A stretch of 64,000 nucleotides of DNA. It comes from Candidatus Saccharimonadota bacterium (GTDB lineage Bacteria; Patescibacteriota; Saccharimonadia; Saccharimonadales; Saccharimonadaceae). Position numbers and translations under genes: made by a program. Below the pieces are notes generated by a model. That model had not been told where the DNA came from. It saw nothing but the letters and a program-made list of their open reading frames with translations, and ran no database searches. Positions within the stretch are counted from its first letter, which is position 1, and every line of letters begins with the position of its first letter. Where the stretch lies: NCBI GenBank assembly GCA_003246575.1, contig QJZZ01000003.1:186001-250000 (forward strand), written 5' to 3'. Positions 1 to 64,000 of the stretch are shown piece after piece.

Positions 1-148
1 CCGGTTCACCCACCTGCCACTGACGAACAAACTCGATAGTTTCGGCTTCACCCGCATCGAACTCTCTCACGCAAGCGCTCGCGACCTCCTCTACTATCGT
101 CCTGGTCAAGTTGTCGCCCGCGAGCTTTTGGTTATGAAACGCACATAG
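1..148 (+). CDS. C-terminal end of an unidentified protein (partial)
   Basis: An open frame runs in from the left edge (first full codon at base 2) and stops with TAG at 146-148, giving 48 residues. The tail ends in a basic VMKR-T. The pattern of an aromatic-rich GFTRIEL segment followed by a hydrophobic strand is reminiscent of the last strands of class I SAM-dependent methyltransferases, but the piece is too short to assign. The strand and frame are supported by the clean stop followed by non-coding sequence before the pilin-like gene. Confidence 0.55.
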   Translation, partial: RFTHLPLTNKLDSFGFTRIELSHASARDLLYYRPGQVVARELLVMKRT

Positions 149-248
149 CGCACCCCTTAAATACGATAGCTCTCGCCTACGAGCTAGACTACTGTTCTGC
201 CACCGTATCAATATTGTGCTTATGCTACTGGACATGTATCCTGTAATT

Positions 249-1298
249 ATGAGAACCACAGGGATTAAGCTTTCAAAAAATAGTCTGCGAAATGGCACTA
301 CCACCATAGGCTTTACGTTGGTTGAATTATTAGTTGTCATTGTTGTCATAGCCATCCTAGCGGCACTTTCAGTGGCTGCCTATAATGGCATACAATCCCG
401 TGCACATATCGTATCCCGCGACGCAACACTCTCACAATGGCGAACAACCGCAGCGCTCTATCGTACAGATAAAAATATCGACAGCTGTCCCGGAGGGTAT
501 TCATTCGTTTACGGCAATGCCGAGTTCGACACTAGCGACTTCTGCGTAATGAAGTACGAGGCGAAGATACAAGGTAATGATGACGGAGCGGCGAGCTACA
601 CAACCAGCACCGTACCCGAATCTCGCGCATCGGGCACACCCTGGGTAAACATCGCTCAAACGGACGCCTCTACAGTTGCCGCTAACGCGAACGGACATCT
701 AATTACAGAGGCGGAATGGATGACGATCGCCGCAGATGTGCTATCAGTTAGCTACAACTGGAGCGGTGGCTCCAGCGGATTGGGAATCGTCTATCAGGGG
801 CACGTCAACGGCAATCCATCGCTAGCGCTAAGTGCTTCAGATGATGACCACGACGATTTGAACGGCTACACAGGGGGTACGGGGGCAAATTCCGGCAGTA
901 ACAGCTCTCGCGTGCTTTATTTATCAAGTGGGGACTCTATCTGGGACTTTAGCGGCAACGTGTGGGAATGGACTGCACAAGCACAGAACATGAGTCAAGT
1001 AGGTGTAGTTGGCGAAAATAGCTGGAGCTGGAAAGAATGGAATCTTGGTACATTGAGCCTAGGGAATCTCCCCGCCGCTAGTAGACCATCAATGATACAG
1101 AACCTACCGGTCGGTTCATGGGGCTCAGCTCAAGGTGTCGGCCAAATATCATCCAACTATATAGACACCGGCACCCGTTCGTTCCTTCGTAGTGGCGACT
1201 GGGCTGATTCGCCTGGCGTAGCCGGCGTACTGGTTCTGAATCTTACTTCTACACCAACAGCAACTAGTACGCATGTCGGTTTTCGTGTCACACGTTAG
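249..1298 (+). CDS. Type IV prepilin-like protein with C-terminal FGE-sulfatase/C-type-lectin-like domain
   Basis: The 349-residue product begins with a 21-residue basic leader ending in Gly, followed by FTLVELLVVI: the class III prepilin cleavage site with Glu at mature position 5. An alpha-helical stalk runs to about residue 65. The rest is not an ordinary pilin head. It carries the formylglycine-generating-enzyme family signatures DFSGNVWEWT (around residue 245) and a terminal R-S-G-D-W ... VGFRVTR block, which marks a C-type-lectin-like fold. This fold is used by sulfatase-modifying enzymes and by variable proteins of diversity-generating retroelements. The likely role is a surface pilus subunit or adhesin, possibly a minor tip pilin. 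I chose ATG 249 because it gives a leader of normal length; an in-frame GTG lies at 216. No Shine-Dalgarno is obvious. No pilus machinery is in the window. Confidence 0.85.
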   Translation: MRTTGIKLSKNSLRNGTTTIGFTLVELLVVIVVIAILAALSVAAYNGIQSRAHIVSRDATLSQWRTTAALYRTDKNIDSCPGGYSFVYGNAEFDTSDFCVMKYEAKIQGNDDGAASYTTSTVPESRASGTPWVNIAQTDASTVAANANGHLITEAEWMTIAADVLSVSYNWSGGSSGLGIVYQGHVNGNPSLALSASDDDHDDLNGYTGGTGANSGSNSSRVLYLSSGDSIWDFSGNVWEWTAQAQNMSQVGVVGENSWSWKEWNLGTLSLGNLPAASRPSMIQNLPVGSWGSAQGVGQISSNYIDTGTRSFLRSGDWADSPGVAGVLVLNLTSTPTATSTHVGFRVTR

Positions 1299-1335
1299 TT
1301 GTCCATTAAACCATCCGGGATAGTTAGCAAAAGGC

Positions 1336-1364
1336 TTGACTCTAGCCCTGTTTTCCCGTACAAT
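1336..1364 (+). promoter_or_regulatory. Sigma-70-type promoter of rpmA
   Basis: TTGACT at 1336-1341 and TACAAT at 1359-1364 are separated by exactly 17 bases. The expected transcript has a leader of about 30 nt. It contains AAGGAG at 1391-1396, five bases before the rpmA ATG, so this gene uses a conventional Shine-Dalgarno start. Confidence 0.8.
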
Positions 1365-1401
1365 GTAACGGATTATTCAGTACAAACCCTAAGGAGTTGA
1401 T

Positions 1402-1683
1402 ATGTCACACGTCAAAGCTGGTGGTTCATCAAAGAACGTCCACAACAATGCCGGTGCGCGCCTCGGCGTCAAGCGCTTTGGTGGCCAAAAAGTCTCTGCA
1501 GGCGAAGTTCTCGTCCGCCAGACTGGTAGCACCAAAACTGCAGGTCCTGGCACCTACATTAGCAAAAACTACACTATCCACGCTGCAGTCGATGGTGTCG
1601 TGAGCTTCAAAAAGGTCAAGAAAGGTTCTTTCACTGGCCGCACTCACCCACGCACACAAGTGTGTGTTGACCAACCTGCGTAG
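1402..1683 (+). CDS. rpmA: 50S ribosomal protein L27
   Basis: The 93-residue protein has the L27 core: a near N-terminal H-V-K-A-G-G segment, RLGVKRFGGQKVSAGEVLVRQ at about 22-42, and the HAAVDGVVSF strand pair. Length is within the normal 85-95 range. The short N-terminal tail reaches the peptidyl-transferase centre in known ribosomes. It is monocistronic here, with its own promoter, Shine-Dalgarno and terminator. It is separated from rplU (about 47.0-47.3 kb), whereas many bacteria have rplU-rpmA together. Confidence 0.97.
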   Translation: MSHVKAGGSSKNVHNNAGARLGVKRFGGQKVSAGEVLVRQTGSTKTAGPGTYISKNYTIHAAVDGVVSFKKVKKGSFTGRTHPRTQVCVDQPA

Positions 1684-1702
1684 TCTTTCTACGCGGGCAT
1701 CT

Positions 1703-1730
1703 AAAATACGGCGCAGATGCGCCGTATTTT
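1703..1730. terminator. Bidirectional rho-independent terminator
   Basis: A perfect 12-bp inverted repeat (arms 1703-1714 and 1719-1730, loop AGAT) with a GC-rich core, flanked by AAAA and TTTT. It lies between converging rpmA (+) and the 1758-2654 gene (-), so it can terminate both. Confidence 0.9.
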
Positions 1731-1757
1731 GATTAACCATACCGTGTATACTTATAG

Positions 1758-2654
1758 CTAAAATGCCACTTTGCCGTCATGGACCAAACCGGCATATTGG
1801 CGTGCAATGTTTTTTGCAGCCTGAGACATGGATTTGAAGTAATGCCCCGTGCCCTCGGTAGCTGACCGCGACAATCCTTCGTAATATCGTCGCTCGTCCT
1901 CATTCTGGGCTGCACCGGCATTGATTTGTGCATTACGTTTATCGGACGCCTCGTCAGCAAAATTCCTTAATGCATTCAAATCTGATTCGCTAAGACCTGC
2001 AGTCATATTCGCTAGGATCTCTTCCTTTGTAAGCTTCGGCGCTTCAGCTTCTGCCGTTGGCGTCTCGTGAACAGATTTTGGTACATCCTCAGACGTGATC
2101 ATCCCGGAAGTAGGCGTCTCAGCAGCCTTGATTCCACCGAGCTGCTCCTTCACTTCGCCACGTATCGAACGCGGCATATATGACAAGGCTAGCGCCGGAT
2201 TGGTTTTAACATTTTCCATAAATGATGCCATCTGTTTTGCCATCTGAGCGGCGTCGTAAACGGTCTCGTCGCTACCCGTTACCTTACCCTGCTCGACTGC
2301 TGCATTGATATACATAGCCAATTCAGCGATATCGGTAATCTGTTTCCCAATTTCAAGCACGCGAAGCTTTTCGCCAGCAAGCTCTGCTGCTAGTGCCTCT
2401 TGCTCCTGATCGGATACCGCCTCGAGAGCCATCTTCCTCTTACCTACTCGCAGAGGATCTACGTTGCCACTGGCGTCATACACTGGTAAGTTACCTGCGT
2501 CATGTGTCGACTTATCATACCGACCAACGGAAATGCTTCCATCGCTCCGCTTTACGAGCACATTAGGGTTGTACCTGTCATCGCCAGCATGACCCTGCGC
2601 ATAGGCGCTGCTCTCCTGGTCGTTGATTTGATTGAAAGTCATTTTTTCACTCAT
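1758..2654 (-). CDS. Hypothetical protein, 298 aa
   Basis: I do not recognise this family. The protein is hydrophilic, Ala/Glu-rich and mostly predicted helical, with no signal peptide or membrane segment, so probably cytoplasmic. Near the N-terminus is a VLVKRSDGSISVGRYD segment, which looks like a small beta unit. The middle (about 75-165) is helical, a Pro/Glu/Thr-rich linker follows (about 175-205), then a helical C-terminus. It is the last gene of a three-gene minus-strand unit (spacings 6 and 1 nt to its upstream neighbours) that appears to start at the promoter near 3200. The ATG at 2654 is kept because it follows the 2661-2894 gene closely. Confidence 0.7.
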   Translation of the reverse strand: MSEKMTFNQINDQESSAYAQGHAGDDRYNPNVLVKRSDGSISVGRYDKSTHDAGNLPVYDASGNVDPLRVGKRKMALEAVSDQEQEALAAELAGEKLRVLEIGKQITDIAELAMYINAAVEQGKVTGSDETVYDAAQMAKQMASFMENVKTNPALALSYMPRSIRGEVKEQLGGIKAAETPTSGMITSEDVPKSVHETPTAEAEAPKLTKEEILANMTAGLSESDLNALRNFADEASDKRNAQINAGAAQNEDERRYYEGLSRSATEGTGHYFKSMSQAAKNIARQYAGLVHDGKVAF

Positions 2655-2660
2655 ATTAGA

Positions 2661-2894
2661 TTACTTAGCTCCTCTCACTCGAAGGTTTACAGAACTTTGA
2701 AACGATGCGGCTGAATAATAATACGGCTTCATAGCAACTGCAGGCATTACAGGAAGCTCACGGCCAGCAAGGCTCTCACTAAATGCCTTCAGCGCCGTAT
2801 GAGCGATAGTATCGGCTACTTGATCTAGCTCTTCAGGGCTCCGCGCTTCAAGCGTACGAGCAACCATGCGATCTCCCGACATGTCAGACGACAT
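2661..2894 (-). CDS. Hypothetical small protein, 77 aa
   Basis: Unrecognised. The 77 residues are without membrane segments; a central helix (ELDQVADTIAHTALKAF) is flanked by an Arg/Glu-rich N-terminus and a Tyr/Ser-rich tail ending in a basic RVRGAK. It sits between two other unrecognised genes with 1-6 nt spacing, which supports it as a real co-transcribed gene. No function can be inferred. Confidence 0.6.
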   Translation of the reverse strand: MSSDMSGDRMVARTLEARSPEELDQVADTIAHTALKAFSESLAGRELPVMPAVAMKPYYYSAASFQSSVNLRVRGAK

Positions 2895-2895
2895 A

Positions 2896-3141
2896 TTACC
2901 GACCTCCCTGGCGTTTGCTGATTGCAGCTAATCCAGCCTGGCTGCTCGTGTTCGGATGCGCAGATGATACGTGATCTGGGTTTGATTCAACACCAGGAAC
3001 TGACGAGATCAGCTCATGTACCGCTGCAAGATGCGCACCAGCACCGATACGTCGAGGCAATGCGCCTGGCATAAGCAAATCTTCATTCTTGCCCTTGCCG
3101 CCTTCGATAAGCTCGAAACGTGGTTGGTATTTTGCTGTCAT
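2896..3141 (-). CDS. Hypothetical small protein, 81 aa
   Basis: Unrecognised first gene of the three-gene unit. The product is hydrophilic with low-complexity Gly/Ser/Ala stretches and a short helix (AHLAAVHELISSV). AAAGGA lies about 10 nt upstream of the ATG, and a near-consensus promoter lies 40-70 nt upstream. Its function is unknown. Confidence 0.6.
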   Translation of the reverse strand: MTAKYQPRFELIEGGKGKNEDLLMPGALPRRIGAGAHLAAVHELISSVPGVESNPDHVSSAHPNTSSQAGLAAISKRQGGR

Positions 3142-3182
3142 CGTGGTGGAATCCTTTGTTTGTTTTGTGGTGATTTGTACTC

Positions 3183-3211
3183 ACTATAGCAAAAAATTGA
3201 CCAAATGTCAA
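3183..3211 (-). promoter_or_regulatory. Consensus promoter for the hypothetical three-gene unit
   Basis: On the minus strand TTGACA (3206-3211) and TATAGT (3183-3188) are separated by 17 bases. This is the closest match to the sigma-70 consensus in the window, which suggests strong expression of the 3141-1758 unit. It lies immediately beyond the 3' end of the FHA-like gene. Confidence 0.8.
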
Positions 3212-3236
3212 TATATGCTTATGCTTATCATCATTG

Positions 3237-4490
3237 TTATCTGTGGATTCGATTCACCGCAATGTGCTCAGGGCTAGCAGCACCTAGATTAAGTGCCCTC
3301 AATGCCGCCATACGATGTTGGCCATTGTTTATTTTCGTATCCATAGAAGTATCAATAATTTGCACCTCATCCGCTACTGAATTTTTTCGCAAAAATGTGC
3401 CGTCTAACATCGATATTGCTAGTAGTGCAGCATACTCAAGCGTGTTCATATTCGATGAATATCCCGGATGATGCGTCGACTTACCGTGCGCATCAGATCG
3501 AAGCTGTTCAGGAAGTTGCCAGCGGATTGCATTGAGTTCGGCGAGAACTGCTTTCGCAAGGCGCAATCGAAGTTCATCGTTGGTGCGTATAGCTGTGACC
3601 GCCTCCTCCGTACCCAGACGTAGGCCGAGCCGAGTCAACTCATCTTCAAGAGTGGACTTGATCGCCTCATTTTTGATACATTTCATCGTTTCTTGTGCAT
3701 CACGAATCGTCTCTTCGTTCATCCCTGAGAGTCGATCGCGTCTATTGCCAAAGCGGTCGCGCGCAACTCGCTTCGGTGCTGCGAAAACTTCGGCAAAACG
3801 CACCTTCTCGCGCTCTTCGCGGTCATGTTCCCTTTGCGGCCCGAGCAGGTCTACGCGTGGATCATTGATGTTTGCCGCAGTGGATACGCGGGTATGATTG
3901 GTGCTCGCACGGTCAATGACGACACGGTTCTCGCCAACCTCTTCTCTGCCATCCGTTATAGACACTTCGCCGTCATAGAAATCTATATATCCATGAATAC
4001 GAGATACTCCGTTGCCAAACTCGACACCGCTTACGCCCGTGAGTGCCTCACGACCAAGTATTGTCTTCTCGGTATCCACTTGTTCACCCTTGAACCCTCG
4101 CCCAAAATAAATACGCTTGTCAGGCTCCAACATCATACCGGGGTGCATGTAGATAGTGCCGTCGGGGCGTGCGGCACGCGAAGCAATTCCGACCTCTTTG
4201 GTGTCAGGATACCGCACCAGGCAGATACTGTCGTATTGATCCACTGGATGATGCGGGCTACTCTCCGCAGAAACATGGTCTGGCGTGATAATTGCGAATA
4301 TTTCACCATGGATCTTTTTCTTGCGACCGTATTCCTCTACTTCACGCGTAACCAGCTCATCTATTATGCGCGGTGACCTGAACGCATTCATACGATGCGA
4401 AGATCGTAATTCACTAGAGTCGTCAGCTATATCACCCGCGAGGTGCTTGTGCTCGAGCGGATGTCTTAGCGCAACGGGTGCTGACTCCAT
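3237..4490 (-). CDS. FHA-like domain protein with C-terminal ParB-like motif, unknown function
   Basis: The 417-residue protein has no signal peptide or membrane helix. Residues about 140-205 resemble a forkhead-associated (phosphothreonine-binding) domain: LGRE near the first strand, SRIHGYI at the recognition loop, and an STNHTRVS block matching the usual S-x-N-G-T. The C-terminal end has NNGQHRMAALRAL, similar to the GQHR-x-A motif of ParB/sulfiredoxin-type folds. The part between is helical and charged. The gene starts 8 nt after the stop of the response regulator, suggesting one signalling unit. The overall family is unknown to me; the FHA call is by motif only. Confidence 0.65.
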   Translation of the reverse strand: MESAPVALRHPLEHKHLAGDIADDSSELRSSHRMNAFRSPRIIDELVTREVEEYGRKKKIHGEIFAIITPDHVSAESSPHHPVDQYDSICLVRYPDTKEVGIASRAARPDGTIYMHPGMMLEPDKRIYFGRGFKGEQVDTEKTILGREALTGVSGVEFGNGVSRIHGYIDFYDGEVSITDGREEVGENRVVIDRASTNHTRVSTAANINDPRVDLLGPQREHDREEREKVRFAEVFAAPKRVARDRFGNRRDRLSGMNEETIRDAQETMKCIKNEAIKSTLEDELTRLGLRLGTEEAVTAIRTNDELRLRLAKAVLAELNAIRWQLPEQLRSDAHGKSTHHPGYSSNMNTLEYAALLAISMLDGTFLRKNSVADEVQIIDTSMDTKINNGQHRMAALRALNLGAASPEHIAVNRIHR

Positions 4491-4498
4491 ACGTTGTC

Positions 4499-4903
4499 CT
4501 ACTGTGCCGGTTGAGGGGCGTCGATACCGAGGTGGTGCTTGACTCGTTCGACGACGTCGCCGATGACAACTTGTGATTTGACGAGGTATTCATCGACACC
4601 GAGGTCTTCGGCTCGCTGCTTGTCTTTTGGTTGCGAAAGCGCCGTCAGCATGATGACACGAATATTCGACGTCTCGGGTGTGTTGCGCAAAATATCGAGC
4701 ACATCAAAGCCTGAAATCTTCGGCATCATCGCATCAAGCAAAATGAGGTCTGGCTTGTAGTCAAGCGCCTTCGAGAGCGCTTCTTCACCATTGTGCACTT
4801 CCTGGATTGCGAATCCTTCGAGCTCGAGACGTGCACGGTACACCGACGAAAGAGCGACGTCATCTTCTACGAGGAGGATTTTCTTTTGTGCCGTGTTTTC
4901 CAT
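4499..4903 (-). CDS. Single-domain response regulator (CheY-like receiver)
   Basis: The 134-residue receiver domain has no output domain. Acidic pocket D14/D15, phospho-acceptor D57 in LLLDAMMP, switch T87 and K109 are all present, so it should be phosphorylatable. The extra C-terminal tail ends in a Pro/Gln-rich stretch. It probably acts by protein-protein contact. It lies upstream of and very close to the FHA-like gene, and 44 nt downstream of the CtpA-like protease. No histidine kinase is in the window, so its partner is unknown. Confidence 0.92.
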   Translation of the reverse strand: MENTAQKKILLVEDDVALSSVYRARLELEGFAIQEVHNGEEALSKALDYKPDLILLDAMMPKISGFDVLDILRNTPETSNIRVIMLTALSQPKDKQRAEDLGVDEYLVKSQVVIGDVVERVKHHLGIDAPQPAQ

Positions 4904-4947
4904 AACTACCTCTTATACTACGCTAGCCCCTCAAAAAGCACAAGCGT

Positions 4948-6174
4948 TTACTGTAATTTCTCAAGTGCTGCGTCAAGCTGCGTATCCTGCCCCTTGTTCA
5001 TCTGGTCGGAGGTCAGTTCAACCGTCTGGTCAGGCGTGATGCCTGTCTTGTCGATCGTGTCACCATTTGGCGTGAACCAGTGCGCAATTGTTATCTTGAT
5101 CTTAGCGCCGCCAGTAAGGTTGAAAATCTCCTGGACTGTGCCCTTACCGAATGATTTTTCACCGATGAGTGTTGCTACCTTGTGGTCTTTGAGCGCTCCA
5201 GCCACTACTTCACTGGCACTTGCGCTTCCACCGTTGAGGAGTACGACGGTCGGCATCCCCTTCAGAACCGCTTCGCCTGTACTATAGAGCTCGGCCGTCT
5301 GGGTACCGTTGCGTCGCTCACTGACAACCACTTGATTACTAAGCCACAAACCGGCAACCGACTGCGCCTGGCTGAGGTATCCCCCACCGTTGTCGCGTAG
5401 ATCTAGAATGAAACTCTTAGCACCCTGGGCGATAAGCGATCGTGCGGCAATGCGAGCCTGCTCGCCAGTATCCATATCGAATCGTCGCAAGACGATGATG
5501 CCCGTCGTGCCCTCGAGCCGACTCGAAACACTCGGGTCGGTCACTTCCGCACGAGTAATCGTGAACGTCTTCGACTCACCATCGCGCATGACTACGACTT
5601 TGACCTCAGTATCAGCATCGCCACGAATCAGCTGGGCTGCCTCTATTGCAGTGAATCCATCTGCCGAGGTATCGTCGATCATCGTGATAACATCACCCTT
5701 CAGTAGGCCTGCTTTTTCAGCCGGAGAATCAGTGATTGTGCGGAGAATTGTCGGTTGGTCGTTGCGTACACCGATTTCAGCGCCAATACCCGTCAAGCTC
5801 CCGCTGAGCTCTTTGGCATACTCGTCGGCTTCGTCGGCATTGAAGTAGACTGTATGTGGATCGCCTGCTGCATCGGTTACCCCATGGGCAGCTCCATCAG
5901 CAAGCTTAGCCTCGTCAATAGTGCCATCGTAATGGTCCTTCACCATGCGATAGGCTTGTTGGGCGGCAGATAGGTCCAACTCGGCCCCGCTATTCAGCGT
6001 CGTACCAAACGTACGGTTAACAAAACTGAATAATCCTTGGCTACGCGTACCGGCGATGAATCCAACAACAAGTACCAGTCCAATGGCCATGATAAGCGTC
6101 GAAAGCGATACGTTTCGTTGCTGTGGCTGTGGTTTGTGATGCACGACAGGCGCGGCCGGTTTCTGGTGTTGCAA
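4948..6174 (-). CDS. S41 family C-terminal processing protease (CtpA/Prc-like)
   Basis: The 408-residue protein has an N-terminal Pro/Gln-rich cytoplasmic stretch and one membrane anchor (about 24-45). A PDZ domain follows (about 120-205, with the GIGAEIG and GLLKGDVI segments), then the S41 catalytic domain. The Ser in GGSASASE and the Lys in GEKSFGKG form the expected Ser/Lys dyad, so it should be active outside the membrane on surface proteins. The start is TTG at 6174, preceded by GGAGG nine bases upstream, which decides the start. It follows the PcsB-like/ftsEX cluster. In other bacteria such proteases regulate cell-wall hydrolases; that role here is inference. Confidence 0.93.
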   Translation of the reverse strand: MQHQKPAAPVVHHKPQPQQRNVSLSTLIMAIGLVLVVGFIAGTRSQGLFSFVNRTFGTTLNSGAELDLSAAQQAYRMVKDHYDGTIDEAKLADGAAHGVTDAAGDPHTVYFNADEADEYAKELSGSLTGIGAEIGVRNDQPTILRTITDSPAEKAGLLKGDVITMIDDTSADGFTAIEAAQLIRGDADTEVKVVVMRDGESKTFTITRAEVTDPSVSSRLEGTTGIIVLRRFDMDTGEQARIAARSLIAQGAKSFILDLRDNGGGYLSQAQSVAGLWLSNQVVVSERRNGTQTAELYSTGEAVLKGMPTVVLLNGGSASASEVVAGALKDHKVATLIGEKSFGKGTVQEIFNLTGGAKIKITIAHWFTPNGDTIDKTGITPDQTVELTSDQMNKGQDTQLDAALEKLQ

Positions 6175-6257
6175 GGGATTAATCCTCCGTATCCTCTATA
6201 AAGCGTTACCGATATAGTATAGCCGAGAATCGACCCGAATACCAGATGTAGAAGTGA

Positions 6258-7433
6258 CTAGAAGTAGATATACACGTCGTAGGTCGAAGGACTGACGTTA
6301 TACATTTCTGAGTAGAGACCGCGGCCAGCACCCCAGTTGTAATTGTACTGGCTGATGTTGATGGTGCCGTTCGAATTGACGCTGTTCACCCATACGATGT
6401 GGCCCCAGGTGCCTGCGTAGATAACGCCCGCCGAACCGACACGTGGCGTTGAGCCAGTTGCGATACCAGCAGCCTGGGCGTTTGATGGCCATTGCTTGGC
6501 GTTACCGCGACCACCCCAGTACGGCATGTAGCCGTTCTTTTGGTAGACCTTCCAGGCAACGTAGCTGACGCATTCGCGGTTGTACATACCCCATGGGTCG
6601 ACAATCGAATCTTGTGGTGCATTCGCGAGGTTGCTTGGGTAGCCGCCATGATTGGCGTCACCGGGAACAACCTTACCGCTGTTACCAGCTGCAGCGATAG
6701 CGGCGGCGATAGCCGCCTGCTGATCAGCACGAAGCTTATCCTGCTCTTTGGCGGCATTGGATGACAGCGTCTCGTAGGCTGATTGTTGGTTTTTGGTCTG
6801 CGCGACGAGATTGTTGTACTCAGTTACCTTTGCGACTAATTGGTCTTTTTGGGCCTGCTGGTCAGCGAGAACCTTCTCGATATCGGTTTTCTGCGTCTCG
6901 AGTTCTGCCTTGAGTTTTTGAATCTCATCGATGGTCTGCGTCAGATTATCACGCATGCTCGCGCGGTATTCTTGCTTGTCAACGTAGTCGGCGATATTTG
7001 AACTACTCGCAAGCAACTCGAGTGGAGATACACTATCGTCAACGTACATGTCGGCAATGGTCTGTCCGAGCGCATCGCGGTTGTCTTCAATTTTCTGCTC
7101 GTTATCCGCAATATCCTTTTTGAGCTTTTCGTACTTGGCTTGGCTGAGGTTAATCTCCTGCTGCAATGAAGCCTGTTGAGTCTCAAGAATCGCTTTTTTG
7201 TTGGCGAGCGTGTCTGCTTGAGCTGCAAGTTCAGCCGCTTTGGCGTCATACACATCTCGATCACGTTGAATCGCCGCAATCTTTTGATCATATTCATCCG
7301 CGTAGGCCGGTGAATCCATCATCTGAATTGGAGTAGCAACACCTATCAGCACCGCAAGTGAAATCAACGTCCAGCGAGCTACCCTCGACTGGCGCAATGA
7401 AGTCAAAACCGGTGTGGCGGGTGTTTGTTTCAT
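6258..7433 (-). CDS. Secreted coiled-coil CHAP-domain peptidoglycan hydrolase (PcsB-like)
   Basis: The 391-residue product has a signal peptide (basic N-terminus, hydrophobic core, AYA cleavage motif near 45). A long coiled coil (about 48-230) resembles the PcsB/CwlO regulatory region, followed by an Ala-rich linker and a C-terminal CHAP domain. That domain has RECVSYVAWK (catalytic Cys) and WGHIVWVNSV (catalytic His). CHAP enzymes cleave peptidoglycan peptides or act as amidases. The gene lies directly downstream of ftsE-ftsX, the arrangement expected if FtsEX activates this hydrolase as it does PcsB in streptococci. I prefer ATG 7433 over the upstream ATGs at 7457 and 7451 because the promoter -10 box overlaps the latter. 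Confidence 0.93.
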   Translation of the reverse strand: MKQTPATPVLTSLRQSRVARWTLISLAVLIGVATPIQMMDSPAYADEYDQKIAAIQRDRDVYDAKAAELAAQADTLANKKAILETQQASLQQEINLSQAKYEKLKKDIADNEQKIEDNRDALGQTIADMYVDDSVSPLELLASSSNIADYVDKQEYRASMRDNLTQTIDEIQKLKAELETQKTDIEKVLADQQAQKDQLVAKVTEYNNLVAQTKNQQSAYETLSSNAAKEQDKLRADQQAAIAAAIAAAGNSGKVVPGDANHGGYPSNLANAPQDSIVDPWGMYNRECVSYVAWKVYQKNGYMPYWGGRGNAKQWPSNAQAAGIATGSTPRVGSAGVIYAGTWGHIVWVNSVNSNGTINISQYNYNWGAGRGLYSEMYNVSPSTYDVYIYF

Positions 7434-7441
7434 TTGCCTAA

Positions 7442-7471
7442 ATTTTACCATAACCATAAGGGGTTTGTCAA
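7442..7471 (-). promoter_or_regulatory. Promoter of the PcsB-like hydrolase gene
   Basis: TTGACA (7466-7471) and TAAAAT (7442-7447) with an 18-base spacer on the minus strand. The -10 box ends 8 nt before ATG 7433, so the transcript would be leaderless or nearly so. Confidence 0.7.
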
Positions 7472-7506
7472 TCCTAACGATACCGCTTCGATATCAAAAT
7501 TAGCGT

Positions 7507-8487
7507 TTAAATCTTCAGATAGCGGCGCGTTGCGAGAAGCGACGACACAATGCCAATCACCGCACCGAGAATGATCATTCCGAGTAGCACAAAACCGATG
7601 TAAATATTCATGAGCTCAATCGTCGATGCGACGTTGATGCCGAAGCCGCTCAGCTTTTGGTCAACCAGCACGAGCAGCCCATACCCTGCGCCCGTAGCAA
7701 CGATAGCGGCAATGAATCCATAGACAACCGCCTCAACAACGAACGGGCCACGGATGAATTGCTTGTCAGCACCGATGAGCTTCATCATTTGGATTTCTTC
7801 TTTGCGACTAAAGATAGCCATACGAATCGTGTTGAAGATAATAAGTGATGAGATTGCTGCGAAAATACCGCTGGCGATCAGGCCGATTCGCTGCGCCATC
7901 ACCGTCCAGCTTGAGATTTGCTTGATCGCATCACGGCGTTCACCAGAGAATGATGGCGCCCGATCAGGGTTGATGTAGCCCTGAAGATACTCGTTACCCG
8001 TGACAAAGTCGTCGAGTTGGGTCGTGTCGTTGATGTCATACAGCTGGATGCGAATGGTTGCCGGGAGCTTATTCGTCGCTTCGGTGATAGCGTCGAGGAC
8101 TTTGTCGTCCGACGCATTCGCTTCTGCAGCCTTCGCGCGTGCTTCTTCGGAGCTGATGAAACTCACACCGCGCACGTTGCTGAGCTCGCGAAGATCGTTC
8201 ATGATCGGATCGGCCTCTTCGGTCGTCGTTCCGGTCACGAGATAGATCGACATATCGACTTTTTCGCTAATCGACTGCACTGAATCCTGCAAAATATTCT
8301 GGGCTGCGACAGTGACAAAGATAATTAGCAGTGTAATCGTCATGACGGCGGTCGCAGCTATTGTCAGCCAGGCGTTACGCGTGAAGTTGTTGGCACCATA
8401 GCGCACCATGCGCCAGAACGTCACCCATTGGCGACGATGCCGTCGCTTCTGCTGGAGTGCTTTGGTGTTTTGCTTTTGCTTGGCCAT
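7507..8487 (-). CDS. ftsX: Cell division ABC transporter permease FtsX
   Basis: The 326-residue protein has a basic cytoplasmic N-terminus (about 1-40) and a first membrane helix (about 43-65). An extracytoplasmic domain spans about 66-200, then three helices follow, the typical FtsX topology. It couples FtsE ATP hydrolysis to activation of a peptidoglycan hydrolase. Its ATG overlaps the ftsE stop (TAATG), so translation is coupled. The CHAP hydrolase downstream is the probable partner acting on the outer face. Confidence 0.95.
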   Translation of the reverse strand: MAKQKQNTKALQQKRRHRRQWVTFWRMVRYGANNFTRNAWLTIAATAVMTITLLIIFVTVAAQNILQDSVQSISEKVDMSIYLVTGTTTEEADPIMNDLRELSNVRGVSFISSEEARAKAAEANASDDKVLDAITEATNKLPATIRIQLYDINDTTQLDDFVTGNEYLQGYINPDRAPSFSGERRDAIKQISSWTVMAQRIGLIASGIFAAISSLIIFNTIRMAIFSRKEEIQMMKLIGADKQFIRGPFVVEAVVYGFIAAIVATGAGYGLLVLVDQKLSGFGINVASTIELMNIYIGFVLLGMIILGAVIGIVSSLLATRRYLKI

Positions 8488-9173
8488 TACTGTCGATAAC
8501 TCCCCTGCGCTTGGTCGGTCGTAATCTTGCCATGCTCGATGGTGATAACACGTCGCTTGAGTTTGTTCACGATCTCCACATTGTGTGTTGTCAGGAGAAC
8601 CGTCGTACCGTAGTGGTTGATTTTCTCGAGAAGACGAACAATATCCCAGCTGTGCTTCGGGTCAAGGTTACCTGTTGGCTCGTCGGCGATCAAAATTTTT
8701 GGCTGGCGGACAACCGCACGTGCAATCGCGACACGCTGACGTTCACCACCAGAGATCTGGTGTGGGAATTGCTTTTCCTTGCCCTTCAGCCCGACTAGTT
8801 CGATGACTTTTGGCACCGTATTTTTGATCTCGCGGTTAGTCATCCCAGCAATTTCTAAGGCAAAGGCGATATTCTCGTAGACAGTGCGCTGCGGCAACAG
8901 CTTGAAGTCCTGAAAGACCACGCCAATCTTGCGCCTCAGGAGCGGAATGTGCTTGTCTTTGAGCTGATCGTAGTCGATACCACCAACGACGATCTTGCCA
9001 CTGGTTGGCTTTTCTTCTCGAGTCAGAAGTTTCAATAGAGTCGACTTGCCTGCACCACTCGTACCGACGAGAATGACAAATTCTCCTGGCTCAATATGCA
9101 AACTCACCCGATTGATAGCGGGCTTGTCGGCGTTCTTTCCGTACGATTTTGTGACACGATCTAGCAGAATCAT
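8487..9173 (-). CDS. ftsE: Cell division ATP-binding protein FtsE
   Basis: The 228-residue ABC ATPase has Walker A (GTSGAGKS), signature ISGGERQR and Walker B ILIADEPTGNLD, the typical FtsE sequence set. The frame is open upstream to 9239, but ATG 9173 gives the usual MILLDRVTKSYG start. It lies 10 nt from a TGC-TATACT extended -10 box, which makes it the better start. It forms a two-gene operon with ftsX. Confidence 0.96.
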   Translation of the reverse strand: MILLDRVTKSYGKNADKPAINRVSLHIEPGEFVILVGTSGAGKSTLLKLLTREEKPTSGKIVVGGIDYDQLKDKHIPLLRRKIGVVFQDFKLLPQRTVYENIAFALEIAGMTNREIKNTVPKVIELVGLKGKEKQFPHQISGGERQRVAIARAVVRQPKILIADEPTGNLDPKHSWDIVRLLEKINHYGTTVLLTTHNVEIVNKLKRRVITIEHGKITTDQAQGSYRQ

Positions 9174-9183
9174 TACTTTGTAT

Positions 9184-9189
9184 AGTATA
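9184..9189 (-). promoter_or_regulatory. Extended -10 box of ftsE
   Basis: TATACT preceded by TGC (extended -10) on the minus strand, with no convincing -35 element at the right distance. The predicted transcription start is only a few bases before ATG 9173. Confidence 0.6.
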
Positions 9190-9245
9190 GCATAATCACT
9201 ATGCCGACAAAGGATACGGTAAGATAAAATGTTGTTCATGTGACG

Positions 9246-10316
9246 CTATTGTTCAAGATAGGCGGCCATGAACTCATCGAGCTTGCCGTCGAGTACACTC
9301 TGAGCGTCACGATCCTCATATTTCGTACGCGTATCTTTGACCATTTGGTACGGATGGAGGATATAGTTGCGAATCTGCGCACCCCAACTCGCCGACTCCC
9401 CTGCCTGGAGGTCTGAAAGCTGTTCGGCGTGTTGTTCTGCGAGCATCTGCGCGAGCTTGGAACGCAAAATCTTGAGCGCCGTTTCTTTGTTCTGAATCTG
9501 GCTGCGTTCATTCTGAATCGCCACGACAATACCTGTTGGTAGGTGTGTCACGCGAACCGCTGAGTCGGTCGTATTGACGCTCTGGCCACCATGGCCACCA
9601 CTGCGGTAGACGTCGATCTTGAGGTCCTTGTCGTCAATCTTCACTTCGTCGGGCTGATCAATCTCTGGCAAAACTTCTACGAGAGCGAAGCTGGTCTGCC
9701 TGAGGTTATCGCTATTGAACGGACTCAGTCGGACCAAGCGATGAACGCCATTTTCACTCCGAAGTTTGCCGTAGGCATAGGCACCGGTAACCTCGATCAC
9801 GCTCGTCTTGATACCAGCTTCTTCGCCCGTTGAACGCTCGACGAGCTTAGTCTCGAGGCCAGACTTTTCTGCCCACCTGAGATACATCCGCTCGAGCATT
9901 TCCGCCCAGTCTTGGGCATCAGTGCCACCAACGCCTGCCGTGATACGAAGAATCGCGTTGTGCGTGTCATATTCACCACCAAAGAGGAGTTCGCGCTTGA
10001 GCTCGCCAAAATTAGTTTCCAGCGCCGTAATCTGCTCGTCAAATTCCTGCAGCATCGAATCGTCGCCAATCTTGAGTAATTCGATAATATCGCTGGCCTG
10101 CATACGTAGCGTTTGCCATGGCTCAATCTGCGAACGAAGGCTTGCCGATTGCTTGCTGAGCATCTGTGCACGTTCCACATTCGCCCATACTTCACTGTCT
10201 GCGAGCTGAGCATCAATCGTCTCGAGCTCTACCACTTTTGCGTCAATGGTCAGTCGTTGGTAGGCTTCGGCAATTGCCTGGGAAAGCGCTTCGGCGCGCT
10301 TGAGAAGTTGTTGCAT
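9246..10316 (-). CDS. prfB: Peptide chain release factor 2
   Basis: The 356-residue class I release factor carries the GGQ motif ([12 protein letters not shown]) and the RF2 anticodon tripeptide SPF in RLSPFNSDN. It therefore reads UGA/UAA, which supports UGA being a stop in this organism. The frame is uninterrupted: the in-frame UGA autoregulatory frameshift known from many bacteria is absent. ATG 10316 lies 7 nt after a TGT-TATAAT extended -10 box; upstream in-frame starts at 10325 and 10385 overlap the divergent promoter region. Confidence 0.95.
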   Translation of the reverse strand: MQQLLKRAEALSQAIAEAYQRLTIDAKVVELETIDAQLADSEVWANVERAQMLSKQSASLRSQIEPWQTLRMQASDIIELLKIGDDSMLQEFDEQITALETNFGELKRELLFGGEYDTHNAILRITAGVGGTDAQDWAEMLERMYLRWAEKSGLETKLVERSTGEEAGIKTSVIEVTGAYAYGKLRSENGVHRLVRLSPFNSDNLRQTSFALVEVLPEIDQPDEVKIDDKDLKIDVYRSGGHGGQSVNTTDSAVRVTHLPTGIVVAIQNERSQIQNKETALKILRSKLAQMLAEQHAEQLSDLQAGESASWGAQIRNYILHPYQMVKDTRTKYEDRDAQSVLDGKLDEFMAAYLEQ

Positions 10317-10323
10317 GCTATTC

Positions 10324-10341
10324 ATTATAACAAGGTATACT
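10324..10341. promoter_or_regulatory. Divergent promoter pair between prfB and murI
   Basis: TATAAT on the minus strand (10324-10329, preceded by TGT) serves prfB, and TATACT on the plus strand (10336-10341) serves murI. Each box ends 7 nt before its start codon, so both mRNAs are predicted leaderless. The two boxes are 6 bp apart, so polymerase binding at one should exclude the other. Confidence 0.7.
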
Positions 10342-10348
10342 GAGAGTA

Positions 10349-10990
10349 ATGAAGATTGGTGTATTCGACTCAGGAAATGGCGCAAAGTTTGTCGCCCAAA
10401 AACTGCAGACGCTCATCCCCGAGCACGAGTATATAGTCGTAAATGACCCCGAGCATGCCCCGTATGGCGAGCGAACCTACGCGGATATTCGCGCACTCAC
10501 CCATGCAGCTATCGCGCCGCTCATCGACCAGTGTGAAATCATCGTCATCGCCTGCAATACCGCAACGGCAGCGGCGATTGAATCGCTCCGACAAACCTAT
10601 CCCGACACGACCTTCGTTGGATTCGAACCAATGGTCAAACCTGCCGCGGAGTTGACGCACACCGGGCACTTCACCCTTCTTGCCACACATGCCACGGCGC
10701 ATTCCACGAGAACTAACCAGCTCATCGAGAACTACGCCGCCGGCCTACGGATCGACATACCCGACACTACCGGCTGGGCCCGCGCAATCGATCACGAGAG
10801 TGCCGATGCTATTGACCTGGAATCGGTGCGCCAGAGCATAGCCGACGGGAGCGATACGATTATCATCGGGTGCACACACTACATCGCACTTCAATCAAAA
10901 CTTGAGTCACTTGGTGCGACCGTACTCGAGCCAACCGAAGCTGTCGCTCGGCAGCTACAGGCTGAGGTCACGCGTCGAGCGCAGCGATGA
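10349..10990 (+). CDS. murI: Glutamate racemase (short form)
   Basis: The 213-residue Asp/Glu racemase makes D-glutamate for peptidoglycan. The two catalytic cysteines are present in IACNTATA and GCTHY. The N-terminal substrate loop reads FDSGNGA instead of the common FDSGVGG. It is 40-60 residues shorter than typical MurI, so surface elements are trimmed. It overlaps the 3' end of convergent murD by 23 bp. Co-location with murD supports the cell-wall role. Confidence 0.9.
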   Translation: MKIGVFDSGNGAKFVAQKLQTLIPEHEYIVVNDPEHAPYGERTYADIRALTHAAIAPLIDQCEIIVIACNTATAAAIESLRQTYPDTTFVGFEPMVKPAAELTHTGHFTLLATHATAHSTRTNQLIENYAAGLRIDIPDTTGWARAIDHESADAIDLESVRQSIADGSDTIIIGCTHYIALQSKLESLGATVLEPTEAVARQLQAEVTRRAQR

Positions 10991-12194
10991 ATTGATCGCC
11001 ACGATCTGCATAGTTCTTGAACATATCAAAGCTCGCACTCGCCGGGCTCAAAATGACCACATCTCCGTCACGAGCAATCCCTTGGGCGGTCGCAACAACC
11101 GCGTCCATCGATGGCCCGCCGTTATACACTTCAACCCCCGCCTGCTCGCATAGTGCACGAATCGTTTTACCCGTCTGGCCAACCACGATAACGCGACTCC
11201 CCGTCTGCTTGCAAGCGGCAATCACCGCGTCGTAGGTTGCGCCTTTGTCTGAGCCACCCAAAATGATAATTTTTGGTTCGGCAAACGAGTTGAGTGCAGC
11301 AATTGCACTACCAGGTGTCGTCGAAATACTATCGTCATAAAACCGCACGCCATCGATCGTTTTCACGAACTTGAGGCGGTGTGGCAATCCAGTAAACGCA
11401 GCCAGCCCCTGACGAATCACCGCTTCGTCGGTGACGTAGCCCCTCGTCGCGGCGATTGCCGCACAGGCATTATCACGGTTGTGTGGACCGGGCAGCACGA
11501 GTGCATCGAGAACGCCGTCTGTCTCGAACGGATATTCGCTGCGTAGACTTGCTCGTGACGCGTCAGCAATCTGACGCGACCATTCGTTACTGCTATAAAA
11601 GACGATTTCATCAGCCTCAGTCTGGTAGCGAGCAATGTTTGATTTGGCAGTGATATATTCGTCAAATGACGCGTGGATGTCGAGGTGGTCTGGCTCGATC
11701 GGCAGTACAACGGCGACGTGCGGTGAATACTCTACATCCCATAGCTGGAAACTCGATAATTCGTAGACGACGATATCCTCTGAAGTGATGTTCGCCAGAG
11801 TCTCGAGCGCAGGTGTTCCAATATTCCCCACGAGATGCACCGTGTAGCCAGCTCTGCGCAAGATGCTCGCGATCAAGCTACAAGTCGTCCCCTTACCCTT
11901 GGTTCCCGTCACGCCAATGATTGGCGCCGGACACTTCGCGAAGAACTCGTTTGTCGCCGACCATACCTTGCCGTCGGTACGAATTTTGTCCGGGCGAAGA
12001 CTCGCCGTACGGACAACCAGATCAAACCCGTCGAGCTGAGCGAACGCATCTGGACCAAAGTGCGTTGACACGCCATCCGGAAGCCCTGAATCGATATCCC
12101 GCTCGTCGACAATCGTCAGCTCGGCTCCCAATGCACGCCAGTAGTCGAAACTTGCCTTCCCCTCGATTCCGTACCCCGCAATTGCGACCTTCAT
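10968..12194 (-). CDS. murD: UDP-N-acetylmuramoylalanine--D-glutamate ligase
   Basis: The 408-residue Mur ligase has an N-terminal UDP-binding Rossmann-like domain (VAIAGYGIEGK), the ATP loop GVTGTKGKGTT, central YELSSFQLW and DHLDIH, and the C-terminal ligase domain. It adds D-Glu, the product of the neighbouring MurI, to UDP-MurNAc-Ala. I chose ATG 12194, which gives the normal MurD N-terminus and starts 4 nt after the stop of the M16 peptidase gene. It is the third gene of the secA-M16-murD unit. Confidence 0.95.
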   Translation of the reverse strand: MKVAIAGYGIEGKASFDYWRALGAELTIVDERDIDSGLPDGVSTHFGPDAFAQLDGFDLVVRTASLRPDKIRTDGKVWSATNEFFAKCPAPIIGVTGTKGKGTTCSLIASILRRAGYTVHLVGNIGTPALETLANITSEDIVVYELSSFQLWDVEYSPHVAVVLPIEPDHLDIHASFDEYITAKSNIARYQTEADEIVFYSSNEWSRQIADASRASLRSEYPFETDGVLDALVLPGPHNRDNACAAIAATRGYVTDEAVIRQGLAAFTGLPHRLKFVKTIDGVRFYDDSISTTPGSAIAALNSFAEPKIIILGGSDKGATYDAVIAACKQTGSRVIVVGQTGKTIRALCEQAGVEVYNGGPSMDAVVATAQGIARDGDVVILSPASASFDMFKNYADRGDQFIAALDA

Positions 12195-12198
12195 AGCA

Positions 12199-13491
12199 CT
12201 ATCCTCGTTTAAGTTCAAAAATCGTCGACAGCTTGTCGCTGAGCGCAACCAGCTCTTCCTTTTCGCCACAGCTCACGCCCGCAAATGCCCATGCATCGTG
12301 CGCAATAAACTCACGTGCCGTTGCGATCATTCGCTCCGTCGTGATGCCCTTGATGGCTTCCGGTGCCTTGTCGTAGTCGCGCACAACATCATCGATGAAG
12401 TAGCGACCAGCGTAGAAGTTGCTAATCTGCGCAACGGTCTGCGCGCCCATCTGATGACGGCCGAGTGCATAGCTCTTGGCTGACTCGAGCTCTTCTTCGG
12501 TCACCTTGCCTTCTTTGACGGCATTCATTTCACGAACGATGATATCGAACAATTTCTCTGAGGTCTCAAGGTTCACCTGACCACCGAAGTCCCAGCTGCT
12601 ATCATGCAATCCGACACTTGTATCACTGAACACACCGTATGCGAGCCCCTTCTTGCGAGCCGCACCGTAAATACGTGAGTGCATCGTACCAGTCAACAAG
12701 TGGTTCAAGACACCCATAGCGTCATCTTCTTCGTCAGTCAATTCACGTGGCAACACTAACGACCATCCAAATGTCAGGTTTGAGGCCTCTTTGCGACGGA
12801 TCAATGCAGGACCACCGCTCTTCATTTCATCATGCGGCAAGTCGAAGCGATCACCACGTTCAAGCTCCCATTGCTCGAGCAGTTCCTGGATGCGCGTACG
12901 ACGACCGTCGAGGCGACCAGCAATTACGAAGCGCAGATTATCACTAGTGTGCGTGCGTGCGTGGTGCTCTTTGATGTCCTTGAGCGTCACGTTACTAATC
13001 GTCTGTAGGCGCTGCCAGTAGCTATAGATATCTTCACCAAGGAGCTGTTGAATCTTTGGCCACAGCACTCGGTTGTGATTATTCAGATATCCAGTCAATT
13101 CGCTTTTGACGTTGCCTTTTTCGGCTTCAAGTTCAGTATTATTGAACTTTGGCTGGCAAATCGCAACGCGCTGCAACTCGAAAATACGCTCCCACTCGAA
13201 ATCAGCACAGTCGGCTACGTAGCACATCGCAGAATCAGAGGTCCAGGCATTGTGGTAGGCACCGTTCTTTGTGAAGTCAGCCTCGTAGGCATGCTCGGTT
13301 TTGTAGAGTGCATTGGCACCAAATGCCATGTGCTCCATCAAATGAGCAGTTTCGTAGACATCCTTTGACTGTACATATCGGTTACCCGCGCGGAAGTGAA
13401 ACTGAAAACTCATCACCGTTGCGCCAGGCACGTCGATGAGTAGCCCACGCGCTCCGTTCTTGAGCTTTACTTCGTGAACTGTATGTTTCAT
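12199..13491 (-). CDS. M16 family zinc peptidase
   Basis: The 430-residue protein has the inverted zinc motif HLMEH and a downstream Glu in ELEAEKGNVKSEL, so the N-terminal half is catalytically competent. The C-terminal half is the usual inactive partner lobe. No signal peptide is seen, so it is probably cytoplasmic. Its ATG directly abuts the secA stop codon and it is followed by murD. The secA linkage suggests degradation of signal peptides or misrouted exported peptides, but that is inference. Confidence 0.92.
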   Translation of the reverse strand: MKHTVHEVKLKNGARGLLIDVPGATVMSFQFHFRAGNRYVQSKDVYETAHLMEHMAFGANALYKTEHAYEADFTKNGAYHNAWTSDSAMCYVADCADFEWERIFELQRVAICQPKFNNTELEAEKGNVKSELTGYLNNHNRVLWPKIQQLLGEDIYSYWQRLQTISNVTLKDIKEHHARTHTSDNLRFVIAGRLDGRRTRIQELLEQWELERGDRFDLPHDEMKSGGPALIRRKEASNLTFGWSLVLPRELTDEEDDAMGVLNHLLTGTMHSRIYGAARKKGLAYGVFSDTSVGLHDSSWDFGGQVNLETSEKLFDIIVREMNAVKEGKVTEEELESAKSYALGRHQMGAQTVAQISNFYAGRYFIDDVVRDYDKAPEAIKGITTERMIATAREFIAHDAWAFAGVSCGEKEELVALSDKLSTIFELKRG

Positions 13492-16122
13492 TTATCGTCC
13501 TTTTTTGCGGTTTTGTCGTTGTTTTTTCTTTGATTTGCGAGCTTCGTTCTTCTTGCGATTCACATCAGCATTCGCTGCAGCCTTCTTGACCTTGAAATCA
13601 CCGTCACGATTGAGCTCACCGCCGGTCACTTCGTTGACGCCATGTTCAACAGAATTCTCAGCAAGCTTTGTCAGCTCAGTGTCATACTCTTCGTCGCGAG
13701 CCTCTCGAACAACTGCGTCTGATTTGCGCACGTGGAAGACAGCACGGAGTACTTCTTCGGTCAGTGTTGACTGGAGGCTATCGAAGAGCTTCTGAGACTC
13801 TGAGCGGTACTCGACGAGTGGGTCGCGTTGACCAACACTTCGCCAGTGAATTCCTTCACGAAGATGCTGCATGTTCTCGAGGTGTTGCATCCAGAGTGTA
13901 TCAAGCACCTGGAGGTAGACTTCACGCTCTACCCCACGAATGACTTCTTCGGTGAGTTCCGTTTCTTTGTCTGAATACAATTTTTGTACAGCTTCAAGAC
14001 CCTGTTTACGACGATCGCTATCTTTCTTGAGGCCACCAAGTTTTTCGATTTCGCTCGCCTCGAGCGGAAATACACTCTCAAACTCTTCGACGAACTTAGG
14101 GTTATTCTTGGTTGGAAGCATCGTTAGCTCACGAACCTTGTTTTCGAGGAGGCGTTGGATTTCAGGCTTGATGTTGTCGCCGTCCAAAATCTTACGACGC
14201 ATCGTGTAGACAACCTTACGGTGACGATTGATGACGTTGTCATATTCAACCACTTGCTTACGAGTGTCGAAGTTGTAGCCTTCGACACGCTTCTGCGCGG
14301 CTTCGAGCGTCTTGGATACGGCGCGGTTCTGAATCGGTGTTTCTTCGTCGACACCCAATCGATCCATAAGCGCAGCAATACGCTCACCCTGGAAAATACG
14401 CATGAGGTCATCTTCAGTACTAACGTAGAACTGACTGTCACCAGGGTCACCCTGACGACCACCACGACCACGTAGCTGGTTATCGATACGGCGTGACTCG
14501 TGTCGCTCTGAGCCAATCACGACGAGTCCACCAAGTTCACGTACGCCTTCACCGAGCTTGATGTCGGTACCACGACCGGCGATGTTGGTTGCAAGCGTGA
14601 TCGCACCCTTCTGACCGGCCTTTTCGACGATCTGTGCTTCACGTTCGTTGTTCTTGGCGTTCAAAAGCTCGTACTTGATACCCTCTTTGTCGAGCCATTC
14701 AGCAATGAGTTCGTTCTTGCTAATCGAACCCGAACCAACCAGCACCGGACGTCCTTGTTTGTGGTATTCCTTGACGGCATCAGCAACGGCCTTGAGCTTG
14801 CCCTTTTCGGTCTTGAAGATCAAATCCTGGTGATCGATACGAGAAATTTTGCGGTTTGGTGGTACAGCTACAACTTCAAGTTCGTAAATCTGGTGGAACT
14901 CTTCCTGCTCCGTAAGTGCCGTACCGGTCATACCAGAAAGCTTCTTGTAGAGGCGGAAATAGTTCTGGAATGAAATTGTTGCGAGCGTCATCGACTCTTG
15001 CAACACAGGAACGCCCTCCTTGGCTTCGATTGCCTGGTGCAGGCCTTCGTTGTAGCGGTTTCCCTGCTTGAGGCGACCGGTGTGCTCATCGACGATGATC
15101 ACTTCACCGCCGCTGGTCACGACGTAATCTTTGTCGCGGTGGAACAATGTCTGCGCACGCAGTGCTTGGTCCATGTGGTATACACTACGGACGTATTCAG
15201 GAGTGTAAAGGTTTTTGATGCCGAGCATCTTTTGAACTTTTTCGACGCCTTCATCTGTCAGGGCAACGCTACGTCGCTTCTCATCGAGAATGTAATCCGC
15301 AGGGACAAGCTTGGCTGCAATACGGGCAAATTGATAGTAGGCCTCTGGATTCTCGGCCGCAGGCGCACTGATGATGAGCGGCGTACGTGCCTCGTCGATA
15401 AGGATAGAGTCGACCTCGTCAACGATAGCAAAGTGCAAGTCGCGCTGGCGAAGTAGGTCGGATTCGTTGACCATGTTGTCTCGGAGGTAGTCGAATCCAA
15501 ACTCGTTGTTCGTTCCATAGGTGATGTCAGCGTGATATGCTTCTTTGCGCGTTACTGGTCGCAGCTTTTTCATACGAGGGTCGTCGTGCGCTTCGTTGTC
15601 GTACTTACGGTCATATACGAACGATGCTTCGTTGATGATGACACCCGTACTCAGTCCAAGCGCGTCATAGATTTGACCCATCCAGCCAGCGTCACGCTGC
15701 GCAAGATAGTCGTTGACCGTGACAACGTGTACACCCTTGCCTTCAAGAGCATTGAGATAGACTGCCGCAGTCGACATCAATGTCTTACCTTCACCCGTCT
15801 TGAGTTCGGCGACGTTACCATCGTTGAGCACCATAGCACCCATCAACTGAACGTCGTAGTGGCGCTCGCCAATTTCGCGATCAGCCATTTCACGCACAAC
15901 CGCAAACGCATCAGGTAGGATGTCGTCGAGTGTTGTGCCCTTCTTCTCGAGGCGTTCTTTGAGCACAAGTGTTTGCTTCTTGAGCTCGGTCTTTGTCATT
16001 TTTTTGTAGGTATCAGCGAGTCGGTTCACCTGAGCAACACGCTTCTCGAGTCGTTTTACGGCTCGTTTCTGCGGGTCTCCAAACACCTTTGTCAGCGCTG
16101 AGTCTCTCGTCACCTTTGCCAT
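13492..16122 (-). CDS. secA: Protein translocase ATPase SecA
   Basis: The 876-residue motor of Sec export has LKTGEGKT (Walker A), the VDEVDSILIDEARTPLIIS DEAD-type segment, a preprotein cross-linking region and a second RecA-like domain with TNIAGRGTDI. The C-terminal zinc-binding tail of many SecAs is missing, replaced by a strongly basic KKNEARKSKKKQRQNRKK end that may bind membrane or ribosome. The window contains many Sec substrates with signal peptides. It heads a unit with the M16 peptidase and murD. Confidence 0.97.
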   Translation of the reverse strand: MAKVTRDSALTKVFGDPQKRAVKRLEKRVAQVNRLADTYKKMTKTELKKQTLVLKERLEKKGTTLDDILPDAFAVVREMADREIGERHYDVQLMGAMVLNDGNVAELKTGEGKTLMSTAAVYLNALEGKGVHVVTVNDYLAQRDAGWMGQIYDALGLSTGVIINEASFVYDRKYDNEAHDDPRMKKLRPVTRKEAYHADITYGTNNEFGFDYLRDNMVNESDLLRQRDLHFAIVDEVDSILIDEARTPLIISAPAAENPEAYYQFARIAAKLVPADYILDEKRRSVALTDEGVEKVQKMLGIKNLYTPEYVRSVYHMDQALRAQTLFHRDKDYVVTSGGEVIIVDEHTGRLKQGNRYNEGLHQAIEAKEGVPVLQESMTLATISFQNYFRLYKKLSGMTGTALTEQEEFHQIYELEVVAVPPNRKISRIDHQDLIFKTEKGKLKAVADAVKEYHKQGRPVLVGSGSISKNELIAEWLDKEGIKYELLNAKNNEREAQIVEKAGQKGAITLATNIAGRGTDIKLGEGVRELGGLVVIGSERHESRRIDNQLRGRGGRQGDPGDSQFYVSTEDDLMRIFQGERIAALMDRLGVDEETPIQNRAVSKTLEAAQKRVEGYNFDTRKQVVEYDNVINRHRKVVYTMRRKILDGDNIKPEIQRLLENKVRELTMLPTKNNPKFVEEFESVFPLEASEIEKLGGLKKDSDRRKQGLEAVQKLYSDKETELTEEVIRGVEREVYLQVLDTLWMQHLENMQHLREGIHWRSVGQRDPLVEYRSESQKLFDSLQSTLTEEVLRAVFHVRKSDAVVREARDEEYDTELTKLAENSVEHGVNEVTGGELNRDGDFKVKKAAANADVNRKKNEARKSKKKQRQNRKKGR

Positions 16123-16206
16123 TTCTCTATCGTCCCTCTCTTAGCAGTTTCAGAAATACTCCGTCTAGTATAGCGCGTTTTTCGGTAGAGATAAAGGGTA
16201 AAAGAA

Positions 16207-16232
16207 CCGCTGCACCCATACGGATGCAGCGG
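16207..16232 (-). terminator. Rho-independent terminator of hpf
   Basis: On the minus strand an 11-bp stem (CCGCTGCATCC with GGGTGCAGCGG, one G-U) closes a GTAT loop and is followed by TTCTTTT. It separates hpf from secA. Confidence 0.8.
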
Positions 16233-16253
16233 AAAACAGACGGTATACGGCGC

Positions 16254-16634
16254 CTAGGCCTGAAGCTCTCGCGCAAAGCCTCGCTTGAAGCGATCAAGCA
16301 GTCGTCTCTGACCAAGATGCGCCACTGCGTCTTGCTTGTACTTACGAAGTTGCACAGCAAGTTTTTGCTCAACGATATCCGTTGCTGCCATCACATTCAT
16401 CGTGGAATCTTTTGCCGTCAAAATACGATCCTGCATGTGCAGTAGCACTTCTATCTCGTATTTGTTGCCACCCTTGCGATTCACCTCGGCGATCTTGACG
16501 TCGGCGCGCAATGACTCACGACCCGAACGCGGCGCAAGCCGGTCGAGTGCACCGATTTTCTTTTGGACGTAGCGTCGTACCCTTTCGTCCGGAGCATATG
16601 AATTTACTCCAGTTATGTCGATATGCGTAATCAT
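16254..16634 (-). CDS. hpf: Ribosome hibernation promoting factor (short HPF/RaiA type)
   Basis: The 126-residue protein matches the HPF/RaiA beta-alpha-beta fold: ITHIDITGVNSYAPDERVRRYVQKKI at the start, then YEIEVLLHMQDRILTAKDSTMNVMAATDIV. The C-terminal dimerisation domain of long HPF is absent. It blocks the mRNA/tRNA channel of idle 30S subunits. AAAGGAG lies seven bases upstream of the ATG, and TGA-TATACT lies about 40 nt upstream. It is monocistronic with its own terminator. A basic C-terminal tail is unusual but minor. Confidence 0.93.
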   Translation of the reverse strand: MITHIDITGVNSYAPDERVRRYVQKKIGALDRLAPRSGRESLRADVKIAEVNRKGGNKYEIEVLLHMQDRILTAKDSTMNVMAATDIVEQKLAVQLRKYKQDAVAHLGQRRLLDRFKRGFARELQA

Positions 16635-16675
16635 GAAAGACTCCTTTCTGGTTACTGCTTTGTACTTCTAGTATA

Positions 16676-17806
16676 TCACGAATCGACGCCAATCGCCTCT
16701 GAGACGTTGTGAAATCCATCGCGGCGCAGAAGCTTCGCGAGATCGTGATTGATAGCGCCAATCTGACTCGGGCCTTCGAAAATCATGCCGGTAATCATGC
16801 CGACAAGCGTCGCGCCGGCGCGTATCTTTTCGTAAGCCTCTTCGGCAGAAAAAACACCACCCGTGCCTACAATGATCAACCTTGTGCCATAGCGCTGGTA
16901 TGTATGGCGGACTAATTCCGTCGTCACCGCTCGTGCCGGTGCCCCGCTCAAGTTACCCTTGACGGTGTCTGGCAGCACATCCTTGAGTTCGACGGCTTTG
17001 CGGTCTTTGTGTAGATTGCCAATCGTCACCGCTACAACGGCATGCTTCACGATGACATCGAGGAGGTTGTCAAAATCTCGCAGTGGCAGGTTTATCGGCA
17101 TTTTAATAAAAACAGGCTTCGAGAGTTTTAGTGTATCTACTGCTTTCAGCAACTTCTCGAGCCGTTTTGGCGTCGTAAATGGCTCACCTCCGAACGTATT
17201 CGGGCAACTGATATTAATCTCGAGTCCTTTGACCTGCTCGAGGCTATCGAATCGCGCCAAGCTTGCGCAGTAATCTTTTATCGCGTCAGCTTCGTCGACC
17301 GTTCCCTTCGTGTTCGTCTTTGCAACAGAAACCACCAAGGGAAACTCCTCGAACATCGCGACCGGATATTCAGCCACGCGCGATGACACAACGTGTGCGC
17401 CCTCACTCGGCAAGCCCGCATGAACCACAAGTGATTTTGACTTTGGCAATCGATAGTACCATGCACCGTCATTCCCCTTATACTCACCCCATGTCACCGA
17501 ACCGCCCGTCATCCATCCGAAACCGACGGCACGAATCATGCGCGGCATCACAAGCTTTTTGTCAAAGCCCGCGCTCAATCCAACTGGATTGCGAAACGTG
17601 ATTCCCGCAACATCCTGAGCGAGCATCGCATCATCATAGTGACTCCATAGTCGTGGTAGCTCACGCAGACCAGGAATCCGCTGAACCCAGCACGTCAACG
17701 CCACGAGGTCATTGTGTACGGCATCCGGATGAAATCGAAACAGAATTGGCTTCAAGGCCTTGGTATAGATGGCGTGCGTAAGCATGCGCACAGCTTGCTT
17801 GATCAT
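16676..17806 (-). CDS. pyrD: Dihydroorotate dehydrogenase, class 2-like
   Basis: The 376-residue FMN enzyme oxidises dihydroorotate to orotate in pyrimidine synthesis. It has the N-terminal helical extension typical of membrane-associated class 2 enzymes (about 1-60), the FRNPVGLSAGFDK segment, INISCPNT, NLSGAP and the phosphate-binding GTGGVFSAEEAYEKIRAGA. C201 in INISCPNT replaces the catalytic Ser normal for class 2 and matches class 1 enzymes, so the electron acceptor is uncertain. No other pyrimidine gene is in the window. The ATG has AGGGAG upstream. It follows serS and the MFS gene. Confidence 0.92.
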   Translation of the reverse strand: MIKQAVRMLTHAIYTKALKPILFRFHPDAVHNDLVALTCWVQRIPGLRELPRLWSHYDDAMLAQDVAGITFRNPVGLSAGFDKKLVMPRMIRAVGFGWMTGGSVTWGEYKGNDGAWYYRLPKSKSLVVHAGLPSEGAHVVSSRVAEYPVAMFEEFPLVVSVAKTNTKGTVDEADAIKDYCASLARFDSLEQVKGLEINISCPNTFGGEPFTTPKRLEKLLKAVDTLKLSKPVFIKMPINLPLRDFDNLLDVIVKHAVVAVTIGNLHKDRKAVELKDVLPDTVKGNLSGAPARAVTTELVRHTYQRYGTRLIIVGTGGVFSAEEAYEKIRAGATLVGMITGMIFEGPSQIGAINHDLAKLLRRDGFHNVSEAIGVDS

Positions 17807-17826
17807 TGTCTCTCCCTACTTTAGTT

Positions 17827-19041
17827 CTAGTGATTGAACGGCGCAGCGAGCAGTGTGTCGTTCTTCTTCTGTGTATTGTAGTACACCAACGCAACAATCA
17901 CCACTACGGACCACCCAATCAAGAAAACGTCCAGGCGGCCAATTGTATTGAGCCAACCAATCAACGGAGCGAGCAAAACATATGGGATCGATTTGAGGAA
18001 ACTTGCCACCGATAACGCCGTTGCTCGCCCCTTGTTTGAGATGTGTGTGTTCAATGCCTCACTGATAAATGGATACAGCACCGCATCAACAATGAAGAAG
18101 AGCAAAATCACCCCTATTGCGAGCGCCCCGGATGCCCATACCGACGCCAGTAGCGCAGTGATAAGTCCAAGTGCAATTGCATTCATGACACGCTTTTCAT
18201 GCAAATACTGCGCCTGGCGCGCCATCACAAAGAGGACGGACACAACAAGAATGCCGCCGATACTCATCATCCAGCCACCAAACTGTTCAGAGAATCCGAA
18301 CCGATCCATCAGCAAGAGTTTTAGTAGCCCCCAGTCGAAAATATACGCCAATCCCTGAATGGCGAGAATAATGGCCACATAGCCCCGCAAATTACGGTTG
18401 CCGAAAAGTCGGAACCCTTTCACGATATCCGTTACATACTGACTAAATGCCGACGAGACGACCAGGTCATTATCATTGGCACTACGATGCGGCGCGTCCC
18501 GTATACCCAGCAAAGCAATCCCGCTCGCTGCCATAATGAGTCCGTTCAGTACAAAGACAAGCTCGTGGTTAACCGCATACAGCATACTACCTACAGGAAT
18601 ACCAATAATTGATGCCATGTACGCCATCTGACCGCCCTTTGTGATGAGTTTTCGCCACTCAACGCCCTCTTTCTTGAAGCGCAACTTCTCAAAAAACAGC
18701 GCCTCATCTGCACCCGACATAAACGCAAAACCAATCATCGTAATCGACTGGAAGATGATAATCACAGAGAAATCACCAAACGCCTGCCCCGCTGTACCGA
18801 TCGCAGCCAGCACAATGCCCAACTTGACGATACGCGCTCGTCCGAATCTGTCAGCCAACGCCCCACTCGGTATTTCCGCAAGTAGCCCAACCGCAAACGC
18901 TGTTGCGTCAAGAATGCCTATCTGGGCATCGTTCATGAAAATACGATAAAAATATACCCATATCGCTTCGATAAACCACACATTCATCAAGAAGCGATAC
19001 GTCAGAAAGCGACGCGACAGTGAACGCTGCCGATGGTCCAA
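17827..19041 (-). CDS. Major facilitator superfamily transporter
   Basis: The 404-residue protein has about 12 predicted membrane helices and the MFS loop 2-3 signature (GALADRFGRARIV, about residues 60-72). The substrate is not predictable; the closest general type is a drug/small-molecule antiporter. The start is a TTG two bases after the serS stop, implying translational coupling; ATG M19 is an alternative but would cut into the first helix. It is followed by pyrD 20 nt later. Confidence 0.88.
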   Translation of the reverse strand: MDHRQRSLSRRFLTYRFLMNVWFIEAIWVYFYRIFMNDAQIGILDATAFAVGLLAEIPSGALADRFGRARIVKLGIVLAAIGTAGQAFGDFSVIIIFQSITMIGFAFMSGADEALFFEKLRFKKEGVEWRKLITKGGQMAYMASIIGIPVGSMLYAVNHELVFVLNGLIMAASGIALLGIRDAPHRSANDNDLVVSSAFSQYVTDIVKGFRLFGNRNLRGYVAIILAIQGLAYIFDWGLLKLLLMDRFGFSEQFGGWMMSIGGILVVSVLFVMARQAQYLHEKRVMNAIALGLITALLASVWASGALAIGVILLFFIVDAVLYPFISEALNTHISNKGRATALSVASFLKSIPYVLLAPLIGWLNTIGRLDVFLIGWSVVVIVALVYYNTQKKNDTLLAAPFNH

Positions 19042-19043
19042 GA

Positions 19044-20291
19044 CTAAACCCTTTCTCGGCCGCCCATGTAGGGACGAAGGACTTCTGGTACAGTCAAAGT
19101 ACCGTCATCATTCTGATAATGCTCAATGACAGCGATGAGCGCGCGCGCAAGAGATACCGCCGTACCGTTGAGCGAGTGGACCATTTCGACACTGCCGTCG
19201 CTACGACGAACGCGAATATTCAGATTTCGTGTCTGGAAATCAGTACAATTACTACAGCTCGTTAGTTCACGATATTTTTCATCAACCGGTGACCAGTATT
19301 CGATGTCGTATTTTTTGGCCGCAGGAGCGCCGAGATCACCGGCGGCAATATTGATGACATGATACGGAATACCAATTGCCTGCCAAATCTCCTCTTCGAT
19401 CGCCAAAATTTTCTGGTGCATTTCGTTTGACTGCTCAGGGAGCGTATAGGCATACATCTCAAGTTTGTTGAATTGGTGCACGCGAAACAGTCCGCGGGTG
19501 TGCTTACCTGATGCGCCAGCCTCGCGACGATAGCACGGGCTATAGCCGGCATACAGAAGTGGCAACTTGGCCTCATCGATAATTTCATCAGCATGATAAC
19601 CAGTCAGCGGAATCTCAGCGGTTGCAATCAACGAAAGATCTTCCCCATCGATGCTATATTCATCGCTCTGGTCACTGCTGCGTGGCGCAAAACCAGTACC
19701 GGTCATTGTACGTTGGTTGACGGCATGTGGCACAGTCATGTAATTGAAGCCTTTTTCAATCACCTTATGCATCGCAAACTGTGTCAGTGCATTTTCGAGT
19801 AATGCCAAATCACCCTTGAGATAATAAAATTTCGCGCCGGCAACCTTGGCCCCACGCTCAAAATCAATCCAGTCACGCGCCACAGCGAAGTCAACGTGAT
19901 CTTTCGCGCCGGTTGGCTGGTCACCGAATTTCTTAATTTCAACGCTATCCTCTTCGCCACCAAGTGGCACATCGCTCTGGATGATGTTCGGAATTTGCGA
20001 TAGCAAGTCAGTGAATTTTTCGTCGGTCTCACGCAAAAGTTCCTCACGGTCAGCAAGCTCTATCTTGATCTGCTTGCCTTCATCGATAAGCGACTGCTCG
20101 GGCTTGCCGCCCTTCATCTTTGCCGAGTTTACATTGCGACGCTCACGAAGCTCATCAACTTGCTGGCCCAATACACGTCGATCCTCGTCAACACTGAGTA
20201 ATTCCGAAATCGAAATGTTTTTGTAGCCTTTGGCTTCAGCATTTTTTTGCACTTCTTCAGGATTGTTGCGGATGTAACGTATATCTAACAT
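19044..20291 (-). CDS. serS: Serine--tRNA ligase
   Basis: The 415-residue class II synthetase has the N-terminal coiled-coil tRNA-binding arm (about 25-105), TAEIPLTGYH, motif 2 CYRREAGASGKHTRGLFRVHQF and motif 3 NGTAVSLARALIAVIEHYQ. Normal length. It is the first gene of the serS-MFS-pyrD unit, and its ATG lies 7 nt after a TATAAT box, suggesting leaderless mRNA. No T-box or other leader can exist here. Confidence 0.97.
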   Translation of the reverse strand: MLDIRYIRNNPEEVQKNAEAKGYKNISISELLSVDEDRRVLGQQVDELRERRNVNSAKMKGGKPEQSLIDEGKQIKIELADREELLRETDEKFTDLLSQIPNIIQSDVPLGGEEDSVEIKKFGDQPTGAKDHVDFAVARDWIDFERGAKVAGAKFYYLKGDLALLENALTQFAMHKVIEKGFNYMTVPHAVNQRTMTGTGFAPRSSDQSDEYSIDGEDLSLIATAEIPLTGYHADEIIDEAKLPLLYAGYSPCYRREAGASGKHTRGLFRVHQFNKLEMYAYTLPEQSNEMHQKILAIEEEIWQAIGIPYHVINIAAGDLGAPAAKKYDIEYWSPVDEKYRELTSCSNCTDFQTRNLNIRVRRSDGSVEMVHSLNGTAVSLARALIAVIEHYQNDDGTLTVPEVLRPYMGGRERV

Positions 20292-20298
20292 AGCTTAG

Positions 20299-20304
20299 AT
20301 TATA
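20299..20304 (-). promoter_or_regulatory. -10 box of serS
   Basis: TATAAT on the minus strand ends 7 nt before the serS ATG (20291). No good -35 match is seen at 16-18 nt. It predicts a leaderless transcript. Confidence 0.6.
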
Positions 20305-20329
20305 CGTGTTTCCCTCTGAAGATGCACGC

Positions 20330-21685
20330 TTATTCTGTTCGAAGCGCTTCGATCGGGTCAAGACGCGCGGCTTTTCGCGACGGCAGCCAGCCAGCAACGA
20401 TCGCCACAACCATCAGGCCGACAATCATAAGCGCCACTTGCCACCAAACGAATATCAGCAAGTAATTGCCGTCGCCGAGCGTCAGCGTGTCTGTAATCCA
20501 CGGGTTCATTGCCGTACCCGCCACATAAGCTACGCCGGCGCCAATCGCACCACCAATGAAACCAATCCATGCCGCTTCATAGCGGAATAGTTTCGCCACA
20601 TCGCGTCGCGGCATACCAAGTGCCTTCATGAGTCCAATCTGGCTCGTACGCTCGAGCACTGAGATGTACTGCGTGTTAATGATACCGAACACACTCGCGA
20701 TCAGCGCAAGCACGCCAAAGCCAAAGACAATCCCCTGCAGAACATTCACCATCGTGAAAATCATTCCCGAGATGTCTTTCGCAGTCAGTGCCGCTAAGCC
20801 GCTATCTTTTATAGTCGACTTAACATCCTCGATATCAACGCCGTCTTCGACCATCACTGTCGCACTTACGTATTGCTGGTACGAACTCGTGCCCTCAGTG
20901 AGGTAGTTTGCGAGCTCTTCGGCCTTTGTATCAGATATAAACACCGCGCTACTTGCTGAGAATGATGTGCTCGACTGCGCGCTGACGGCACGAATGGTGA
21001 GTGTGACATCTTTTGATTCAGATAAATACAGCGCCTGCACAGCCTCTGTGCCACCCGCCATAAATGCCGCTTGAATCTCAGTTTCACTTGGTGTCTTGCC
21101 CGTCTTCACAAGATGAAGCGTCAGTGTCTTGCCGATCAAATCTTGCGCAGAAACACCCAACGTTTCGGCGTAACTTTCGGGAACAACCGCCTCATTCGCC
21201 GCAAGTTGCTCACCAAGTGGTGGCATATCGCCAGCTGCCGTCGCTGCAAGTACCGTCGAGTCGTACGTCGTAATATCACTTGTATACTTAGTGTCGATTC
21301 CTTGGAACTGAATATACTGCGCGTCGATCAGATAGGTCGGAAGCACAGTATCAACCCCCTCGACTGCTTTGAGTGATGCGATATCGTCAGATGAAAGCAT
21401 CTCGATTGACATGCCGCCATACTGAGACTGATTCTCGCTGTATTCCTTCAACCCATTGGATTGTGCTGCGTTTTGTCGCATTGACTCTTTCGTGACATAC
21501 ACAGATTGCGGATCGACGTTGCTCTTGATGATTTGATCTGCGTACTGCCTGGCACCTTCTCCAGCAGCAAGGCTCGCCGTCACCGTGAACGCACCAACAG
21601 CAATTGCGAGGCTCGTCAAAAACGTTCGCCCTTTTGCCTGAGCCAAATTGCGACCAGCGCGCTTCATGATATCGAGTCGTTTCAT
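20330..21685 (-). CDS. ABC transporter permease, MacB/FtsX type
   Basis: The 451-residue protein has one N-terminal membrane helix (about 22-42), a large outer domain (about 45-320) and three C-terminal helices, the MacB-like topology of FtsX-superfamily permeases. Its ATG overlaps the last 4 nt of the ATPase gene. These systems are mechanotransmission exporters or lipoprotein movers. The bactofilin-like protein at the head of the unit may be a partner. Substrate unknown. Confidence 0.9.
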   Translation of the reverse strand: MKRLDIMKRAGRNLAQAKGRTFLTSLAIAVGAFTVTASLAAGEGARQYADQIIKSNVDPQSVYVTKESMRQNAAQSNGLKEYSENQSQYGGMSIEMLSSDDIASLKAVEGVDTVLPTYLIDAQYIQFQGIDTKYTSDITTYDSTVLAATAAGDMPPLGEQLAANEAVVPESYAETLGVSAQDLIGKTLTLHLVKTGKTPSETEIQAAFMAGGTEAVQALYLSESKDVTLTIRAVSAQSSTSFSASSAVFISDTKAEELANYLTEGTSSYQQYVSATVMVEDGVDIEDVKSTIKDSGLAALTAKDISGMIFTMVNVLQGIVFGFGVLALIASVFGIINTQYISVLERTSQIGLMKALGMPRRDVAKLFRYEAAWIGFIGGAIGAGVAYVAGTAMNPWITDTLTLGDGNYLLIFVWWQVALMIVGLMVVAIVAGWLPSRKAARLDPIEALRTE

Positions 21686-22368
21686 GACTTCGCTCCTGTC
21701 TTTTTCTGAATTTTACCGTCGCTAATATGCACTTGCATATCACATTTCTTTGCCAAATCAGGGTCGTGTGTCACGATGATGAGGGTCGTCTTATGCTTCT
21801 TGTTATATTCGAACAAGAGTGTCTCAATCGCTTCGCCCGTAACGCTATCGAGATTTCCTGTTGGCTCATCGGCGAACAAAATCTTCGGATCATTCACGAT
21901 TGCACGTGCGATCGCGAGGCGCTGCTTCTGGCCGCCGGAAAGATCACGTGCGCGCGACTTTAGCTTTTCTTCGAGTCCGACCGCTTTGAGTGCTTTGACG
22001 ATTTTCGCACGTCGCTCACGAAGCGGTACACCGGCGATCTCGAGAGGAAGGCTGACGTTGTTGTAACATGTCTCGTTGCCCTGCACGAAAAAACTCTGGA
22101 AGATAAAGCTCATCGTTTCTGATCGAAATCGATCGACTGCGCGCGGTTTGAACTGCAAAATGTCTTCGCCGTCGATAACAATTTCGCCTGCTTCAGGCCG
22201 GTCAAGACCGCTCGCAGCATGCATCAATGTACTCTTGCCACTACCCGACTTGCCTACGACAGCAACGCTCGCGCCATCGGGTATCGTCAAACTAACATCA
22301 TCGAGAGCTCGAAATTCATTCTTTTTCTTGCCATAGGTTTTGCTGACATTTCGCAGTTCTATCACCAC
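21682..22368 (-). CDS. ABC transporter ATP-binding protein, MacB/LolD type
   Basis: The 228-residue ATPase has Walker A GKSGSGKST, signature LSGGQKQR and Walker B ILFADEPTGNLDS, followed by IIVTHDPDLA. It is the partner of the overlapping FtsX-type permease. It starts 4 nt after the bactofilin-like gene, so three genes form one unit. Confidence 0.93.
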   Translation of the reverse strand: MVIELRNVSKTYGKKKNEFRALDDVSLTIPDGASVAVVGKSGSGKSTLMHAASGLDRPEAGEIVIDGEDILQFKPRAVDRFRSETMSFIFQSFFVQGNETCYNNVSLPLEIAGVPLRERRAKIVKALKAVGLEEKLKSRARDLSGGQKQRLAIARAIVNDPKILFADEPTGNLDSVTGEAIETLLFEYNKKHKTTLIIVTHDPDLAKKCDMQVHISDGKIQKKTGAKS

Positions 22369-22372
22369 CTGC

Positions 22373-23533
22373 CTACTTTCGCTTTTTTTCTACAGGAACT
22401 TGATACGGAGAGTCTTCGTACAATGCCGGCACACGGAGCACCATCATACCAACGCCGCTTGCGATCATGACGAGGAAGACAATCACGTTCACCACTGGTA
22501 CCAGGAGGAGGAACATAACCAAGGCAGCGCCAATAGTTGTACGGACAAGTACCTGTGGTGCACGTGCGCCATATGCCTTTGTGCCTACGAAATAGACAAA
22601 TGTTACTGGTGCAAGCGCCATCACAACAAGCCAGATGAGGACAAGAGCGTACGAGATAAATACCCCCGCACCGGTAATCGCGACGATGCCGGCAACAATT
22701 GGTGCGACAATAATGAACGTCAGTCCAGCTACAATTGACACACCGAACTTACCCCAAGAAATTGCACCCGCGGCGTGTACCTGGCGTGGCATCACAATCG
22801 CGCCAATAAGTGCAAGAAAGCCCAACGCAACAACCACGAGGAGCCCAAAGAATGGCATCATACGGTGCATACCTGTGTCTGAGTTGTTTTCTACTCGAGT
22901 GAAGGTGGTGTCACCCGCTACGACGCCATCTGGAATCGAAAGTTCCTTGTCGCTGCCGTAGCTGAGGTTGCCTCCGATGGTCGCAGTGTCACCGAATGTG
23001 ACTGCTGACACGCCGGTCATAACATCGCGCGTGACCGATCCATTAAGGATAAGTGTGGCCGCACCAGCCGTCATATCGCGGCCAATCGTGCCGTTAATTC
23101 GCAAGATGGATGCGCCACCGGTCAAATCGCCGCCTATAGTAGAGTCGGCTGCTATCGTAACATCGGATCCGAACACCGTTGCGTTTCCAGAGATGACCCC
23201 GACAATATTCACTGACGCACCGGCAAGCCGCACATTGCCGTTGACCGTCCCGTCAATCGTGAGTGAGCTACCCGCACACAGCACATCGCCGTTCACGGTT
23301 CCCTCAATAACAATTGTGTCGGCCGCACAGTACACGTCTCCATCGACAATACCACTCACCGTTACATTATTGCCAGCCAAGTACGCCGAGCCATCGATTG
23401 TCTCGCTACTCGCGACAGTTGCCTGCGAGGCGTCTCCTCTATACACAGAGCCAGCGAATACAGAGCTGCTCGCGGCTACTCCAAGCCCAAGAATCGCTCC
23501 CACCGCGACAAGACTCACTTTGATTTTATTCAT
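22373..23533 (-). CDS. Exported bactofilin-like repeat domain fused to membrane helices
   Basis: The 386-residue protein has a signal peptide or first helix (about 1-27). A region of short strand repeats (about 40-215) such as DGDVYCAADTIVIEGTVNGDV follows, in the style of polymer-forming bactofilin beta-helices. Four membrane helices then run from about 230 to 370. Classical bactofilins are cytoplasmic; here the helix should lie outside the cell. It is the first gene of an ABC exporter unit, with a perfect Shine-Dalgarno. It may be a surface scaffold associated with the transporter. Confidence 0.85.
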   Translation of the reverse strand: MNKIKVSLVAVGAILGLGVAASSSVFAGSVYRGDASQATVASSETIDGSAYLAGNNVTVSGIVDGDVYCAADTIVIEGTVNGDVLCAGSSLTIDGTVNGNVRLAGASVNIVGVISGNATVFGSDVTIAADSTIGGDLTGGASILRINGTIGRDMTAGAATLILNGSVTRDVMTGVSAVTFGDTATIGGNLSYGSDKELSIPDGVVAGDTTFTRVENNSDTGMHRMMPFFGLLVVVALGFLALIGAIVMPRQVHAAGAISWGKFGVSIVAGLTFIIVAPIVAGIVAITGAGVFISYALVLIWLVVMALAPVTFVYFVGTKAYGARAPQVLVRTTIGAALVMFLLLVPVVNVIVFLVMIASGVGMMVLRVPALYEDSPYQVPVEKKRK

Positions 23534-23537
23534 CGTG

Positions 23538-23547
23538 CACCTCCTTT
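23538..23547 (-). promoter_or_regulatory. Perfect Shine-Dalgarno of the bactofilin-like gene
   Basis: AAAGGAGGTG on the minus strand lies 4 nt before ATG 23533. It implies that 16S rRNA retains a normal anti-Shine-Dalgarno, which matters because many other genes here appear leaderless. Confidence 0.85.
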
Positions 23548-23590
23548 AGATACCCCTCATTGTACGCTAGAATGATAGAAAAGCACAGCG

Positions 23591-24430
23591 TTAGACAGCG
23601 GTGATAACTGCGCTCAAAATGAGACTAATAACCGTTGCGCCGAGCGCAATTCGGTAATATACAAAAGCGCGAAAATCATTATGTGAAACGAATCGAATCA
23701 ACCAAGCGATCGATATGTAGCCAACAACAAACGAAATGAGCGTAGCGAGAATCGTCGGGCCCCATCCCACACCATGCGCTGAAATGTTGTCGTATTCCTT
23801 GATTGCCTGGAGTGCGCCCGCTGCAACCAGTGCAGGGATACCGAGGAAAAAACTAAGACGCGTCGCCGTCACGCGGTCAAATCCACGTAGTAGCCCAGCA
23901 GAAATTGTCGCACCAGAGCGCGAGACGCCAGGAATCAATGCCGCACACTGCATAGCGCCGATCACTAGTGTGTCTTTCCAGGTAACCTCAGCCTCGTCGC
24001 GTGTTTGTTTGCTCACGCGATCCGCATACAGCAATACAAAGCTCCACACGATCAAACCACCCGCTACCCACCACAAACTCCTGAGTGTCGTTTCGATAAC
24101 ACCCTGAAACAATAAGCCGACAATCGCAATTGGTACAGAGCCAATGATAATGGCCCAGCCATACTTATAGTCAGTATTCTTACGATGTGCTGGCACACGA
24201 ATGCCGTCGATCCATGCCGTAGCAACGCGTATAATGTCCCGACGGAAATATACGATAGCCGCTGCAATTGCGCCAATCTGGATGATCGCCGTAAATGCCG
24301 TAATTGCCGGGTCGTCAATTTTGTAACCAAGCAGTTTTTCTACAATTGTGAGGTGGCCCGTGCTGGAAATAGGAAGAAACTCGGTCACCCCCTCCACAAT
24401 TCCGAGCCACACAGAATCAAGCCAGTTCAT
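23591..24430 (-). CDS. uppP: Undecaprenyl-diphosphatase
   Basis: The 279-residue, about eight-helix BacA/UppP family protein recycles the lipid carrier for cell-wall synthesis. The two active-site blocks EGVTEFLPISSTGH (about 14-27) and PGVSRSGAT are intact. uppS, which makes the same carrier, lies at about 34.2-34.9 kb. It is transcribed alone from a -10 box 7 nt before the ATG. Confidence 0.96.
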   Translation of the reverse strand: MNWLDSVWLGIVEGVTEFLPISSTGHLTIVEKLLGYKIDDPAITAFTAIIQIGAIAAAIVYFRRDIIRVATAWIDGIRVPAHRKNTDYKYGWAIIIGSVPIAIVGLLFQGVIETTLRSLWWVAGGLIVWSFVLLYADRVSKQTRDEAEVTWKDTLVIGAMQCAALIPGVSRSGATISAGLLRGFDRVTATRLSFFLGIPALVAAGALQAIKEYDNISAHGVGWGPTILATLISFVVGYISIAWLIRFVSHNDFRAFVYYRIALGATVISLILSAVITAV

Positions 24431-24437
24431 TGTTCTT

Positions 24438-24443
24438 AGTATA
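24438..24443 (-). promoter_or_regulatory. -10 box of uppP
   Basis: TATACT on the minus strand ends 7 nt before ATG 24430, predicting a leaderless mRNA. Confidence 0.6.
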
Positions 24444-24460
24444 TACTACGGAGGCTTAAA

Positions 24461-25423
24461 TTATGCTGTGGCTTCGTCGAATTCGTCTTCAATTTCGCGC
24501 TTGATGATTTCTTCGATCACATCCTCGAGAGAAAGAACGCCGACCGGCTTTTCATCATCAAGCACCAAGAACAAGTGTGATTTTGTCTGGATGAATCGAC
24601 TCAGGGCAGTATCAAGACGAGCATCTGCTTGAATGTCATGAAACTTGTCTCGATACACGTGTGCGACTGGCGTCGGTATGTCTCGCCCCAGGATATCCTT
24701 TGTATACAAAATACCGACATACTCGCCGTCGCGATTCGCTACCGGCAAGCGTGAATGTCCCTCGCGCTTGATCATGCTGATCATACTGGCGTCAATTTCA
24801 TCATCGAGATCAACCGACGTCAGTTCTTCGAGCGGCGTTGCGATATCCCCTGCTGTCTTGTGGCTAAACTGCAATGCACCTGCAATGATACGCGATTCGT
24901 CTTGGTCAATTTTACTTTGATTGTGGCGAGCATGGTCTTCCACCATGTGCGTTAGCTCTTCGTGGGTGTACAAGGCTGGTAGCTCTGCTCCGATGAGTTT
25001 GTCAAGAAGTTTCGCACCCGGATAGGCAATAGGCCACAGTAAGACAAACATGAAGTCGAGAAGCCAGAAAAAGTGCCGCGTCAGTCGATAGCCACGACGA
25101 CTAAATAGTGACTGCGGAAAAATTTCGCCAAACGCCGTTACGAGCAGCGTTGTTACGATGCCAGCCGTGACTCCACCCGCAATACTATCAAGCAGAAGTG
25201 TCAGTATCGAGATAACCGCAACATTGCCGAGCAGCACGCAGATCAGTAGATAGTTGCCGTTCTTTCGATAGCGATACACTGTCTTGGCAACCTCGTCGCC
25301 GTGCTTGGCCTTGCGCTCAAGTTCCTCTGGTCGAACCATCATCAATCCAATATTAAGGCCCGAGAATGCAGCGCTCAAAAACAACAAAATAGCCGCCAGT
25401 AGCAGCGTTCCGATCAGTTCCAT
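24461..25423 (-). CDS. CNNM/CorC-type membrane protein with CBS pair
   Basis: The 320-residue protein has an N-terminal CNNM (DUF21) transmembrane domain of three to four helices (about 1-140), then a CBS tandem (about 175-305) with ATPLEELTSVD and VGVLSLEDVIEEII. The family is linked to magnesium or cobalt efflux and its CBS pair binds adenine nucleotides. The C-terminal transporter-associated domain of larger CorC/HlyC proteins is missing; the protein ends in an acidic tail. About 36 nt of leader follows a TATACT box. Confidence 0.9.
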   Translation of the reverse strand: MELIGTLLLAAILLFLSAAFSGLNIGLMMVRPEELERKAKHGDEVAKTVYRYRKNGNYLLICVLLGNVAVISILTLLLDSIAGGVTAGIVTTLLVTAFGEIFPQSLFSRRGYRLTRHFFWLLDFMFVLLWPIAYPGAKLLDKLIGAELPALYTHEELTHMVEDHARHNQSKIDQDESRIIAGALQFSHKTAGDIATPLEELTSVDLDDEIDASMISMIKREGHSRLPVANRDGEYVGILYTKDILGRDIPTPVAHVYRDKFHDIQADARLDTALSRFIQTKSHLFLVLDDEKPVGVLSLEDVIEEIIKREIEDEFDEATA

Positions 25424-25476
25424 ACTCTAGATGTTCACTTTCATGAGTTCTTGTACATAGTATACCATATACTGGG

Positions 25477-26625
25477 CTAATTTCGGGTCCGTACGTACTG
25501 CGCACTCGCTCGAAGCAACACCGTGAGCAGGAGTAGCACCCCGAACGAGAGTACATAAAACACGATGTTTTTTGGCGATGACCCGCCAAACAAGAGTGCC
25601 ATGGACATGAGCGTGACGAGCTGCAGACCAATGACCGCTGGCGTCCATGGACGCTTTGCTACTGCCGCTACGTACATCATCACCTCTGCCGCGAAATAGT
25701 AGCGTTCATGCATTTGTGGCAACATGAACGGCACGATCAAAACAGATAGCGTAGCCAGTACTGCCAGTTGATCGGCTGCTAGTTTTGTCTTTCGATACTT
25801 CCAGCCGACATATCCCGCCAGTACCACAACCGCGGCAAACAAGCCGATGCCAACGAAACGCCAGAAATAAAATTGCGTATCGGGCAGCCACGTCATTAGA
25901 TTCGGTAGCCACCAACTCAGGAGCGTCACGCCAAACATCGGTTCCCCGTCTGCGAGATAATATTGAATAAGTTGACCGGGGGTGTATCCCGCCAGCAGCG
26001 GCCCCGCCAACAAAACCACCAAAACACCTATAAATGCCCCTAGGTCACGGCCCTTTGATACGGAGCGCATCCCGACGAACACCATAAATGGCGCGAGAAA
26101 TATCCCCTGCGTCTTCATCGCGATCGATGCGGCAAAAAGCGCCCATGCTACTGTCATCTTGCCTCTCATAGCAGCGCCAACACACAGCAACAGAAAAGCT
26201 GTATAGAGAGCGTCACACTGCCCCCATGCTGCACCGTTTACGATCACCGTCGGCAGAAGGAGGACGCCCACCGCGGCCAGCCATCGGAGCGCTGGCTTGA
26301 TGCGAAACGACCCGACGATTGTGTATACCGAAAATGCGAGGAGTCCATCGATCAGGAGACTTGCGACTTTAATCACCGAGAGATTATCTGACACAACCAG
26401 ACTAATCAGCCAAATCAAATAGAGGTACGGAGGGTGGTAATTCGCAAAATCGCTTCCGACGATACCTGGCCCGTGCGCACGGAGTTGTTCAACCCAAGGA
26501 TCGAGAAATAGAGTAAAGTCCGGAAACTGCGCCTGCCAGAACGCAACGCGCACGATAATCACCAACAGCACAGCAATCGCGATGCTGAGTCGATGCGTAT
26601 ACATTTGCCTCACAAAACACTGCAT
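25477..26625 (-). CDS. GT-C family glycosyltransferase, Gpi18-like mannosyltransferase type
   Basis: The 382-residue polytopic protein has about ten membrane helices. The first outer loop carries DPWVEQL and NYHPPYLYLIW, and a later loop has MHERYYF, all features of lipid-linked-sugar (GT-C) transferases related to Gpi18/PMT. It probably moves a sugar from a polyprenyl carrier onto a glycolipid or surface protein. The frame is open upstream to 26760 but that part would overlap the Gly-rich end of the DUF2207 gene. ATG 26625 (or 26604) is more likely. Confidence 0.82.
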   Translation of the reverse strand: MQCFVRQMYTHRLSIAIAVLLVIIVRVAFWQAQFPDFTLFLDPWVEQLRAHGPGIVGSDFANYHPPYLYLIWLISLVVSDNLSVIKVASLLIDGLLAFSVYTIVGSFRIKPALRWLAAVGVLLLPTVIVNGAAWGQCDALYTAFLLLCVGAAMRGKMTVAWALFAASIAMKTQGIFLAPFMVFVGMRSVSKGRDLGAFIGVLVVLLAGPLLAGYTPGQLIQYYLADGEPMFGVTLLSWWLPNLMTWLPDTQFYFWRFVGIGLFAAVVVLAGYVGWKYRKTKLAADQLAVLATLSVLIVPFMLPQMHERYYFAAEVMMYVAAVAKRPWTPAVIGLQLVTLMSMALLFGGSSPKNIVFYVLSFGVLLLLTVLLRASAQYVRTRN

Positions 26626-26647
26626 GAGCTTGCTATACGGCTCGAGA

Positions 26648-28408
26648 CTATGCCCCGCCGCCGCCTCCGCCGCCTCCGCCTCCGCCAGACGAGCCACCGC
26701 CAGACGAGCCACCGGTTGATGAACTTGAGGAGGTTGCATAGGTGGCCGATGAGATTCCACTCATTGCACTGCTGAATACTGCCGCGTTGAAGCCGGCGCG
26801 CCCAGAATACCACTCCGGCTGAGCCTGCGCCTGTTCGTAATAGAGGCCCAGTTGACGAGTCCACTCTTTTTCATCCCCGAACAATACTGCGTACGGCAAT
26901 ACTCGTTCATACAGCTTGACGAGCGATTTCTGATCCGTACCCGTGCTGACCGCTGCGACTTTTTCCGCGCCTTCTGGACTTTGGAGCATTCGTATACGTT
27001 CAGCTTCGGCGGTATGAATGTAGAGTTTGAGACCTTCAAGGTGACGTCGGAGTGTCAAGCCCTTGTCGGTAAGTCTGCCAGCGTTCACGAGCGCGACAAA
27101 TGATACCAACGCCATGAACAGCAGAGGCAGTGATGCCGTAAAGAAACCAACTATCACCAAGACGAGCGGAACACGTTTGAGCCGACGGATCGATTCATGA
27201 GTTTTGTCGCGGAACGCGTACTCGCCCATGATTAGCTCCCGCAATTTCTTGTCGTTGTCCATTGTAAGCAACCGATAGCCCTGGTTATTCTGAAGTGTCT
27301 TGAGGTTCAAGCGAGCGCCCACAGCCGGCAGAGCCCCACCAAATGCGTCCGATAGTAGCTCACGCTCTTCGGCCGCGAGCCCACTGAGATCTTTGACGAT
27401 TTCAATTTCGTATTCTGCCTTACGGTACCATGTTTTCTCTGCAACTTCATAAAAGCGAATGTAGTGGCGCACCGCGAAATCAAGCAACTGCGCGGACATG
27501 ATAGACCCTACCGGGGTTTTAGCTAGCTGGGAGGCCGTCGTCACACTGACGCCAGTTGGTGGCAGATACTCTGGCGGAATTGGCTTGAGTTCCTTCGAGC
27601 GCTCGACGAGTCGATCATACGCGATACTGAGCCAAATCAATATACCGACCGCGACCACACCAGTGATAATTTGGATCAATATGAGTACGCGAGCGACTGT
27701 TTCACTACTCGTGAAGACGTGCTCTGCAAATGTACTGGCATCGAATCCGATTGCCACTGATATATTCTCGCCCACTCCGAGCCCTGTTGCACTTGATGAG
27801 ATAACGCCACCAGAACGATCAACCTCACAGCGCTGAGTTGATCCAGTGGCGCCCTCGTAGCACGCCATGTTGCCGGTCAAATACTGTTCGATGCCGTCCG
27901 CCAACGTAATGCGTGTGTCAAGTCGCTGAATCGGCACCTTCCACTCCGTGCCGTTGATATCCCAATAGAATTCATCGTCATTCGTATCACTGAAATACTT
28001 TGTGACATCATACTGCGTGTAGGTAAAAACATATACCTGCGTCCCGTGCACATACATACTCGGGTCAGCTGCAGTTATGATCATATTGCCATTGTCGCTA
28101 CTCGTCGAATAGTCTCGAGCGCGACCATTCTCATCTGTTACCGACAACAGACTCAAACTCACCGTATGACCGTTGTAGCTCTTGGGGATTGCACGAACCA
28201 GGCCATGATTTTGGTCATATGACGGAAACTCGGCCGTAATAGTTTCTACTGTCTTGAGTGTTGAGTGCCCCTCGGCATCTCGACCAAGCGTCATATCAAC
28301 TTGGTAGTTACTGATGACAAAGTTGTTTAGATTCGCTGCCGCAACAGGTGTCGCACCCGTAATCACGGCGAGTATGAGCGCCGCTACTAATCCCCCAAAG
28401 TATTTCAT
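26648..28408 (-). CDS. DUF2207 domain membrane protein with poly-Gly tail
   Basis: The 586-residue protein has a signal peptide (about 1-24) and an outer DUF2207 beta-rich domain (about 28-225, with DQNHGLVRAIPKSYNG and FYWDINGTEW). Membrane helices lie near 245-265 and 415-455, with a cytoplasmic middle part and a C-terminal cytoplasmic region. It ends in two GGGSS-type repeats and a run of eleven glycines. DUF2207 proteins are common envelope proteins of unknown function in Gram-positives and CPR. The -10 box TAGACT lies 6 nt before the ATG. Confidence 0.9.
   Translation of the reverse strand: MKYFGGLVAALILAVITGATPVAAANLNNFVISNYQVDMTLGRDAEGHSTLKTVETITAEFPSYDQNHGLVRAIPKSYNGHTVSLSLLSVTDENGRARDYSTSSDNGNMIITAADPSMYVHGTQVYVFTYTQYDVTKYFSDTNDDEFYWDINGTEWKVPIQRLDTRITLADGIEQYLTGNMACYEGATGSTQRCEVDRSGGVISSSATGLGVGENISVAIGFDASTFAEHVFTSSETVARVLILIQIITGVVAVGILIWLSIAYDRLVERSKELKPIPPEYLPPTGVSVTTASQLAKTPVGSIMSAQLLDFAVRHYIRFYEVAEKTWYRKAEYEIEIVKDLSGLAAEERELLSDAFGGALPAVGARLNLKTLQNNQGYRLLTMDNDKKLRELIMGEYAFRDKTHESIRRLKRVPLVLVIVGFFTASLPLLFMALVSFVALVNAGRLTDKGLTLRRHLEGLKLYIHTAEAERIRMLQSPEGAEKVAAVSTGTDQKSLVKLYERVLPYAVLFGDEKEWTRQLGLYYEQAQAQPEWYSGRAGFNAAVFSSAMSGISSATYATSSSSSTGGSSGGGSSGGGGGGGGGGGA
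26651..26713 (-). repeat. Gly-codon low-complexity tract
   Basis: The 3' end of the DUF2207 gene is a GGN-codon tract (CCGCCTCCG-type repeats on the plus strand) encoding eleven consecutive glycines preceded by two SSGGG-type units. Such tracts can vary in length by slippage. Confidence 0.8.
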
Positions 28409-28466
28409 ACATCTAGTCTACACGCCCGAGGTAGCTGGCGTAAAGTAGTGCGCCCCGTGAAGCGAC

Positions 28467-29969
28467 CTAGATTTTGAGATCTGGATAAATCGCTTTGGTA
28501 GTCTCATCTGTTTCGGCACGAAGCTGGGGGAATGGCACGCCTTCACGAGCAGTCACACCTTCGAAGATCCAAAATACGCGCTCGCTATATCCCCAGCCAC
28601 ACGCTGGCGGCATGCCATATTCGAGCATCTCGACATAGTCGATGTCGAGCATCATCGCTTCATCATCACCACCGTCGCGCATCTGCTGCTGCTCAACAAA
28701 TCGTCCAAGCTGATCAATCGGGTCATTCAATTCAGAGAAACCATTTCCAAGCTCACTTCCGACGATGACCGGCTGGAAGCGCTCGACGACACGATCGTCC
28801 TCAGGATTCGACTTCGCAAGCGGAGAAATGAACTTTGGCGTGTTCACGAGCCACACTGGGCCAGCAACATCCTTACGGATATTCTTCCAGAGCTTATCGA
28901 TGCCCCGTGGAATACTATCGGTTTTTTCAACCTCAAGATTATGTTCTTTGAGTTTTGCCGCGACTTGATCGATAGTCGTATCATACACGTCAATATCGTA
29001 GTGTTTCTTGATAACCTCAGCATAATCCCATACCTCCCAGTCGCCACTCATGTCGACATCGAAGCGACCGAGTTTAAACTGCAGTGTGCCAAATGTCTTC
29101 TCAAGCACATATTTGTACATACCTTCCATAAACTTCATGCCGTCTTGCCAGTTCCAGTAGGCAGCGTACCATTCCATTGCAATATGCTCAGGCAAATGTT
29201 CGTCGGAGAAATTTTCGTTTCGGAAGCGAGGACCAAGGTCATATACTTTTTCAAACCCGGCACCAAGCAAGCGCTTGAGAGGAAGCTCGTGGCTGATACG
29301 CAGGTAGAATTCTTGGTCACCAAGTGCATCCATATGTGTTACGAATGGATTTGCGTCTGCACCACCCGTCGTATGTTCGAGCACAGGGATATTAATCTCC
29401 GTGAAGCCTTCTCGATCTAAATATTGACGCGTCGCCTGCCAGAACCGGCTACGGCGCACAAAGCGTTCGCGCACTTCGGGGTTCACGTTCATATCGACGT
29501 AGCGACGACGGAAACGCTCCTCCTTGTTAGTGAGCGCTTCAGGCATCGGACGAAGCGACTTCGTAAGCAAGTGGAGCTCGTGCACACCGACAGATTTTTC
29601 GCCCGTCTGGGTTATCGTCATGCGTCCCGTTGCTTGGATGAAGTCCCCCGTATCGAGCAGCTTGAGCTGCTTCATGCCAAGTACGCCCTCGCTCGCGTGG
29701 AGTTCGGCAACTTCACTTGCCTGCAAATAGAGCTGCACACTACCACTTGCGTCACGTAGCTTGATAAACGCCAGCTTGCCAAAGCTACGAATTGACTCGA
29801 TACGGCCAACAACCGTTACGTCCTGGTCGGCGAGTTCTTCAAACTTCTCAACCACCTCCTTGCAAGTGTGCGTGCGCTTGGCCTGCGCAGGATATGGGTT
29901 AACACCAAGCTCTTTGAGCTCAGCCAGTTTGCGTAATCGTTCGTCTCGGTAGTCTTGTAATGTGGCCAT
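28467..29969 (-). CDS. lysS: Lysine--tRNA ligase, class II
   Basis: The 500-residue synthetase has an N-terminal OB-fold (about 55-160, VTVVGRIESIRSFGKLAFI), motif 2 in RFRNENFSDEHLPEHIAMEWY, and motif 3 near the C-terminus in a GMPPACGWGYSERVFWIFE stretch rather than a classic GLGIDR. That altered motif 3 region is typical of a divergent LysRS form. Its leader is extremely short: TATAGA ends 4 nt before the ATG. It lies after a strong terminator that separates it from greA. Confidence 0.93.
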   Translation of the reverse strand: MATLQDYRDERLRKLAELKELGVNPYPAQAKRTHTCKEVVEKFEELADQDVTVVGRIESIRSFGKLAFIKLRDASGSVQLYLQASEVAELHASEGVLGMKQLKLLDTGDFIQATGRMTITQTGEKSVGVHELHLLTKSLRPMPEALTNKEERFRRRYVDMNVNPEVRERFVRRSRFWQATRQYLDREGFTEINIPVLEHTTGGADANPFVTHMDALGDQEFYLRISHELPLKRLLGAGFEKVYDLGPRFRNENFSDEHLPEHIAMEWYAAYWNWQDGMKFMEGMYKYVLEKTFGTLQFKLGRFDVDMSGDWEVWDYAEVIKKHYDIDVYDTTIDQVAAKLKEHNLEVEKTDSIPRGIDKLWKNIRKDVAGPVWLVNTPKFISPLAKSNPEDDRVVERFQPVIVGSELGNGFSELNDPIDQLGRFVEQQQMRDGGDDEAMMLDIDYVEMLEYGMPPACGWGYSERVFWIFEGVTAREGVPFPQLRAETDETTKAIYPDLKI

Positions 29970-29986
29970 AGTGTCTATAGCTTATC

Positions 29987-30016
29987 AAAAAAACAGAGGC
30001 AGCGGTAGCCTCTGTT
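29987..30016 (-). terminator. Rho-independent terminator of greA
   Basis: On the minus strand AACAGAGGC (30016-30008) pairs with GCCTCTGTT (30000-29992) around a 7-nt loop and continues into a run of T residues. It lies between greA and lysS. Confidence 0.9.
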
Positions 30017-30040
30017 ATGATTTGCAGTCAAAAGTGACCG

Positions 30041-30496
30041 CTATGCAACAGTGATGATTGAGTAGGTCGTTGAACCTTTTGGCGTCGTGATTGTGACCTC
30101 TTCGCCAACATTCTTGCCTATGAGCTGCTGACCGATTGGCGACTGATCACTCACCTTGCCCTCGACCGGGTTCGCCTCAACGGCACCAACAACGGTGTAA
30201 GTTACCTCTTTTTGGTCATTTTTAAGTGTCACTTTGCTACCGAGGTGAACTGACTTTGAACGGCTCGCTTTGATCTCTTCGGCGTTCATGAGGATATCTT
30301 CGATTTCGGCAATTCGCGTCTCAACGATACCCTGCTCTTCACGAGCAGTATCGTATTCGGCGTTCTCGCTCAAATCACCGTAGTCACGTGCAGCCGCAAT
30401 CTTATCGGCAATTACACCACGTCGACCCTTCAACTGAACTAGTTCAGCCTCAAGTTCTTGTCGCCCCGCCGCAGTCAGCTGATACGTCTTCTTCAT
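30041..30496 (-). CDS. greA: Transcription elongation factor GreA
   Basis: The 151-residue protein has the N-terminal coiled coil with acidic tip (about 10-75, AARDYGDLSENAEYD) and the C-terminal FKBP-like domain with SPIGQQLIGKNVGEEV. It rescues backtracked RNA polymerase by stimulating transcript cleavage. Normal length. GCGAGGA precedes the ATG. Confidence 0.97.
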   Translation of the reverse strand: MKKTYQLTAAGRQELEAELVQLKGRRGVIADKIAAARDYGDLSENAEYDTAREEQGIVETRIAEIEDILMNAEEIKASRSKSVHLGSKVTLKNDQKEVTYTVVGAVEANPVEGKVSDQSPIGQQLIGKNVGEEVTITTPKGSTTYSIITVA

Positions 30497-30579
30497 TATA
30501 TTATCCTCGCTTAATTCCTATAAAAACACTCTTTAAAAGGGCTCCTGTGGTGTCCAAAAGTCCTTTTAACTCCAACAAT

Positions 30580-32274
30580 TTAACCTAGCTTAGCAAGCAG
30601 TTCATCGTATGTCAATACAACTGTTTCGCCGGTTTTTCTCTCTGTTAATTCGTATGTTCCAGCTTCGACACCACGGTCGCTCACTGTCACTCGCCATGGC
30701 ATACCCATGAGTTCAGCGTCAGCGAATTTCTCACCAGGGCGAACATCACGATCGTCATACATCACCTCTACCCCACGCTTCGCAAGTTCGTCGTATAGCT
30801 CGTCAGCCTTTTCACTTCCCGTTTGACCAATTGACACTAAATAGACATGGTACGGCGCAATGTTCTCTGGCCAAATAAGGCCTTTATCGTCTGAGAAATG
30901 TTCTGCCACAACACCCATGAGACGACTAACGCCAACGCCGTAACTTCCCATGACGATACTCTGCCGCTCACCGTTTTCATCAAGATAATACATATCAAGC
31001 AGATCCGTATACTTGGTTTCAAGGGGAAAGATGTTGCCAACCTCCACTGCACGGAAGACTTCATAGACTTCACCAGTCTCGGGACTCAGGTCGCCTTCCT
31101 TGGCATCCTTAACGTCATAGAAACACTCTGGTCGTGGCAGGTCGCGATCCCAGTTGACGTTCACATTGTGCTCATTTGTGACGTTGGCGCCAAGCTCAAA
31201 GTTGACGAGCGGCTCGACGGAATCATCGACGATGATACGCACATCATCCGGTAGACCGATCAAGCCCGCATAGCCGACTTCGGCACCCGTGACGCGCTTG
31301 ATAGTGTCCTCGTCAGCGAGCGCAACACTCTTGGCATCGAGCGCCATGCGAAGCTTAATCTCGTTGACCTCATAGTCGCCGCGCACCGCAACCGCCGTGA
31401 CAACATCGTCGATAACATACAGCATGGTTTTGACCGTACTTTCAACAGCGACACCGAGCTCGCGTGCGAGTTGCTCAACACCAACAACACCCGGTGTGTG
31501 CTTTGCCTCCATTGGCAGTTGCTCGCTCGCCTGCTCAACTCGTGGTGCACGAGATGGCGCGACCTCTTGGTTGTAATACAGTTCAGATCCTTTTGCGTGA
31601 TAAATGATATCTTCACCAATATCTGTACGTGTCTGGAACTCATCACTGTAACGCTTAGTGAAAATGCCCCCGTCTGCTTTGACGCGATAAGTTACGTCAC
31701 CGAGTCCGAGACGTTCGTAGACCTTACCGTAGGCAACAGCAAAATTCTCATAGACTCGCTCATGCTCTTCTTGGTCACGCGCGAACGTGTAGAGGTCTTT
31801 CATGATAAACTCACGGCCACGCAACAATCCAGATTTGGCACGCTTTTCGTTACGGTATTTATTGCCGATTTGATAGACGCTCTTTGGCAAATCCTTGTAC
31901 GAGCTAATGTATGGCCGAGCCGCATCGACAATTGGCTCTTCGTGCGTCAGGCCAACACCCAACACTGTACCGTTCAGAAGTTTTGTCTTGAACCAGTTGT
32001 CAACAACCTCGTCGTCCCAACGATTGGTCTTTTCCCATATATCACTTGGCTGCAATGTGGTCATAAGCAGCTCTTCGCCACCCGCGGCGTTCATCTCTTC
32101 GCGAACAATCTGCTTTATATGCTCAATCACCCGAAGACCGAGCGGCAAATACGCGTATACTCCGGCCATTTCTTTGTGAACGAAGCCTGCACGAATCAAA
32201 AGCTGCGCGTTGCGCGCGACTTCATCAGCAGGAGCTTCTCGGAGTGTCTTGGTAAATAGTCTAGTTCTTCGCAT
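30580..32274 (-). CDS. proS: Proline--tRNA ligase
   Basis: The 564-residue bacterial-type ProRS has motif 2-type sequence YRNEKRAKSGLLRGREFIMKDLYTF and an inserted YbaK-like editing domain (about 225-370, shorter than usual). Motif 3 lies in MGSYGVGVSRLMGVV, and the C-terminal anticodon-binding domain has DDRDVRPGEKFADAELMGMPWRV. The frame extends to 32367, but ATG 32274 gives the standard MRRTRLFTKTLREAP start and lies 7 nt after a TACAAT box inside the end of the CPBP gene. Confidence 0.96.
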   Translation of the reverse strand: MRRTRLFTKTLREAPADEVARNAQLLIRAGFVHKEMAGVYAYLPLGLRVIEHIKQIVREEMNAAGGEELLMTTLQPSDIWEKTNRWDDEVVDNWFKTKLLNGTVLGVGLTHEEPIVDAARPYISSYKDLPKSVYQIGNKYRNEKRAKSGLLRGREFIMKDLYTFARDQEEHERVYENFAVAYGKVYERLGLGDVTYRVKADGGIFTKRYSDEFQTRTDIGEDIIYHAKGSELYYNQEVAPSRAPRVEQASEQLPMEAKHTPGVVGVEQLARELGVAVESTVKTMLYVIDDVVTAVAVRGDYEVNEIKLRMALDAKSVALADEDTIKRVTGAEVGYAGLIGLPDDVRIIVDDSVEPLVNFELGANVTNEHNVNVNWDRDLPRPECFYDVKDAKEGDLSPETGEVYEVFRAVEVGNIFPLETKYTDLLDMYYLDENGERQSIVMGSYGVGVSRLMGVVAEHFSDDKGLIWPENIAPYHVYLVSIGQTGSEKADELYDELAKRGVEVMYDDRDVRPGEKFADAELMGMPWRVTVSDRGVEAGTYELTERKTGETVVLTYDELLAKLG

Positions 32275-32279
32275 AGCCC

Positions 32280-33044
32280 TTATTGTATCCCAGGTACTAT
32301 AGGGCTGACAAATAGAAGATAGTACGCAATTCCGTTCTTCATCATGTGCATGAGAATTCCCGGCCAAATAGAATCAGTCGCTTCCCTGCCGATACACATC
32401 ATTATGCTCAAAATTCCCACGTTAATGCCAACATTCCACTGCCCGTGCGCGAGACCGAACAGAACACTCACAATAATCGTTGCGACCACGAAGGAAATAC
32501 CACGCCTGCGAAGAACCCCATACAAATATCCACGAAAGATGAGCTCTTCCATAATTGGGCCGATCGCAACAAACAACAAAAACACCCACAAGCGATCCAT
32601 ACCAAGTGGCATCGACACACCTGTATCTTGCGCCTGATTCACATCAATCTGTGGTACATACTCAGCAAACAGCCACATGACAATTCCCGCAATCAAGAAA
32701 TACCCGACAATTCCCGATAGCGCAACGCCTATATCGCGCCATTCAGGAAAACGGTCGATGCCAAGCAATTTCAATCCAGGACCCCGACGCATCGCAAGCC
32801 ATGGCGCTCCAACCAATACAGTAAACATGATGGCGTACAAAACAATACCCTGAGCCACTGTGAGAACATTGGTCGAAAGATCTGCCAACAAGCCAAGGTG
32901 GTAAAGCGCCGAAAATATCAGCCACTGCAGTTGTACTGCGACAAGCAACGCCACCACCGACCACGCCGACAATCCGAGCACAAGCAACACTTTTTGCTGC
33001 CAGGCTCGTAGACTACCCCAGCGTTTAGTTAAAGAATTTTCCAA
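32280..33044 (-). CDS. CPBP family intramembrane metalloprotease (Abi/Rce1-like)
   Basis: The 254-residue polytopic protein has the EELIFRGYLYGVLRR motif (Glu-Glu and Arg of CPBP proteases) and a later HGQWN His motif. Six to eight membrane helices. Substrates unknown; relatives process prenylated or secreted peptides and serve as bacteriocin-immunity proteins. The start appears to be TTG 33044, overlapping the rseP-like gene by 20 nt, so coupling is probable. Confidence 0.88.
   Translation of the reverse strand: MENSLTKRWGSLRAWQQKVLLVLGLSAWSVVALLVAVQLQWLIFSALYHLGLLADLSTNVLTVAQGIVLYAIMFTVLVGAPWLAMRRGPGLKLLGIDRFPEWRDIGVALSGIVGYFLIAGIVMWLFAEYVPQIDVNQAQDTGVSMPLGMDRLWVFLLFVAIGPIMEELIFRGYLYGVLRRRGISFVVATIIVSVLFGLAHGQWNVGINVGILSIMMCIGREATDSIWPGILMHMMKNGIAYYLLFVSPIVPGIQ
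32282..32311 (-). promoter_or_regulatory. Promoter of proS
   Basis: TTGTCA (32306-32311) and TACAAT (32282-32287), 18-base spacer, on the minus strand. It overlaps the stop codon of the CPBP protease gene and ends 7 nt before the proS ATG. Confidence 0.65.
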
Positions 33045-34191
33045 TGTCAGCTACCGTTATTAGCACAAACAGCCCCATCAAGAACATCATGCCATAGCCG
33101 ACAATCTGCTCTTCACGCTCTTTGGTGAGCGGACGCTTCAGCGCACGATAGACCGCAATCAATGCCCAGCGACCGCCATCGAGGCCAGGGATTGGCAATG
33201 TATTCAGAACTGCAAGGCTCAGTGAAATAATCGCCGTGATAAGAATCACGAACTGTGGACCTGCCATGATGAGTCCTGGCAAAATAACACCGATGAGACC
33301 AATCGGACCAGCGACATTCTCGCCTGCAGCGGCAAGTTTTTGATTTGCTTGCTGTTGAGCCGCTTGATCAGGATTGAGTTTTTCGACAACTCCAGAGAAG
33401 AAGCTGCCAGCCATGCTGCCGATTCCCTGCAGAGTCAGCCAGCTTAATTGCCCCGTCAAGCCAACGCCCACGATAGGTGCTGACCACGTCGCGCGATACC
33501 ACACGCGTTGCGCCACTCCCGCCCCGAGATAGCCCTTGCCGTCATCGTTTGATGCGCGCAACGTTGCGACTGTTGACTCTGTCACGCCGTCGCGCTGATA
33601 CTCGATCACAATTCCCTTGCCTTTTTCTGCCGTCGTAATCTCACTCAGCTGACTTGCCGTCGTAAGTGTCTGCCCGGCAACGCTGATAAGCGTATCGCCA
33701 ACCTTGAGGCCAGCAGTCGCAGCAGCAGAATCCTCGCCAACATAGTTCAGCACTGGGGATTCAGCTGTTGTAATCGTATCTGATGCGACCGTAAATTGAT
33801 CGTCGACAACCTTCGGGATACCGACGAGTGCCAGAATCGTAAGAAGTACCGCAGCAGCCGCCCAGTTCACCAAAACACCTGCGAGCATAATTTTGGTCTT
33901 CGCCCAAAAACTTGCGCGTCCAAAATCACCATTTTTACCACCATCTTCATCGTGCTCGCCCTGAAGTTTCACGAAGCCACCAAGTGGAAGCCAGTTCAGG
34001 CTATACTCGACGTTCTTGCCGAGAAAGCTCTTCTTGACCTTACGTGCACGTGCACGTGGTGGAAAGCCGACGCCAAATTCTTCGACAGTCACGCCGTTTC
34101 GGCGAGCTACGATAGCGTGACCGAGCTCATGGATCACAACCAAAAAGGTTAAAATTAGTAGTCCTGCAATGATTGCGAGTATCGTTATCAT
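33025..34191 (-). CDS. rseP: Site-2 protease / RseP-like M50 metalloprotease
   Basis: The 388-residue membrane protease has zinc motif HELGH in the first helix (about residues 21-25), a single PDZ domain (about 165-240, GLKVGDTLISVAG) and the third zinc ligand in NTLPIPGLDGGRW. It cleaves transmembrane helices, often of anti-sigma factors or remnant signal peptides. No sigma factor is in the window. It overlaps uppS by 1 nt (TAATG). frr-uppS-rseP is a widespread gene order. Confidence 0.93.
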   Translation of the reverse strand: MITILAIIAGLLILTFLVVIHELGHAIVARRNGVTVEEFGVGFPPRARARKVKKSFLGKNVEYSLNWLPLGGFVKLQGEHDEDGGKNGDFGRASFWAKTKIMLAGVLVNWAAAAVLLTILALVGIPKVVDDQFTVASDTITTAESPVLNYVGEDSAAATAGLKVGDTLISVAGQTLTTASQLSEITTAEKGKGIVIEYQRDGVTESTVATLRASNDDGKGYLGAGVAQRVWYRATWSAPIVGVGLTGQLSWLTLQGIGSMAGSFFSGVVEKLNPDQAAQQQANQKLAAAGENVAGPIGLIGVILPGLIMAGPQFVILITAIISLSLAVLNTLPIPGLDGGRWALIAVYRALKRPLTKEREEQIVGYGMMFLMGLFVLITVADIGKFFN

Positions 34192-34880
34192 TAGCTTCCG
34201 TGCCTCCGCTCACGTTTGGCGTACTCGTTGAGTACATTTTTTACATCTTCAGGGCCCATATCTGGCCAAAACTTATCGAGAAACATAAATTCACTATAGG
34301 CGCTCCGCCATAGCATGAAGTTGCTGAGGCGCTGTTCGCCACTCGTGCGTACAATGATATCACATGGCGGTACCTCTGGGTGATCAAGGAACTGCGCGAA
34401 TGTCTCATTGTCCAGTGATGTAGGGTCAACGCCCGCCTCAATGGCACGCTGCGTAGCGCGAACGATTTCTTGCTGACCGCCGTAGTTGAAACACATGGCA
34501 AGCGTAGCGCGCTTTCCTTCTTGGGAGCGGCTTTCCGCCTCATCCATCATCTGAATGATGTCGTCGGGCAAGTGTTCCCTGCCACCGAGTACTACCAAAT
34601 GAAACCCTTTTCTCTGCAGCTCTTTGATATCAGTTTTGAAGAGGCGGCGAATCAGTGAAAATACGCCCTTCACCTCCTCTTCGGCACGCTGCCAATTCTC
34701 TGTTGACCAAGTATAGAACGAGATATATTCGACGCCAGCATCGGCCGTCGCCTCAATCACGTCCTTGAGCGCGTTGTAGCCAGCAAGATGCCCTTCGTAC
34801 GTCGGCAGACCGTGCTGCTTCGCCCAGCGGCGGTTGCCGTCGAGAATAAACCCGACATGTTTTGGCGCTTTTTCACTCAT
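34191..34880 (-). CDS. uppS: Isoprenyl transferase (undecaprenyl diphosphate synthase)
   Basis: The 229-residue cis-prenyltransferase has catalytic Asp in FILDGNRRWAK, the YISFYTWSTENWQR block and a C-terminal DIIVRTSGEQRLSNFMLW motif. It makes the undecaprenyl carrier that UppP recycles. Coupled by TAATG overlaps to both frr and the rseP-like gene. Confidence 0.97.
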   Translation of the reverse strand: MSEKAPKHVGFILDGNRRWAKQHGLPTYEGHLAGYNALKDVIEATADAGVEYISFYTWSTENWQRAEEEVKGVFSLIRRLFKTDIKELQRKGFHLVVLGGREHLPDDIIQMMDEAESRSQEGKRATLAMCFNYGGQQEIVRATQRAIEAGVDPTSLDNETFAQFLDHPEVPPCDIIVRTSGEQRLSNFMLWRSAYSEFMFLDKFWPDMGPEDVKNVLNEYAKRERRHGS

Positions 34881-35434
34881 TAGACGGTCAGAATGTCCTT
34901 TTCTTTTGCTTTGAAAATCTCATCGATTTTCACCTGATAGTCCTGCATGAACTGATCGAATGCTTTCTCGACCGCCTTCACGTCGTCTTCAGAAAGTGCT
35001 TTATCTTCTTTCATGCGCTTGGCGTCTTTGAGACCATCCTGGCGAACCGCACGCAGTGCAATACGGCATTCTTCGACTTTTTCGCTTGCCTGCTTGACCA
35101 TCTCACGGCGACGCTCTTCTGTCAGTGGCGGAACCGGCACGCGAACAATGCGACCATCATCCGAAGGGTTGAATCCGAGGCTCTGGTTGTCGCGGATTGC
35201 TGATGAAATCGCCGCGATTTGACTTGGATCAAATGGCGTAATCAGTAGCATGTTTGCCTCTGGAGCAGTCACGTTTGCGACTTGGCTGAGCGGCATCATT
35301 GAGCCATAGGCGCTCACCATAACACCTTCAAGCATGCCGGCATGTGCACGACCGGTACGGACTTTTTTCAGTTCATTTTCGAAGTGCTCCAAGGCACCAT
35401 CCATTTTGTGTTCATACTGCTTTGTATCAAACAT
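34880..35434 (-). CDS. frr: Ribosome recycling factor
   Basis: The 184-residue protein has the RRF signature (FENELKKVRTGRAHAGMLEGVMV, PFDPSQIAAISSAIRDNQSLGFNPSDDGRIVRVPVPPLTEERR in segments). It splits post-termination ribosomes with EF-G. GAGGA lies 5 nt before the ATG. First gene of the frr-uppS-rseP-CPBP unit; divergent from recF. Confidence 0.97.
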   Translation of the reverse strand: MFDTKQYEHKMDGALEHFENELKKVRTGRAHAGMLEGVMVSAYGSMMPLSQVANVTAPEANMLLITPFDPSQIAAISSAIRDNQSLGFNPSDDGRIVRVPVPPLTEERRREMVKQASEKVEECRIALRAVRQDGLKDAKRMKEDKALSEDDVKAVEKAFDQFMQDYQVKIDEIFKAKEKDILTV

Positions 35435-35490
35435 TATTCCTCGCTTTCGTATTGTTATCAGTATAGCAGATTATCACCTTCTAACTAATG

Positions 35491-35496
35491 TATACT
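35491..35496 (+). promoter_or_regulatory. -10 box of recF
   Basis: TATACT ends 8 nt before the recF ATG. The GAAGAGGA between them could act as Shine-Dalgarno only if transcription started upstream. No clear -35 is visible. Confidence 0.5.
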
Positions 35497-35504
35497 GAAG
35501 AGGA

Positions 35505-36575
35505 ATGAGAGTTTCCGAAATCCGATTGCGCAACGTGCGCTCATACGATTTGTTTGCCGCCAAACTCAATAGCGAACTCACGCTTCTCCTGGGACGCAAC
35601 GGCACCGGCAAAACCACCCTACTCGAAGGGATCTATTATCTGTGCCAAGGTACCAGTTTCCGCGGTCGTGATCGTGAGATGATCGCCCACGACAGCACTC
35701 GTGCAGAGCTTGCACTCAACCTCCAAGATGGTCAGCTGCGCCGTGCTAGCCTTCAGCAAACCCCAGAGGACACCATCAAAAAGTCATTCACTATCGACGA
35801 CAAAAATTCCCAACGCCTCCTCGCACGTCATCGCTTGCCAATCGTGCTGTTCGAGCCAGACGAGCTTCGTCTCATCAGCAGCTCGCCTGAGCGTCGTCGT
35901 CGTTTCTTTGACGGCATTCTCTCGCGTCTCTATCCCGGCTACGCGACAGTACTCACACGCTACCAGCGTACGCTACTCCAGCGCAATGAGCTCCTCAAAC
36001 GACGCGAAGAAATGCCCGCCAGCACCTGGGAAGATCAGCTGTTCGTGTGGGACCTCAAGTTCGCCGAACTTGCGCTCGAAATCACCCGACAACGCCGTGA
36101 ATTTGCCATGACGAGCAACGCGCAGCTGTCACAGTTGTATTCCCAGATGGCCGACAGCGAGCACCGCGTCATGGTTTCCTATCACTCACCGATCAATGAC
36201 GATAATTACCAGCAACGTCTCCTCGATACGCTTCATCGCGAGCGCATCGCCGATAGCTACCGTGGGTACACAAGTGCCGGGCCCCACCGAGACGATTTTC
36301 TCTTGACGCTCGACGGCCACCTCGCTTCCGAAACAGCCTCACGCGGCGAAATGCGCACCATCATGCTCGCCTACAAGCTGCTCGAGGTAGCGTTGCAGCG
36401 AGAGATATACGACACGCCGCCACTCGTTTTGCTCGATGACGTATTCTCCGAGCTCGACGCCGTACGCGAAAATCGCCTGATGTCAGCCCTCGCAGGCCAC
36501 CAGACAATCATCACTGCGACAGACTTGCGCGATGATCTCAAGTCACGCGCAACCATCATTACTCTCGAAGATTAA
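35505..36575 (+). CDS. recF: DNA replication and repair protein RecF
   Basis: The 356-residue SMC-like ATPase has Walker A LGRNGTGKTTLLEG (about 29-42), the RRRFFDGILSRLYPGY region, TSAGPHRDDFLL and Walker B LVLLDDVFSELD. The signature region reads ASRGEMRTIMLAYKL rather than the commoner SQGQQR form. It loads RecA at gaps. It stands alone here rather than beside dnaA-dnaN, and ends in a terminator that includes its stop codon. Confidence 0.95.
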   Translation: MRVSEIRLRNVRSYDLFAAKLNSELTLLLGRNGTGKTTLLEGIYYLCQGTSFRGRDREMIAHDSTRAELALNLQDGQLRRASLQQTPEDTIKKSFTIDDKNSQRLLARHRLPIVLFEPDELRLISSSPERRRRFFDGILSRLYPGYATVLTRYQRTLLQRNELLKRREEMPASTWEDQLFVWDLKFAELALEITRQRREFAMTSNAQLSQLYSQMADSEHRVMVSYHSPINDDNYQQRLLDTLHRERIADSYRGYTSAGPHRDDFLLTLDGHLASETASRGEMRTIMLAYKLLEVALQREIYDTPPLVLLDDVFSELDAVRENRLMSALAGHQTIITATDLRDDLKSRATIITLED

Positions 36576-36603
36576 AAATCCGCTCTATAGAGAGCGGATT
36601 TTT
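36574..36603. terminator. Bidirectional terminator between recF and tsf
   Basis: A perfect 13-bp inverted repeat (36574-36586 with 36591-36603, loop ATAG), A-rich on one side and T-rich on the other. The recF stop codon overlaps its left edge. It can stop both convergent units. Confidence 0.92.
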
Positions 36604-36623
36604 AATCGATATTGCGGCGACGA

Positions 36624-37223
36624 TTATTCGCTAACGCCGAGTTCGATACGCTTGAATTGGCGAATCACGATGTTTTCACCAAGCTTTGCGATAGATTCAG
36701 TGACGTGGTCACGAACCGTTTTGCTGTCGTCAAGAACGTAGCCTTGGTTCATCAAACACTGTTCAGCAAAGTGCTTCGAAAGCCGACCTTCGACAATCTT
36801 TTCACGCATATCTTCTGGCTTTTTCGCCAGGTCATCGCTTGCCATCAGTTCTGCCTTAACGCGGTCACGCTCTTCGGCAGGAATGTCGTCTTCAGATACG
36901 TAGGTTGGCGCCATTGCAGCGATCTGCATTGCAATTTGGTGTGCGAGTTCTTTGAAGCCTTCGACGCGAGCGACGAAGTCAGTCTCGCAGTTTACTTCAA
37001 CAACAACACCGATACGACCGTCGTGAACATAGCTCTCAACGAGACCAGCACGTGCTTCGCGGTCACCTTTTTTCTGTGCCTTTGTCAGACCTTTTTTGCG
37101 CATTTCTTCGAGCGCTTTGTCAAAATCACCATCAGCCTCAACGAGAGCTTGCTTTGCGTCGGTCAAACCAACACCGGTAAGTTCTTTGAGCTTCTTGATA
37201 TCTTCGATAGTTACAGCCATCAT
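36624..37223 (-). CDS. tsf: Elongation factor Ts (short form)
   Basis: The 199-residue protein has the N-terminal UBA-like domain (LKELTGVGLTDAKQALVEADGDFDKALE), the VEVNCETDFVAR core and a single short dimerisation region, similar in size to the compact Thermus form. It recycles EF-Tu. Two consecutive ATGs (37223 and 37220) follow AAAAGGGG; either may start. Downstream of rpsB, the classical order. Confidence 0.96.
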   Translation of the reverse strand: MMAVTIEDIKKLKELTGVGLTDAKQALVEADGDFDKALEEMRKKGLTKAQKKGDREARAGLVESYVHDGRIGVVVEVNCETDFVARVEGFKELAHQIAMQIAAMAPTYVSEDDIPAEERDRVKAELMASDDLAKKPEDMREKIVEGRLSKHFAEQCLMNQGYVLDDSKTVRDHVTESIAKLGENIVIRQFKRIELGVSE

Positions 37224-37249
37224 TACCCCTTTTGGTATGGTTTAAAATA

Positions 37250-37960
37250 TTATTTAGCTTCAGCAGTTTTTTGTGCAGCGCCCTGACCTTCGCGAACTGC
37301 TTCAACGAAGAGGTCGAGGTAGGCCTGGATTGCCTTAAGGGCGTCGTCGTTACCTGGAATCGCGTAATCAACTGCGCTTGGGTTCGCGTTTGAGTCAACG
37401 ATACCGACAACAGGAATGCCGAGGTTCTTTGCTTCGCGAATTGCGTTCACGTCAACAAGTGTGTCGATAACGACGATAAGACCTGGCTTGCCGCTCAGTT
37501 CTTTGATACCACCGTACTTAGTGTTGAGAGCGTCGATTTCTTCCTGGAAGCGCTGTACTTCAAGCTTGTTGTAGCGCTTTTCGAGCTCACCAGCGGCCAT
37601 GCGCTTTTCGAGATCACGAAGTTTGCGAATCTGACGAGTGATAGTGTCGACGTTGGTCAACATACCGCCGATCCAACGCTCAGTCACAAATGGCTGACCG
37701 CAACTCTCAGCAGCTGCCTGAACAGCGGCCTTAGCCTGCTTCTTGGTGCCGACGAAAAGAACTTTCTTGCCAGCTGCAACCGTCTTGGCCACAACAGGAA
37801 GTGCTACGTCAAATGCCGCAACCGTTTTCTCGAGGTTGATAATGTGGCTGTCACCACGCTTTGAGTGAATGTTGCTGGCCATTTTTGGGTGCCAGCGGCT
37901 AGTTTTGTGCCCGAAATGAGCACCGGCCTCATAGAGGACCTTGATATCGGCGCTTGCCAT
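37250..37960 (-). CDS. rpsB: 30S ribosomal protein S2
   Basis: The 236-residue protein has AGAHFGHKTSRWHPKM, VLFVGTKKQAK, ERWIGGMLTN and the IPVVGIVDSNANP block of uS2. ATG 37960 is preferred over the upstream in-frame start at 37981 because GGGAGAAGGA lies just before it and S2 normally starts with MA-x3-I-K-x-L-x-EAG. First gene of rpsB-tsf, with its own promoter and a structured leader that may sequester this start. Confidence 0.96.
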   Translation of the reverse strand: MASADIKVLYEAGAHFGHKTSRWHPKMASNIHSKRGDSHIINLEKTVAAFDVALPVVAKTVAAGKKVLFVGTKKQAKAAVQAAAESCGQPFVTERWIGGMLTNVDTITRQIRKLRDLEKRMAAGELEKRYNKLEVQRFQEEIDALNTKYGGIKELSGKPGLIVVIDTLVDVNAIREAKNLGIPVVGIVDSNANPSAVDYAIPGNDDALKAIQAYLDLFVEAVREGQGAAQKTAEAK

Positions 37961-38014
37961 GATATCCTTCTCCCTTCGCACTCCGCCCTAGATGATTAGG
38001 ATATCTGCAGAGTG
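37961..38014 (-). promoter_or_regulatory. Candidate pseudoknot in the rpsB mRNA leader
   Basis: Two 8-bp pairings interlock on the minus-strand RNA. CACTCTGC (38014-38007) pairs with GCGGAGTG (37986-37979, one G-U). GATATCCT (38005-37998) pairs with AGGATATC (37968-37961), which ends at the base before the ATG. The order 1-2-1'-2' is an H-type pseudoknot, or two alternative hairpins. The Shine-Dalgarno-like GGGAG lies in the loop. Autogenous control by S2 through the rpsB leader is known in bacteria; its operation here is inference. Confidence 0.55.
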
Positions 38015-38041
38015 TTGCTTCATTAAAAATTTTACTCAGGT

Positions 38042-38083
38042 ATTGTAACCTGTTGACACAAAAAAATCAAGTCATGCTATAGT
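38042..38083. promoter_or_regulatory. Overlapping divergent promoters of rpsB and the Fet4-like gene
   Basis: Minus strand: TTGATT (38065-38070) and TACAAT (38042-38047), 17-base spacer, for rpsB. Plus strand: TTGACA (38053-38058) and TGC-TATAGT (38078-38083), 19-base spacer with extended -10, for the 38090 gene. The elements interdigitate, so the two promoters should compete. Confidence 0.75.
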
Positions 38084-38089
38084 AGTGAC

Positions 38090-38533
38090 ATGAAATCAGT
38101 CTTTCGCTCAGTGTCTAGCAAAGTGTCGGCATGGGCAGGCTCGCCAGCCGTCTTCCTTGGTGCGGTCCTCATTGTCGGGACATGGGCAGGAACCGGCAAT
38201 TACTTCAACTACTCTGATACCTGGCAGCTCGTCATCAATACCGGGACAACGATTGTCACTTTCCTGATGGTGTTCTTGATTCAGAACACGCAAAACCGCG
38301 ATGGCAAGGCCGTTCAGATCAAACTCGACGAACTCATTCGCGCCACCAAGGGTGCCCGTCAGTGGTACGTTGGCCTCGAGGAAATGACAGACGATGAAAT
38401 TGCCGAGCTCAATCATGAGTTTAGCCAAATCGCACACCGCCCCGGCGCGGCACGAGCCCTCAAGAAGCTTCACGAGACCATCGAGGCTGAGCACGCCCAG
38501 CGCAGCCGCCTCCACCTTCCCGGCCGTAAGTAA
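38090..38533 (+). CDS. Low-affinity iron permease (Fet4)-like small membrane protein
   Basis: The 147-residue protein has two membrane helices (about 18-38 and 45-65) and the family block DTWQLVINTGTTIVTFLMVF-LIQNTQNRDGKAVQ followed by KLDELIR, which identifies the low-affinity iron permease family. A cytoplasmic charged tail follows. Whether bacterial members transport iron is not established. The -10 box ends 6 nt before the ATG, so the mRNA should be leaderless. Confidence 0.88.
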   Translation: MKSVFRSVSSKVSAWAGSPAVFLGAVLIVGTWAGTGNYFNYSDTWQLVINTGTTIVTFLMVFLIQNTQNRDGKAVQIKLDELIRATKGARQWYVGLEEMTDDEIAELNHEFSQIAHRPGAARALKKLHETIEAEHAQRSRLHLPGRK

Positions 38534-38537
38534 CCCT

Positions 38538-38566
38538 TTGACTTTTTGCGTCTACTAGCGTACAAT
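38538..38566 (+). promoter_or_regulatory. Promoter of rpmE2
   Basis: TTGACT (38538-38543) and TACAAT (38561-38566) with a 17-base spacer. The start codon follows 10 nt after the -10 box, so the leader is only about 3-4 nt. Confidence 0.75.
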
Positions 38567-38576
38567 TGGGCAAGTT

Positions 38577-38903
38577 ATGAAAAGCAGTATTCACCCACAA
38601 GACTACCGCCCTGTCGTATTTAGCGACGATCAAGCGGGCTTTGCGTTCTTGACACAGTCAACCGCGCAAACGGATGAAACGATTGCATGGGAAGATGGCA
38701 ACACCTACCCACTCGTTAAAGTCCACATCTCAAGCAAATCTCACCCATTCTTTACGGGGGAGGAAAAGATCATCGACACCGAAGGTCGCGTCGACCGCTT
38801 CGCAGCTCGCCAGAAGGCAGCCGAAGAGCGCCGCGCAGCTCTCGCATCGAAGGCAAAGAAGAAGAACGCTCAAAAAGCAGCCAAAACCGAAGACGTAGCT
38901 TAG
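38577..38903 (+). CDS. rpmE2: 50S ribosomal protein L31, type B
   Basis: The 108-residue protein has the type B (cysteine-free) L31 sequence: [17 protein letters not shown] at the start, [21 protein letters not shown], and DTEGRVDRF. It lacks the zinc CxxC of type A. An extra basic, Ala/Lys-rich tail of about 25 residues is present. It forms a bridge between the subunits near the 5S rRNA. It is transcribed alone. Confidence 0.95.
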
Positions 38904-38925
38904 TCGCATTTCGCTTCAACCACTC

Positions 38926-38955
38926 ACCTCGCCAGATAATATCGGCGAGGTTTTT
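38926..38955 (+). terminator. Rho-independent terminator of rpmE2
   Basis: ACCTCGCC (38926-38933) pairs with GGCGAGGT (38944-38951), followed by TTTT. Confidence 0.85.
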
Positions 38956-38999
38956 GGATAGATACTCACGCAGCAGATCGCTCGCACGGCCACACGAAC

Positions 39000-39030
39000 A
39001 AAACACCCCTGTTATACCAGGGGTGTTTTT
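39000..39030 (+). terminator. Second terminator upstream of prfA
   Basis: A 12-bp stem (39000-39011 with 39018-39029), loop TTATAC, followed by T. It lies about 50 bp after the rpmE2 terminator and immediately before the prfA -10 box, so it insulates prfA from read-through. Confidence 0.8.
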
Positions 39031-39032
39031 GA

Positions 39033-39038
39033 TATAAT
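39033..39038 (+). promoter_or_regulatory. Extended -10 box of prfA
   Basis: TATAAT preceded by TGA, 11 nt before the prfA ATG. The -35 region would fall inside the terminator hairpin and shows no match, so the promoter appears to rely on the extended -10. Confidence 0.65.
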
Positions 39039-39049
39039 CTAGTATTGAA

Positions 39050-40120
39050 ATGCCTCAGATCAATCTCAATATCACCGAATTAAAGACCGAGAAAGCCGAA
39101 CTCACGGATTTTTTGTCACAACCCGATGCCTACAACGCTCCTGATTTTGGCAGTAAAAATCGTCGGCTCGCAGATCTGACTACCTTGATCGAAAAAGCGA
39201 CTCTCCGTGACACTCTGACAGGCCAACTCCAGGAAGCCAAGGAGCTCTCTGGCGGTGGCGACGAACTGGCAGAGCTCGCAAAGATAGAGATTCCTGAGCT
39301 AGAGACCCAGCTCGCTTCGATTGAGGACGAGCTCTTCATCATGCTGACACCGCGAGACCCCAATGACGACAAAAACGTTATCGTTGAAATCCGTGCCGGC
39401 GCCGGTGGCGACGAAGCTAGCCTGTTTGCAAGCGAGCTCTACCGCATGTATCTTCGCTGGTGCGAAACGAATGGCTTCAAAACCGAAATTATCAGTGAAT
39501 CAGCCAACGAGTCAGGTGGCTACAAGGAAGTTGTCTTCGCCGTCAAGGGCGACGCTGCCTACTCAAAACTCAAATTCGAAGGTGGCGTACACCGCGTCCA
39601 ACGCATCCCAGCTACAGAGAGCCAGGGACGTATCCATACTAGTACCGTCACTGTTGCCGTCTTGCCAGAGGCAGAGGAAGCCGACGTCGAAATCAATGCT
39701 AATGACCTACGTATCGACGTCTACCGCTCGGGTGGACACGGTGGCCAGAGCGTCAACACGACCGACTCAGCCGTTCGCATCACTCACTTGCCTACCGGCA
39801 TGGTTGTGACCAACCAAGACGAGAAGTCCCAGATCAAGAACAAAGAAAAAGCTATGAGCGTGCTCCGCTCTCGCTTGCTTCAGCAGAAGATCGACGAAGA
39901 GCAAGCCAAACTTACCGCCGAACGCCGAAGCCTCGTCGGTACCGGCGATCGCTCAGAAAAAATCCGCACCTACAACTTCCCACAAGACCGCATCACCGAC
40001 CACCGCATCAAATATTCACGTTCGAACATCACTTCTGCGATGAACGGCGATATCGATGACCTTATCGACCACCTCGCTGCCTACGAGCGCGAACTCAAGG
40101 CACAAAACGCCGAAGGCTAA
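39050..40120 (+). CDS. prfA: Peptide chain release factor 1
   Basis: The 356-residue factor has the GGQ motif in [12 protein letters not shown] and the RF1-type anticodon segment [10 protein letters not shown] (PAT, matching P-x-T). It reads UAA/UAG. It is followed 4 nt later by prmC, whose product methylates the GGQ glutamine. Confidence 0.97.
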
Positions 40121-40124
40121 TACT

Positions 40125-40931
40125 TTGACGATCGCAACATGGCTCCAAGAGACAAGTGCGCAGTTCGCCAATGCACTCATCCCCTCGGCTGGCCTAGATG
40201 CCGAGATACTTCTTGCGCACACTCTCAACAAGCCGCGCACGTGGCTCCGCGCACACCCTGACGATGAGCTAGACGGTCGACGCGCCAATATTGCCGATGC
40301 TCGCGCACAGCTCCGTCTCGAGCGCGTGCCTATCGCCTATATCATTGGCCATAAAGAATTTTATGGCCGACGGTTTTTCGTCACACCCGACACGCTCATT
40401 CCTCGACCAGAATCAGAACATATACTCGAGCTCCTCGACGCCTACCTACCAGCTACGGCGAAACAGCTCGTTGATATTGGCACCGGCAGCGGTTGTCTCG
40501 GTATTACCACCAAGCTCGAACACCCAGAGCTAACCGTCACGCTCGTCGATGTTAGCAAGCAGGCGCTCAAAATCGCTAAAAATAATGCTGCGTCGCTCGA
40601 CGCTAACGTTCGAATCCTTGAAAGTAATCTTCTCGACAGCTACCCGCTTCATCCTGACGTGATTATCGCCAACCTCCCCTATGTCGATCAGTTATGGACC
40701 GATCAATCGCCAGAATTGAAGAACGAGCCTTCTCTCGCTCTATATGCCGATGATGGTGGACTTGCACTTATCAAAGAACTCATCATGCAGGCCGCCTCGT
40801 CACTTCGAGAGGGCGGTCTACTGCTTCTCGAGGCAGACCCGCGCCAGTTCGACGCAATTGTTGCGTTCGCAGCCGAGCACAGCTACACCCATCTCGAATC
40901 AAGCGGCTTTGTCGTCGCACTTACGCGCTAG
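40125..40931 (+). CDS. prmC: Release factor glutamine methyltransferase
   Basis: The 268-residue SAM-dependent enzyme has an N-terminal helical domain (about 1-75), the IGHKEFYGRRFFVTP region, SAM-binding VDIGTGSGCLGI and catalytic NLPY. It methylates RF1 and RF2. The frame is open to 40056 inside prfA, but TTG 40125 gives the normal MTIATWLQ-type N-terminus and starts 4 nt after prfA. Its stop interlocks with that of convergent htrA. Confidence 0.94.
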   Translation: MTIATWLQETSAQFANALIPSAGLDAEILLAHTLNKPRTWLRAHPDDELDGRRANIADARAQLRLERVPIAYIIGHKEFYGRRFFVTPDTLIPRPESEHILELLDAYLPATAKQLVDIGTGSGCLGITTKLEHPELTVTLVDVSKQALKIAKNNAASLDANVRILESNLLDSYPLHPDVIIANLPYVDQLWTDQSPELKNEPSLALYADDGGLALIKELIMQAASSLREGGLLLLEADPRQFDAIVAFAAEHSYTHLESSGFVVALTR

Positions 40932-42109
40932 CTAGAGTACGCAGCCAACGTAACGCTCAGCGTCTTCGTTTCTGTGCCGCGCACAATCGTTAATTCGATT
41001 GTATCGCCAGGCGAATATTCAGCAATAAGGCTTGAAACACCGCCGCGAGCACCCACTTCAATACCGTTGACCTTCATAACTACGTCTCCACTTTTCAAGC
41101 CTGCTGTATCCGCAGGACTACCCGACACCACCGCCTCTTCGCCCGTATCTGCATATACGTATGCACCCGTCGCCACCGATAGATTATGCTGCTTAGCGAC
41201 AGCTGCGTTGACCGGTACATACCGCACACCGAGATACGCATGCTTTGGAGTTGTACTTCCTGCCAGTACCTGACTCAGCATACCCTTCACTGCATTGATT
41301 GGAATAGCGAACCCAATCCCCTCTGCGTCAGCTGCAATTGCTGTATTAATTCCGATCACCTGGCCGCTCGTGTTCAGGAGCGGACCGCCAGAATTCCCTG
41401 GATTAATTGCCGCATCTGTCTGCAGGAGATCCGTGAGCGTCTCAACCGATGAACCTGCTTGCGCCGAAATCGGACGACCAGTACCAGAAATAATTCCGCT
41501 TGTCACCGTATTTTGATATTGCCCCAGCGAGTTGCCGATCGCAATCACTTGTTGACCGACGCGAATTGTCGTCGAATCTCCAAGCTCAGCCACTGGCAAG
41601 CCAGATGCATCAGGAATCTTCAGGAACGCAATGTCATTCATTGGATCCGTCGCTACGACTTCAACTTTATCGTACGTCGTGCCGTCAGCAAGAACAACAC
41701 TTACCGTCGTCGCGTTATCGATAACATGCTTGTTCGTTAATATCGTGCCATCGCTACTGACAATAATTCCAGACCCCGCGCCTTCCTGCGTGCGCGTTCC
41801 GTAGAAGTAGCTATTTGCCGTCACTGTCGTCAAAACCGACACTACCGTCGGTGAGGATTTCGTCACGACCGCCCCAATTGTCGTTTCTTCGGTAGTTGCA
41901 ACTGCGTTACCATCATTCGCAAGGACTTTATGCTCAGCAGTTACCTGCTCACTCCCCGATGTAAGCTGCTCATACGTTAACACGCCGCCTATTCCTACGC
42001 CCACACAAGCGAGGCACACTACGATGCCGACTATCATCTTCTTGATAGCGGGAATATTCCGTTTTGGTTTGTGAGAAGACAGCTTCTTTTCAGAGTGCTC
42101 TTCAGGCAT
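40928..42109 (-). CDS. HtrA/DegP-type serine protease, membrane-anchored
   Basis: The 393-residue protein has a short basic cytoplasmic tail and one anchor helix (about 25-47). A trypsin-like domain follows with His in TNKHVID, Asp in DPMNDIAF and Ser in GNSGGPL, then a single C-terminal PDZ domain (about 295-385, GLKSGDVVMKVNG). All catalytic residues are intact. Its role is quality control of proteins outside the membrane. Stop codons of this gene and prmC interlock (CTAG). Confidence 0.95.
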   Translation of the reverse strand: MPEEHSEKKLSSHKPKRNIPAIKKMIVGIVVCLACVGVGIGGVLTYEQLTSGSEQVTAEHKVLANDGNAVATTEETTIGAVVTKSSPTVVSVLTTVTANSYFYGTRTQEGAGSGIIVSSDGTILTNKHVIDNATTVSVVLADGTTYDKVEVVATDPMNDIAFLKIPDASGLPVAELGDSTTIRVGQQVIAIGNSLGQYQNTVTSGIISGTGRPISAQAGSSVETLTDLLQTDAAINPGNSGGPLLNTSGQVIGINTAIAADAEGIGFAIPINAVKGMLSQVLAGSTTPKHAYLGVRYVPVNAAVAKQHNLSVATGAYVYADTGEEAVVSGSPADTAGLKSGDVVMKVNGIEVGARGGVSSLIAEYSPGDTIELTIVRGTETKTLSVTLAAYSS

Positions 42110-42139
42110 CGCGTTCCTACCCTTTCGCGTTATGAGATA

Positions 42140-42922
42140 TTAGAGTCCGTTTGCCGCAGTGAGTCTACTAAAGAACAGTACCAAAATCGCGATCAATAAG
42201 GTCGCAAACACAAATGGCAACACGAGATCACTGCGGCGGACCGCACCATGCGCATGACGGCTCGCCAAGCCGCGCTCAGTCACAAAACCGAGCAGCGTTA
42301 CTATCAATGCTAGCTGTGAAAGCTTAAGATCACCTGAGTTTGGAAGTTGGTATGCAAACAACCAGCTATACGAAAACCATCCAAGCTCAGCCACAAATAA
42401 CGCCCATACGAGACTGAAAAATGCCGTCATCGGTGTTTCATAGTGCAACAATACATGCCGGGCACTCGCATATCCGATTACCCAAATACCAGCAACAAAC
42501 ACGAGAGCGTCCTGCCCGTACGCTAGCATCGAAACTGAGGTAATTCCAAGGAATAACGCAATGCCCGCCTGCGCAACGACATATATGTGCTTCGAACGTG
42601 GCTTAATGAATAGGAGCCAGATGACATACCCGATCGTGAGAGCAATTTGCAGCCATAGTTCACCCGAGGCAGCGTACAAAAACAGTACGTGGCTAATACC
42701 GACAATCGCATCAACGCTATTCGCCAATACGTTCTGCCTCCAAAACCGAGGACGGACCGCAAATACTCGCCATTTTCCGAGCAAAATAATCAAGAGTGGC
42801 AGCCAAACGTTCTCTGTGGAGATTGTAATGACAAAAATAGCAATCGCAAGGCCCACATTGAGGCCTATATAGGCAACATCACTGAGGCGCGAGCGTCGTC
42901 GGTGTAGTTTCAGTAACTCCAT
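42140..42922 (-). CDS. Polytopic membrane protein of unknown function
   Basis: The 260-residue protein has about eight predicted membrane helices, a basic N-terminus (KLHRRRSRLSD) and no recognised motif. It lies 31 nt upstream of the htrA gene and 21 nt downstream of the LCP gene, all on the minus strand. It has its own TGG-TATACT extended -10 box 11 nt before the ATG (42934-42939). I do not know its function. Confidence 0.75.
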   Translation of the reverse strand: MELLKLHRRRSRLSDVAYIGLNVGLAIAIFVITISTENVWLPLLIILLGKWRVFAVRPRFWRQNVLANSVDAIVGISHVLFLYAASGELWLQIALTIGYVIWLLFIKPRSKHIYVVAQAGIALFLGITSVSMLAYGQDALVFVAGIWVIGYASARHVLLHYETPMTAFFSLVWALFVAELGWFSYSWLFAYQLPNSGDLKLSQLALIVTLLGFVTERGLASRHAHGAVRRSDLVLPFVFATLLIAILVLFFSRLTAANGL

Positions 42923-42942
42923 AGCTACCCTTCAGTATACCA

Positions 42943-44565
42943 TCAATTGCCCTGATCGGTCGCACCGACTATGAGCACAATATCAACACCAGTCGGCACA
43001 GCGAAAGGCGGCGTGTCAGTTGAAGGTACTACGCCATACGCGTCAGCAAGCTTCGCGAGTGTTTGCGGCTTTGCACCGTCACTAACGTCATAGAGCACAT
43101 AGCTCGTATAACTCGTTGTGTCAGCATTTCGTACCGCAGTAACTACGTACCCCTCCTCTTCAAGCGCGTCTGCAGTCTTTTGAGCCAAGCCGTATGTGCT
43201 CGTGCCATTATATACACCAATTCCAGCAGCCTCACGTACCACAGGATCACTACTTAGCTGCTGCGCCAAATAACCCTGAAGCGTCGTAAAGTCATAAAAG
43301 CCATCGCTTGAGCGCACAATCGACGCGCCGCTAACGGTGTCGTTCGTAAAGACCGCAGGCGTAGCATCGACAAGGCTCAGAGATGTTATGCTTTCGGTTG
43401 GAATATCAGAGCCAAGTTTCATCAACGTACGAATCTCGGACGTATCGAAGTTGGTGCGAAGGTTCGCTCCGAGCGCGTCAAGAAGGCTTGTGACCGTACC
43501 GATATTAGTAAGCGTACCGACACTAAGCGCCTTCTCTTTTAGAGCGACGGCAATCTTTTGCTGGTTGATCTCACGATCGTAGTTTGAGCGTGACAGACCG
43601 TAGGTTGGTGCCACATCACCACGTGCACGTGCCAGTGCAAGCGCGTGTTCGCCATCAAGGTGATGAACGCCGTTGTCGTACTTCACGTAGTAGCACGTAT
43701 ATTTACACTTCCAGTCAAAGTTCCTATCAAGGATACCGCCGGCGCTAACTGGATCACTCTGGATATCAACATCAACCCCGCCAACAGCATCCACCACATC
43801 CACGACTACGCCGTAGTTAACGTGTACATAGTACTGAACATCGAGCCCCATTGCCGTCTTAAGGACGCCCCTCAATGCATCAGTACCGGCAGTCTCATCT
43901 TTACCTTCATTGGAGTAGCATTGGTACAGCGCGTTAATCCTGCCTTCGTATCCTGCGGCGCATGCGCGACCATACTTCACCCACAGATCGCGAGGAATAC
44001 TGAATGTATACGCGTTGTTCTCATTTTGATCGAGACTGATAATCATGATCGAATCGGTCAGCCACGCACCCGGGTGTGTTCCGCCTTCATCATCTTCACT
44101 CGTACCGAATACAACGATGTTTGTTCGGCCGTTTTCGTCTTGCTTGAGCGGTTGTGATTGTACAAGTCCGAGAATATTTCCCTTGAACACAGACCCACTC
44201 GCCATCAAGAATTTTGCGCCAACATATCCACCGACAGCCAATCCTGCGATGAGTATGAATAGAAAGATACGTCCAATTAGCTTCTTTTTGCTCAGAGGTT
44301 TGCGCTGATGATGTCGCTTCTTTTTTGGCTCCTCCGGCTGAAACTCAATCTCATTGAGTGACGCGTCGATCACGTCACGGGTGAGCCCGCCCTCGGACTG
44401 AGGCGCAAGCGCAGACCCCTTAAGTTCACGCTCGTCTCGAGCATGTGAAAGGCTGCTGTCTTTGAACGATGGCGTCAGTCCGCTTTCCTGCGCAACGTCT
44501 TGTCGGCCGCCGATAGAACGACGTGGAACGAAACCATCCATGCTCGCATTGTTTTTCTTGACCAT
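42943..44565 (-). CDS. LytR-CpsA-Psr (LCP) family protein with LytR_C domain
   Basis: The 540-residue protein has a long charged cytoplasmic N-terminus (about 1-95), one anchor helix (about 98-118) and an LCP catalytic domain (about 145-385). That domain includes TDSIMIISLD, SIPRDLWV, VDAVGGVDVD, HHLDGEHALALARAR and an RSNYDREINQQKI block. A C-terminal LytR_C domain (about 440-535) follows. LCP enzymes transfer glycopolymers from undecaprenyl carriers to peptidoglycan or proteins. The -10 box TATACT lies 7 nt before the ATG, divergent from lepB. Confidence 0.93.
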   Translation of the reverse strand: MVKKNNASMDGFVPRRSIGGRQDVAQESGLTPSFKDSSLSHARDERELKGSALAPQSEGGLTRDVIDASLNEIEFQPEEPKKKRHHQRKPLSKKKLIGRIFLFILIAGLAVGGYVGAKFLMASGSVFKGNILGLVQSQPLKQDENGRTNIVVFGTSEDDEGGTHPGAWLTDSIMIISLDQNENNAYTFSIPRDLWVKYGRACAAGYEGRINALYQCYSNEGKDETAGTDALRGVLKTAMGLDVQYYVHVNYGVVVDVVDAVGGVDVDIQSDPVSAGGILDRNFDWKCKYTCYYVKYDNGVHHLDGEHALALARARGDVAPTYGLSRSNYDREINQQKIAVALKEKALSVGTLTNIGTVTSLLDALGANLRTNFDTSEIRTLMKLGSDIPTESITSLSLVDATPAVFTNDTVSGASIVRSSDGFYDFTTLQGYLAQQLSSDPVVREAAGIGVYNGTSTYGLAQKTADALEEEGYVVTAVRNADTTSYTSYVLYDVSDGAKPQTLAKLADAYGVVPSTDTPPFAVPTGVDIVLIVGATDQGN

Positions 44566-44572
44566 TTTTACC

Positions 44573-44653
44573 AGTATACACTATTTTTGCCCCAATACCT
44601 TGGTTGCGGTTGTGTTTTTAACCTGGTATTTTTAGGTGTTTTTGCTGTATAGT
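44573..44653. promoter_or_regulatory. Divergent promoters of the LCP gene and lepB
   Basis: Minus strand TATACT (44573-44578) ends 7 nt before the LCP gene ATG. Plus strand TATAGT (44648-44653) ends 8 nt before the lepB ATG. About 70 bp of AT-rich sequence lies between them. Both transcripts are predicted leaderless. Confidence 0.65.
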
Positions 44654-44661
44654 GAGGGGCA

Positions 44662-45264
44662 ATGGAAGCAAGTTACCTTCAGCGCCATCAGTCACTCCGC
44701 GACGCTCTCAATTTTATTGGATTCGTGGTGCTTGTTCTGATCGGGACGCTTCTCATCAATACCTATCTGTTTCGTAGTTTCAATGTTGTTGGACCGAGTA
44801 TGGAAAAGACATTTTATACTGGCGACCGCCTTATCGTTAACCGTCTCGCCGTGACCTGGGCACACGTCCAAAACAAACCCTATGTCCCAGAGCGCGGACA
44901 GATCATCGTATTTGAAAACCCGCAGTATACTGTCGGCCAAGAAGAAAAATACATCGTCAAACGTGTCATCGCCTTCCCGGGTGAACGTGTCACCGTCAAG
45001 AACGGCGTGCTGATTGTATATAACGACCAAAATCCATCAGGGTTTGAACCGGACAAACTCGACACCCACGGCACACCAGGCTGGCCCACCAGTGGCGATG
45101 TCGACATGACGGTGCCCGAAGACACCATTTTTGTCGCCGGAGATCACCGTGAGGGCAACTATTCCTATGACTCACGCAGTGGCCTCGGCACTATTCCGTA
45201 TTACGACATCATCGGACCGGTCGCCTTCCGCATCTGGCCGCTCACGGCACTCGGCGCCTACTAA
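44662..45264 (+). CDS. lepB: Signal peptidase I
   Basis: The 200-residue enzyme has one N-terminal anchor helix (about 16-38), catalytic Ser in GPSMEKTF (about residue 48), general-base Lys in YIVKRVIAFPGE (about 95), and the conserved GDHREGNYSYDSR box near the C-terminus. It removes signal peptides from SecA-exported proteins. Its stop codon interlocks with that of convergent parB (CTAA). Confidence 0.97.
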   Translation: MEASYLQRHQSLRDALNFIGFVVLVLIGTLLINTYLFRSFNVVGPSMEKTFYTGDRLIVNRLAVTWAHVQNKPYVPERGQIIVFENPQYTVGQEEKYIVKRVIAFPGERVTVKNGVLIVYNDQNPSGFEPDKLDTHGTPGWPTSGDVDMTVPEDTIFVAGDHREGNYSYDSRSGLGTIPYYDIIGPVAFRIWPLTALGAY

Positions 45265-46136
45265 GAATCCGCGAGTAATTTCTGTATTCGTTTGAAGTCT
45301 TCTTCGTTTCGGAATGCTATCGAAATCGTTCCCGACCCACGCTTCGATGTCTTGATCGCAACCTTGGCATCAAACCGTTTATTGAGGGTTGTTGCGGCTT
45401 TTTTGTACAGAGGTGGCTGCGCTGCAACGACAGTTTCGCGAGTTGTATCATCTTTTTTGTACGCTGAAACCACTGATTCGATACGACGTGCGGACCAGTT
45501 CTCTTTGAGTATTTTTGGCAAAAGCTCTAGAGCAAATTCTTCATCAAGATTAACGAGTGGACGCGCCTGGCCTTCCGTGAGAAGCCCCTTTGAGAGTGCC
45601 TCTTTGATTGGCTTGGGCAGCCGCAGTAAGCGCATAGTGTTACTAATTGCACTCGAAGATTTACCTCCAACACGCGTGCCAATCTCGTCTATCGTCAGGT
45701 TGAATTGATCGCGCAACTTGAGGTATCCGGTTGCCGTTTCCATGATATTGAGCTGTTGACGCTGAAGGTTTTCAATCAAACTCAACTCAAGCTTGTGCTG
45801 ATCGCCAAGCGTACGCACGAGTGCAGGAATCTTGGTGAGCCCGGCAAGTTTCGAGGCACGCCAGCGACGCTCTCCAGCGACAATCCGATAGCCGCCAGCT
45901 GGGAGCGGCGTGAGAATAATCGGCTGGATAACACCATGCTCGCGAATCGATGCCGCCAGTTCATCAAGCGCTTCTTGATCGAACTGTTGACGCGGCTGGT
46001 CAGGATCGGCATGAATTTGGTCGATCGCTACGTTACGCAGATCACTTACCTTCTGGTCCTGCCCTGCAGTCGGGTCAAACGACTCATCGAGAAGATCACT
46101 CGGAATAAGTGAATCAAACCCTCGTCCTAATGCCAT
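45261..46136 (-). CDS. parB: Chromosome partitioning protein ParB
   Basis: The 291-residue CTP-dependent clamp has RGFDSLIP at its start, an N-terminal domain with IHADPDQPRQQFD and GERRWRAS, a helix-turn-helix around IDEIGTRVGGKSSSAISNTMRLL, and a C-terminal dimerisation domain. ATG 46136 gives the canonical MALGRG start and lies 5 nt after the parA stop; an upstream in-frame start at 46160 overlaps parA. I did not find a parS palindrome in the window. Confidence 0.96.
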   Translation of the reverse strand: MALGRGFDSLIPSDLLDESFDPTAGQDQKVSDLRNVAIDQIHADPDQPRQQFDQEALDELAASIREHGVIQPIILTPLPAGGYRIVAGERRWRASKLAGLTKIPALVRTLGDQHKLELSLIENLQRQQLNIMETATGYLKLRDQFNLTIDEIGTRVGGKSSSAISNTMRLLRLPKPIKEALSKGLLTEGQARPLVNLDEEFALELLPKILKENWSARRIESVVSAYKKDDTTRETVVAAQPPLYKKAATTLNKRFDAKVAIKTSKRGSGTISIAFRNEEDFKRIQKLLADS

Positions 46137-46140
46137 TTTT

Positions 46141-46902
46141 TTAGCCGACACGATCAACAACCTCCTTGGCTAGCCCCTTATATGCGCGCGCACCCTTTGA
46201 GAAACGATCATATACACCAATCGGCACACCGTGACTCGGCGCTTCAGCCAAGCGAATATTGCGTGGAATCGTGTGCTCGAATACCTTGCCTGGGAAGTGT
46301 TTTTTGATCTCTTCATAGACTTGATTGCTCAAACTCGTTCGCGTGTCCATCATCGTTGGCAAGACACCGATGAGATCAAGCGTCGGATTCATATTCTTGC
46401 GCACTAGCTTCATCGCCTCGAGAAGCTGCCCAAGGCCCTCCAGTGCATAAAACTCGGCCTGGACTGGCAACAATACGTAACGAGACGCGATGAGGGCATT
46501 CACTGTCAAAAGGCTAAGGCTTGGCGGGCAGTCGATGATAACGTATTCATACGAATACAGCTGTTCAATCGCTGTTCGCAGGCGCGTAAATCGTCGCTCA
46601 GCCTGAGCAATCTCAACTTCCGTATTCGCAAGCTGCTGCGTCGTGGGGGCCAATGAGAGATTCTTGTGGTCCGTATCAATAATACAGTCGGCCAGCGAAC
46701 GTTCTTCGCGAAGCACATCCACCATAGTACCCTTTAGCTCAGTCTTATCAATACCAAGCCCGCTCGTAGCATTTCCCTGTGGATCAAAGTCAATAAGCAG
46801 TGTAGGTTTGCCCATTTTCGCGAGGTAATACGCAAGATTGACGCTCGTCGTCGTCTTGCCGACACCACCTTTTTGATTGGTGACAGCTATCACTAATGGC
46901 AT
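46141..46902 (-). CDS. parA: Chromosome partitioning ATPase ParA (Soj)
   Basis: The 253-residue deviant-Walker ATPase has NQKGGVGKTTT at residues 9-19, DFDPQGNAT and IIDCPPSLSLLT. It segregates chromosomes with ParB. ATG 46902 gives the standard start; the in-frame codon at 46935 overlaps the -10 box. GAGAGGG lies about 12 nt before the ATG. Confidence 0.97.
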   Translation of the reverse strand: MPLVIAVTNQKGGVGKTTTSVNLAYYLAKMGKPTLLIDFDPQGNATSGLGIDKTELKGTMVDVLREERSLADCIIDTDHKNLSLAPTTQQLANTEVEIAQAERRFTRLRTAIEQLYSYEYVIIDCPPSLSLLTVNALIASRYVLLPVQAEFYALEGLGQLLEAMKLVRKNMNPTLDLIGVLPTMMDTRTSLSNQVYEEIKKHFPGKVFEHTIPRNIRLAEAPSHGVPIGVYDRFSKGARAYKGLAKEVVDRVG

Positions 46903-46933
46903 GTTGGTGTTTTCCCTCTCATTTCTGAGTTTC

Positions 46934-46939
46934 ATTATA
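46934..46939 (-). promoter_or_regulatory. Extended -10 box of parAB
   Basis: TGC-TATAAT on the minus strand, about 31 nt before the parA ATG. It predicts a leader of about 25 nt with a GAGAGGG ribosome site. Confidence 0.6.
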
Positions 46940-46977
46940 GCACGCTACCGACGAGGTTATGCTATTTCCCTGGCCCA

Positions 46978-47007
46978 CAAAAAAACGCTCCAGTACGGAG
47001 CGTTTTT
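46978..47007 (-). terminator. Rho-independent terminator of rplU
   Basis: An 11-bp stem (46981-46991 with 46997-47007), loop AGTAC, followed on the minus strand by seven or more T residues. It separates rplU from parAB. Confidence 0.92.
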
Positions 47008-47024
47008 CATAACGAAAATCGAAA

Positions 47025-47333
47025 TTACTTAGAGATGGTGCCGATTTCGATTTTTGAGTACTTCTGGCGGTGACCGTTTTCGGTGTGCACGCGCTTCTTT
47101 GACTTATAGCGGATCACGCGGATCTTATCGCCTTTTACAAGTGGCTCAAGTACTGTAGCTTTGATGCTGACACCCTTTACAGTAGGTGTACCGACAGTAG
47201 ATTTGTCACCGTCAATCAGCATGAGGGCGTCGAGTGTGAGCTCTTTTGTTCCTTCCGGGAGGAGGTCCACCAGGAGGGTCTCTTTTTCGCTGACGATATA
47301 TTGCTTACCGCCAACCTTAACGACTGCTTTCAT
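47025..47333 (-). CDS. rplU: 50S ribosomal protein L21
   Basis: The 102-residue protein has VVKVGGKQYIVSE at its start, LDALMLID, and IRVIRYKSKKRVHTENGHRQKYSKIEI at the C-terminus. ATG 47333 follows AAGGA; an in-frame ATG 15 nt upstream is less likely. Monocistronic and unlinked from rpmA. Confidence 0.97.
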   Translation of the reverse strand: MKAVVKVGGKQYIVSEKETLLVDLLPEGTKELTLDALMLIDGDKSTVGTPTVKGVSIKATVLEPLVKGDKIRVIRYKSKKRVHTENGHRQKYSKIEIGTISK

Positions 47334-47367
47334 AGCTTCCTTTTTCATTAGTTATTGAATCTAAGGT

Positions 47368-47396
47368 ATTGTAACAGATAAGACGATTCTATTCAA
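47368..47396 (-). promoter_or_regulatory. Promoter of rplU
   Basis: TTGAAT (47391-47396), 17-base spacer, TGT-TACAAT (47368-47373) on the minus strand. The -35 box lies within the last codons of galU. Confidence 0.75.
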
Positions 47397-48207
47397 GGCC
47401 ACAGATGACGTTGTTAGCATGAAGCCAGCCCTCGAGCGTGCCACCATCAATATACTGTCCCGTAGCCCGGTGAACCGTGATCGCGCCGCCATTCGCTACA
47501 AACTGATTGATAACATCAGTAATCTCGTACTCGCCGCGTAGCGGATTCGCCTCGACACGGACTGCAGCATCGATTGCTCGCTTCGGCAAAAGATACTTGC
47601 TAATATTTATCAGATTGCTTGGCGACTCACTCACAGACGGCTTCTCGACAATACTCTGATATTCACCGTTTTCACCCAGTTTTAGTACGCCGTACTGCGA
47701 TACCCTATCTGCAGGAACTTCAACGCCAATCATTGCCGCACCGTCAACCGATGCCGCCTCGATCAGACGCTTCGTCTCACTCGAACCGTCAGCATTATAG
47801 ATAAAGTCATCCCCCATCAAGACAACCGCCGACTCGCCCTCACTGATGTAGTCCGCAGCGAGACCAACCGGCACCGCCGTGCCGTACTTGCCGTGACTTG
47901 GCTGTACGACGAAATGCAGTTTCACTCCCTCGGGTGGCGCAACGAGTGCAAGCGCTTCAGTTTTTCCTTTCTTCTCGAGGTAATCATTGAGCTTGATATT
48001 GTCGCGGTAATAGTCCTCAACCTGAGAACTCCCCTCGCCAACAATAAAAATCAGCTCATTGATACCGGCAGCGATACAGTCCTGCACGACATAATCGATG
48101 AGCGGACGGTTGCCAATTGGTAGCATGCTCTTCTCGATAGTCTTGGTGATTGGAAGTCGACGGGTGCCCCATCCAGCGATGGGAATGATAGCTTTGGTTA
48201 CATTCAT
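47389..48207 (-). CDS. galU: UTP--glucose-1-phosphate uridylyltransferase
   Basis: The 272-residue nucleotidyltransferase has AIIPIAGWGTRRLPITKTIEKSMLPIGNRP (in segments), GKYGTAVPV and the GDDF metal/nucleotide site. It makes UDP-glucose for glycolipids or surface polymers. ATG 48207 gives the normal MNVTKAIIP start, 8 nt after a TACAAT box; the frame runs open to 48270 inside the upstream gene. Confidence 0.95.
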   Translation of the reverse strand: MNVTKAIIPIAGWGTRRLPITKTIEKSMLPIGNRPLIDYVVQDCIAAGINELIFIVGEGSSQVEDYYRDNIKLNDYLEKKGKTEALALVAPPEGVKLHFVVQPSHGKYGTAVPVGLAADYISEGESAVVLMGDDFIYNADGSSETKRLIEAASVDGAAMIGVEVPADRVSQYGVLKLGENGEYQSIVEKPSVSESPSNLINISKYLLPKRAIDAAVRVEANPLRGEYEITDVINQFVANGGAITVHRATGQYIDGGTLEGWLHANNVICGLE

Positions 48208-48215
48208 ATAGGTAT

Positions 48216-48221
48216 ATTGTA
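48216..48221 (-). promoter_or_regulatory. -10 box of galU
   Basis: TACAAT on the minus strand, 8 nt before the galU ATG, located just after the stop of the 48224-48469 gene. It predicts a leaderless transcript. Confidence 0.55.
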
Positions 48222-48223
48222 CG

Positions 48224-48469
48224 CTATTCTTCAGCGAAGTTGACCCAGTCAGGATCATTCTGCAGGTCACGCTCTACCGTCGTCCAGTAGCGCGAAAGCT
48301 CCTGTGTGTCAGGGGTAGGATCAAGCGTCCATACGTCATCACTATCCGCTGTATCGATATCATGAATCAGTTCATCATCTTCTGAGACAACGGGGCTCAT
48401 CGCGAGCCGATGCGTCGCAGTAGTGAGTGATGGAAGCGAAAAGCTATGGTGTTTTTTTATCTGTAGCAT
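48224..48469 (-). CDS. Hypothetical acidic small protein, 81 aa
   Basis: Unrecognised. A basic, His/Ser-rich N-terminus precedes a very acidic middle (EDDELIHDIDTADSDD), and the protein ends WVNFAEE. No membrane segment. The ATG at 48469 lies inside a 10-bp palindrome arm downstream of a TTGACT / TGC-TAATAT promoter-like pair. The specific control signal supports a real gene, but the function is unknown. Confidence 0.6.
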   Translation of the reverse strand: MLQIKKHHSFSLPSLTTATHRLAMSPVVSEDDELIHDIDTADSDDVWTLDPTPDTQELSRYWTTVERDLQNDPDWVNFAEE

Positions 48470-48499
48470 GTGTATGTTGTATTGAATTTACATACACAT
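48468..48499. promoter_or_regulatory. Perfect 10-bp inverted repeat at the start of the small acidic gene
   Basis: ATGTGTATGT (48468-48477) and ACATACACAT (48490-48499) form a perfect inverted repeat with a 12-bp spacer. The minus-strand start codon lies in the 48468 arm. The upstream arm directly follows a candidate -10 (TAATAT, with TGC before it) and TTGACT 18 bases further up. It could be a repressor operator or an RNA hairpin hiding the start codon. Confidence 0.65.
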
Positions 48500-48522
48500 A
48501 TTAGCATAAAAACTTTGAAAAG

Positions 48523-48894
48523 TCAATCCCGGCGCTCTAGTGCGTCCATCTGTTCGTGGCTCAGACCAAAATAGTGTGCGATCTCGTGCCACACGGTTCG
48601 CTTGACGCGCGAATAGAGCTCGTCATCATTTCGCGAGATAGCCAAAAGCGGCTGCTTGAAAATCGTAATCGTATCAGGCAGCAGCCCGCTTTCATATCCA
48701 CTTCGCTGTGTACGCGGCACGCCCTCAAACAATCCAAGAAGTAGCTGATCGCCACGCAGCTGTAGTTTCCTCGCCTGCTCGGTTGTCGGCAGGTCACTAA
48801 CGAGTATCGCCACGTGCTCAAGCGCCGCGATATGCTCCGGCGACAGCTCATCAATTGCGCGTCGAACTAATAACGTAAACTGTTCATCGGTCAT
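48523..48894 (-). CDS. Minimal zincin-type metallopeptidase family protein
   Basis: The 123-residue protein ends with HEIAHYFGLSHEQ, an HExxH zinc motif with a third His six residues later, characteristic of the small metallopeptidase-like family (zincin_1, formerly DUF1025). The N-terminal half is helical (ELSPEHIAALEHVAILV). Cytoplasmic. Substrate unknown. It begins 6 nt before the CAP-domain gene ends. Confidence 0.9.
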   Translation of the reverse strand: MTDEQFTLLVRRAIDELSPEHIAALEHVAILVSDLPTTEQARKLQLRGDQLLLGLFEGVPRTQRSGYESGLLPDTITIFKQPLLAISRNDDELYSRVKRTVWHEIAHYFGLSHEQMDALERRD

Positions 48895-48899
48895 ATAGC

Positions 48900-49820
48900 C
48901 TAGAGTTGCCCGCCACTAAAGAGCGCGACAGCAATAATCACAAAACTCGCTAACCCCACTGCTTTGCCGACCGTATGATGCTGATGCCACGCAGTCGTTT
49001 GGCGGACCTTATTGAGAGGCTTCTTTTGCCACATACGGAAGACACCGACATGCGTTGAGGCGAACGTCAAAGCAGCAACGGCGATCGCGAGTAAGGCTAG
49101 TAGAACCGACCCGAGAAGCATCGGATTCATTGCCTGAACGCTCAGCCCAACTCGAGACAAAAAGTTGATATCCGCGCCTGTTTGCGGACTGCTCGTAGAA
49201 GCACCAGCTACCGTTGTCGATGCCGGAGTAGCAAATAGCGCAACGATGATTGTCGTCGGCACGTCATCTAGCTGCCCATCAACTACCGCAAATCCCGCTT
49301 CGGTATAGTAGTCATGCATCATATTTTCACGATGTGCTGATGACGCCATCCAGGCGGCAACCGTCGCATCGGCGCTTGAAAAATTCTTCGCAAGGTTTTC
49401 ACCCGCATACATATAGCTATACTGCTGATCTTGAATCCATTTCCATGGCGTGACACCACTCGGGGAAGTGTGTGCCCAGTACTGATTTGCTAACATATCC
49501 TTGCCTTTCGCAAGTGCGGCATCAGCCAACACGGCACTATACGCCAACTCAGCACCTCCGGCGCGTGTACGTTCTGCATTCACGTCCTTCAGCAACGCAG
49601 CGGGAGTGATCTCAGGCTGTGCGCCAAGCACCGCTGTCTGCTGAGAGCTTGCTGCGAGCCACAACCCAGCCCCTGCCAGCAGCGCAATTGCACCGAGCCC
49701 AATGCCACTGATGAGGTGCGGACGATAATTATTGTGCGATCGCGGAACAATCACGTTGATGGCGTGATGAATCAGCTTAACAGCGTATGATTGTTTTTTG
49801 CGATTTTTTTTGTTTGGCAT
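48900..49820 (-). CDS. CAP-domain (SCP/PR1-like) membrane protein
   Basis: The 306-residue protein has a basic N-terminus and an anchor helix (about 38-60). A CAP domain (about 75-200) follows with VNAERTRAGGAELAYSAVLADAA, YWAHTSPSG, GENLAKNF and HRENMMHDYYTEAGFAVV. A Ser/Thr linker then contains SPQTGA, and two more helices lie near 230-255 and 285-303. CAP proteins are widespread secreted proteins of unclear activity. ATG 49820 is preferred to the in-frame GTG at 49835. TGG-TATAAT lies about 25 nt upstream. Confidence 0.9.
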   Translation of the reverse strand: MPNKKNRKKQSYAVKLIHHAINVIVPRSHNNYRPHLISGIGLGAIALLAGAGLWLAASSQQTAVLGAQPEITPAALLKDVNAERTRAGGAELAYSAVLADAALAKGKDMLANQYWAHTSPSGVTPWKWIQDQQYSYMYAGENLAKNFSSADATVAAWMASSAHRENMMHDYYTEAGFAVVDGQLDDVPTTIIVALFATPASTTVAGASTSSPQTGADINFLSRVGLSVQAMNPMLLGSVLLALLAIAVAALTFASTHVGVFRMWQKKPLNKVRQTTAWHQHHTVGKAVGLASFVIIAVALFSGGQL

Positions 49821-49850
49821 ACAGATAAAATCCACCGCAATTATACCAGA

Positions 49851-49880
49851 AAAAACCGAAGCGCGATAGGCTTCGGTTTT
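49851..49880 (-). terminator. Rho-independent terminator of the Ig-repeat protein gene
   Basis: AAAACCGAAGC (49852-49862) pairs with GCTTCGGTTTT (49870-49880) around a 7-nt loop, and the minus strand continues in T residues. It lies just downstream of the 49900 stop. Confidence 0.9.
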
Positions 49881-49899
49881 CCCTTTTCTCTTTTGCTAT

Positions 49900-52800
49900 T
49901 TATTTGCTCTGATCGTCTTCGTCATCTGCCATACGGCGGCGAATCCAGTAGATGATTGCGATGATAATTGCGATGATAAGCAACCACCAGTACCAGCAGA
50001 TACCCAGAATTCTCCAGCAATCCGTATCTTCATCGGTGGTTGTATCGGCAGCAGTCTCGCTTGCCATAACGTCAGATGATGAATTGGTGGTCTCATCTGC
50101 GAGCACTTCACCATCCTGCTGAGTTGTAGTTGTCGCAGCAGCGGTAGTGGTAGTTCCTCCGCCTGTGATGCCTGTCGCAGCGGCGGTAGTAGTGGTAGTT
50201 CCGCCACCAGTGGTGCCCGTCGTAGCAGGTGTCACCACTGCCAGAGACACAACGATTGGAGTCCGTGTTGCAACACCCACGTTACCTACACCATCTTGCG
50301 CTGATGCACTCGCAGTGTATGTTCCGGCGCTTACACCAGTGAAAGTTGCCGTCCAATTACCTGATGCATCAGGAGTGACAGTTTTTGTAATTCCAGCAAA
50401 TGTCACTTCGACAGGACCATTGACTGTAGGATCAACCGTTCCCTCTAGTGTGATTGTCGTACCCACGTACAGCGTGCCCGATGGCGCAGCAATCGTGAGT
50501 GTCGGACCAACCGTGTCAATCGTAAAGTCCCATCGCACCGTATTGCTGACGTGTCCAGCGAGGTCGATACTATTCACCTTCAGGTAGTACGCACCATCCG
50601 CAAGCGAAGTGATATCGAGTGAGCACCGGTAATCATAGCTAGCGAGCACTGGCGACAATATATCGTTGACGTAACTCTTCATGAATCCACTTGGCCCGTA
50701 GAGGTTCATGACGGCCCCCACAATACCCGAACCAGCATCAGTGGTTGTCGCATCGACAACCACAGGACCGGTTGCGAACGTTTGGTTGCTGGCAGTGTGA
50801 ACTACCGTGACTGGCCTCGTCGTATCAACGATGACGTCGTGATAGAGATACTTCCAATTGCCCGCGCCATCAAATGCCTGAACCTTGATGCGATAGTAGC
50901 CATCAGCAAGACCCGATACATCGAACGACCAGGCTGTAGTTCCAGTTGCTGCACCAGCAGCGATTGAAGCAACGTAACTGCCACCGATACCATCAATCTC
51001 GTTCACGGTGTACGCAACATGGTCAATGCCCGTTAGTGCATCGCTTGCTGTACCAGATACAGTGAATGATCCCGTTCCAAGCACCGCACCGCTAGCTGGC
51101 GTGTCGATAGCAACTGATGGCTTCGTGTGGTCGACAACGAAGTTACTTGATGAAGTAAATGACATATTGCCGGCCATATCTTTGGCGTTATACCGAATTG
51201 TGTATGTACCATCCGATAGCACCGCTGGCAATGTGCAGTTCAGAGTGTAGTCTGTTACCGCAAGATCTCGCTCAGAACAAGATTTGACGAGCGTTGAACC
51301 TTTATAAAGGTTGGCCGTCACAATATAGAGTGATGTATCGTCTTGTCCGCGAATCGAGTAGCCCGTCGGGTTGATAGCACCGCTGGCCGGCGAGAGCAAA
51401 TCAACCGTTGGACGTGTGGTGTCGAGCGTGAAAACATACGTCGTGACGTTTCCGGCGACATCATATACCTCTAGAGTGTTCACGCCTTCAACTGCGCCGA
51501 ATACGCCTGGGGTGACTCCGTTGAGATCGCTCCATTTGTTGTCCGTGAGGTCTTTCGTGACACCGTTGAGAATAACTTTGTCTACTTTGTATTCGTCATG
51601 CAGCTTGAAGCTCACCGTACTGTAGATACCATTGCTGCCAACAGATTCCGGCTTTACCGTTACATCAGGGCCCTTATCGTCGAGATAAAAGACGTATGGG
51701 CTTGATATGTTACCTGCTTGGTCAGTAACGGTAATGGTATTCATACCGTACACGCCACTTCGAGCGCCAACCTTAACACCGTTTGCGTCACTCCATGCGT
51801 TTGGCGTTACGCTATAGTCATGTCCATTAACGGTGTATTTGACTACAGCAATGTTGTCATGCAGTTTGAAGTCGGCGATACGGAATACGTTATTAGTGAA
51901 ACTACCAATAGAACTTGGCTTGATCGATATCGTTGGGATATTGTGATCAACCATGAAGCTGGCAGTGTGTGTGGTCGACAAGTTGCTAGAGGTGTCCTTG
52001 GCATTGTAGCGAATGCTGTAGGTGCCGTCCGCTAGACCCCCGGGAACCGCACAAACGAGAGTGTAATCTTGCACTCCGAGCGGATTCACCGAGCACGATT
52101 TAAGCAGACCGCTTGCGTCATAGAGGTTTGCCGTAACGAGCGCGAGCGCTGTTTCATCATGAGCGGTGACGGTGTATGTCGTTGGATTATACGAACCGGC
52201 TACTGGACTATCCAGCGTGATGGTTGGTTTCGTTGAGTCAACAACAGGAGCAGCATTGACCGTATACGTCCACACCTGACTCCATGGGCCGACAACGCTG
52301 CCAGCTGTCTTGAGCGCGGCTACGCGCCATTTGTATGTGCCCTGAGCAATATTCAAGAGATCGTGAGTCGTACCCGCACCATCGACAGTAGTGCTCGTAA
52401 CGAAGTTGTCTGTTGAATACTGCCAACGATATGTATCGGCACCCGTTACGGTATTCCATACGAAGTGAACCGAATCCCCTTCTGTGTATGTCGAGCCACT
52501 CGTTGGTGCTACTAGCACAGGAGCCGTCAGCGGCGCTGGGGCGGACACATGTGAGCTAAACGTAATCTCTTGCCCCTGTATTGCACTCGAATACGAGACC
52601 TGGTCGATAACCGTAGATCCACTCATAAGTGTGATCGTATCACCGGTGTTATTGAGCCCGAGTGCACTCACAGAAAAGCCTGTCGTACAGTACGCGTAGG
52701 AACTCGCCACGCTCAATGGACAAAGCGTTACACTTGCGCCCGAGGCGATTGTTCCGCCTGCACTGACGCCGTGATCGACACCGTCATTCAGTACCCAGCC

Positions 52801-53031
52801 ATCGATGTCGACAGCCATTGAACTCTGGTTCGTGAGTGTGACATATTCTGTCTCACCAGCTGCTGGATACGGCATTGCCGCCGCAACCCAAACGTCACTT
52901 GGCTGGCTTGCGGCAAATACTGCCGGCAAATTTAACATTAATATTGGCTGCACCACGAGTGCAGCTACCACAAACGCTAAACCCGAAAATCGAGCAATAG
53001 CGCGTAGTCTTACATATTTAGACCCTCGCAT
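49900..53031 (-). CDS. Giant surface protein: LTD-like, FnIII and Ig-like repeats with C-terminal membrane anchor
   Basis: The 1043-residue protein has a signal peptide (about 1-41, AVFAA) and an LTD-like beta domain (about 44-150, TEYVTLTNQSS and DIDGWVLND). An FnIII-like domain (about 168-258) follows, then bacterial Ig-like modules in an A-B-B-A order: A at about 267-364 and 538-636, B at about 365-452 and 453-537. Further Ig-like modules reach about 930. A Thr/Gly-rich spacer leads to a C-terminal anchor with CWRILGICWYWW, a hydrophobic helix, then RRR. It is probably a host- or surface-contact protein. AAGGGGG lies 12-18 nt before the ATG. Confidence 0.9.
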   Translation of the reverse strand: MRGSKYVRLRAIARFSGLAFVVAALVVQPILMLNLPAVFAASQPSDVWVAAAMPYPAAGETEYVTLTNQSSMAVDIDGWVLNDGVDHGVSAGGTIASGASVTLCPLSVASSYAYCTTGFSVSALGLNNTGDTITLMSGSTVIDQVSYSSAIQGQEITFSSHVSAPAPLTAPVLVAPTSGSTYTEGDSVHFVWNTVTGADTYRWQYSTDNFVTSTTVDGAGTTHDLLNIAQGTYKWRVAALKTAGSVVGPWSQVWTYTVNAAPVVDSTKPTITLDSPVAGSYNPTTYTVTAHDETALALVTANLYDASGLLKSCSVNPLGVQDYTLVCAVPGGLADGTYSIRYNAKDTSSNLSTTHTASFMVDHNIPTISIKPSSIGSFTNNVFRIADFKLHDNIAVVKYTVNGHDYSVTPNAWSDANGVKVGARSGVYGMNTITVTDQAGNISSPYVFYLDDKGPDVTVKPESVGSNGIYSTVSFKLHDEYKVDKVILNGVTKDLTDNKWSDLNGVTPGVFGAVEGVNTLEVYDVAGNVTTYVFTLDTTRPTVDLLSPASGAINPTGYSIRGQDDTSLYIVTANLYKGSTLVKSCSERDLAVTDYTLNCTLPAVLSDGTYTIRYNAKDMAGNMSFTSSSNFVVDHTKPSVAIDTPASGAVLGTGSFTVSGTASDALTGIDHVAYTVNEIDGIGGSYVASIAAGAATGTTAWSFDVSGLADGYYRIKVQAFDGAGNWKYLYHDVIVDTTRPVTVVHTASNQTFATGPVVVDATTTDAGSGIVGAVMNLYGPSGFMKSYVNDILSPVLASYDYRCSLDITSLADGAYYLKVNSIDLAGHVSNTVRWDFTIDTVGPTLTIAAPSGTLYVGTTITLEGTVDPTVNGPVEVTFAGITKTVTPDASGNWTATFTGVSAGTYTASASAQDGVGNVGVATRTPIVVSLAVVTPATTGTTGGGTTTTTAAATGITGGGTTTTAAATTTTQQDGEVLADETTNSSSDVMASETAADTTTDEDTDCWRILGICWYWWLLIIAIIIAIIYWIRRRMADDEDDQSK

Positions 53032-53130
53032 GGTCTGATACCCCCTTGTCTGGTCTCCACTCAGACGGTTAGTTCAGTGTACTCTTCAGTATACGCCCCT
53101 ATGTCAACCCCGCCAAACACAAGGGAGAAT

Positions 53131-53159
53131 TTGCCAAAAAAATGCACGAGCAGTATGCT
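53131..53159 (+). promoter_or_regulatory. Promoter of the ABC exporter operon
   Basis: TTGCCA (53131-53136), 17-base spacer, TATGCT (53154-53159), then 6 nt to ATG 53166. It fixes 53166 as the start, because the upstream in-frame ATG (53142) falls inside the promoter. Leaderless mRNA predicted. Confidence 0.6.
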
Positions 53160-53165
53160 GAAAGC

Positions 53166-54083
53166 ATGGATACACAGCGTAAAAAACCTGTTCTCGTACT
53201 AAAAAATGTCACCAAAAGTTACGGTAAGGATCGCGGCATCTCAGGTATTAACTTGTCTGTCGTCGAAGGTGAAGTTTTTGGCTTCCTCGGCCCCAACGGC
53301 GCTGGAAAATCAACGACTATCAACTCCATTCTCGATTTATTACACCTCAATTCAGGTACTATCACCGTCTTCGGACTCGACGCCCATCGTGACAGTGTTG
53401 AGGTCAAACGCCGCATCGGCTACCTGTCTGGCGACATGACGACCGACCCGAGCCTCACCGGCGCACAATACCTGTTGCTTGCGCAAAACTTGCATGGCAA
53501 TGTCGACGAAACGTACGTCGCCGAACTTGTGAAGCGACTGCGCTGCGAAACACACAAACGCATCAAGTCATTGTCTCGCGGAAATCGCCAAAAAATCGGT
53601 CTCGTTGCAGCGCTCATGCACGACCCTGACCTCCTCATTCTCGATGAACCAACTTCTGGTCTCGACCCACTGATCCAAAGCGAGTTCAACGAAATCATTC
53701 GCGAACGCAAAGCACGCGGCAAAACGACCTTCATGAGCTCGCACGTCTTGAGCGAAGTACAGGCCGTCTGCGATCGTGTCGGCTTCATCCGTGATGGCAA
53801 ACTGATTCGCGTCAGCAAACTCGAAGAGCTCTTACAAGACGCACCACGGCGCGTGAGCGTTCTCTACCAGACGAGCGCTCCTGATTCACAACTCAAGACT
53901 CTCGCTGGTGTTTCCGACATGCAGACCATCGGCAAGCGCCGAGTATTCACGTATTCCGGTGAGTACAATGAGCTGCTCCGTGTCCTCGGCACCAAGAAAA
54001 TTCACGATCTCCAAATACTTGAACCACAGCTCGACGAACTATTCATGGAATACTACCAAACCAAGGAGCGACACGATGTTTAA
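53166..54083 (+). CDS. ABC transporter ATP-binding protein (CcmA/DrrA type)
   Basis: The 305-residue ATPase has Walker A GPNGAGKST, signature LSRGNRQKIG and Walker B LLILDEPTSGLDP, then a C-terminal regulatory extension (about 225-300) common in drug, lipid or antibiotic exporters. It overlaps the permease gene by 8 nt. Substrate unknown. Confidence 0.93.
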   Translation: MDTQRKKPVLVLKNVTKSYGKDRGISGINLSVVEGEVFGFLGPNGAGKSTTINSILDLLHLNSGTITVFGLDAHRDSVEVKRRIGYLSGDMTTDPSLTGAQYLLLAQNLHGNVDETYVAELVKRLRCETHKRIKSLSRGNRQKIGLVAALMHDPDLLILDEPTSGLDPLIQSEFNEIIRERKARGKTTFMSSHVLSEVQAVCDRVGFIRDGKLIRVSKLEELLQDAPRRVSVLYQTSAPDSQLKTLAGVSDMQTIGKRRVFTYSGEYNELLRVLGTKKIHDLQILEPQLDELFMEYYQTKERHDV

Positions 54084-54873
54084 AAATGTATTCACCAAGA
54101 GTCTCTACACGCTGCGCTGGCATTTTCTCGGATGGCTGCTCGGCATCGCCTTTATTGTCTTCTTGACGATGGTGCTTTACCCTTCATTCAGCCAGGACGG
54201 TATCGAGCAAATCGTCAACAGCGTCCCGGATTCGCTCAAAAGCCTCGTTGGCAATGTCGCCGACTTCAAAACAATCCCTGGCTACATCGGCCAACAAATC
54301 TTCGGACCAAACCTCTATATCGTTTCACTCATCATGTCGATCCTTATTTTCATGGCGATCAGCGCCAATGAGGAAGCAGATGGACGCCTGCAATCACTCC
54401 TCAGTTTTCCGGTCAGTCGCACAAAAGTCTACTTTCAAAAGTTCCTGGCAGCAAATGCTGTTGTTCTCGCCATCATCGCTAGCACCGTCGTCTCGCTCTG
54501 GATCGCGCTCGTTATCATTGGCGAGTCAGCCGACTATTTACGTATCTGGGAATCGATCTTCGCGCTTGGCCTCGTCAATCTCGTCTACGGCATGCTTGCG
54601 TACGCTATCGCCATGGCAACTGGCAACAAAGGTCTGTCTGTGATGATTGCGTCCGGGTACGCCGTCGGTAGCCTCTTCATTACCTCTCTGGCCCCTGCCG
54701 TCGACAGGCTCCAGATGATCGACAAGTTTTCGCTTCTACACTACTACAACAATCCTCAGATTATGACAAACGGTCTCAACGAAAAACACCTCGTATTGCT
54801 ACTCGGTGTTTTTGTCATTTTGACGCTCATTGGCTGGATTGGGTTCCTCCGCCGAGACGTTCGCACGAACTAA
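54076..54873 (+). CDS. ABC-2 type permease
   Basis: The 265-residue protein has six membrane helices; MFKNVFTKSLYTLRWHFLGWLLG begins the first. It pairs with the overlapping ATPase as an exporter (ABC-2 family, often for drugs, lipids or peptides). ATG 54076 is preceded by AAGGAG and lies inside the ATPase reading frame. Its stop interlocks with that of the convergent rhodanese gene. Confidence 0.9.
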   Translation: MFKNVFTKSLYTLRWHFLGWLLGIAFIVFLTMVLYPSFSQDGIEQIVNSVPDSLKSLVGNVADFKTIPGYIGQQIFGPNLYIVSLIMSILIFMAISANEEADGRLQSLLSFPVSRTKVYFQKFLAANAVVLAIIASTVVSLWIALVIIGESADYLRIWESIFALGLVNLVYGMLAYAIAMATGNKGLSVMIASGYAVGSLFITSLAPAVDRLQMIDKFSLLHYYNNPQIMTNGLNEKHLVLLLGVFVILTLIGWIGFLRRDVRTN

Positions 54874-55142
54874 GCTTGCTCTTCGAGAAACTTTCGCACG
54901 TGATGCTCGTTGATACCATTGGTCAGGTTGGTGTATCCCGCCTGTCGCAAGATCATCGAGCAGGTATTTGAACGCGCACCACTGCGACAATACAAGATGA
55001 TTGGCGCATCTTTTGCGAGGCCGCCCAGTTTTTGCTCAAAGCTTCCGTTCATGAAATCGACGGGTGAAATATTCACCGCCCCGTCAACATGACTCATTTC
55101 GTATTCAAATGGTTCTCGCGTATCAATAACCGTGTAGTTCAT
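54870..55142 (-). CDS. Rhodanese-like domain protein
   Basis: The 90-residue single rhodanese domain has VIDTREPFEYEMSHVDGAVNI and active-site loop YCRSGARS (Cys present). These proteins carry persulfide sulfur or act as sulfur/redox sensors. It starts 12 nt after the ileS stop and is the last gene of the ileS unit. Confidence 0.94.
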   Translation of the reverse strand: MNYTVIDTREPFEYEMSHVDGAVNISPVDFMNGSFEQKLGGLAKDAPIILYCRSGARSNTCSMILRQAGYTNLTNGINEHHVRKFLEEQA

Positions 55143-55154
55143 CTCACTATCTCC

Positions 55155-58100
55155 TCACTTCTTGTTCAGTGCAATTACGAGTTCAGCACCTTCGACGCGA
55201 GCAGTGGTACTATATCCATCTGCATCACCGAATGTGCCAAGGGTTTCAGCAAGAATCGTGTCTTGATGCTCATTGATTGCTTTTTGCAGCTCGTCGTCTT
55301 CCGTCGTGAGAGTGAGGACGATGCGATCATCGACATTGAGGCCAGCGGCCTTTCGCGCCGACTGTACATGACGAATCACTTCGCGCATCATACCCTCACG
55401 CTTCAGCTCAGGCGTTTTGTGCAGTTCTAGAAAAACCATCACACCGTATTTCACGTGCTCTGTCGCCACAGCCTCTTTCATGCCCTCCGCCCATAACGGG
55501 TCTTTTGACTCAAAAATTTGGATACTTTTTACATTAACCTCCTCAGCGATGATATTGAGGTACTCTGGCTCTAAATGAATGCCTCCTATGCGCATCTCAG
55601 CAAGTGGCTGTCGCACTCCATAGCCCTTACCCGCCTCAGCACGCATAGATAGACCAGCGTTAACAATAACCTTAGTAACCTCCATTTTATCCACTGAAAT
55701 CTGGTTAACATGCCCTGCCGACATCCAGTCCTTCAGATGAATTGATTCCGCATCGCCCGTCAAATTATGGTAGAGCTCTTCGGCGAGGAATGGCGTAAAC
55801 GGCGCCAATACATACGCGAGCCGCACCAGCACGTAGTGTAGCGTCCTGTAGGCCATTTCTTTGTCGCCATCGTCCTCAGACTTCCAGAAACGACGTCGAC
55901 TTCGGCGCACATACCAGTTACTGGCATCATCAAGGAATGGCAAAATCGGGTTCATTGCGTCGGGGATATTGTAGCCATCCATGTTCTTCTCGACGTCACT
56001 AATCAACTGGTGCAAACGGCTAATAATCCACACATCGAGTGGGTTCGTGACTTCATCGATTGGGTCCTTGAGATCACCGTCGTATTCCCAACCATCAACT
56101 TCGGCATACATCGTGAAGAAGTCATACATATTCCAAACCATACTGAGCTTGCGAGCAACGTCGCCAACGTCTTTGTCTTGCAACGCAAAGTCCTCGCCAT
56201 TCAGCAGCGGACTCGAGAGAAGCAGAAAACGAAGTGAGTCAGCCGAGAACTTGTCCATGAGCTCGTTCGGATCAGTGAAGTTGCCGTAGCTCTTACTCAT
56301 CTTGCGGCCATCATTACCAGCCACGACGCCTGTTGTGATGACGTTTTTGAATGGACTTGAATCGAAGAGACCAACGCTGATAACGTGCAGATAGTAGAAC
56401 CATGCGCGCACCTGTCCGATGTATTCAGCGATGAAATCACCTGGGAAATTCGCCTCAAACTTTTCTTTATTTTCAAACGGATAGTGGAACTGAGCAAACG
56501 GCATACTACCCGACTCGAACCAGCCATCGAGTACCTTGTCGATACGCGTGTAGTGCACGCCATCTTTATCGAATTCGACATCGTCCACCCATGGGCGGTG
56601 ATAGTCATCAAGGCGCTGCCCACTGAGCTGCTCAAGTTCGTCATAACTACCGACAACGATTTGGTGCTTCTCACCCTTGTCGTCACGTCCTTCCCAGACG
56701 GGCATCGCCGTTGCCCAGAAACGATCGCGTGACAAATTCCAATCCGGCGCCTGTTCCATGTTCTTCTCGAAGCGACCGTGCTTGAGGTGCTCAGGGAACC
56801 AATTGATTTGATCGCCGTTCTTCTCGAGCATTAATTCTTTTTGACCCTGCACGTCGAAGAACCAGCTTGGGTGTGCGCGATACATCAGTTTGGTGCCACA
56901 GCGGTGACAATGCGGGTAGCTGTGGCGAATATACTCAACTTTCCAGACCATGCCACGCTCATGAAGGGTTTTGGCGATCGTTTTGTTGATCTCCCAGACA
57001 TTCTCACCCTTCCATTCGCTCTCGCTGTATAGACCATTTTCGTCAATGATACGCACCACTGGAATACCGTTTTTCTTAGCAAGCTCAAAGTCCTCTTCGC
57101 CATATGCTGGTGCCAAGTGAACAATACCCGTGCCTGACTCTGTCGAGACGTAATCTGCAGCCCAGACCTTAAAGCCGTTCTTAAATGCAGCCATAACATG
57201 ATTCTGTCGCTCTTTGCTATTCTCTACCTCATGATTATGAATTGTCGCACCTTTCGCGTCTCTCTCGCTCTCTTGCACAGAAAAATCAGATACATCACGA
57301 ACCAAGTCTTGAAACAATGGCGCATACTCCTCGCCAACCAGTTCACTACCCTTGAGTGTGCGCACAACTTCGTACGCAAGTGGCTGGTGCTTTTCGTCTT
57401 GAAGCACCGATTCGACGAGGTCTTTGGCAAGGATGAATTGCTCGTCGCCGACCTTAACTTCTACATAGGTAAATTCTTTGTTCACAGCAACCGCTGTGTT
57501 CGCAGGGAGCGTCCACGGCGTCGTCGTCCATGCAAGCAGCGTTGAACCACTCTTGAGCTTAAACTTCACGAACACGCTCGGATCGGTAACATCCTGATAC
57601 GAGCCAGAATCCATTGTCACTTCAGCTTTTGAGAGCGGCGTAGCGTCACGGGTACAGTACATAAGCACACGCTCACCTTCATAGATCTTACCCTTCTCAT
57701 GGAGCGTCTTGAACGCCCACCAAATCGATTCCATGTACTCTTTGTCCATGGTCTTATAGGCATGATCCATATCAACCCAGCGACCGATGCGATCGATCGT
57801 ATCGTTCCAAAGGCCTGACGTCTGAACCATGTTGTCACGAGCCGTCGTAATGTACTCTTCAAGGCTGATCTTGGTGCCGATATCTCGGCGGTCCTTGATA
57901 CCGAGCTTCTTTTCGGTGAAGACCTCTGCCGGCAAACCATGACAGTCCCATCCCCAGACACGCTCGACACGCTTGCCCTTCATCGTCTGATAGCGCGGAA
58001 TCGCATCTTTAACGATACTACTGAGCAATGTTCCGTGGTGTGGCACGCCCGTGATAAATGGAGGGCCGTCATAAAAGACGAAGCTATTGTCTACTGGTCG

Positions 58101-58202
58101 ATTCTCAACCGACTTTTCAAATGTCCTGTCTTGTTTCCAGCGCCGCACCCAATCTTTTTCGTATTCGAGTGCTCGCCTGCGTGTTCCGTGCTTGAATTTC
58201 AC
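55155..58202 (-). CDS. ileS: Isoleucine--tRNA ligase
   Basis: The 1015-residue class I synthetase has WGWDCHGLP, the CP1 editing domain (about 200-400, LAWTTTPWTLPANTAVAV), KMSKS near residue 634 and a C-terminal anticodon-binding region. The first signature is unusual: residues 55-58 are H-H-G-T, so the second His of HxGH is Thr. The start codon is GTG 58202, 7 nt after AAGGAG. Expression should be controlled by the T-box leader. The C-terminal zinc finger of type 1 IleRS is not evident, consistent with the eukaryote-like type 2 group. Confidence 0.96.
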   Translation of the reverse strand: MKFKHGTRRRALEYEKDWVRRWKQDRTFEKSVENRPVDNSFVFYDGPPFITGVPHHGTLLSSIVKDAIPRYQTMKGKRVERVWGWDCHGLPAEVFTEKKLGIKDRRDIGTKISLEEYITTARDNMVQTSGLWNDTIDRIGRWVDMDHAYKTMDKEYMESIWWAFKTLHEKGKIYEGERVLMYCTRDATPLSKAEVTMDSGSYQDVTDPSVFVKFKLKSGSTLLAWTTTPWTLPANTAVAVNKEFTYVEVKVGDEQFILAKDLVESVLQDEKHQPLAYEVVRTLKGSELVGEEYAPLFQDLVRDVSDFSVQESERDAKGATIHNHEVENSKERQNHVMAAFKNGFKVWAADYVSTESGTGIVHLAPAYGEEDFELAKKNGIPVVRIIDENGLYSESEWKGENVWEINKTIAKTLHERGMVWKVEYIRHSYPHCHRCGTKLMYRAHPSWFFDVQGQKELMLEKNGDQINWFPEHLKHGRFEKNMEQAPDWNLSRDRFWATAMPVWEGRDDKGEKHQIVVGSYDELEQLSGQRLDDYHRPWVDDVEFDKDGVHYTRIDKVLDGWFESGSMPFAQFHYPFENKEKFEANFPGDFIAEYIGQVRAWFYYLHVISVGLFDSSPFKNVITTGVVAGNDGRKMSKSYGNFTDPNELMDKFSADSLRFLLLSSPLLNGEDFALQDKDVGDVARKLSMVWNMYDFFTMYAEVDGWEYDGDLKDPIDEVTNPLDVWIISRLHQLISDVEKNMDGYNIPDAMNPILPFLDDASNWYVRRSRRRFWKSEDDGDKEMAYRTLHYVLVRLAYVLAPFTPFLAEELYHNLTGDAESIHLKDWMSAGHVNQISVDKMEVTKVIVNAGLSMRAEAGKGYGVRQPLAEMRIGGIHLEPEYLNIIAEEVNVKSIQIFESKDPLWAEGMKEAVATEHVKYGVMVFLELHKTPELKREGMMREVIRHVQSARKAAGLNVDDRIVLTLTTEDDELQKAINEHQDTILAETLGTFGDADGYSTTARVEGAELVIALNKK

Positions 58203-58208
58203 CGCTTA

Positions 58209-58404
58209 TCTCCTTTTTACCAAAATAAAAATCCCTTTTTCGCCACTGGAACCCGAGATTTCGGGCGGTACCATCCAGTTTCGAAAAAGAGATTCTCTTT
58301 CCGCACTTCGTTATTCGCTTTGTCGCAGCGTTCGCGGCAGGCTCTACTCTCTGATATAGATTTCTTCCTGCGACTCGTGGGTGATAGCCACTCAAACGTC
58401 TTCA
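58209..58404 (-). ncRNA. T-box riboswitch leader of ileS
   Basis: The minus-strand leader has the T-box sequence UGGAUGGUACCGCC (58277-58264). It lies in a bulged helix formed by CUGGA (58278-58274) with UCCAG (58250-58246) plus CCCGA/UCGGG, and UGGU can pair with the ACCA end of uncharged tRNA. A short Stem I is closed by GUCGCAG (58374-58368) and CUGCGAC (58328-58322) and contains AUC-A (58355-58352), a fitting isoleucine specifier. No U-run terminator follows. A Shine-Dalgarno at 58218-58209 can pair with UCUCUUUUU (58292-58284), so control is probably at translation initiation, as in actinobacterial ileS leaders. Confidence 0.85.
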
Positions 58405-58410
58405 GGCTGC

Positions 58411-58416
58411 ATTATA
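58411..58416 (-). promoter_or_regulatory. Extended -10 box of the ileS transcript
   Basis: TGC-TATAAT on the minus strand, placing the transcript start near 58404 and giving a leader of about 200 nt. Confidence 0.65.
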
Positions 58417-58424
58417 GCAAAAGA

Positions 58425-58445
58425 GCGGTGCAATAGCCACACCGC
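58425..58445 (-). terminator. Probable terminator of the DoxX gene
   Basis: GCGGTG (58445-58440 on the minus strand) pairs with CACCGC (58430-58425) around a 9-nt loop and is followed by TCTTTT. It sits between the DoxX stop and the ileS promoter. Confidence 0.6.
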
Positions 58446-58469
58446 CCTTCTATGTAGAAGCCTAGAACT

Positions 58470-58976
58470 TTACCAGAGCCATGGATTCTTTTTGACGAGC
58501 TTATGCTTGCGCCACCAGTCCATGACACTCCACTCAGTCTGACCGAGCGCAGCTAACCACATAACCATTGCGTAGATGATATGCTCATCAATGAATGGGT
58601 TGTTTTCGAGTGGATTCTCGGCTGCCCATAGCATAACCATCAGTACAGTACCGGCAACCGCAGCGATACGAAGACCGATACCAAGAATCAAGGCAATGCC
58701 GATCCCAAGGAGGCCAACCATAAACAGCCAGTCGATCACTACCGAACCTGCAAGGCCAGTAAAGAAACTTGCGAGCGGACTATCTGGATTGACGCCGTGC
58801 TGCAAAAAACCTTCAGTCGGCGATACGCCGTTAATCCATGCGTGGCCACCACGCGTTGACATACCGAGTCCAATCAGTTTGTCCAGAAATGCCCACAAAA
58901 AGACCCATCCGAGCATAATACGCGCCGCAGCGAGTACATACCATGCGTCTTTATTTGCTGAACTTTTTCGAGCCAT
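58470..58976 (-). CDS. DoxX family membrane protein
   Basis: The 168-residue protein has four membrane helices and the DoxX-type ARIMLGWVFLWAFLDKLIGLG start. The family includes a thiosulfate:quinone oxidoreductase subunit and redox-stress proteins. GGGGGA precedes the ATG. It lies next to VKOR and a thioredoxin-like protein, which suggests a shared membrane-redox role, but no electron acceptor is known here. Confidence 0.88.
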   Translation of the reverse strand: MARKSSANKDAWYVLAAARIMLGWVFLWAFLDKLIGLGMSTRGGHAWINGVSPTEGFLQHGVNPDSPLASFFTGLAGSVVIDWLFMVGLLGIGIALILGIGLRIAAVAGTVLMVMLWAAENPLENNPFIDEHIIYAMVMWLAALGQTEWSVMDWWRKHKLVKKNPWLW

Positions 58977-59036
58977 TATAGCTTCCCCCTAATTTTTATG
59001 GTGCTTATGGCTATAAGTGTATACTGTCGAGGTGTT

Positions 59037-59633
59037 TTAGGCAAATAGAGCGTTGCCGTACTTGAGTACGATAGCTGCAATCAAGATGAAGAAGATGCCG
59101 ACCAATACAGCAAGATCGTAGTTCTTTTTTGAGAATTCAGCCATTTTTTCAGGCATAAAACAGAGTGCTTTTTCGCGCGCTGCATAGCGAAACACGCCAT
59201 ACGCGATCAGTAACATAGCAGTGTCAGTGAGAAGACACCATGGACACAACACTTGTATAACAAAGTAGCTCTGATAGAACATCCAGCCTGCAAATACTAC
59301 ACCTGCCAACGCTCCAATCCATGCCGCTCGCATAAACCAGCGCGGAAAACGTGCGCCCGCGAGCGCCGCAACACCAACGGTAATGAGCACTGGCAATGTC
59401 ATCATGCCGATGTAACTATTTGGGAAGCCAAATAGAGTCGACGAGGCATCGTTTGCCACCGTGGCACAGTTCAGAACGATACTGACACTGCATGTCAGCA
59501 CAGCGTCAGGGTTTTTCGCAAGCGTCAGCGCCTCAACACTCAGCACGAATGACGCGATAAGCCCGAGGACTCCACCAACAATCAGTACGATGAGCGGCGT
59601 TTTATCGATAATTTGCTTTACTGTCTTAGCCAT
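59037..59633 (-). CDS. Vitamin K epoxide reductase (VKOR) family protein
   Basis: The 198-residue protein has five membrane helices. It carries a cysteine pair in the first outer loop (TCSVSIVLNC, about residues 47-56) and the quinone-proximal CPWC (about 130). VKOR re-oxidises thioredoxin-like partners to form disulfides in exported proteins, passing electrons to a quinone. It overlaps the small thioredoxin-like gene by 8 nt. Confidence 0.94.
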   Translation of the reverse strand: MAKTVKQIIDKTPLIVLIVGGVLGLIASFVLSVEALTLAKNPDAVLTCSVSIVLNCATVANDASSTLFGFPNSYIGMMTLPVLITVGVAALAGARFPRWFMRAAWIGALAGVVFAGWMFYQSYFVIQVLCPWCLLTDTAMLLIAYGVFRYAAREKALCFMPEKMAEFSKKNYDLAVLVGIFFILIAAIVLKYGNALFA

Positions 59634-59883
59634 AATAACTTACCTCATTTATCGTTGGCAGCGGTCGCCCACGCCATATATTTAACATTCTTCCGTCATC
59701 AGAGAGCGCGATCAGAGTCGGATACTCGACAATATCATAGGCTCGGCAAAACGTCTCGCCGTCGCGCGTATCAGGATTCACCCCCTCAAGTTCGCGCCCA
59801 GTCTGTCGATGAAAGTCCCTCAAGTAGTCACTCACCTCTCGTGCGTGATCACTCTCTGTTTTGTAGACCACCACCGTCCTCAT
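59626..59883 (-). CDS. Small thioredoxin-fold protein lacking CxxC
   Basis: The 85-residue protein starts MRTVVVYKTESDHAREV and has the cis-proline segment EYPTLIALSDDGRMLNIWRG of thioredoxin folds. The position of the CxxC is SDHA, so there is no redox pair; a single Cys occurs at about residue 46. No signal peptide. It is translationally linked to VKOR. GGAGG precedes ATG 59883. Possibly a structural partner rather than an oxidoreductase. Confidence 0.75.
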   Translation of the reverse strand: MRTVVVYKTESDHAREVSDYLRDFHRQTGRELEGVNPDTRDGETFCRAYDIVEYPTLIALSDDGRMLNIWRGRPLPTINEVSYYG

Positions 59884-59887
59884 ACTG

Positions 59888-60346
59888 TTAGGCTTCCTCC
59901 TTCTGGCGACGTTTCTGATCAAGGATCTTCACGAAGTCATCAAGCGTCTGGAATTCATGGAAGACACTCGCGAATCGCACGTAGGCAACTTCATTTGCTT
60001 GAGCAAGCTTGTCAAGGACCACTCCGCCGATCGTCTTTGATGGCACTTCATTTTCACCGAGGTCATAGACACTGTCTTCGATATCATTGATGATTGCGTC
60101 AACTTCCATCTCTGATTTGAAAAACTTACCAACTGACCGATGGATCGAATTACCAAGTTTTTCGCGATCGAAGAGCTCGCGCGTACCGTCTTTTTTGACG
60201 ACAGCGATATTACGACGCTCAATACGCTCGTAGGTCGTAAAACGATGTCCGTCCGATGATTCGCGGCGGCGGCGAATTGCCAGGCCATCAGCAGATTCTC
60301 GTGACTCAAGCACGCGGCTGTCACCAATTGTATAGTTCTGTGGCAC
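59888..60346 (-). CDS. nrdR: NrdR-like ATP-cone repressor without zinc cysteines
   Basis: The 152-residue protein aligns with NrdR: DSRVLESRESADGLAIRRRRE, HRFTTYERIE, then an ATP-cone domain (about 48-138, VVKKDGTRELFDREKL). In normal NrdR the first 35 residues hold four zinc cysteines (MxCPxC and ECxxCGxRF). Here they read MPQNYT and ESSDGHRF, and the whole protein has no Cys. The start is GTG 60346, close to the ftsZ stop. NrdR represses ribonucleotide reductase genes in response to dATP/ATP. Confidence 0.88.
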   Translation of the reverse strand: MPQNYTIGDSRVLESRESADGLAIRRRRESSDGHRFTTYERIERRNIAVVKKDGTRELFDREKLGNSIHRSVGKFFKSEMEVDAIINDIEDSVYDLGENEVPSKTIGGVVLDKLAQANEVAYVRFASVFHEFQTLDDFVKILDQKRRQKEEA

Positions 60347-60351
60347 GAGAC

Positions 60352-61533
60352 CTACTCCTCCTTTTGTTGCTTTTTCTTGCGGCGACGAAGGAACGCTGGC
60401 GTATCATCATCGTCATCCGTATTCTCGACTGGCTGATCCCAGATACTCGAAGTTGGCTCAGCAGCAAAGTGCTCTGCGGGATCTTCGCGCACCGTTTCGG
60501 TTTCGGTTTCAAGCGTATCTACCGCCTGATCCATTGCTGCAGTTTCTTGAGTCTGCTGAGTTGCCTCTTCGCCGTAATATCCGTCAAAACCAGTCGCAAT
60601 AACGGTGATGATGAGCTCGTCCTCGAGGTCAGGCTTCAGTGTTGCACCGAAGATGATGTTTGCGTCTGGAGAGACGGCGCTTGTGATGATTTCGGCGGCT
60701 TCCTGGATTTCAGACATCGACATGTCGTATCCACCGGTGACGTTGAAGAGCACGCCCTTGGCGCCATCGATAGAGACTTCAATCAATGGTGATTCGATTG
60801 CCTGCTGCGCGGCCTGCGCGGCACGATCATCACCACTTGCGCGGCCAATCCCCATCAATGCACTGCCGGCGTTGCTCATGATTGCCTTCACGTCAGCGAA
60901 GTCGAGGTTGATCAGACCATGTTCAGTGATAAGTTCAGAGATTCCTTGGACACCCTGCCTGAGGACATCGTCAGCGATCTTGAATGTTTCGAGGAGCGGC
61001 GTGCGGCGATCAATCGTCTGAAGCAGACGGTCGTTTGGAATCGTAATCAATGTATCGACTTGACGACCAAGGTTACCGATGGCACCCTCTGCATTAAGGC
61101 GACGCTTTTCACCTTCGAAACTGAACGGTCGAGTTGCAACACCGACGACCAGAATACCGAGGTCGCGAGCAATTTCCGCCACAACATGACCAGCACCCGA
61201 ACCGGTACCACCACCGGCACCAATCGTAACAAACACCATGTCTGCGCCATCAAGCGCATCACGGATTTCGTCAGCTGATTCACGTGCAGCCTGCTCGCCA
61301 ACAGATGGATTGGCGCCAGCACCAAGACCATTTGTCGTGTTGTGTCCAAGGTGAAGCTTCACGTCTGCCTTCGAGTTGTGGAGTGCCTGAGCATCAGTGT
61401 TCATGGCGATGAACTGCACGCCAGTGAGTCCAGCATCTTTCATGCGGTTGACCGCACTACCACCAGCACCGCCAACACCAACGACCTTGATGCTTGCGAA
61501 TGTCTGAATTTCAGTTGGTTTAACTTCTGGCAT
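60352..61533 (-). CDS. ftsZ: Cell division protein FtsZ
   Basis: The 393-residue tubulin homologue has VGVGGAGGSAVNRM, GAGGGTGSGAG and NLDFADVKAIMSNAGSALMGIG. A variable acidic linker (about 320-375) ends in TPAFLRRRKKK, the FtsA/FtsZ-ring binding tail. GAGGAGGG lies before the ATG. It follows ftsA by 69 nt, the classical order. Confidence 0.98.
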   Translation of the reverse strand: MPEVKPTEIQTFASIKVVGVGGAGGSAVNRMKDAGLTGVQFIAMNTDAQALHNSKADVKLHLGHNTTNGLGAGANPSVGEQAARESADEIRDALDGADMVFVTIGAGGGTGSGAGHVVAEIARDLGILVVGVATRPFSFEGEKRRLNAEGAIGNLGRQVDTLITIPNDRLLQTIDRRTPLLETFKIADDVLRQGVQGISELITEHGLINLDFADVKAIMSNAGSALMGIGRASGDDRAAQAAQQAIESPLIEVSIDGAKGVLFNVTGGYDMSMSEIQEAAEIITSAVSPDANIIFGATLKPDLEDELIITVIATGFDGYYGEEATQQTQETAAMDQAVDTLETETETVREDPAEHFAAEPTSSIWDQPVENTDDDDDTPAFLRRRKKKQQKEE

Positions 61534-61602
61534 GTTCCCTCCTCAGGCTAAACGGGGCTCTATAAAATCTGCCCCCAGTATACAATGTTTTGTCTCAAGA
61601 AT

Positions 61603-62853
61603 CTATGATTTGAACTTGCTGAACACATTCTTGACGAGAGAGTGTGCCAACTTGAGTGCACTTGCACCAGATGAAGCGCCGCCGCGTGACTTTTTTGTAT
61701 TCACGTGCGCACCATCAGTTTCGTTATCAAGGAGCATCAGTCCAAGCGCTGCTGCATATTCTGGCGACTCAACAGATTCGTTAACACCGCCAAATCCGGT
61801 TGGTTTACCGACACGGACAGCAAGGCCGAGCTTTTCTCGTACATATTCGCTCATGTGACGCATCTGAGAGGCGCCGCCGACGAGCACAACACCGCTCGGT
61901 AGTTGGCCGGCACGACCGGCCTTCTTGAGTTCTTTGTGAACAAGTTCAAAAATCTCATCGAGACGAGCGCTCACGATATCATCAATATCTTCAGTCTGAA
62001 ACGTCTGGATTTCGCCATCAACTTTGTGACTAATCCCCTCTTTGTCCGTGCGCACTACTGCCGATGCATACTTCATCTTGATCTCTTCAGCAACCTCAGG
62101 GTCTGTCTTGAGACCAATTGCAAGGTCATTTGTCACGTGCATGCCGCCAAACGGCACAATGCCAACGTACTGCAAATCACTTTCTTCAAAGATAGCCACA
62201 CCTGTCGTAGCGCCGCCCATATCGACAACAGCAACACCACTTTCGAGTTGCTTCTCGGTCAACACAGCTTTTGCCGCCGCAAGCACAGATGGAATTGCAT
62301 CATGCGTCGTCACTGTCGCCATCTCGGTCGCTTTGCGCAAGTTTTCGATATGTGGCGTCAGCGCACTGATAACATTCGCGTTAATCTCAAGACGAGTTCC
62401 CGTCATGCCGACAGGATCTTTGATGTTATCTTGCCCATCAAGGCGAAAGGCGTGCGGAACAACTTCGATAATTTCACGGTTTGGCGGAATTTTTCCAACC
62501 GTTGCAACCTCTTCAACGCGCGCGATATCATCTGGACCAATCTCATGATCCATTGCACCGACAGCAATCATTCCTTCAGCTTTCGTACTCAAAATATGTG
62601 AACCATTGATACTGAAACTTGCACCGTTGACTTCATACCCGCTCATGCGCTCAGCTTCACCGAGTGCATCATCGATTGCTTTAGCTGGACCGTTGAGGTG
62701 TACGACTGTCCCTTTTCGCATGCCGCTGTTTGGTGCCGTGCCGACGCCAACAACAGTTGGTATACCAGTAGATTCATCGATATGCCCGACAACACAGCGA
62801 ACCGTCGTCGTGCCGACATCTACCCCTACGGCGTATCGAGAGTTTTCATTCAT
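61603..62853 (-). CDS. ftsA: Cell division protein FtsA
   Basis: The 416-residue actin-like protein has VGVDVGTTTVRCVVG (phosphate 1), DMGGATTGVAIFEE (phosphate 2) and VVLVGGASQMRHM (adenosine motif), plus the 1C domain. It ends in a basic amphipathic helix (LAHSLVKNVFSKFK) for membrane attachment. ATG 62853 lies 7 nt after a TATACT box; the frame extends to 62898 but that part precedes the promoter start. Confidence 0.96.
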   Translation of the reverse strand: MNENSRYAVGVDVGTTTVRCVVGHIDESTGIPTVVGVGTAPNSGMRKGTVVHLNGPAKAIDDALGEAERMSGYEVNGASFSINGSHILSTKAEGMIAVGAMDHEIGPDDIARVEEVATVGKIPPNREIIEVVPHAFRLDGQDNIKDPVGMTGTRLEINANVISALTPHIENLRKATEMATVTTHDAIPSVLAAAKAVLTEKQLESGVAVVDMGGATTGVAIFEESDLQYVGIVPFGGMHVTNDLAIGLKTDPEVAEEIKMKYASAVVRTDKEGISHKVDGEIQTFQTEDIDDIVSARLDEIFELVHKELKKAGRAGQLPSGVVLVGGASQMRHMSEYVREKLGLAVRVGKPTGFGGVNESVESPEYAAALGLMLLDNETDGAHVNTKKSRGGASSGASALKLAHSLVKNVFSKFKS

Positions 62854-62860
62854 GTCTTTC

Positions 62861-62866
62861 AGTATA
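62861..62866 (-). promoter_or_regulatory. -10 box of ftsAZ
   Basis: TATACT on the minus strand, 7 nt before ATG 62853, predicting a leaderless ftsA mRNA. Confidence 0.6.
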
Positions 62867-62913
62867 CCGCTTACGCACTTTTTTGAACAGGTGCGCAAAA
62901 AAATTTCGTAATA

Positions 62914-63669
62914 CTACTTCTGTGTCAGAATCTCGGCGCCGTCATTGGTTACGAGAATCGTGTGCTCAAAATGTGCCGAAAGACTGCCATCGCGTGTTGC
63001 GATCGTCCAGCCATCATCTTCGGTGCGAATTTTCTCTCCGCCGAGCGTCGCCATTGGCTCGATTGCGATCGTATCGCCTACATGCAAGACAGGGCCAGTC
63101 CCGGCGCGACCGTAGTTTGCCACCTCTGGTGCCATATGCATTTCGATACCAACCCCGTGGCCAACTAGCTCACGTACGATACCAGTGCGAGCATCGTTGA
63201 GTACTTTTTCTACTGCCGCAGAAATATCACCGATACGAGTCCCTTCGCCCTTGATGGCGTCGATGCCAGCGTAGAGGCTGCGTTCAGTCGCCTGTAGTAA
63301 GTGCTTCACCGCACCTCGAGGTTCTTCGTCAACAACAATGGTGAATGCGCTGTCCGTCATCATATTTCTGTACGTGATCACAAGATCGAAACTAACGATG
63401 TCACCTTTTTCAAATGCAACATCGGTTGGCACGCCGTGAACAATCTGGTCGTTCACACTGATACAAATATTGCCCGGAAAATTCACCTCAGGTGATTTGT
63501 ACGTTACCTGCGCGCCATATTCTGCAATCTTGCCACCAACAAACTCATCCACGTCCGTGCCAGTGACGCCAGCATGCACAAATCCACGAATATCATCGAA
63601 GATACGTGCCAAAATCGCACCACCTTCGCGCATTGCTTGGATTTGGCTAGGCGTTTTGGTCGGTTGCAT
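62914..63669 (-). CDS. map: Methionine aminopeptidase, type I
   Basis: The 251-residue metallopeptidase has catalytic His in VGHGVGIEMH and metal ligands in SFDLVITYRNMMTDSAFT, plus the C-terminal EPMATLGG and HFEHTILVT. It lacks the N-terminal SH3-binding or zinc extension. It overlaps the end of adk by 23 nt, the adk-map order found beside ribosomal operons in many bacteria. Confidence 0.97.
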   Translation of the reverse strand: MQPTKTPSQIQAMREGGAILARIFDDIRGFVHAGVTGTDVDEFVGGKIAEYGAQVTYKSPEVNFPGNICISVNDQIVHGVPTDVAFEKGDIVSFDLVITYRNMMTDSAFTIVVDEEPRGAVKHLLQATERSLYAGIDAIKGEGTRIGDISAAVEKVLNDARTGIVRELVGHGVGIEMHMAPEVANYGRAGTGPVLHVGDTIAIEPMATLGGEKIRTEDDGWTIATRDGSLSAHFEHTILVTNDGAEILTQK

Positions 63670-64000
63670 TGCCTTCGGTCGCTTCCACTACTTCGTCATA
63701 AATCTTGTCATGTACTTCACCTGCCGTACCAACACCCTCGAGGTGAACGATACGGACGCCGTCCTCAGCAAAGATACCGAGCACTGGATACATTTTTTGA
63801 CGATAGATGTTCATGCGCTTCGCAATCGTATCAGGTGTGTCTTCCATGCGACCACGCTTTTCGAGGCGCTTCATGATCTCAGACTCAGGAACCTCGAGCG
63901 CGACGACGAGTTCAATCCGTTCGCCATTCTCATCCATGTAGTTAGCGAGCCACTCGGCCTGCTCCTTGGTGCGAGGGAACCCGTCGACGATAGTTCGCGG
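63647..64000 (-). CDS. adk: Adenylate kinase, C-terminal part (cut by window edge)
   Basis: The frame continues to the right edge without a start. The visible 117 residues begin with the VDGFPRT-x2-QAEWL core, then a short LID (RLEKRGRMEDTPDTIAKRMNIYRQK, in segments) without the zinc-binding insertion. The C-terminus is DKIYDEVVEA. It interconverts AMP, ADP and ATP. Coupled to map by overlap. Confidence 0.95.
   Translation of the reverse strand, partial: PRTIVDGFPRTKEQAEWLANYMDENGERIELVVALEVPESEIMKRLEKRGRMEDTPDTIAKRMNIYRQKMYPVLGIFAEDGVRIVHLEGVGTAGEVHDKIYDEVVEATEGNATDQNA

Follow-up and report, generated by a model that had tools for sequence, protein, structure and literature searches.

The ileS locus

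The window analysed here is a 64,000-nt stretch of a Saccharibacterial genome. It carries, on the minus strand, a gene whose product matches the isoleucyl-tRNA synthetase family TIGR00392 with 795.5 bits, above the curated cut-off, confirming the preliminary description's placement of a T-box upstream of ileS. The features at this locus, in the order in which they would be transcribed, are the following.

58411..58419, minus: putative extended -10-like promoter element TGC TATAAT (TGCTATAAT), read by eye
58404-58203, minus: T-box leader on ileS, about 200 nt, ahead of the ileS GTG
58377..58391, minus: ultrashort Stem I, GUGG-CUAUCAC-CCAC, 4 bp, with the AUC specifier (58385-58383) in its apical loop (script and covariation)
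58337..58371, minus: Stem II, 58371-58367 with 58341-58337, with S-turn-like purines AAGAA / AGUAGA (covariation)
58316..58337, minus: Stem IIA/B pseudoknot, CG..CG plus CGCU with AGCG (covariation)
58283..58301, minus: Stem III, GAAAGAGA AUC UCUUUUUC, flanked by AAGUG and AA purine strings (arm-swap test)
58232..58292, minus: terminator outer helix, 11 bp, 58292-58282 (UCUCUUUUUCG) with 58242-58232 (CGAAAAAGGGA), enclosing the antiterminator (fold and covariation)
58245..58279, minus: antiterminator, comprising A1 (58279-58274/58250-58245), the bulge UGGUACC (58273-58267) and A2 (58266-58261/58256-58251) (RF00230 alignment)
58222..58231, minus: U-run UUUUUAUUUU, part of the intrinsic terminator and contiguous with the outer helix at its 3' strand
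58208..58215, minus: Shine-Dalgarno sequence (SD) AAGGAGAU of ileS, beyond the terminator, with an unpaired probability of 0.45-1.0 over its eight bases in the full-leader ensemble
55155..58202, minus: ileS, isoleucyl-tRNA synthetase, 1015 aa, GTG start at 58202

With this -10-like element, the leader probably begins immediately 5' of Stem I; a strict -35/-10 scan, which found no promoter, missed the element. Directly 5' of this putative promoter, a hairpin of GGGCGGUG (58447-58440) with CACCGCUC (58430-58423), followed by UUUU (58423-58447, minus), is likely the terminator of the upstream DoxX-like gene. The same strand also encodes an NrdR-like regulator (59888-60346, minus) with an ATP-cone domain (PF03477), whose zinc-ribbon region lacks cysteines (..DSRVLESRESADGLAIRRRRESSDGHRFTTYE..) and matches the zinc-ribbon profile PF22811 only from profile position 10.

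Identification of the leader as a T-box

At the gathering threshold, Rfam matched nothing in the window. Under relaxed settings the T-box family RF00230 aligned with the leader from end to end, so that the Infernal check proposed in the preliminary description yielded an alignment at E 9.8e-6 and a score, 33.1 bits, below the gathering value of 93 bits; this value is a library threshold and not a biological feature, and the structural features of a T-box are present despite it. Running RF00230 over the leader's own genome at E<=1e-3 led to nothing, and the other Rfam matches in the leader (mir-4679, L20 leader, STnc390, mir-187) were rejected as low-scoring chance matches. With our own covariance model (R1), built from 40 leaders, the element scores 141 bits (E 3e-37) and is the sole match at E<=1 in the 931-kb genome. 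The earlier claim that the control is specific to Ile is supported.

In the RF00230 alignment, helices A1 and A2 flank the UGGN + ACC bulge, as the preliminary description had it, and UGG is invariant among relatives. The genome's own tRNA-Ile(GAU) ends in A73-CCA, complementary to UGGU. On the strength of sequence and its comparison, the leader upstream of ileS in this ultra-small Saccharibacterium is a genuine T-box, a reader of uncharged tRNA.

The comparison set comprised IleS loci on named Saccharibacterial contigs, together with leaders drawn from 198 sampled genomes of the order. Of 160 distinct leaders, 118 gave a T-box within 450 nt in a pattern search, and R1 finds one at 77/80 named Saccharibacterial ileS loci; the 77 include two loci labelled Pacebacteria with weak scores (L070, L072) and one cut by a contig end (L009), and two of the three ileS loci without a match have no upstream DNA. 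In about 26 loci the T-box and ileS are separated by a gene or ORF. By eye, the intervening gene (as in L053, L016, L020 and L058) resembles DNA-3-methyladenine glycosylase I (MRCxWAE..YHDxEWG..) in several relatives and GNAT acetyltransferases in others.

Covariation of the aptamer helices

Aligning ileS leaders across Saccharibacteria, as the preliminary description had suggested, shows that the proposed T-box helices covary: in an unfitted alignment, both-side changes occur in 23 of the 27 aptamer and discriminator pairs, and the paired fraction of cells is 91.5%, compared with 28-42% in slid controls. The compact Stem I with its AUC, proposed earlier at 58391-58377 and 58385-58383, is 100% paired and has changes on both sides in 4/4 pairs (variants include GUGG/CCAC, GCGG/CCGC, GCAG/CUGC and GUGA/UCAC). 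Most relatives share a 4-bp stem and a 7-nt loop, YNAUCRN; a script placed AUC at the fixed loop position in 102/107 relatives, a count that includes a few wrong hairpin choices. The UGA/GA beside Stem I suggests a kink-turn.

All 5 pairs of Stem II change on both sides (93.5% paired), and its TAGA is invariant in the leader alignment; its S-turn is judged solely from conserved sequence. The nested stem of the IIA/B element is 93.3% paired and the pseudoknot arm 61.7%, with both-side changes in 4/4 pairs of the arm (unfitted MAFFT alignment). Stem III is 92.7% paired, its arms pair better with their own partners than when swapped between leaders (-7.7 vs -4.0 kcal/mol, 67/67 leaders), and the purines that flank it (AAGNG..AA) are conserved. 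A1 and A2 are 98.7% and 95.6% paired, both with both-side changes. With each helix covarying, the aptamer is, by structural criteria, a structural class III T-box.

A predicted terminator enclosing the antiterminator

The preliminary description reported no U-run terminator, having overlooked the 11-bp outer helix. This helix joins UCUCUUUUUCG, which is the 3' strand of Stem III, to CGAAAAAGGGA, just 3' of the antiterminator; it has a pairing probability of 0.999 in the full-leader ensemble, and UUUUUAUUUU follows at once. A strict terminator scan did not find it because the loop is too large for the scan. The stem adjoining the U-run is A/U-rich.

Among relatives, 10/11 pairs of the outer helix change on both sides, and 92.7% of its positions pair against 43-62% in slid controls. 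Without any alignment, own strands bind more strongly than strands cross-paired between leaders (-17.3 vs -9.96 kcal/mol in 72/72 leaders, p=1.7e-13). Because membership of the "outer" type was itself read off the fold, the fair comparison is that over all 105 leaders without type selection, which gives -14.5 vs -8.3 kcal/mol (p=1.8e-16); the leaders are related by descent, and these p-values overstate their independence. A U-run follows the terminator helix in 104/105 leaders, compared with 8.6% of shuffles, and the gap between helix and U-run is 0 nt in 76/79 outer-type leaders. In minimum-energy folds the strand before the U-run pairs 5' of the antiterminator in 81/112 leaders, mostly with the 3' strand of Stem III, and Stem III overlaps the 5' strand of the outer helix by at least 4 nt in 63/72 leaders. 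Comparative sequence shows all helices, the specifier, the terminator helix with its U-run, and the overlap of Stem III with the terminator. A classical terminator built on the 3' strands of A1 and A2 was rejected for the outer-type leaders, where such pairing does not exceed the chance level (-3.6 vs -3.1 kcal/mol, p=0.28).

Five of the 72 outer-helix leaders lack a clear Stem III. In leaders without a clear Stem III (L025, L038, L046, L126 and L157), AAGUCCC or AAGCYCC beside the pseudoknot can itself pair with GGGGCUU before the U-run.

Proposed switching mechanism and alternatives

We propose, with a probability of roughly 0.82, that the T-box controls ileS by transcription attenuation, through a terminator that competes with Stem III and encloses an intact antiterminator. 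In the nascent leader, Stem I and Stem II would fold together with the IIA/B pseudoknot, and the AUC specifier would pair with tRNA-Ile(GAU), after which Stem III and the antiterminator would form. With uncharged tRNA, the ACCA end would pair with UGGU, and the bound tRNA would lock the purine strings of Stem III onto the antiterminator; the 3' strand of Stem III, UCUCUUUUUCG, would presumably stay occupied, and RNA polymerase would read through into ileS. With charged tRNA, the lock would fail and the CGAAAAAGGGA strand would invade Stem III. The resulting long hairpin, capped by the intact antiterminator, would stand directly before UUUUUAUUUU, where transcription would end. We infer tRNA binding, termination, the direction of switching, and the choice of Stem III rather than A1/A2 as the toggled element.

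Computed to the U-run, the OFF fold (outer helix with A1 and A2) has -59.9 kcal/mol and the ON fold (Stem III with A1 and A2) -46.6 kcal/mol. As the OFF fold is 13 kcal/mol more stable without tRNA, the switch would have to be kinetic or strongly stabilised by tRNA; as the antiterminator is part of both folds, the mutually exclusive pair is Stem III and the outer helix; and as the antiterminator stays intact in the OFF hairpin, the switch must act via Stem III or sterics. Binding of uncharged tRNA to known T-boxes makes the purines on either side of Stem III latch onto the antiterminator (PMC7583486). By analogy, tRNA may protect Stem III through such a purine latch here, and charging may release it.

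The preliminary description had the leader acting on translation, with UCUCUUUUU hiding the SD when tRNA-Ile is charged. The complementarity it noted is present in the window leader (duplex -10.0 kcal/mol), and actinobacterial ileS T-boxes are thought to act by SD sequestration (PMC1262725). Across 61 leaders, however, own SD pairing is no better than cross-pairing (-6.66 vs -6.56 kcal/mol, p=0.89), and in the window leader the SD-sequestered fold, at -46.0 kcal/mol, is 24 kcal/mol worse than the minimum-energy fold (-69.9 kcal/mol), with a pairing probability of about 2e-12. The cross-pairing result and this pairing probability speak against sequestration by the proposed strand, and in the roughly 26 relatives with a gene or ORF between T-box and ileS the SD of ileS is out of reach, so that we regard translational control as very improbable. 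Equally improbable is that the T-box does not switch and that the hairpin formed by the outer helix serves for RNA stability or as a terminator that is fixed and unregulated. The much greater stability of the OFF fold would agree with this, but an unregulated terminator before an essential gene would be odd, the specifier, UGGN and Stem III are conserved in an element present at 77/80 loci, and the style of terminator differs between clades while the aptamer stays constant.

A steric ON state deserves more weight, and we nonetheless consider it unlikely: uncharged tRNA on the bulge would block closure of the outer helix, and Stem III would not be a real competitor. It would agree with the intact T-box bulge in the OFF hairpin, and it would suit the 5/72 outer-type leaders without a clear Stem III, some of which use the AAGUCCC purine-string segment as the 5' strand of the terminator. 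Against it, the arms of Stem III covary independently (67/67) and overlap the outer strand in 63/72 leaders.

Two expression platforms in Saccharibacteria

In one clade of relatives (L069-L082), among them isolates from the gut of sheep and horse, the same aptamer precedes the same gene and is joined to a different, textbook-style terminator, whose 5' strand is the 3' strand of A1 (UUCCAAU..AUUGGAAUUUUUUU). Own strands of this classical terminator pair at -9.9 kcal/mol, compared with -6.5 kcal/mol when swapped (23/24), so that the T-boxes of this clade also look transcriptional. Outer-type leaders occur all over the IleS tree, and the classical type forms one nested clade plus L038, for which the classical call is doubtful.

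Relation to known T-boxes

Four T-box classes have been described, of which class III, known from N. farcinica ileS, has a short Stem I and is mostly translational (PMC10482949). The window leader resembles the class III ileS leaders of Nocardia farcinica and Mycobacterium tuberculosis in its short Stem I without an elbow-binding module and its apical Ile specifier, and shares with actinobacterial class III the Stem II with S-turn, the IIA/B pseudoknot, Stem III and a UGGN antiterminator-type helix (PMC10482949, PMC7583486). The earlier suggestion of an actinobacterial-type reduced Stem I in a genome of the candidate phyla radiation (CPR) is thereby supported. The apical loop has 7 nt, compared with the 5-6 reported for class III. 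Actinobacterial class III leaders mostly hide the SD, whereas the window leader has a terminator and no conserved SD sequestrator, a feature that is usual in class III and not obligatory.

With class I (RF00230, e.g. Bacillus subtilis tyrS) the leader would share the opposition of uncharged tRNA to an intrinsic terminator, as well as the 7-nt antiterminator bulge and the Stem III purine strings. In class I, however, Stem I is long and bears an elbow-binding module, where the window leader has a 4-bp Stem I, and the class I terminator reuses the 3' strands of A1 and A2 (PMC7583486), whereas the terminator here keeps A1 and A2 and reuses Stem III. As a general rule, transcriptional T-boxes are said to depend on a long Stem I that carries an elbow-binding module (PMC7583486); our results suggest transcriptional control without this tRNA-gripping arm, against the current generalisation. 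The enclosing terminator, which would "swallow" the antiterminator, offers a testable alternative to the textbook exclusion between antiterminator and terminator, and a tRNA-controlled terminator of this kind may serve as a native expression switch in cultured Saccharibacteria.

T-boxes have been described mainly from Firmicutes and a few other phyla (PMC2494555), and the present results would extend their range to CPR bacteria, a group in which gene regulation has received little study. We found neither a report of T-boxes in Saccharibacteria, Patescibacteria or the CPR nor a description of an expression platform whose terminator encloses the antiterminator in a search of the open-access literature, which does not prove priority.

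T-boxes across the candidate phyla radiation

Applied to 287 Patescibacteria genomes, R1 matched 95 at E<=0.01, comprising 24 of the 25 sampled Saccharimonadia and 71 of about 262 others, a distribution that favours long residence of the T-box in the CPR. We examined 69 R1 loci, a few of them from relatives within the class Saccharimonadia, and most precede aminoacyl-tRNA synthetase genes. Sequence clustering of the downstream genes gave about 30 ileS and 23 valS, and NCBIfam searches with representatives added aspS, lysS, thrS and tyrS. Unlike actinobacterial ileS class III, the ultrashort-Stem-I build is not confined to Ile elsewhere in the CPR, where its reading extends to codons for Val, Asp, Thr, Lys and Tyr. 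In the scripted hairpin, AUC stands in 21/30 ileS and 2/23 valS leaders, and GUC in 0/30 and 19/23, respectively (Fisher p=9e-10; this value is uncorrected for some loci at which, as seen by eye, the automatic Stem I and T-box pickers mis-chose). Individual aspS, thrS and tyrS leaders show GAC, ACC and UAC, respectively. At the fourth position of UGGN, C predominates in aspS leaders and A in thrS leaders, in keeping with G73 of tRNA-Asp and U73 of tRNA-Thr in the one genome examined.

A U-run follows in 60/66 CPR loci with a recognised T-box; 21 of these 66 fold as the outer type, and in 33 the hairpin is classical or lies downstream. The Rfam gathering score was reached by none of 20 CPR loci that bear a T-box, and the short-Stem-I model of TBDB was applied to Actinobacteria and to truncated class I cases that had been detected before (PMC7778990); given this scope and the Rfam threshold, the CPR group would escape routine annotation. 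On balance we lean towards the view that ultrashort-Stem-I T-boxes are an old, multi-specific, transcriptional system of the CPR, and that the Saccharibacterial switch, with a terminator that encloses the antiterminator and competes with Stem III, is new.

One leader (L280:1501-1591) precedes a non-discriminating AspRS (aspartate--tRNA(Asn) ligase) and has an apparent AAC (Asn) specifier instead of GAC, as would suit an enzyme charging both tRNAs. In two other CPR genomes (L236, L245), R1 matches lie before genes for non-synthetases, an NAD(P)H-hydrate dehydratase and an unnamed protein, which may be operon neighbours or false matches.
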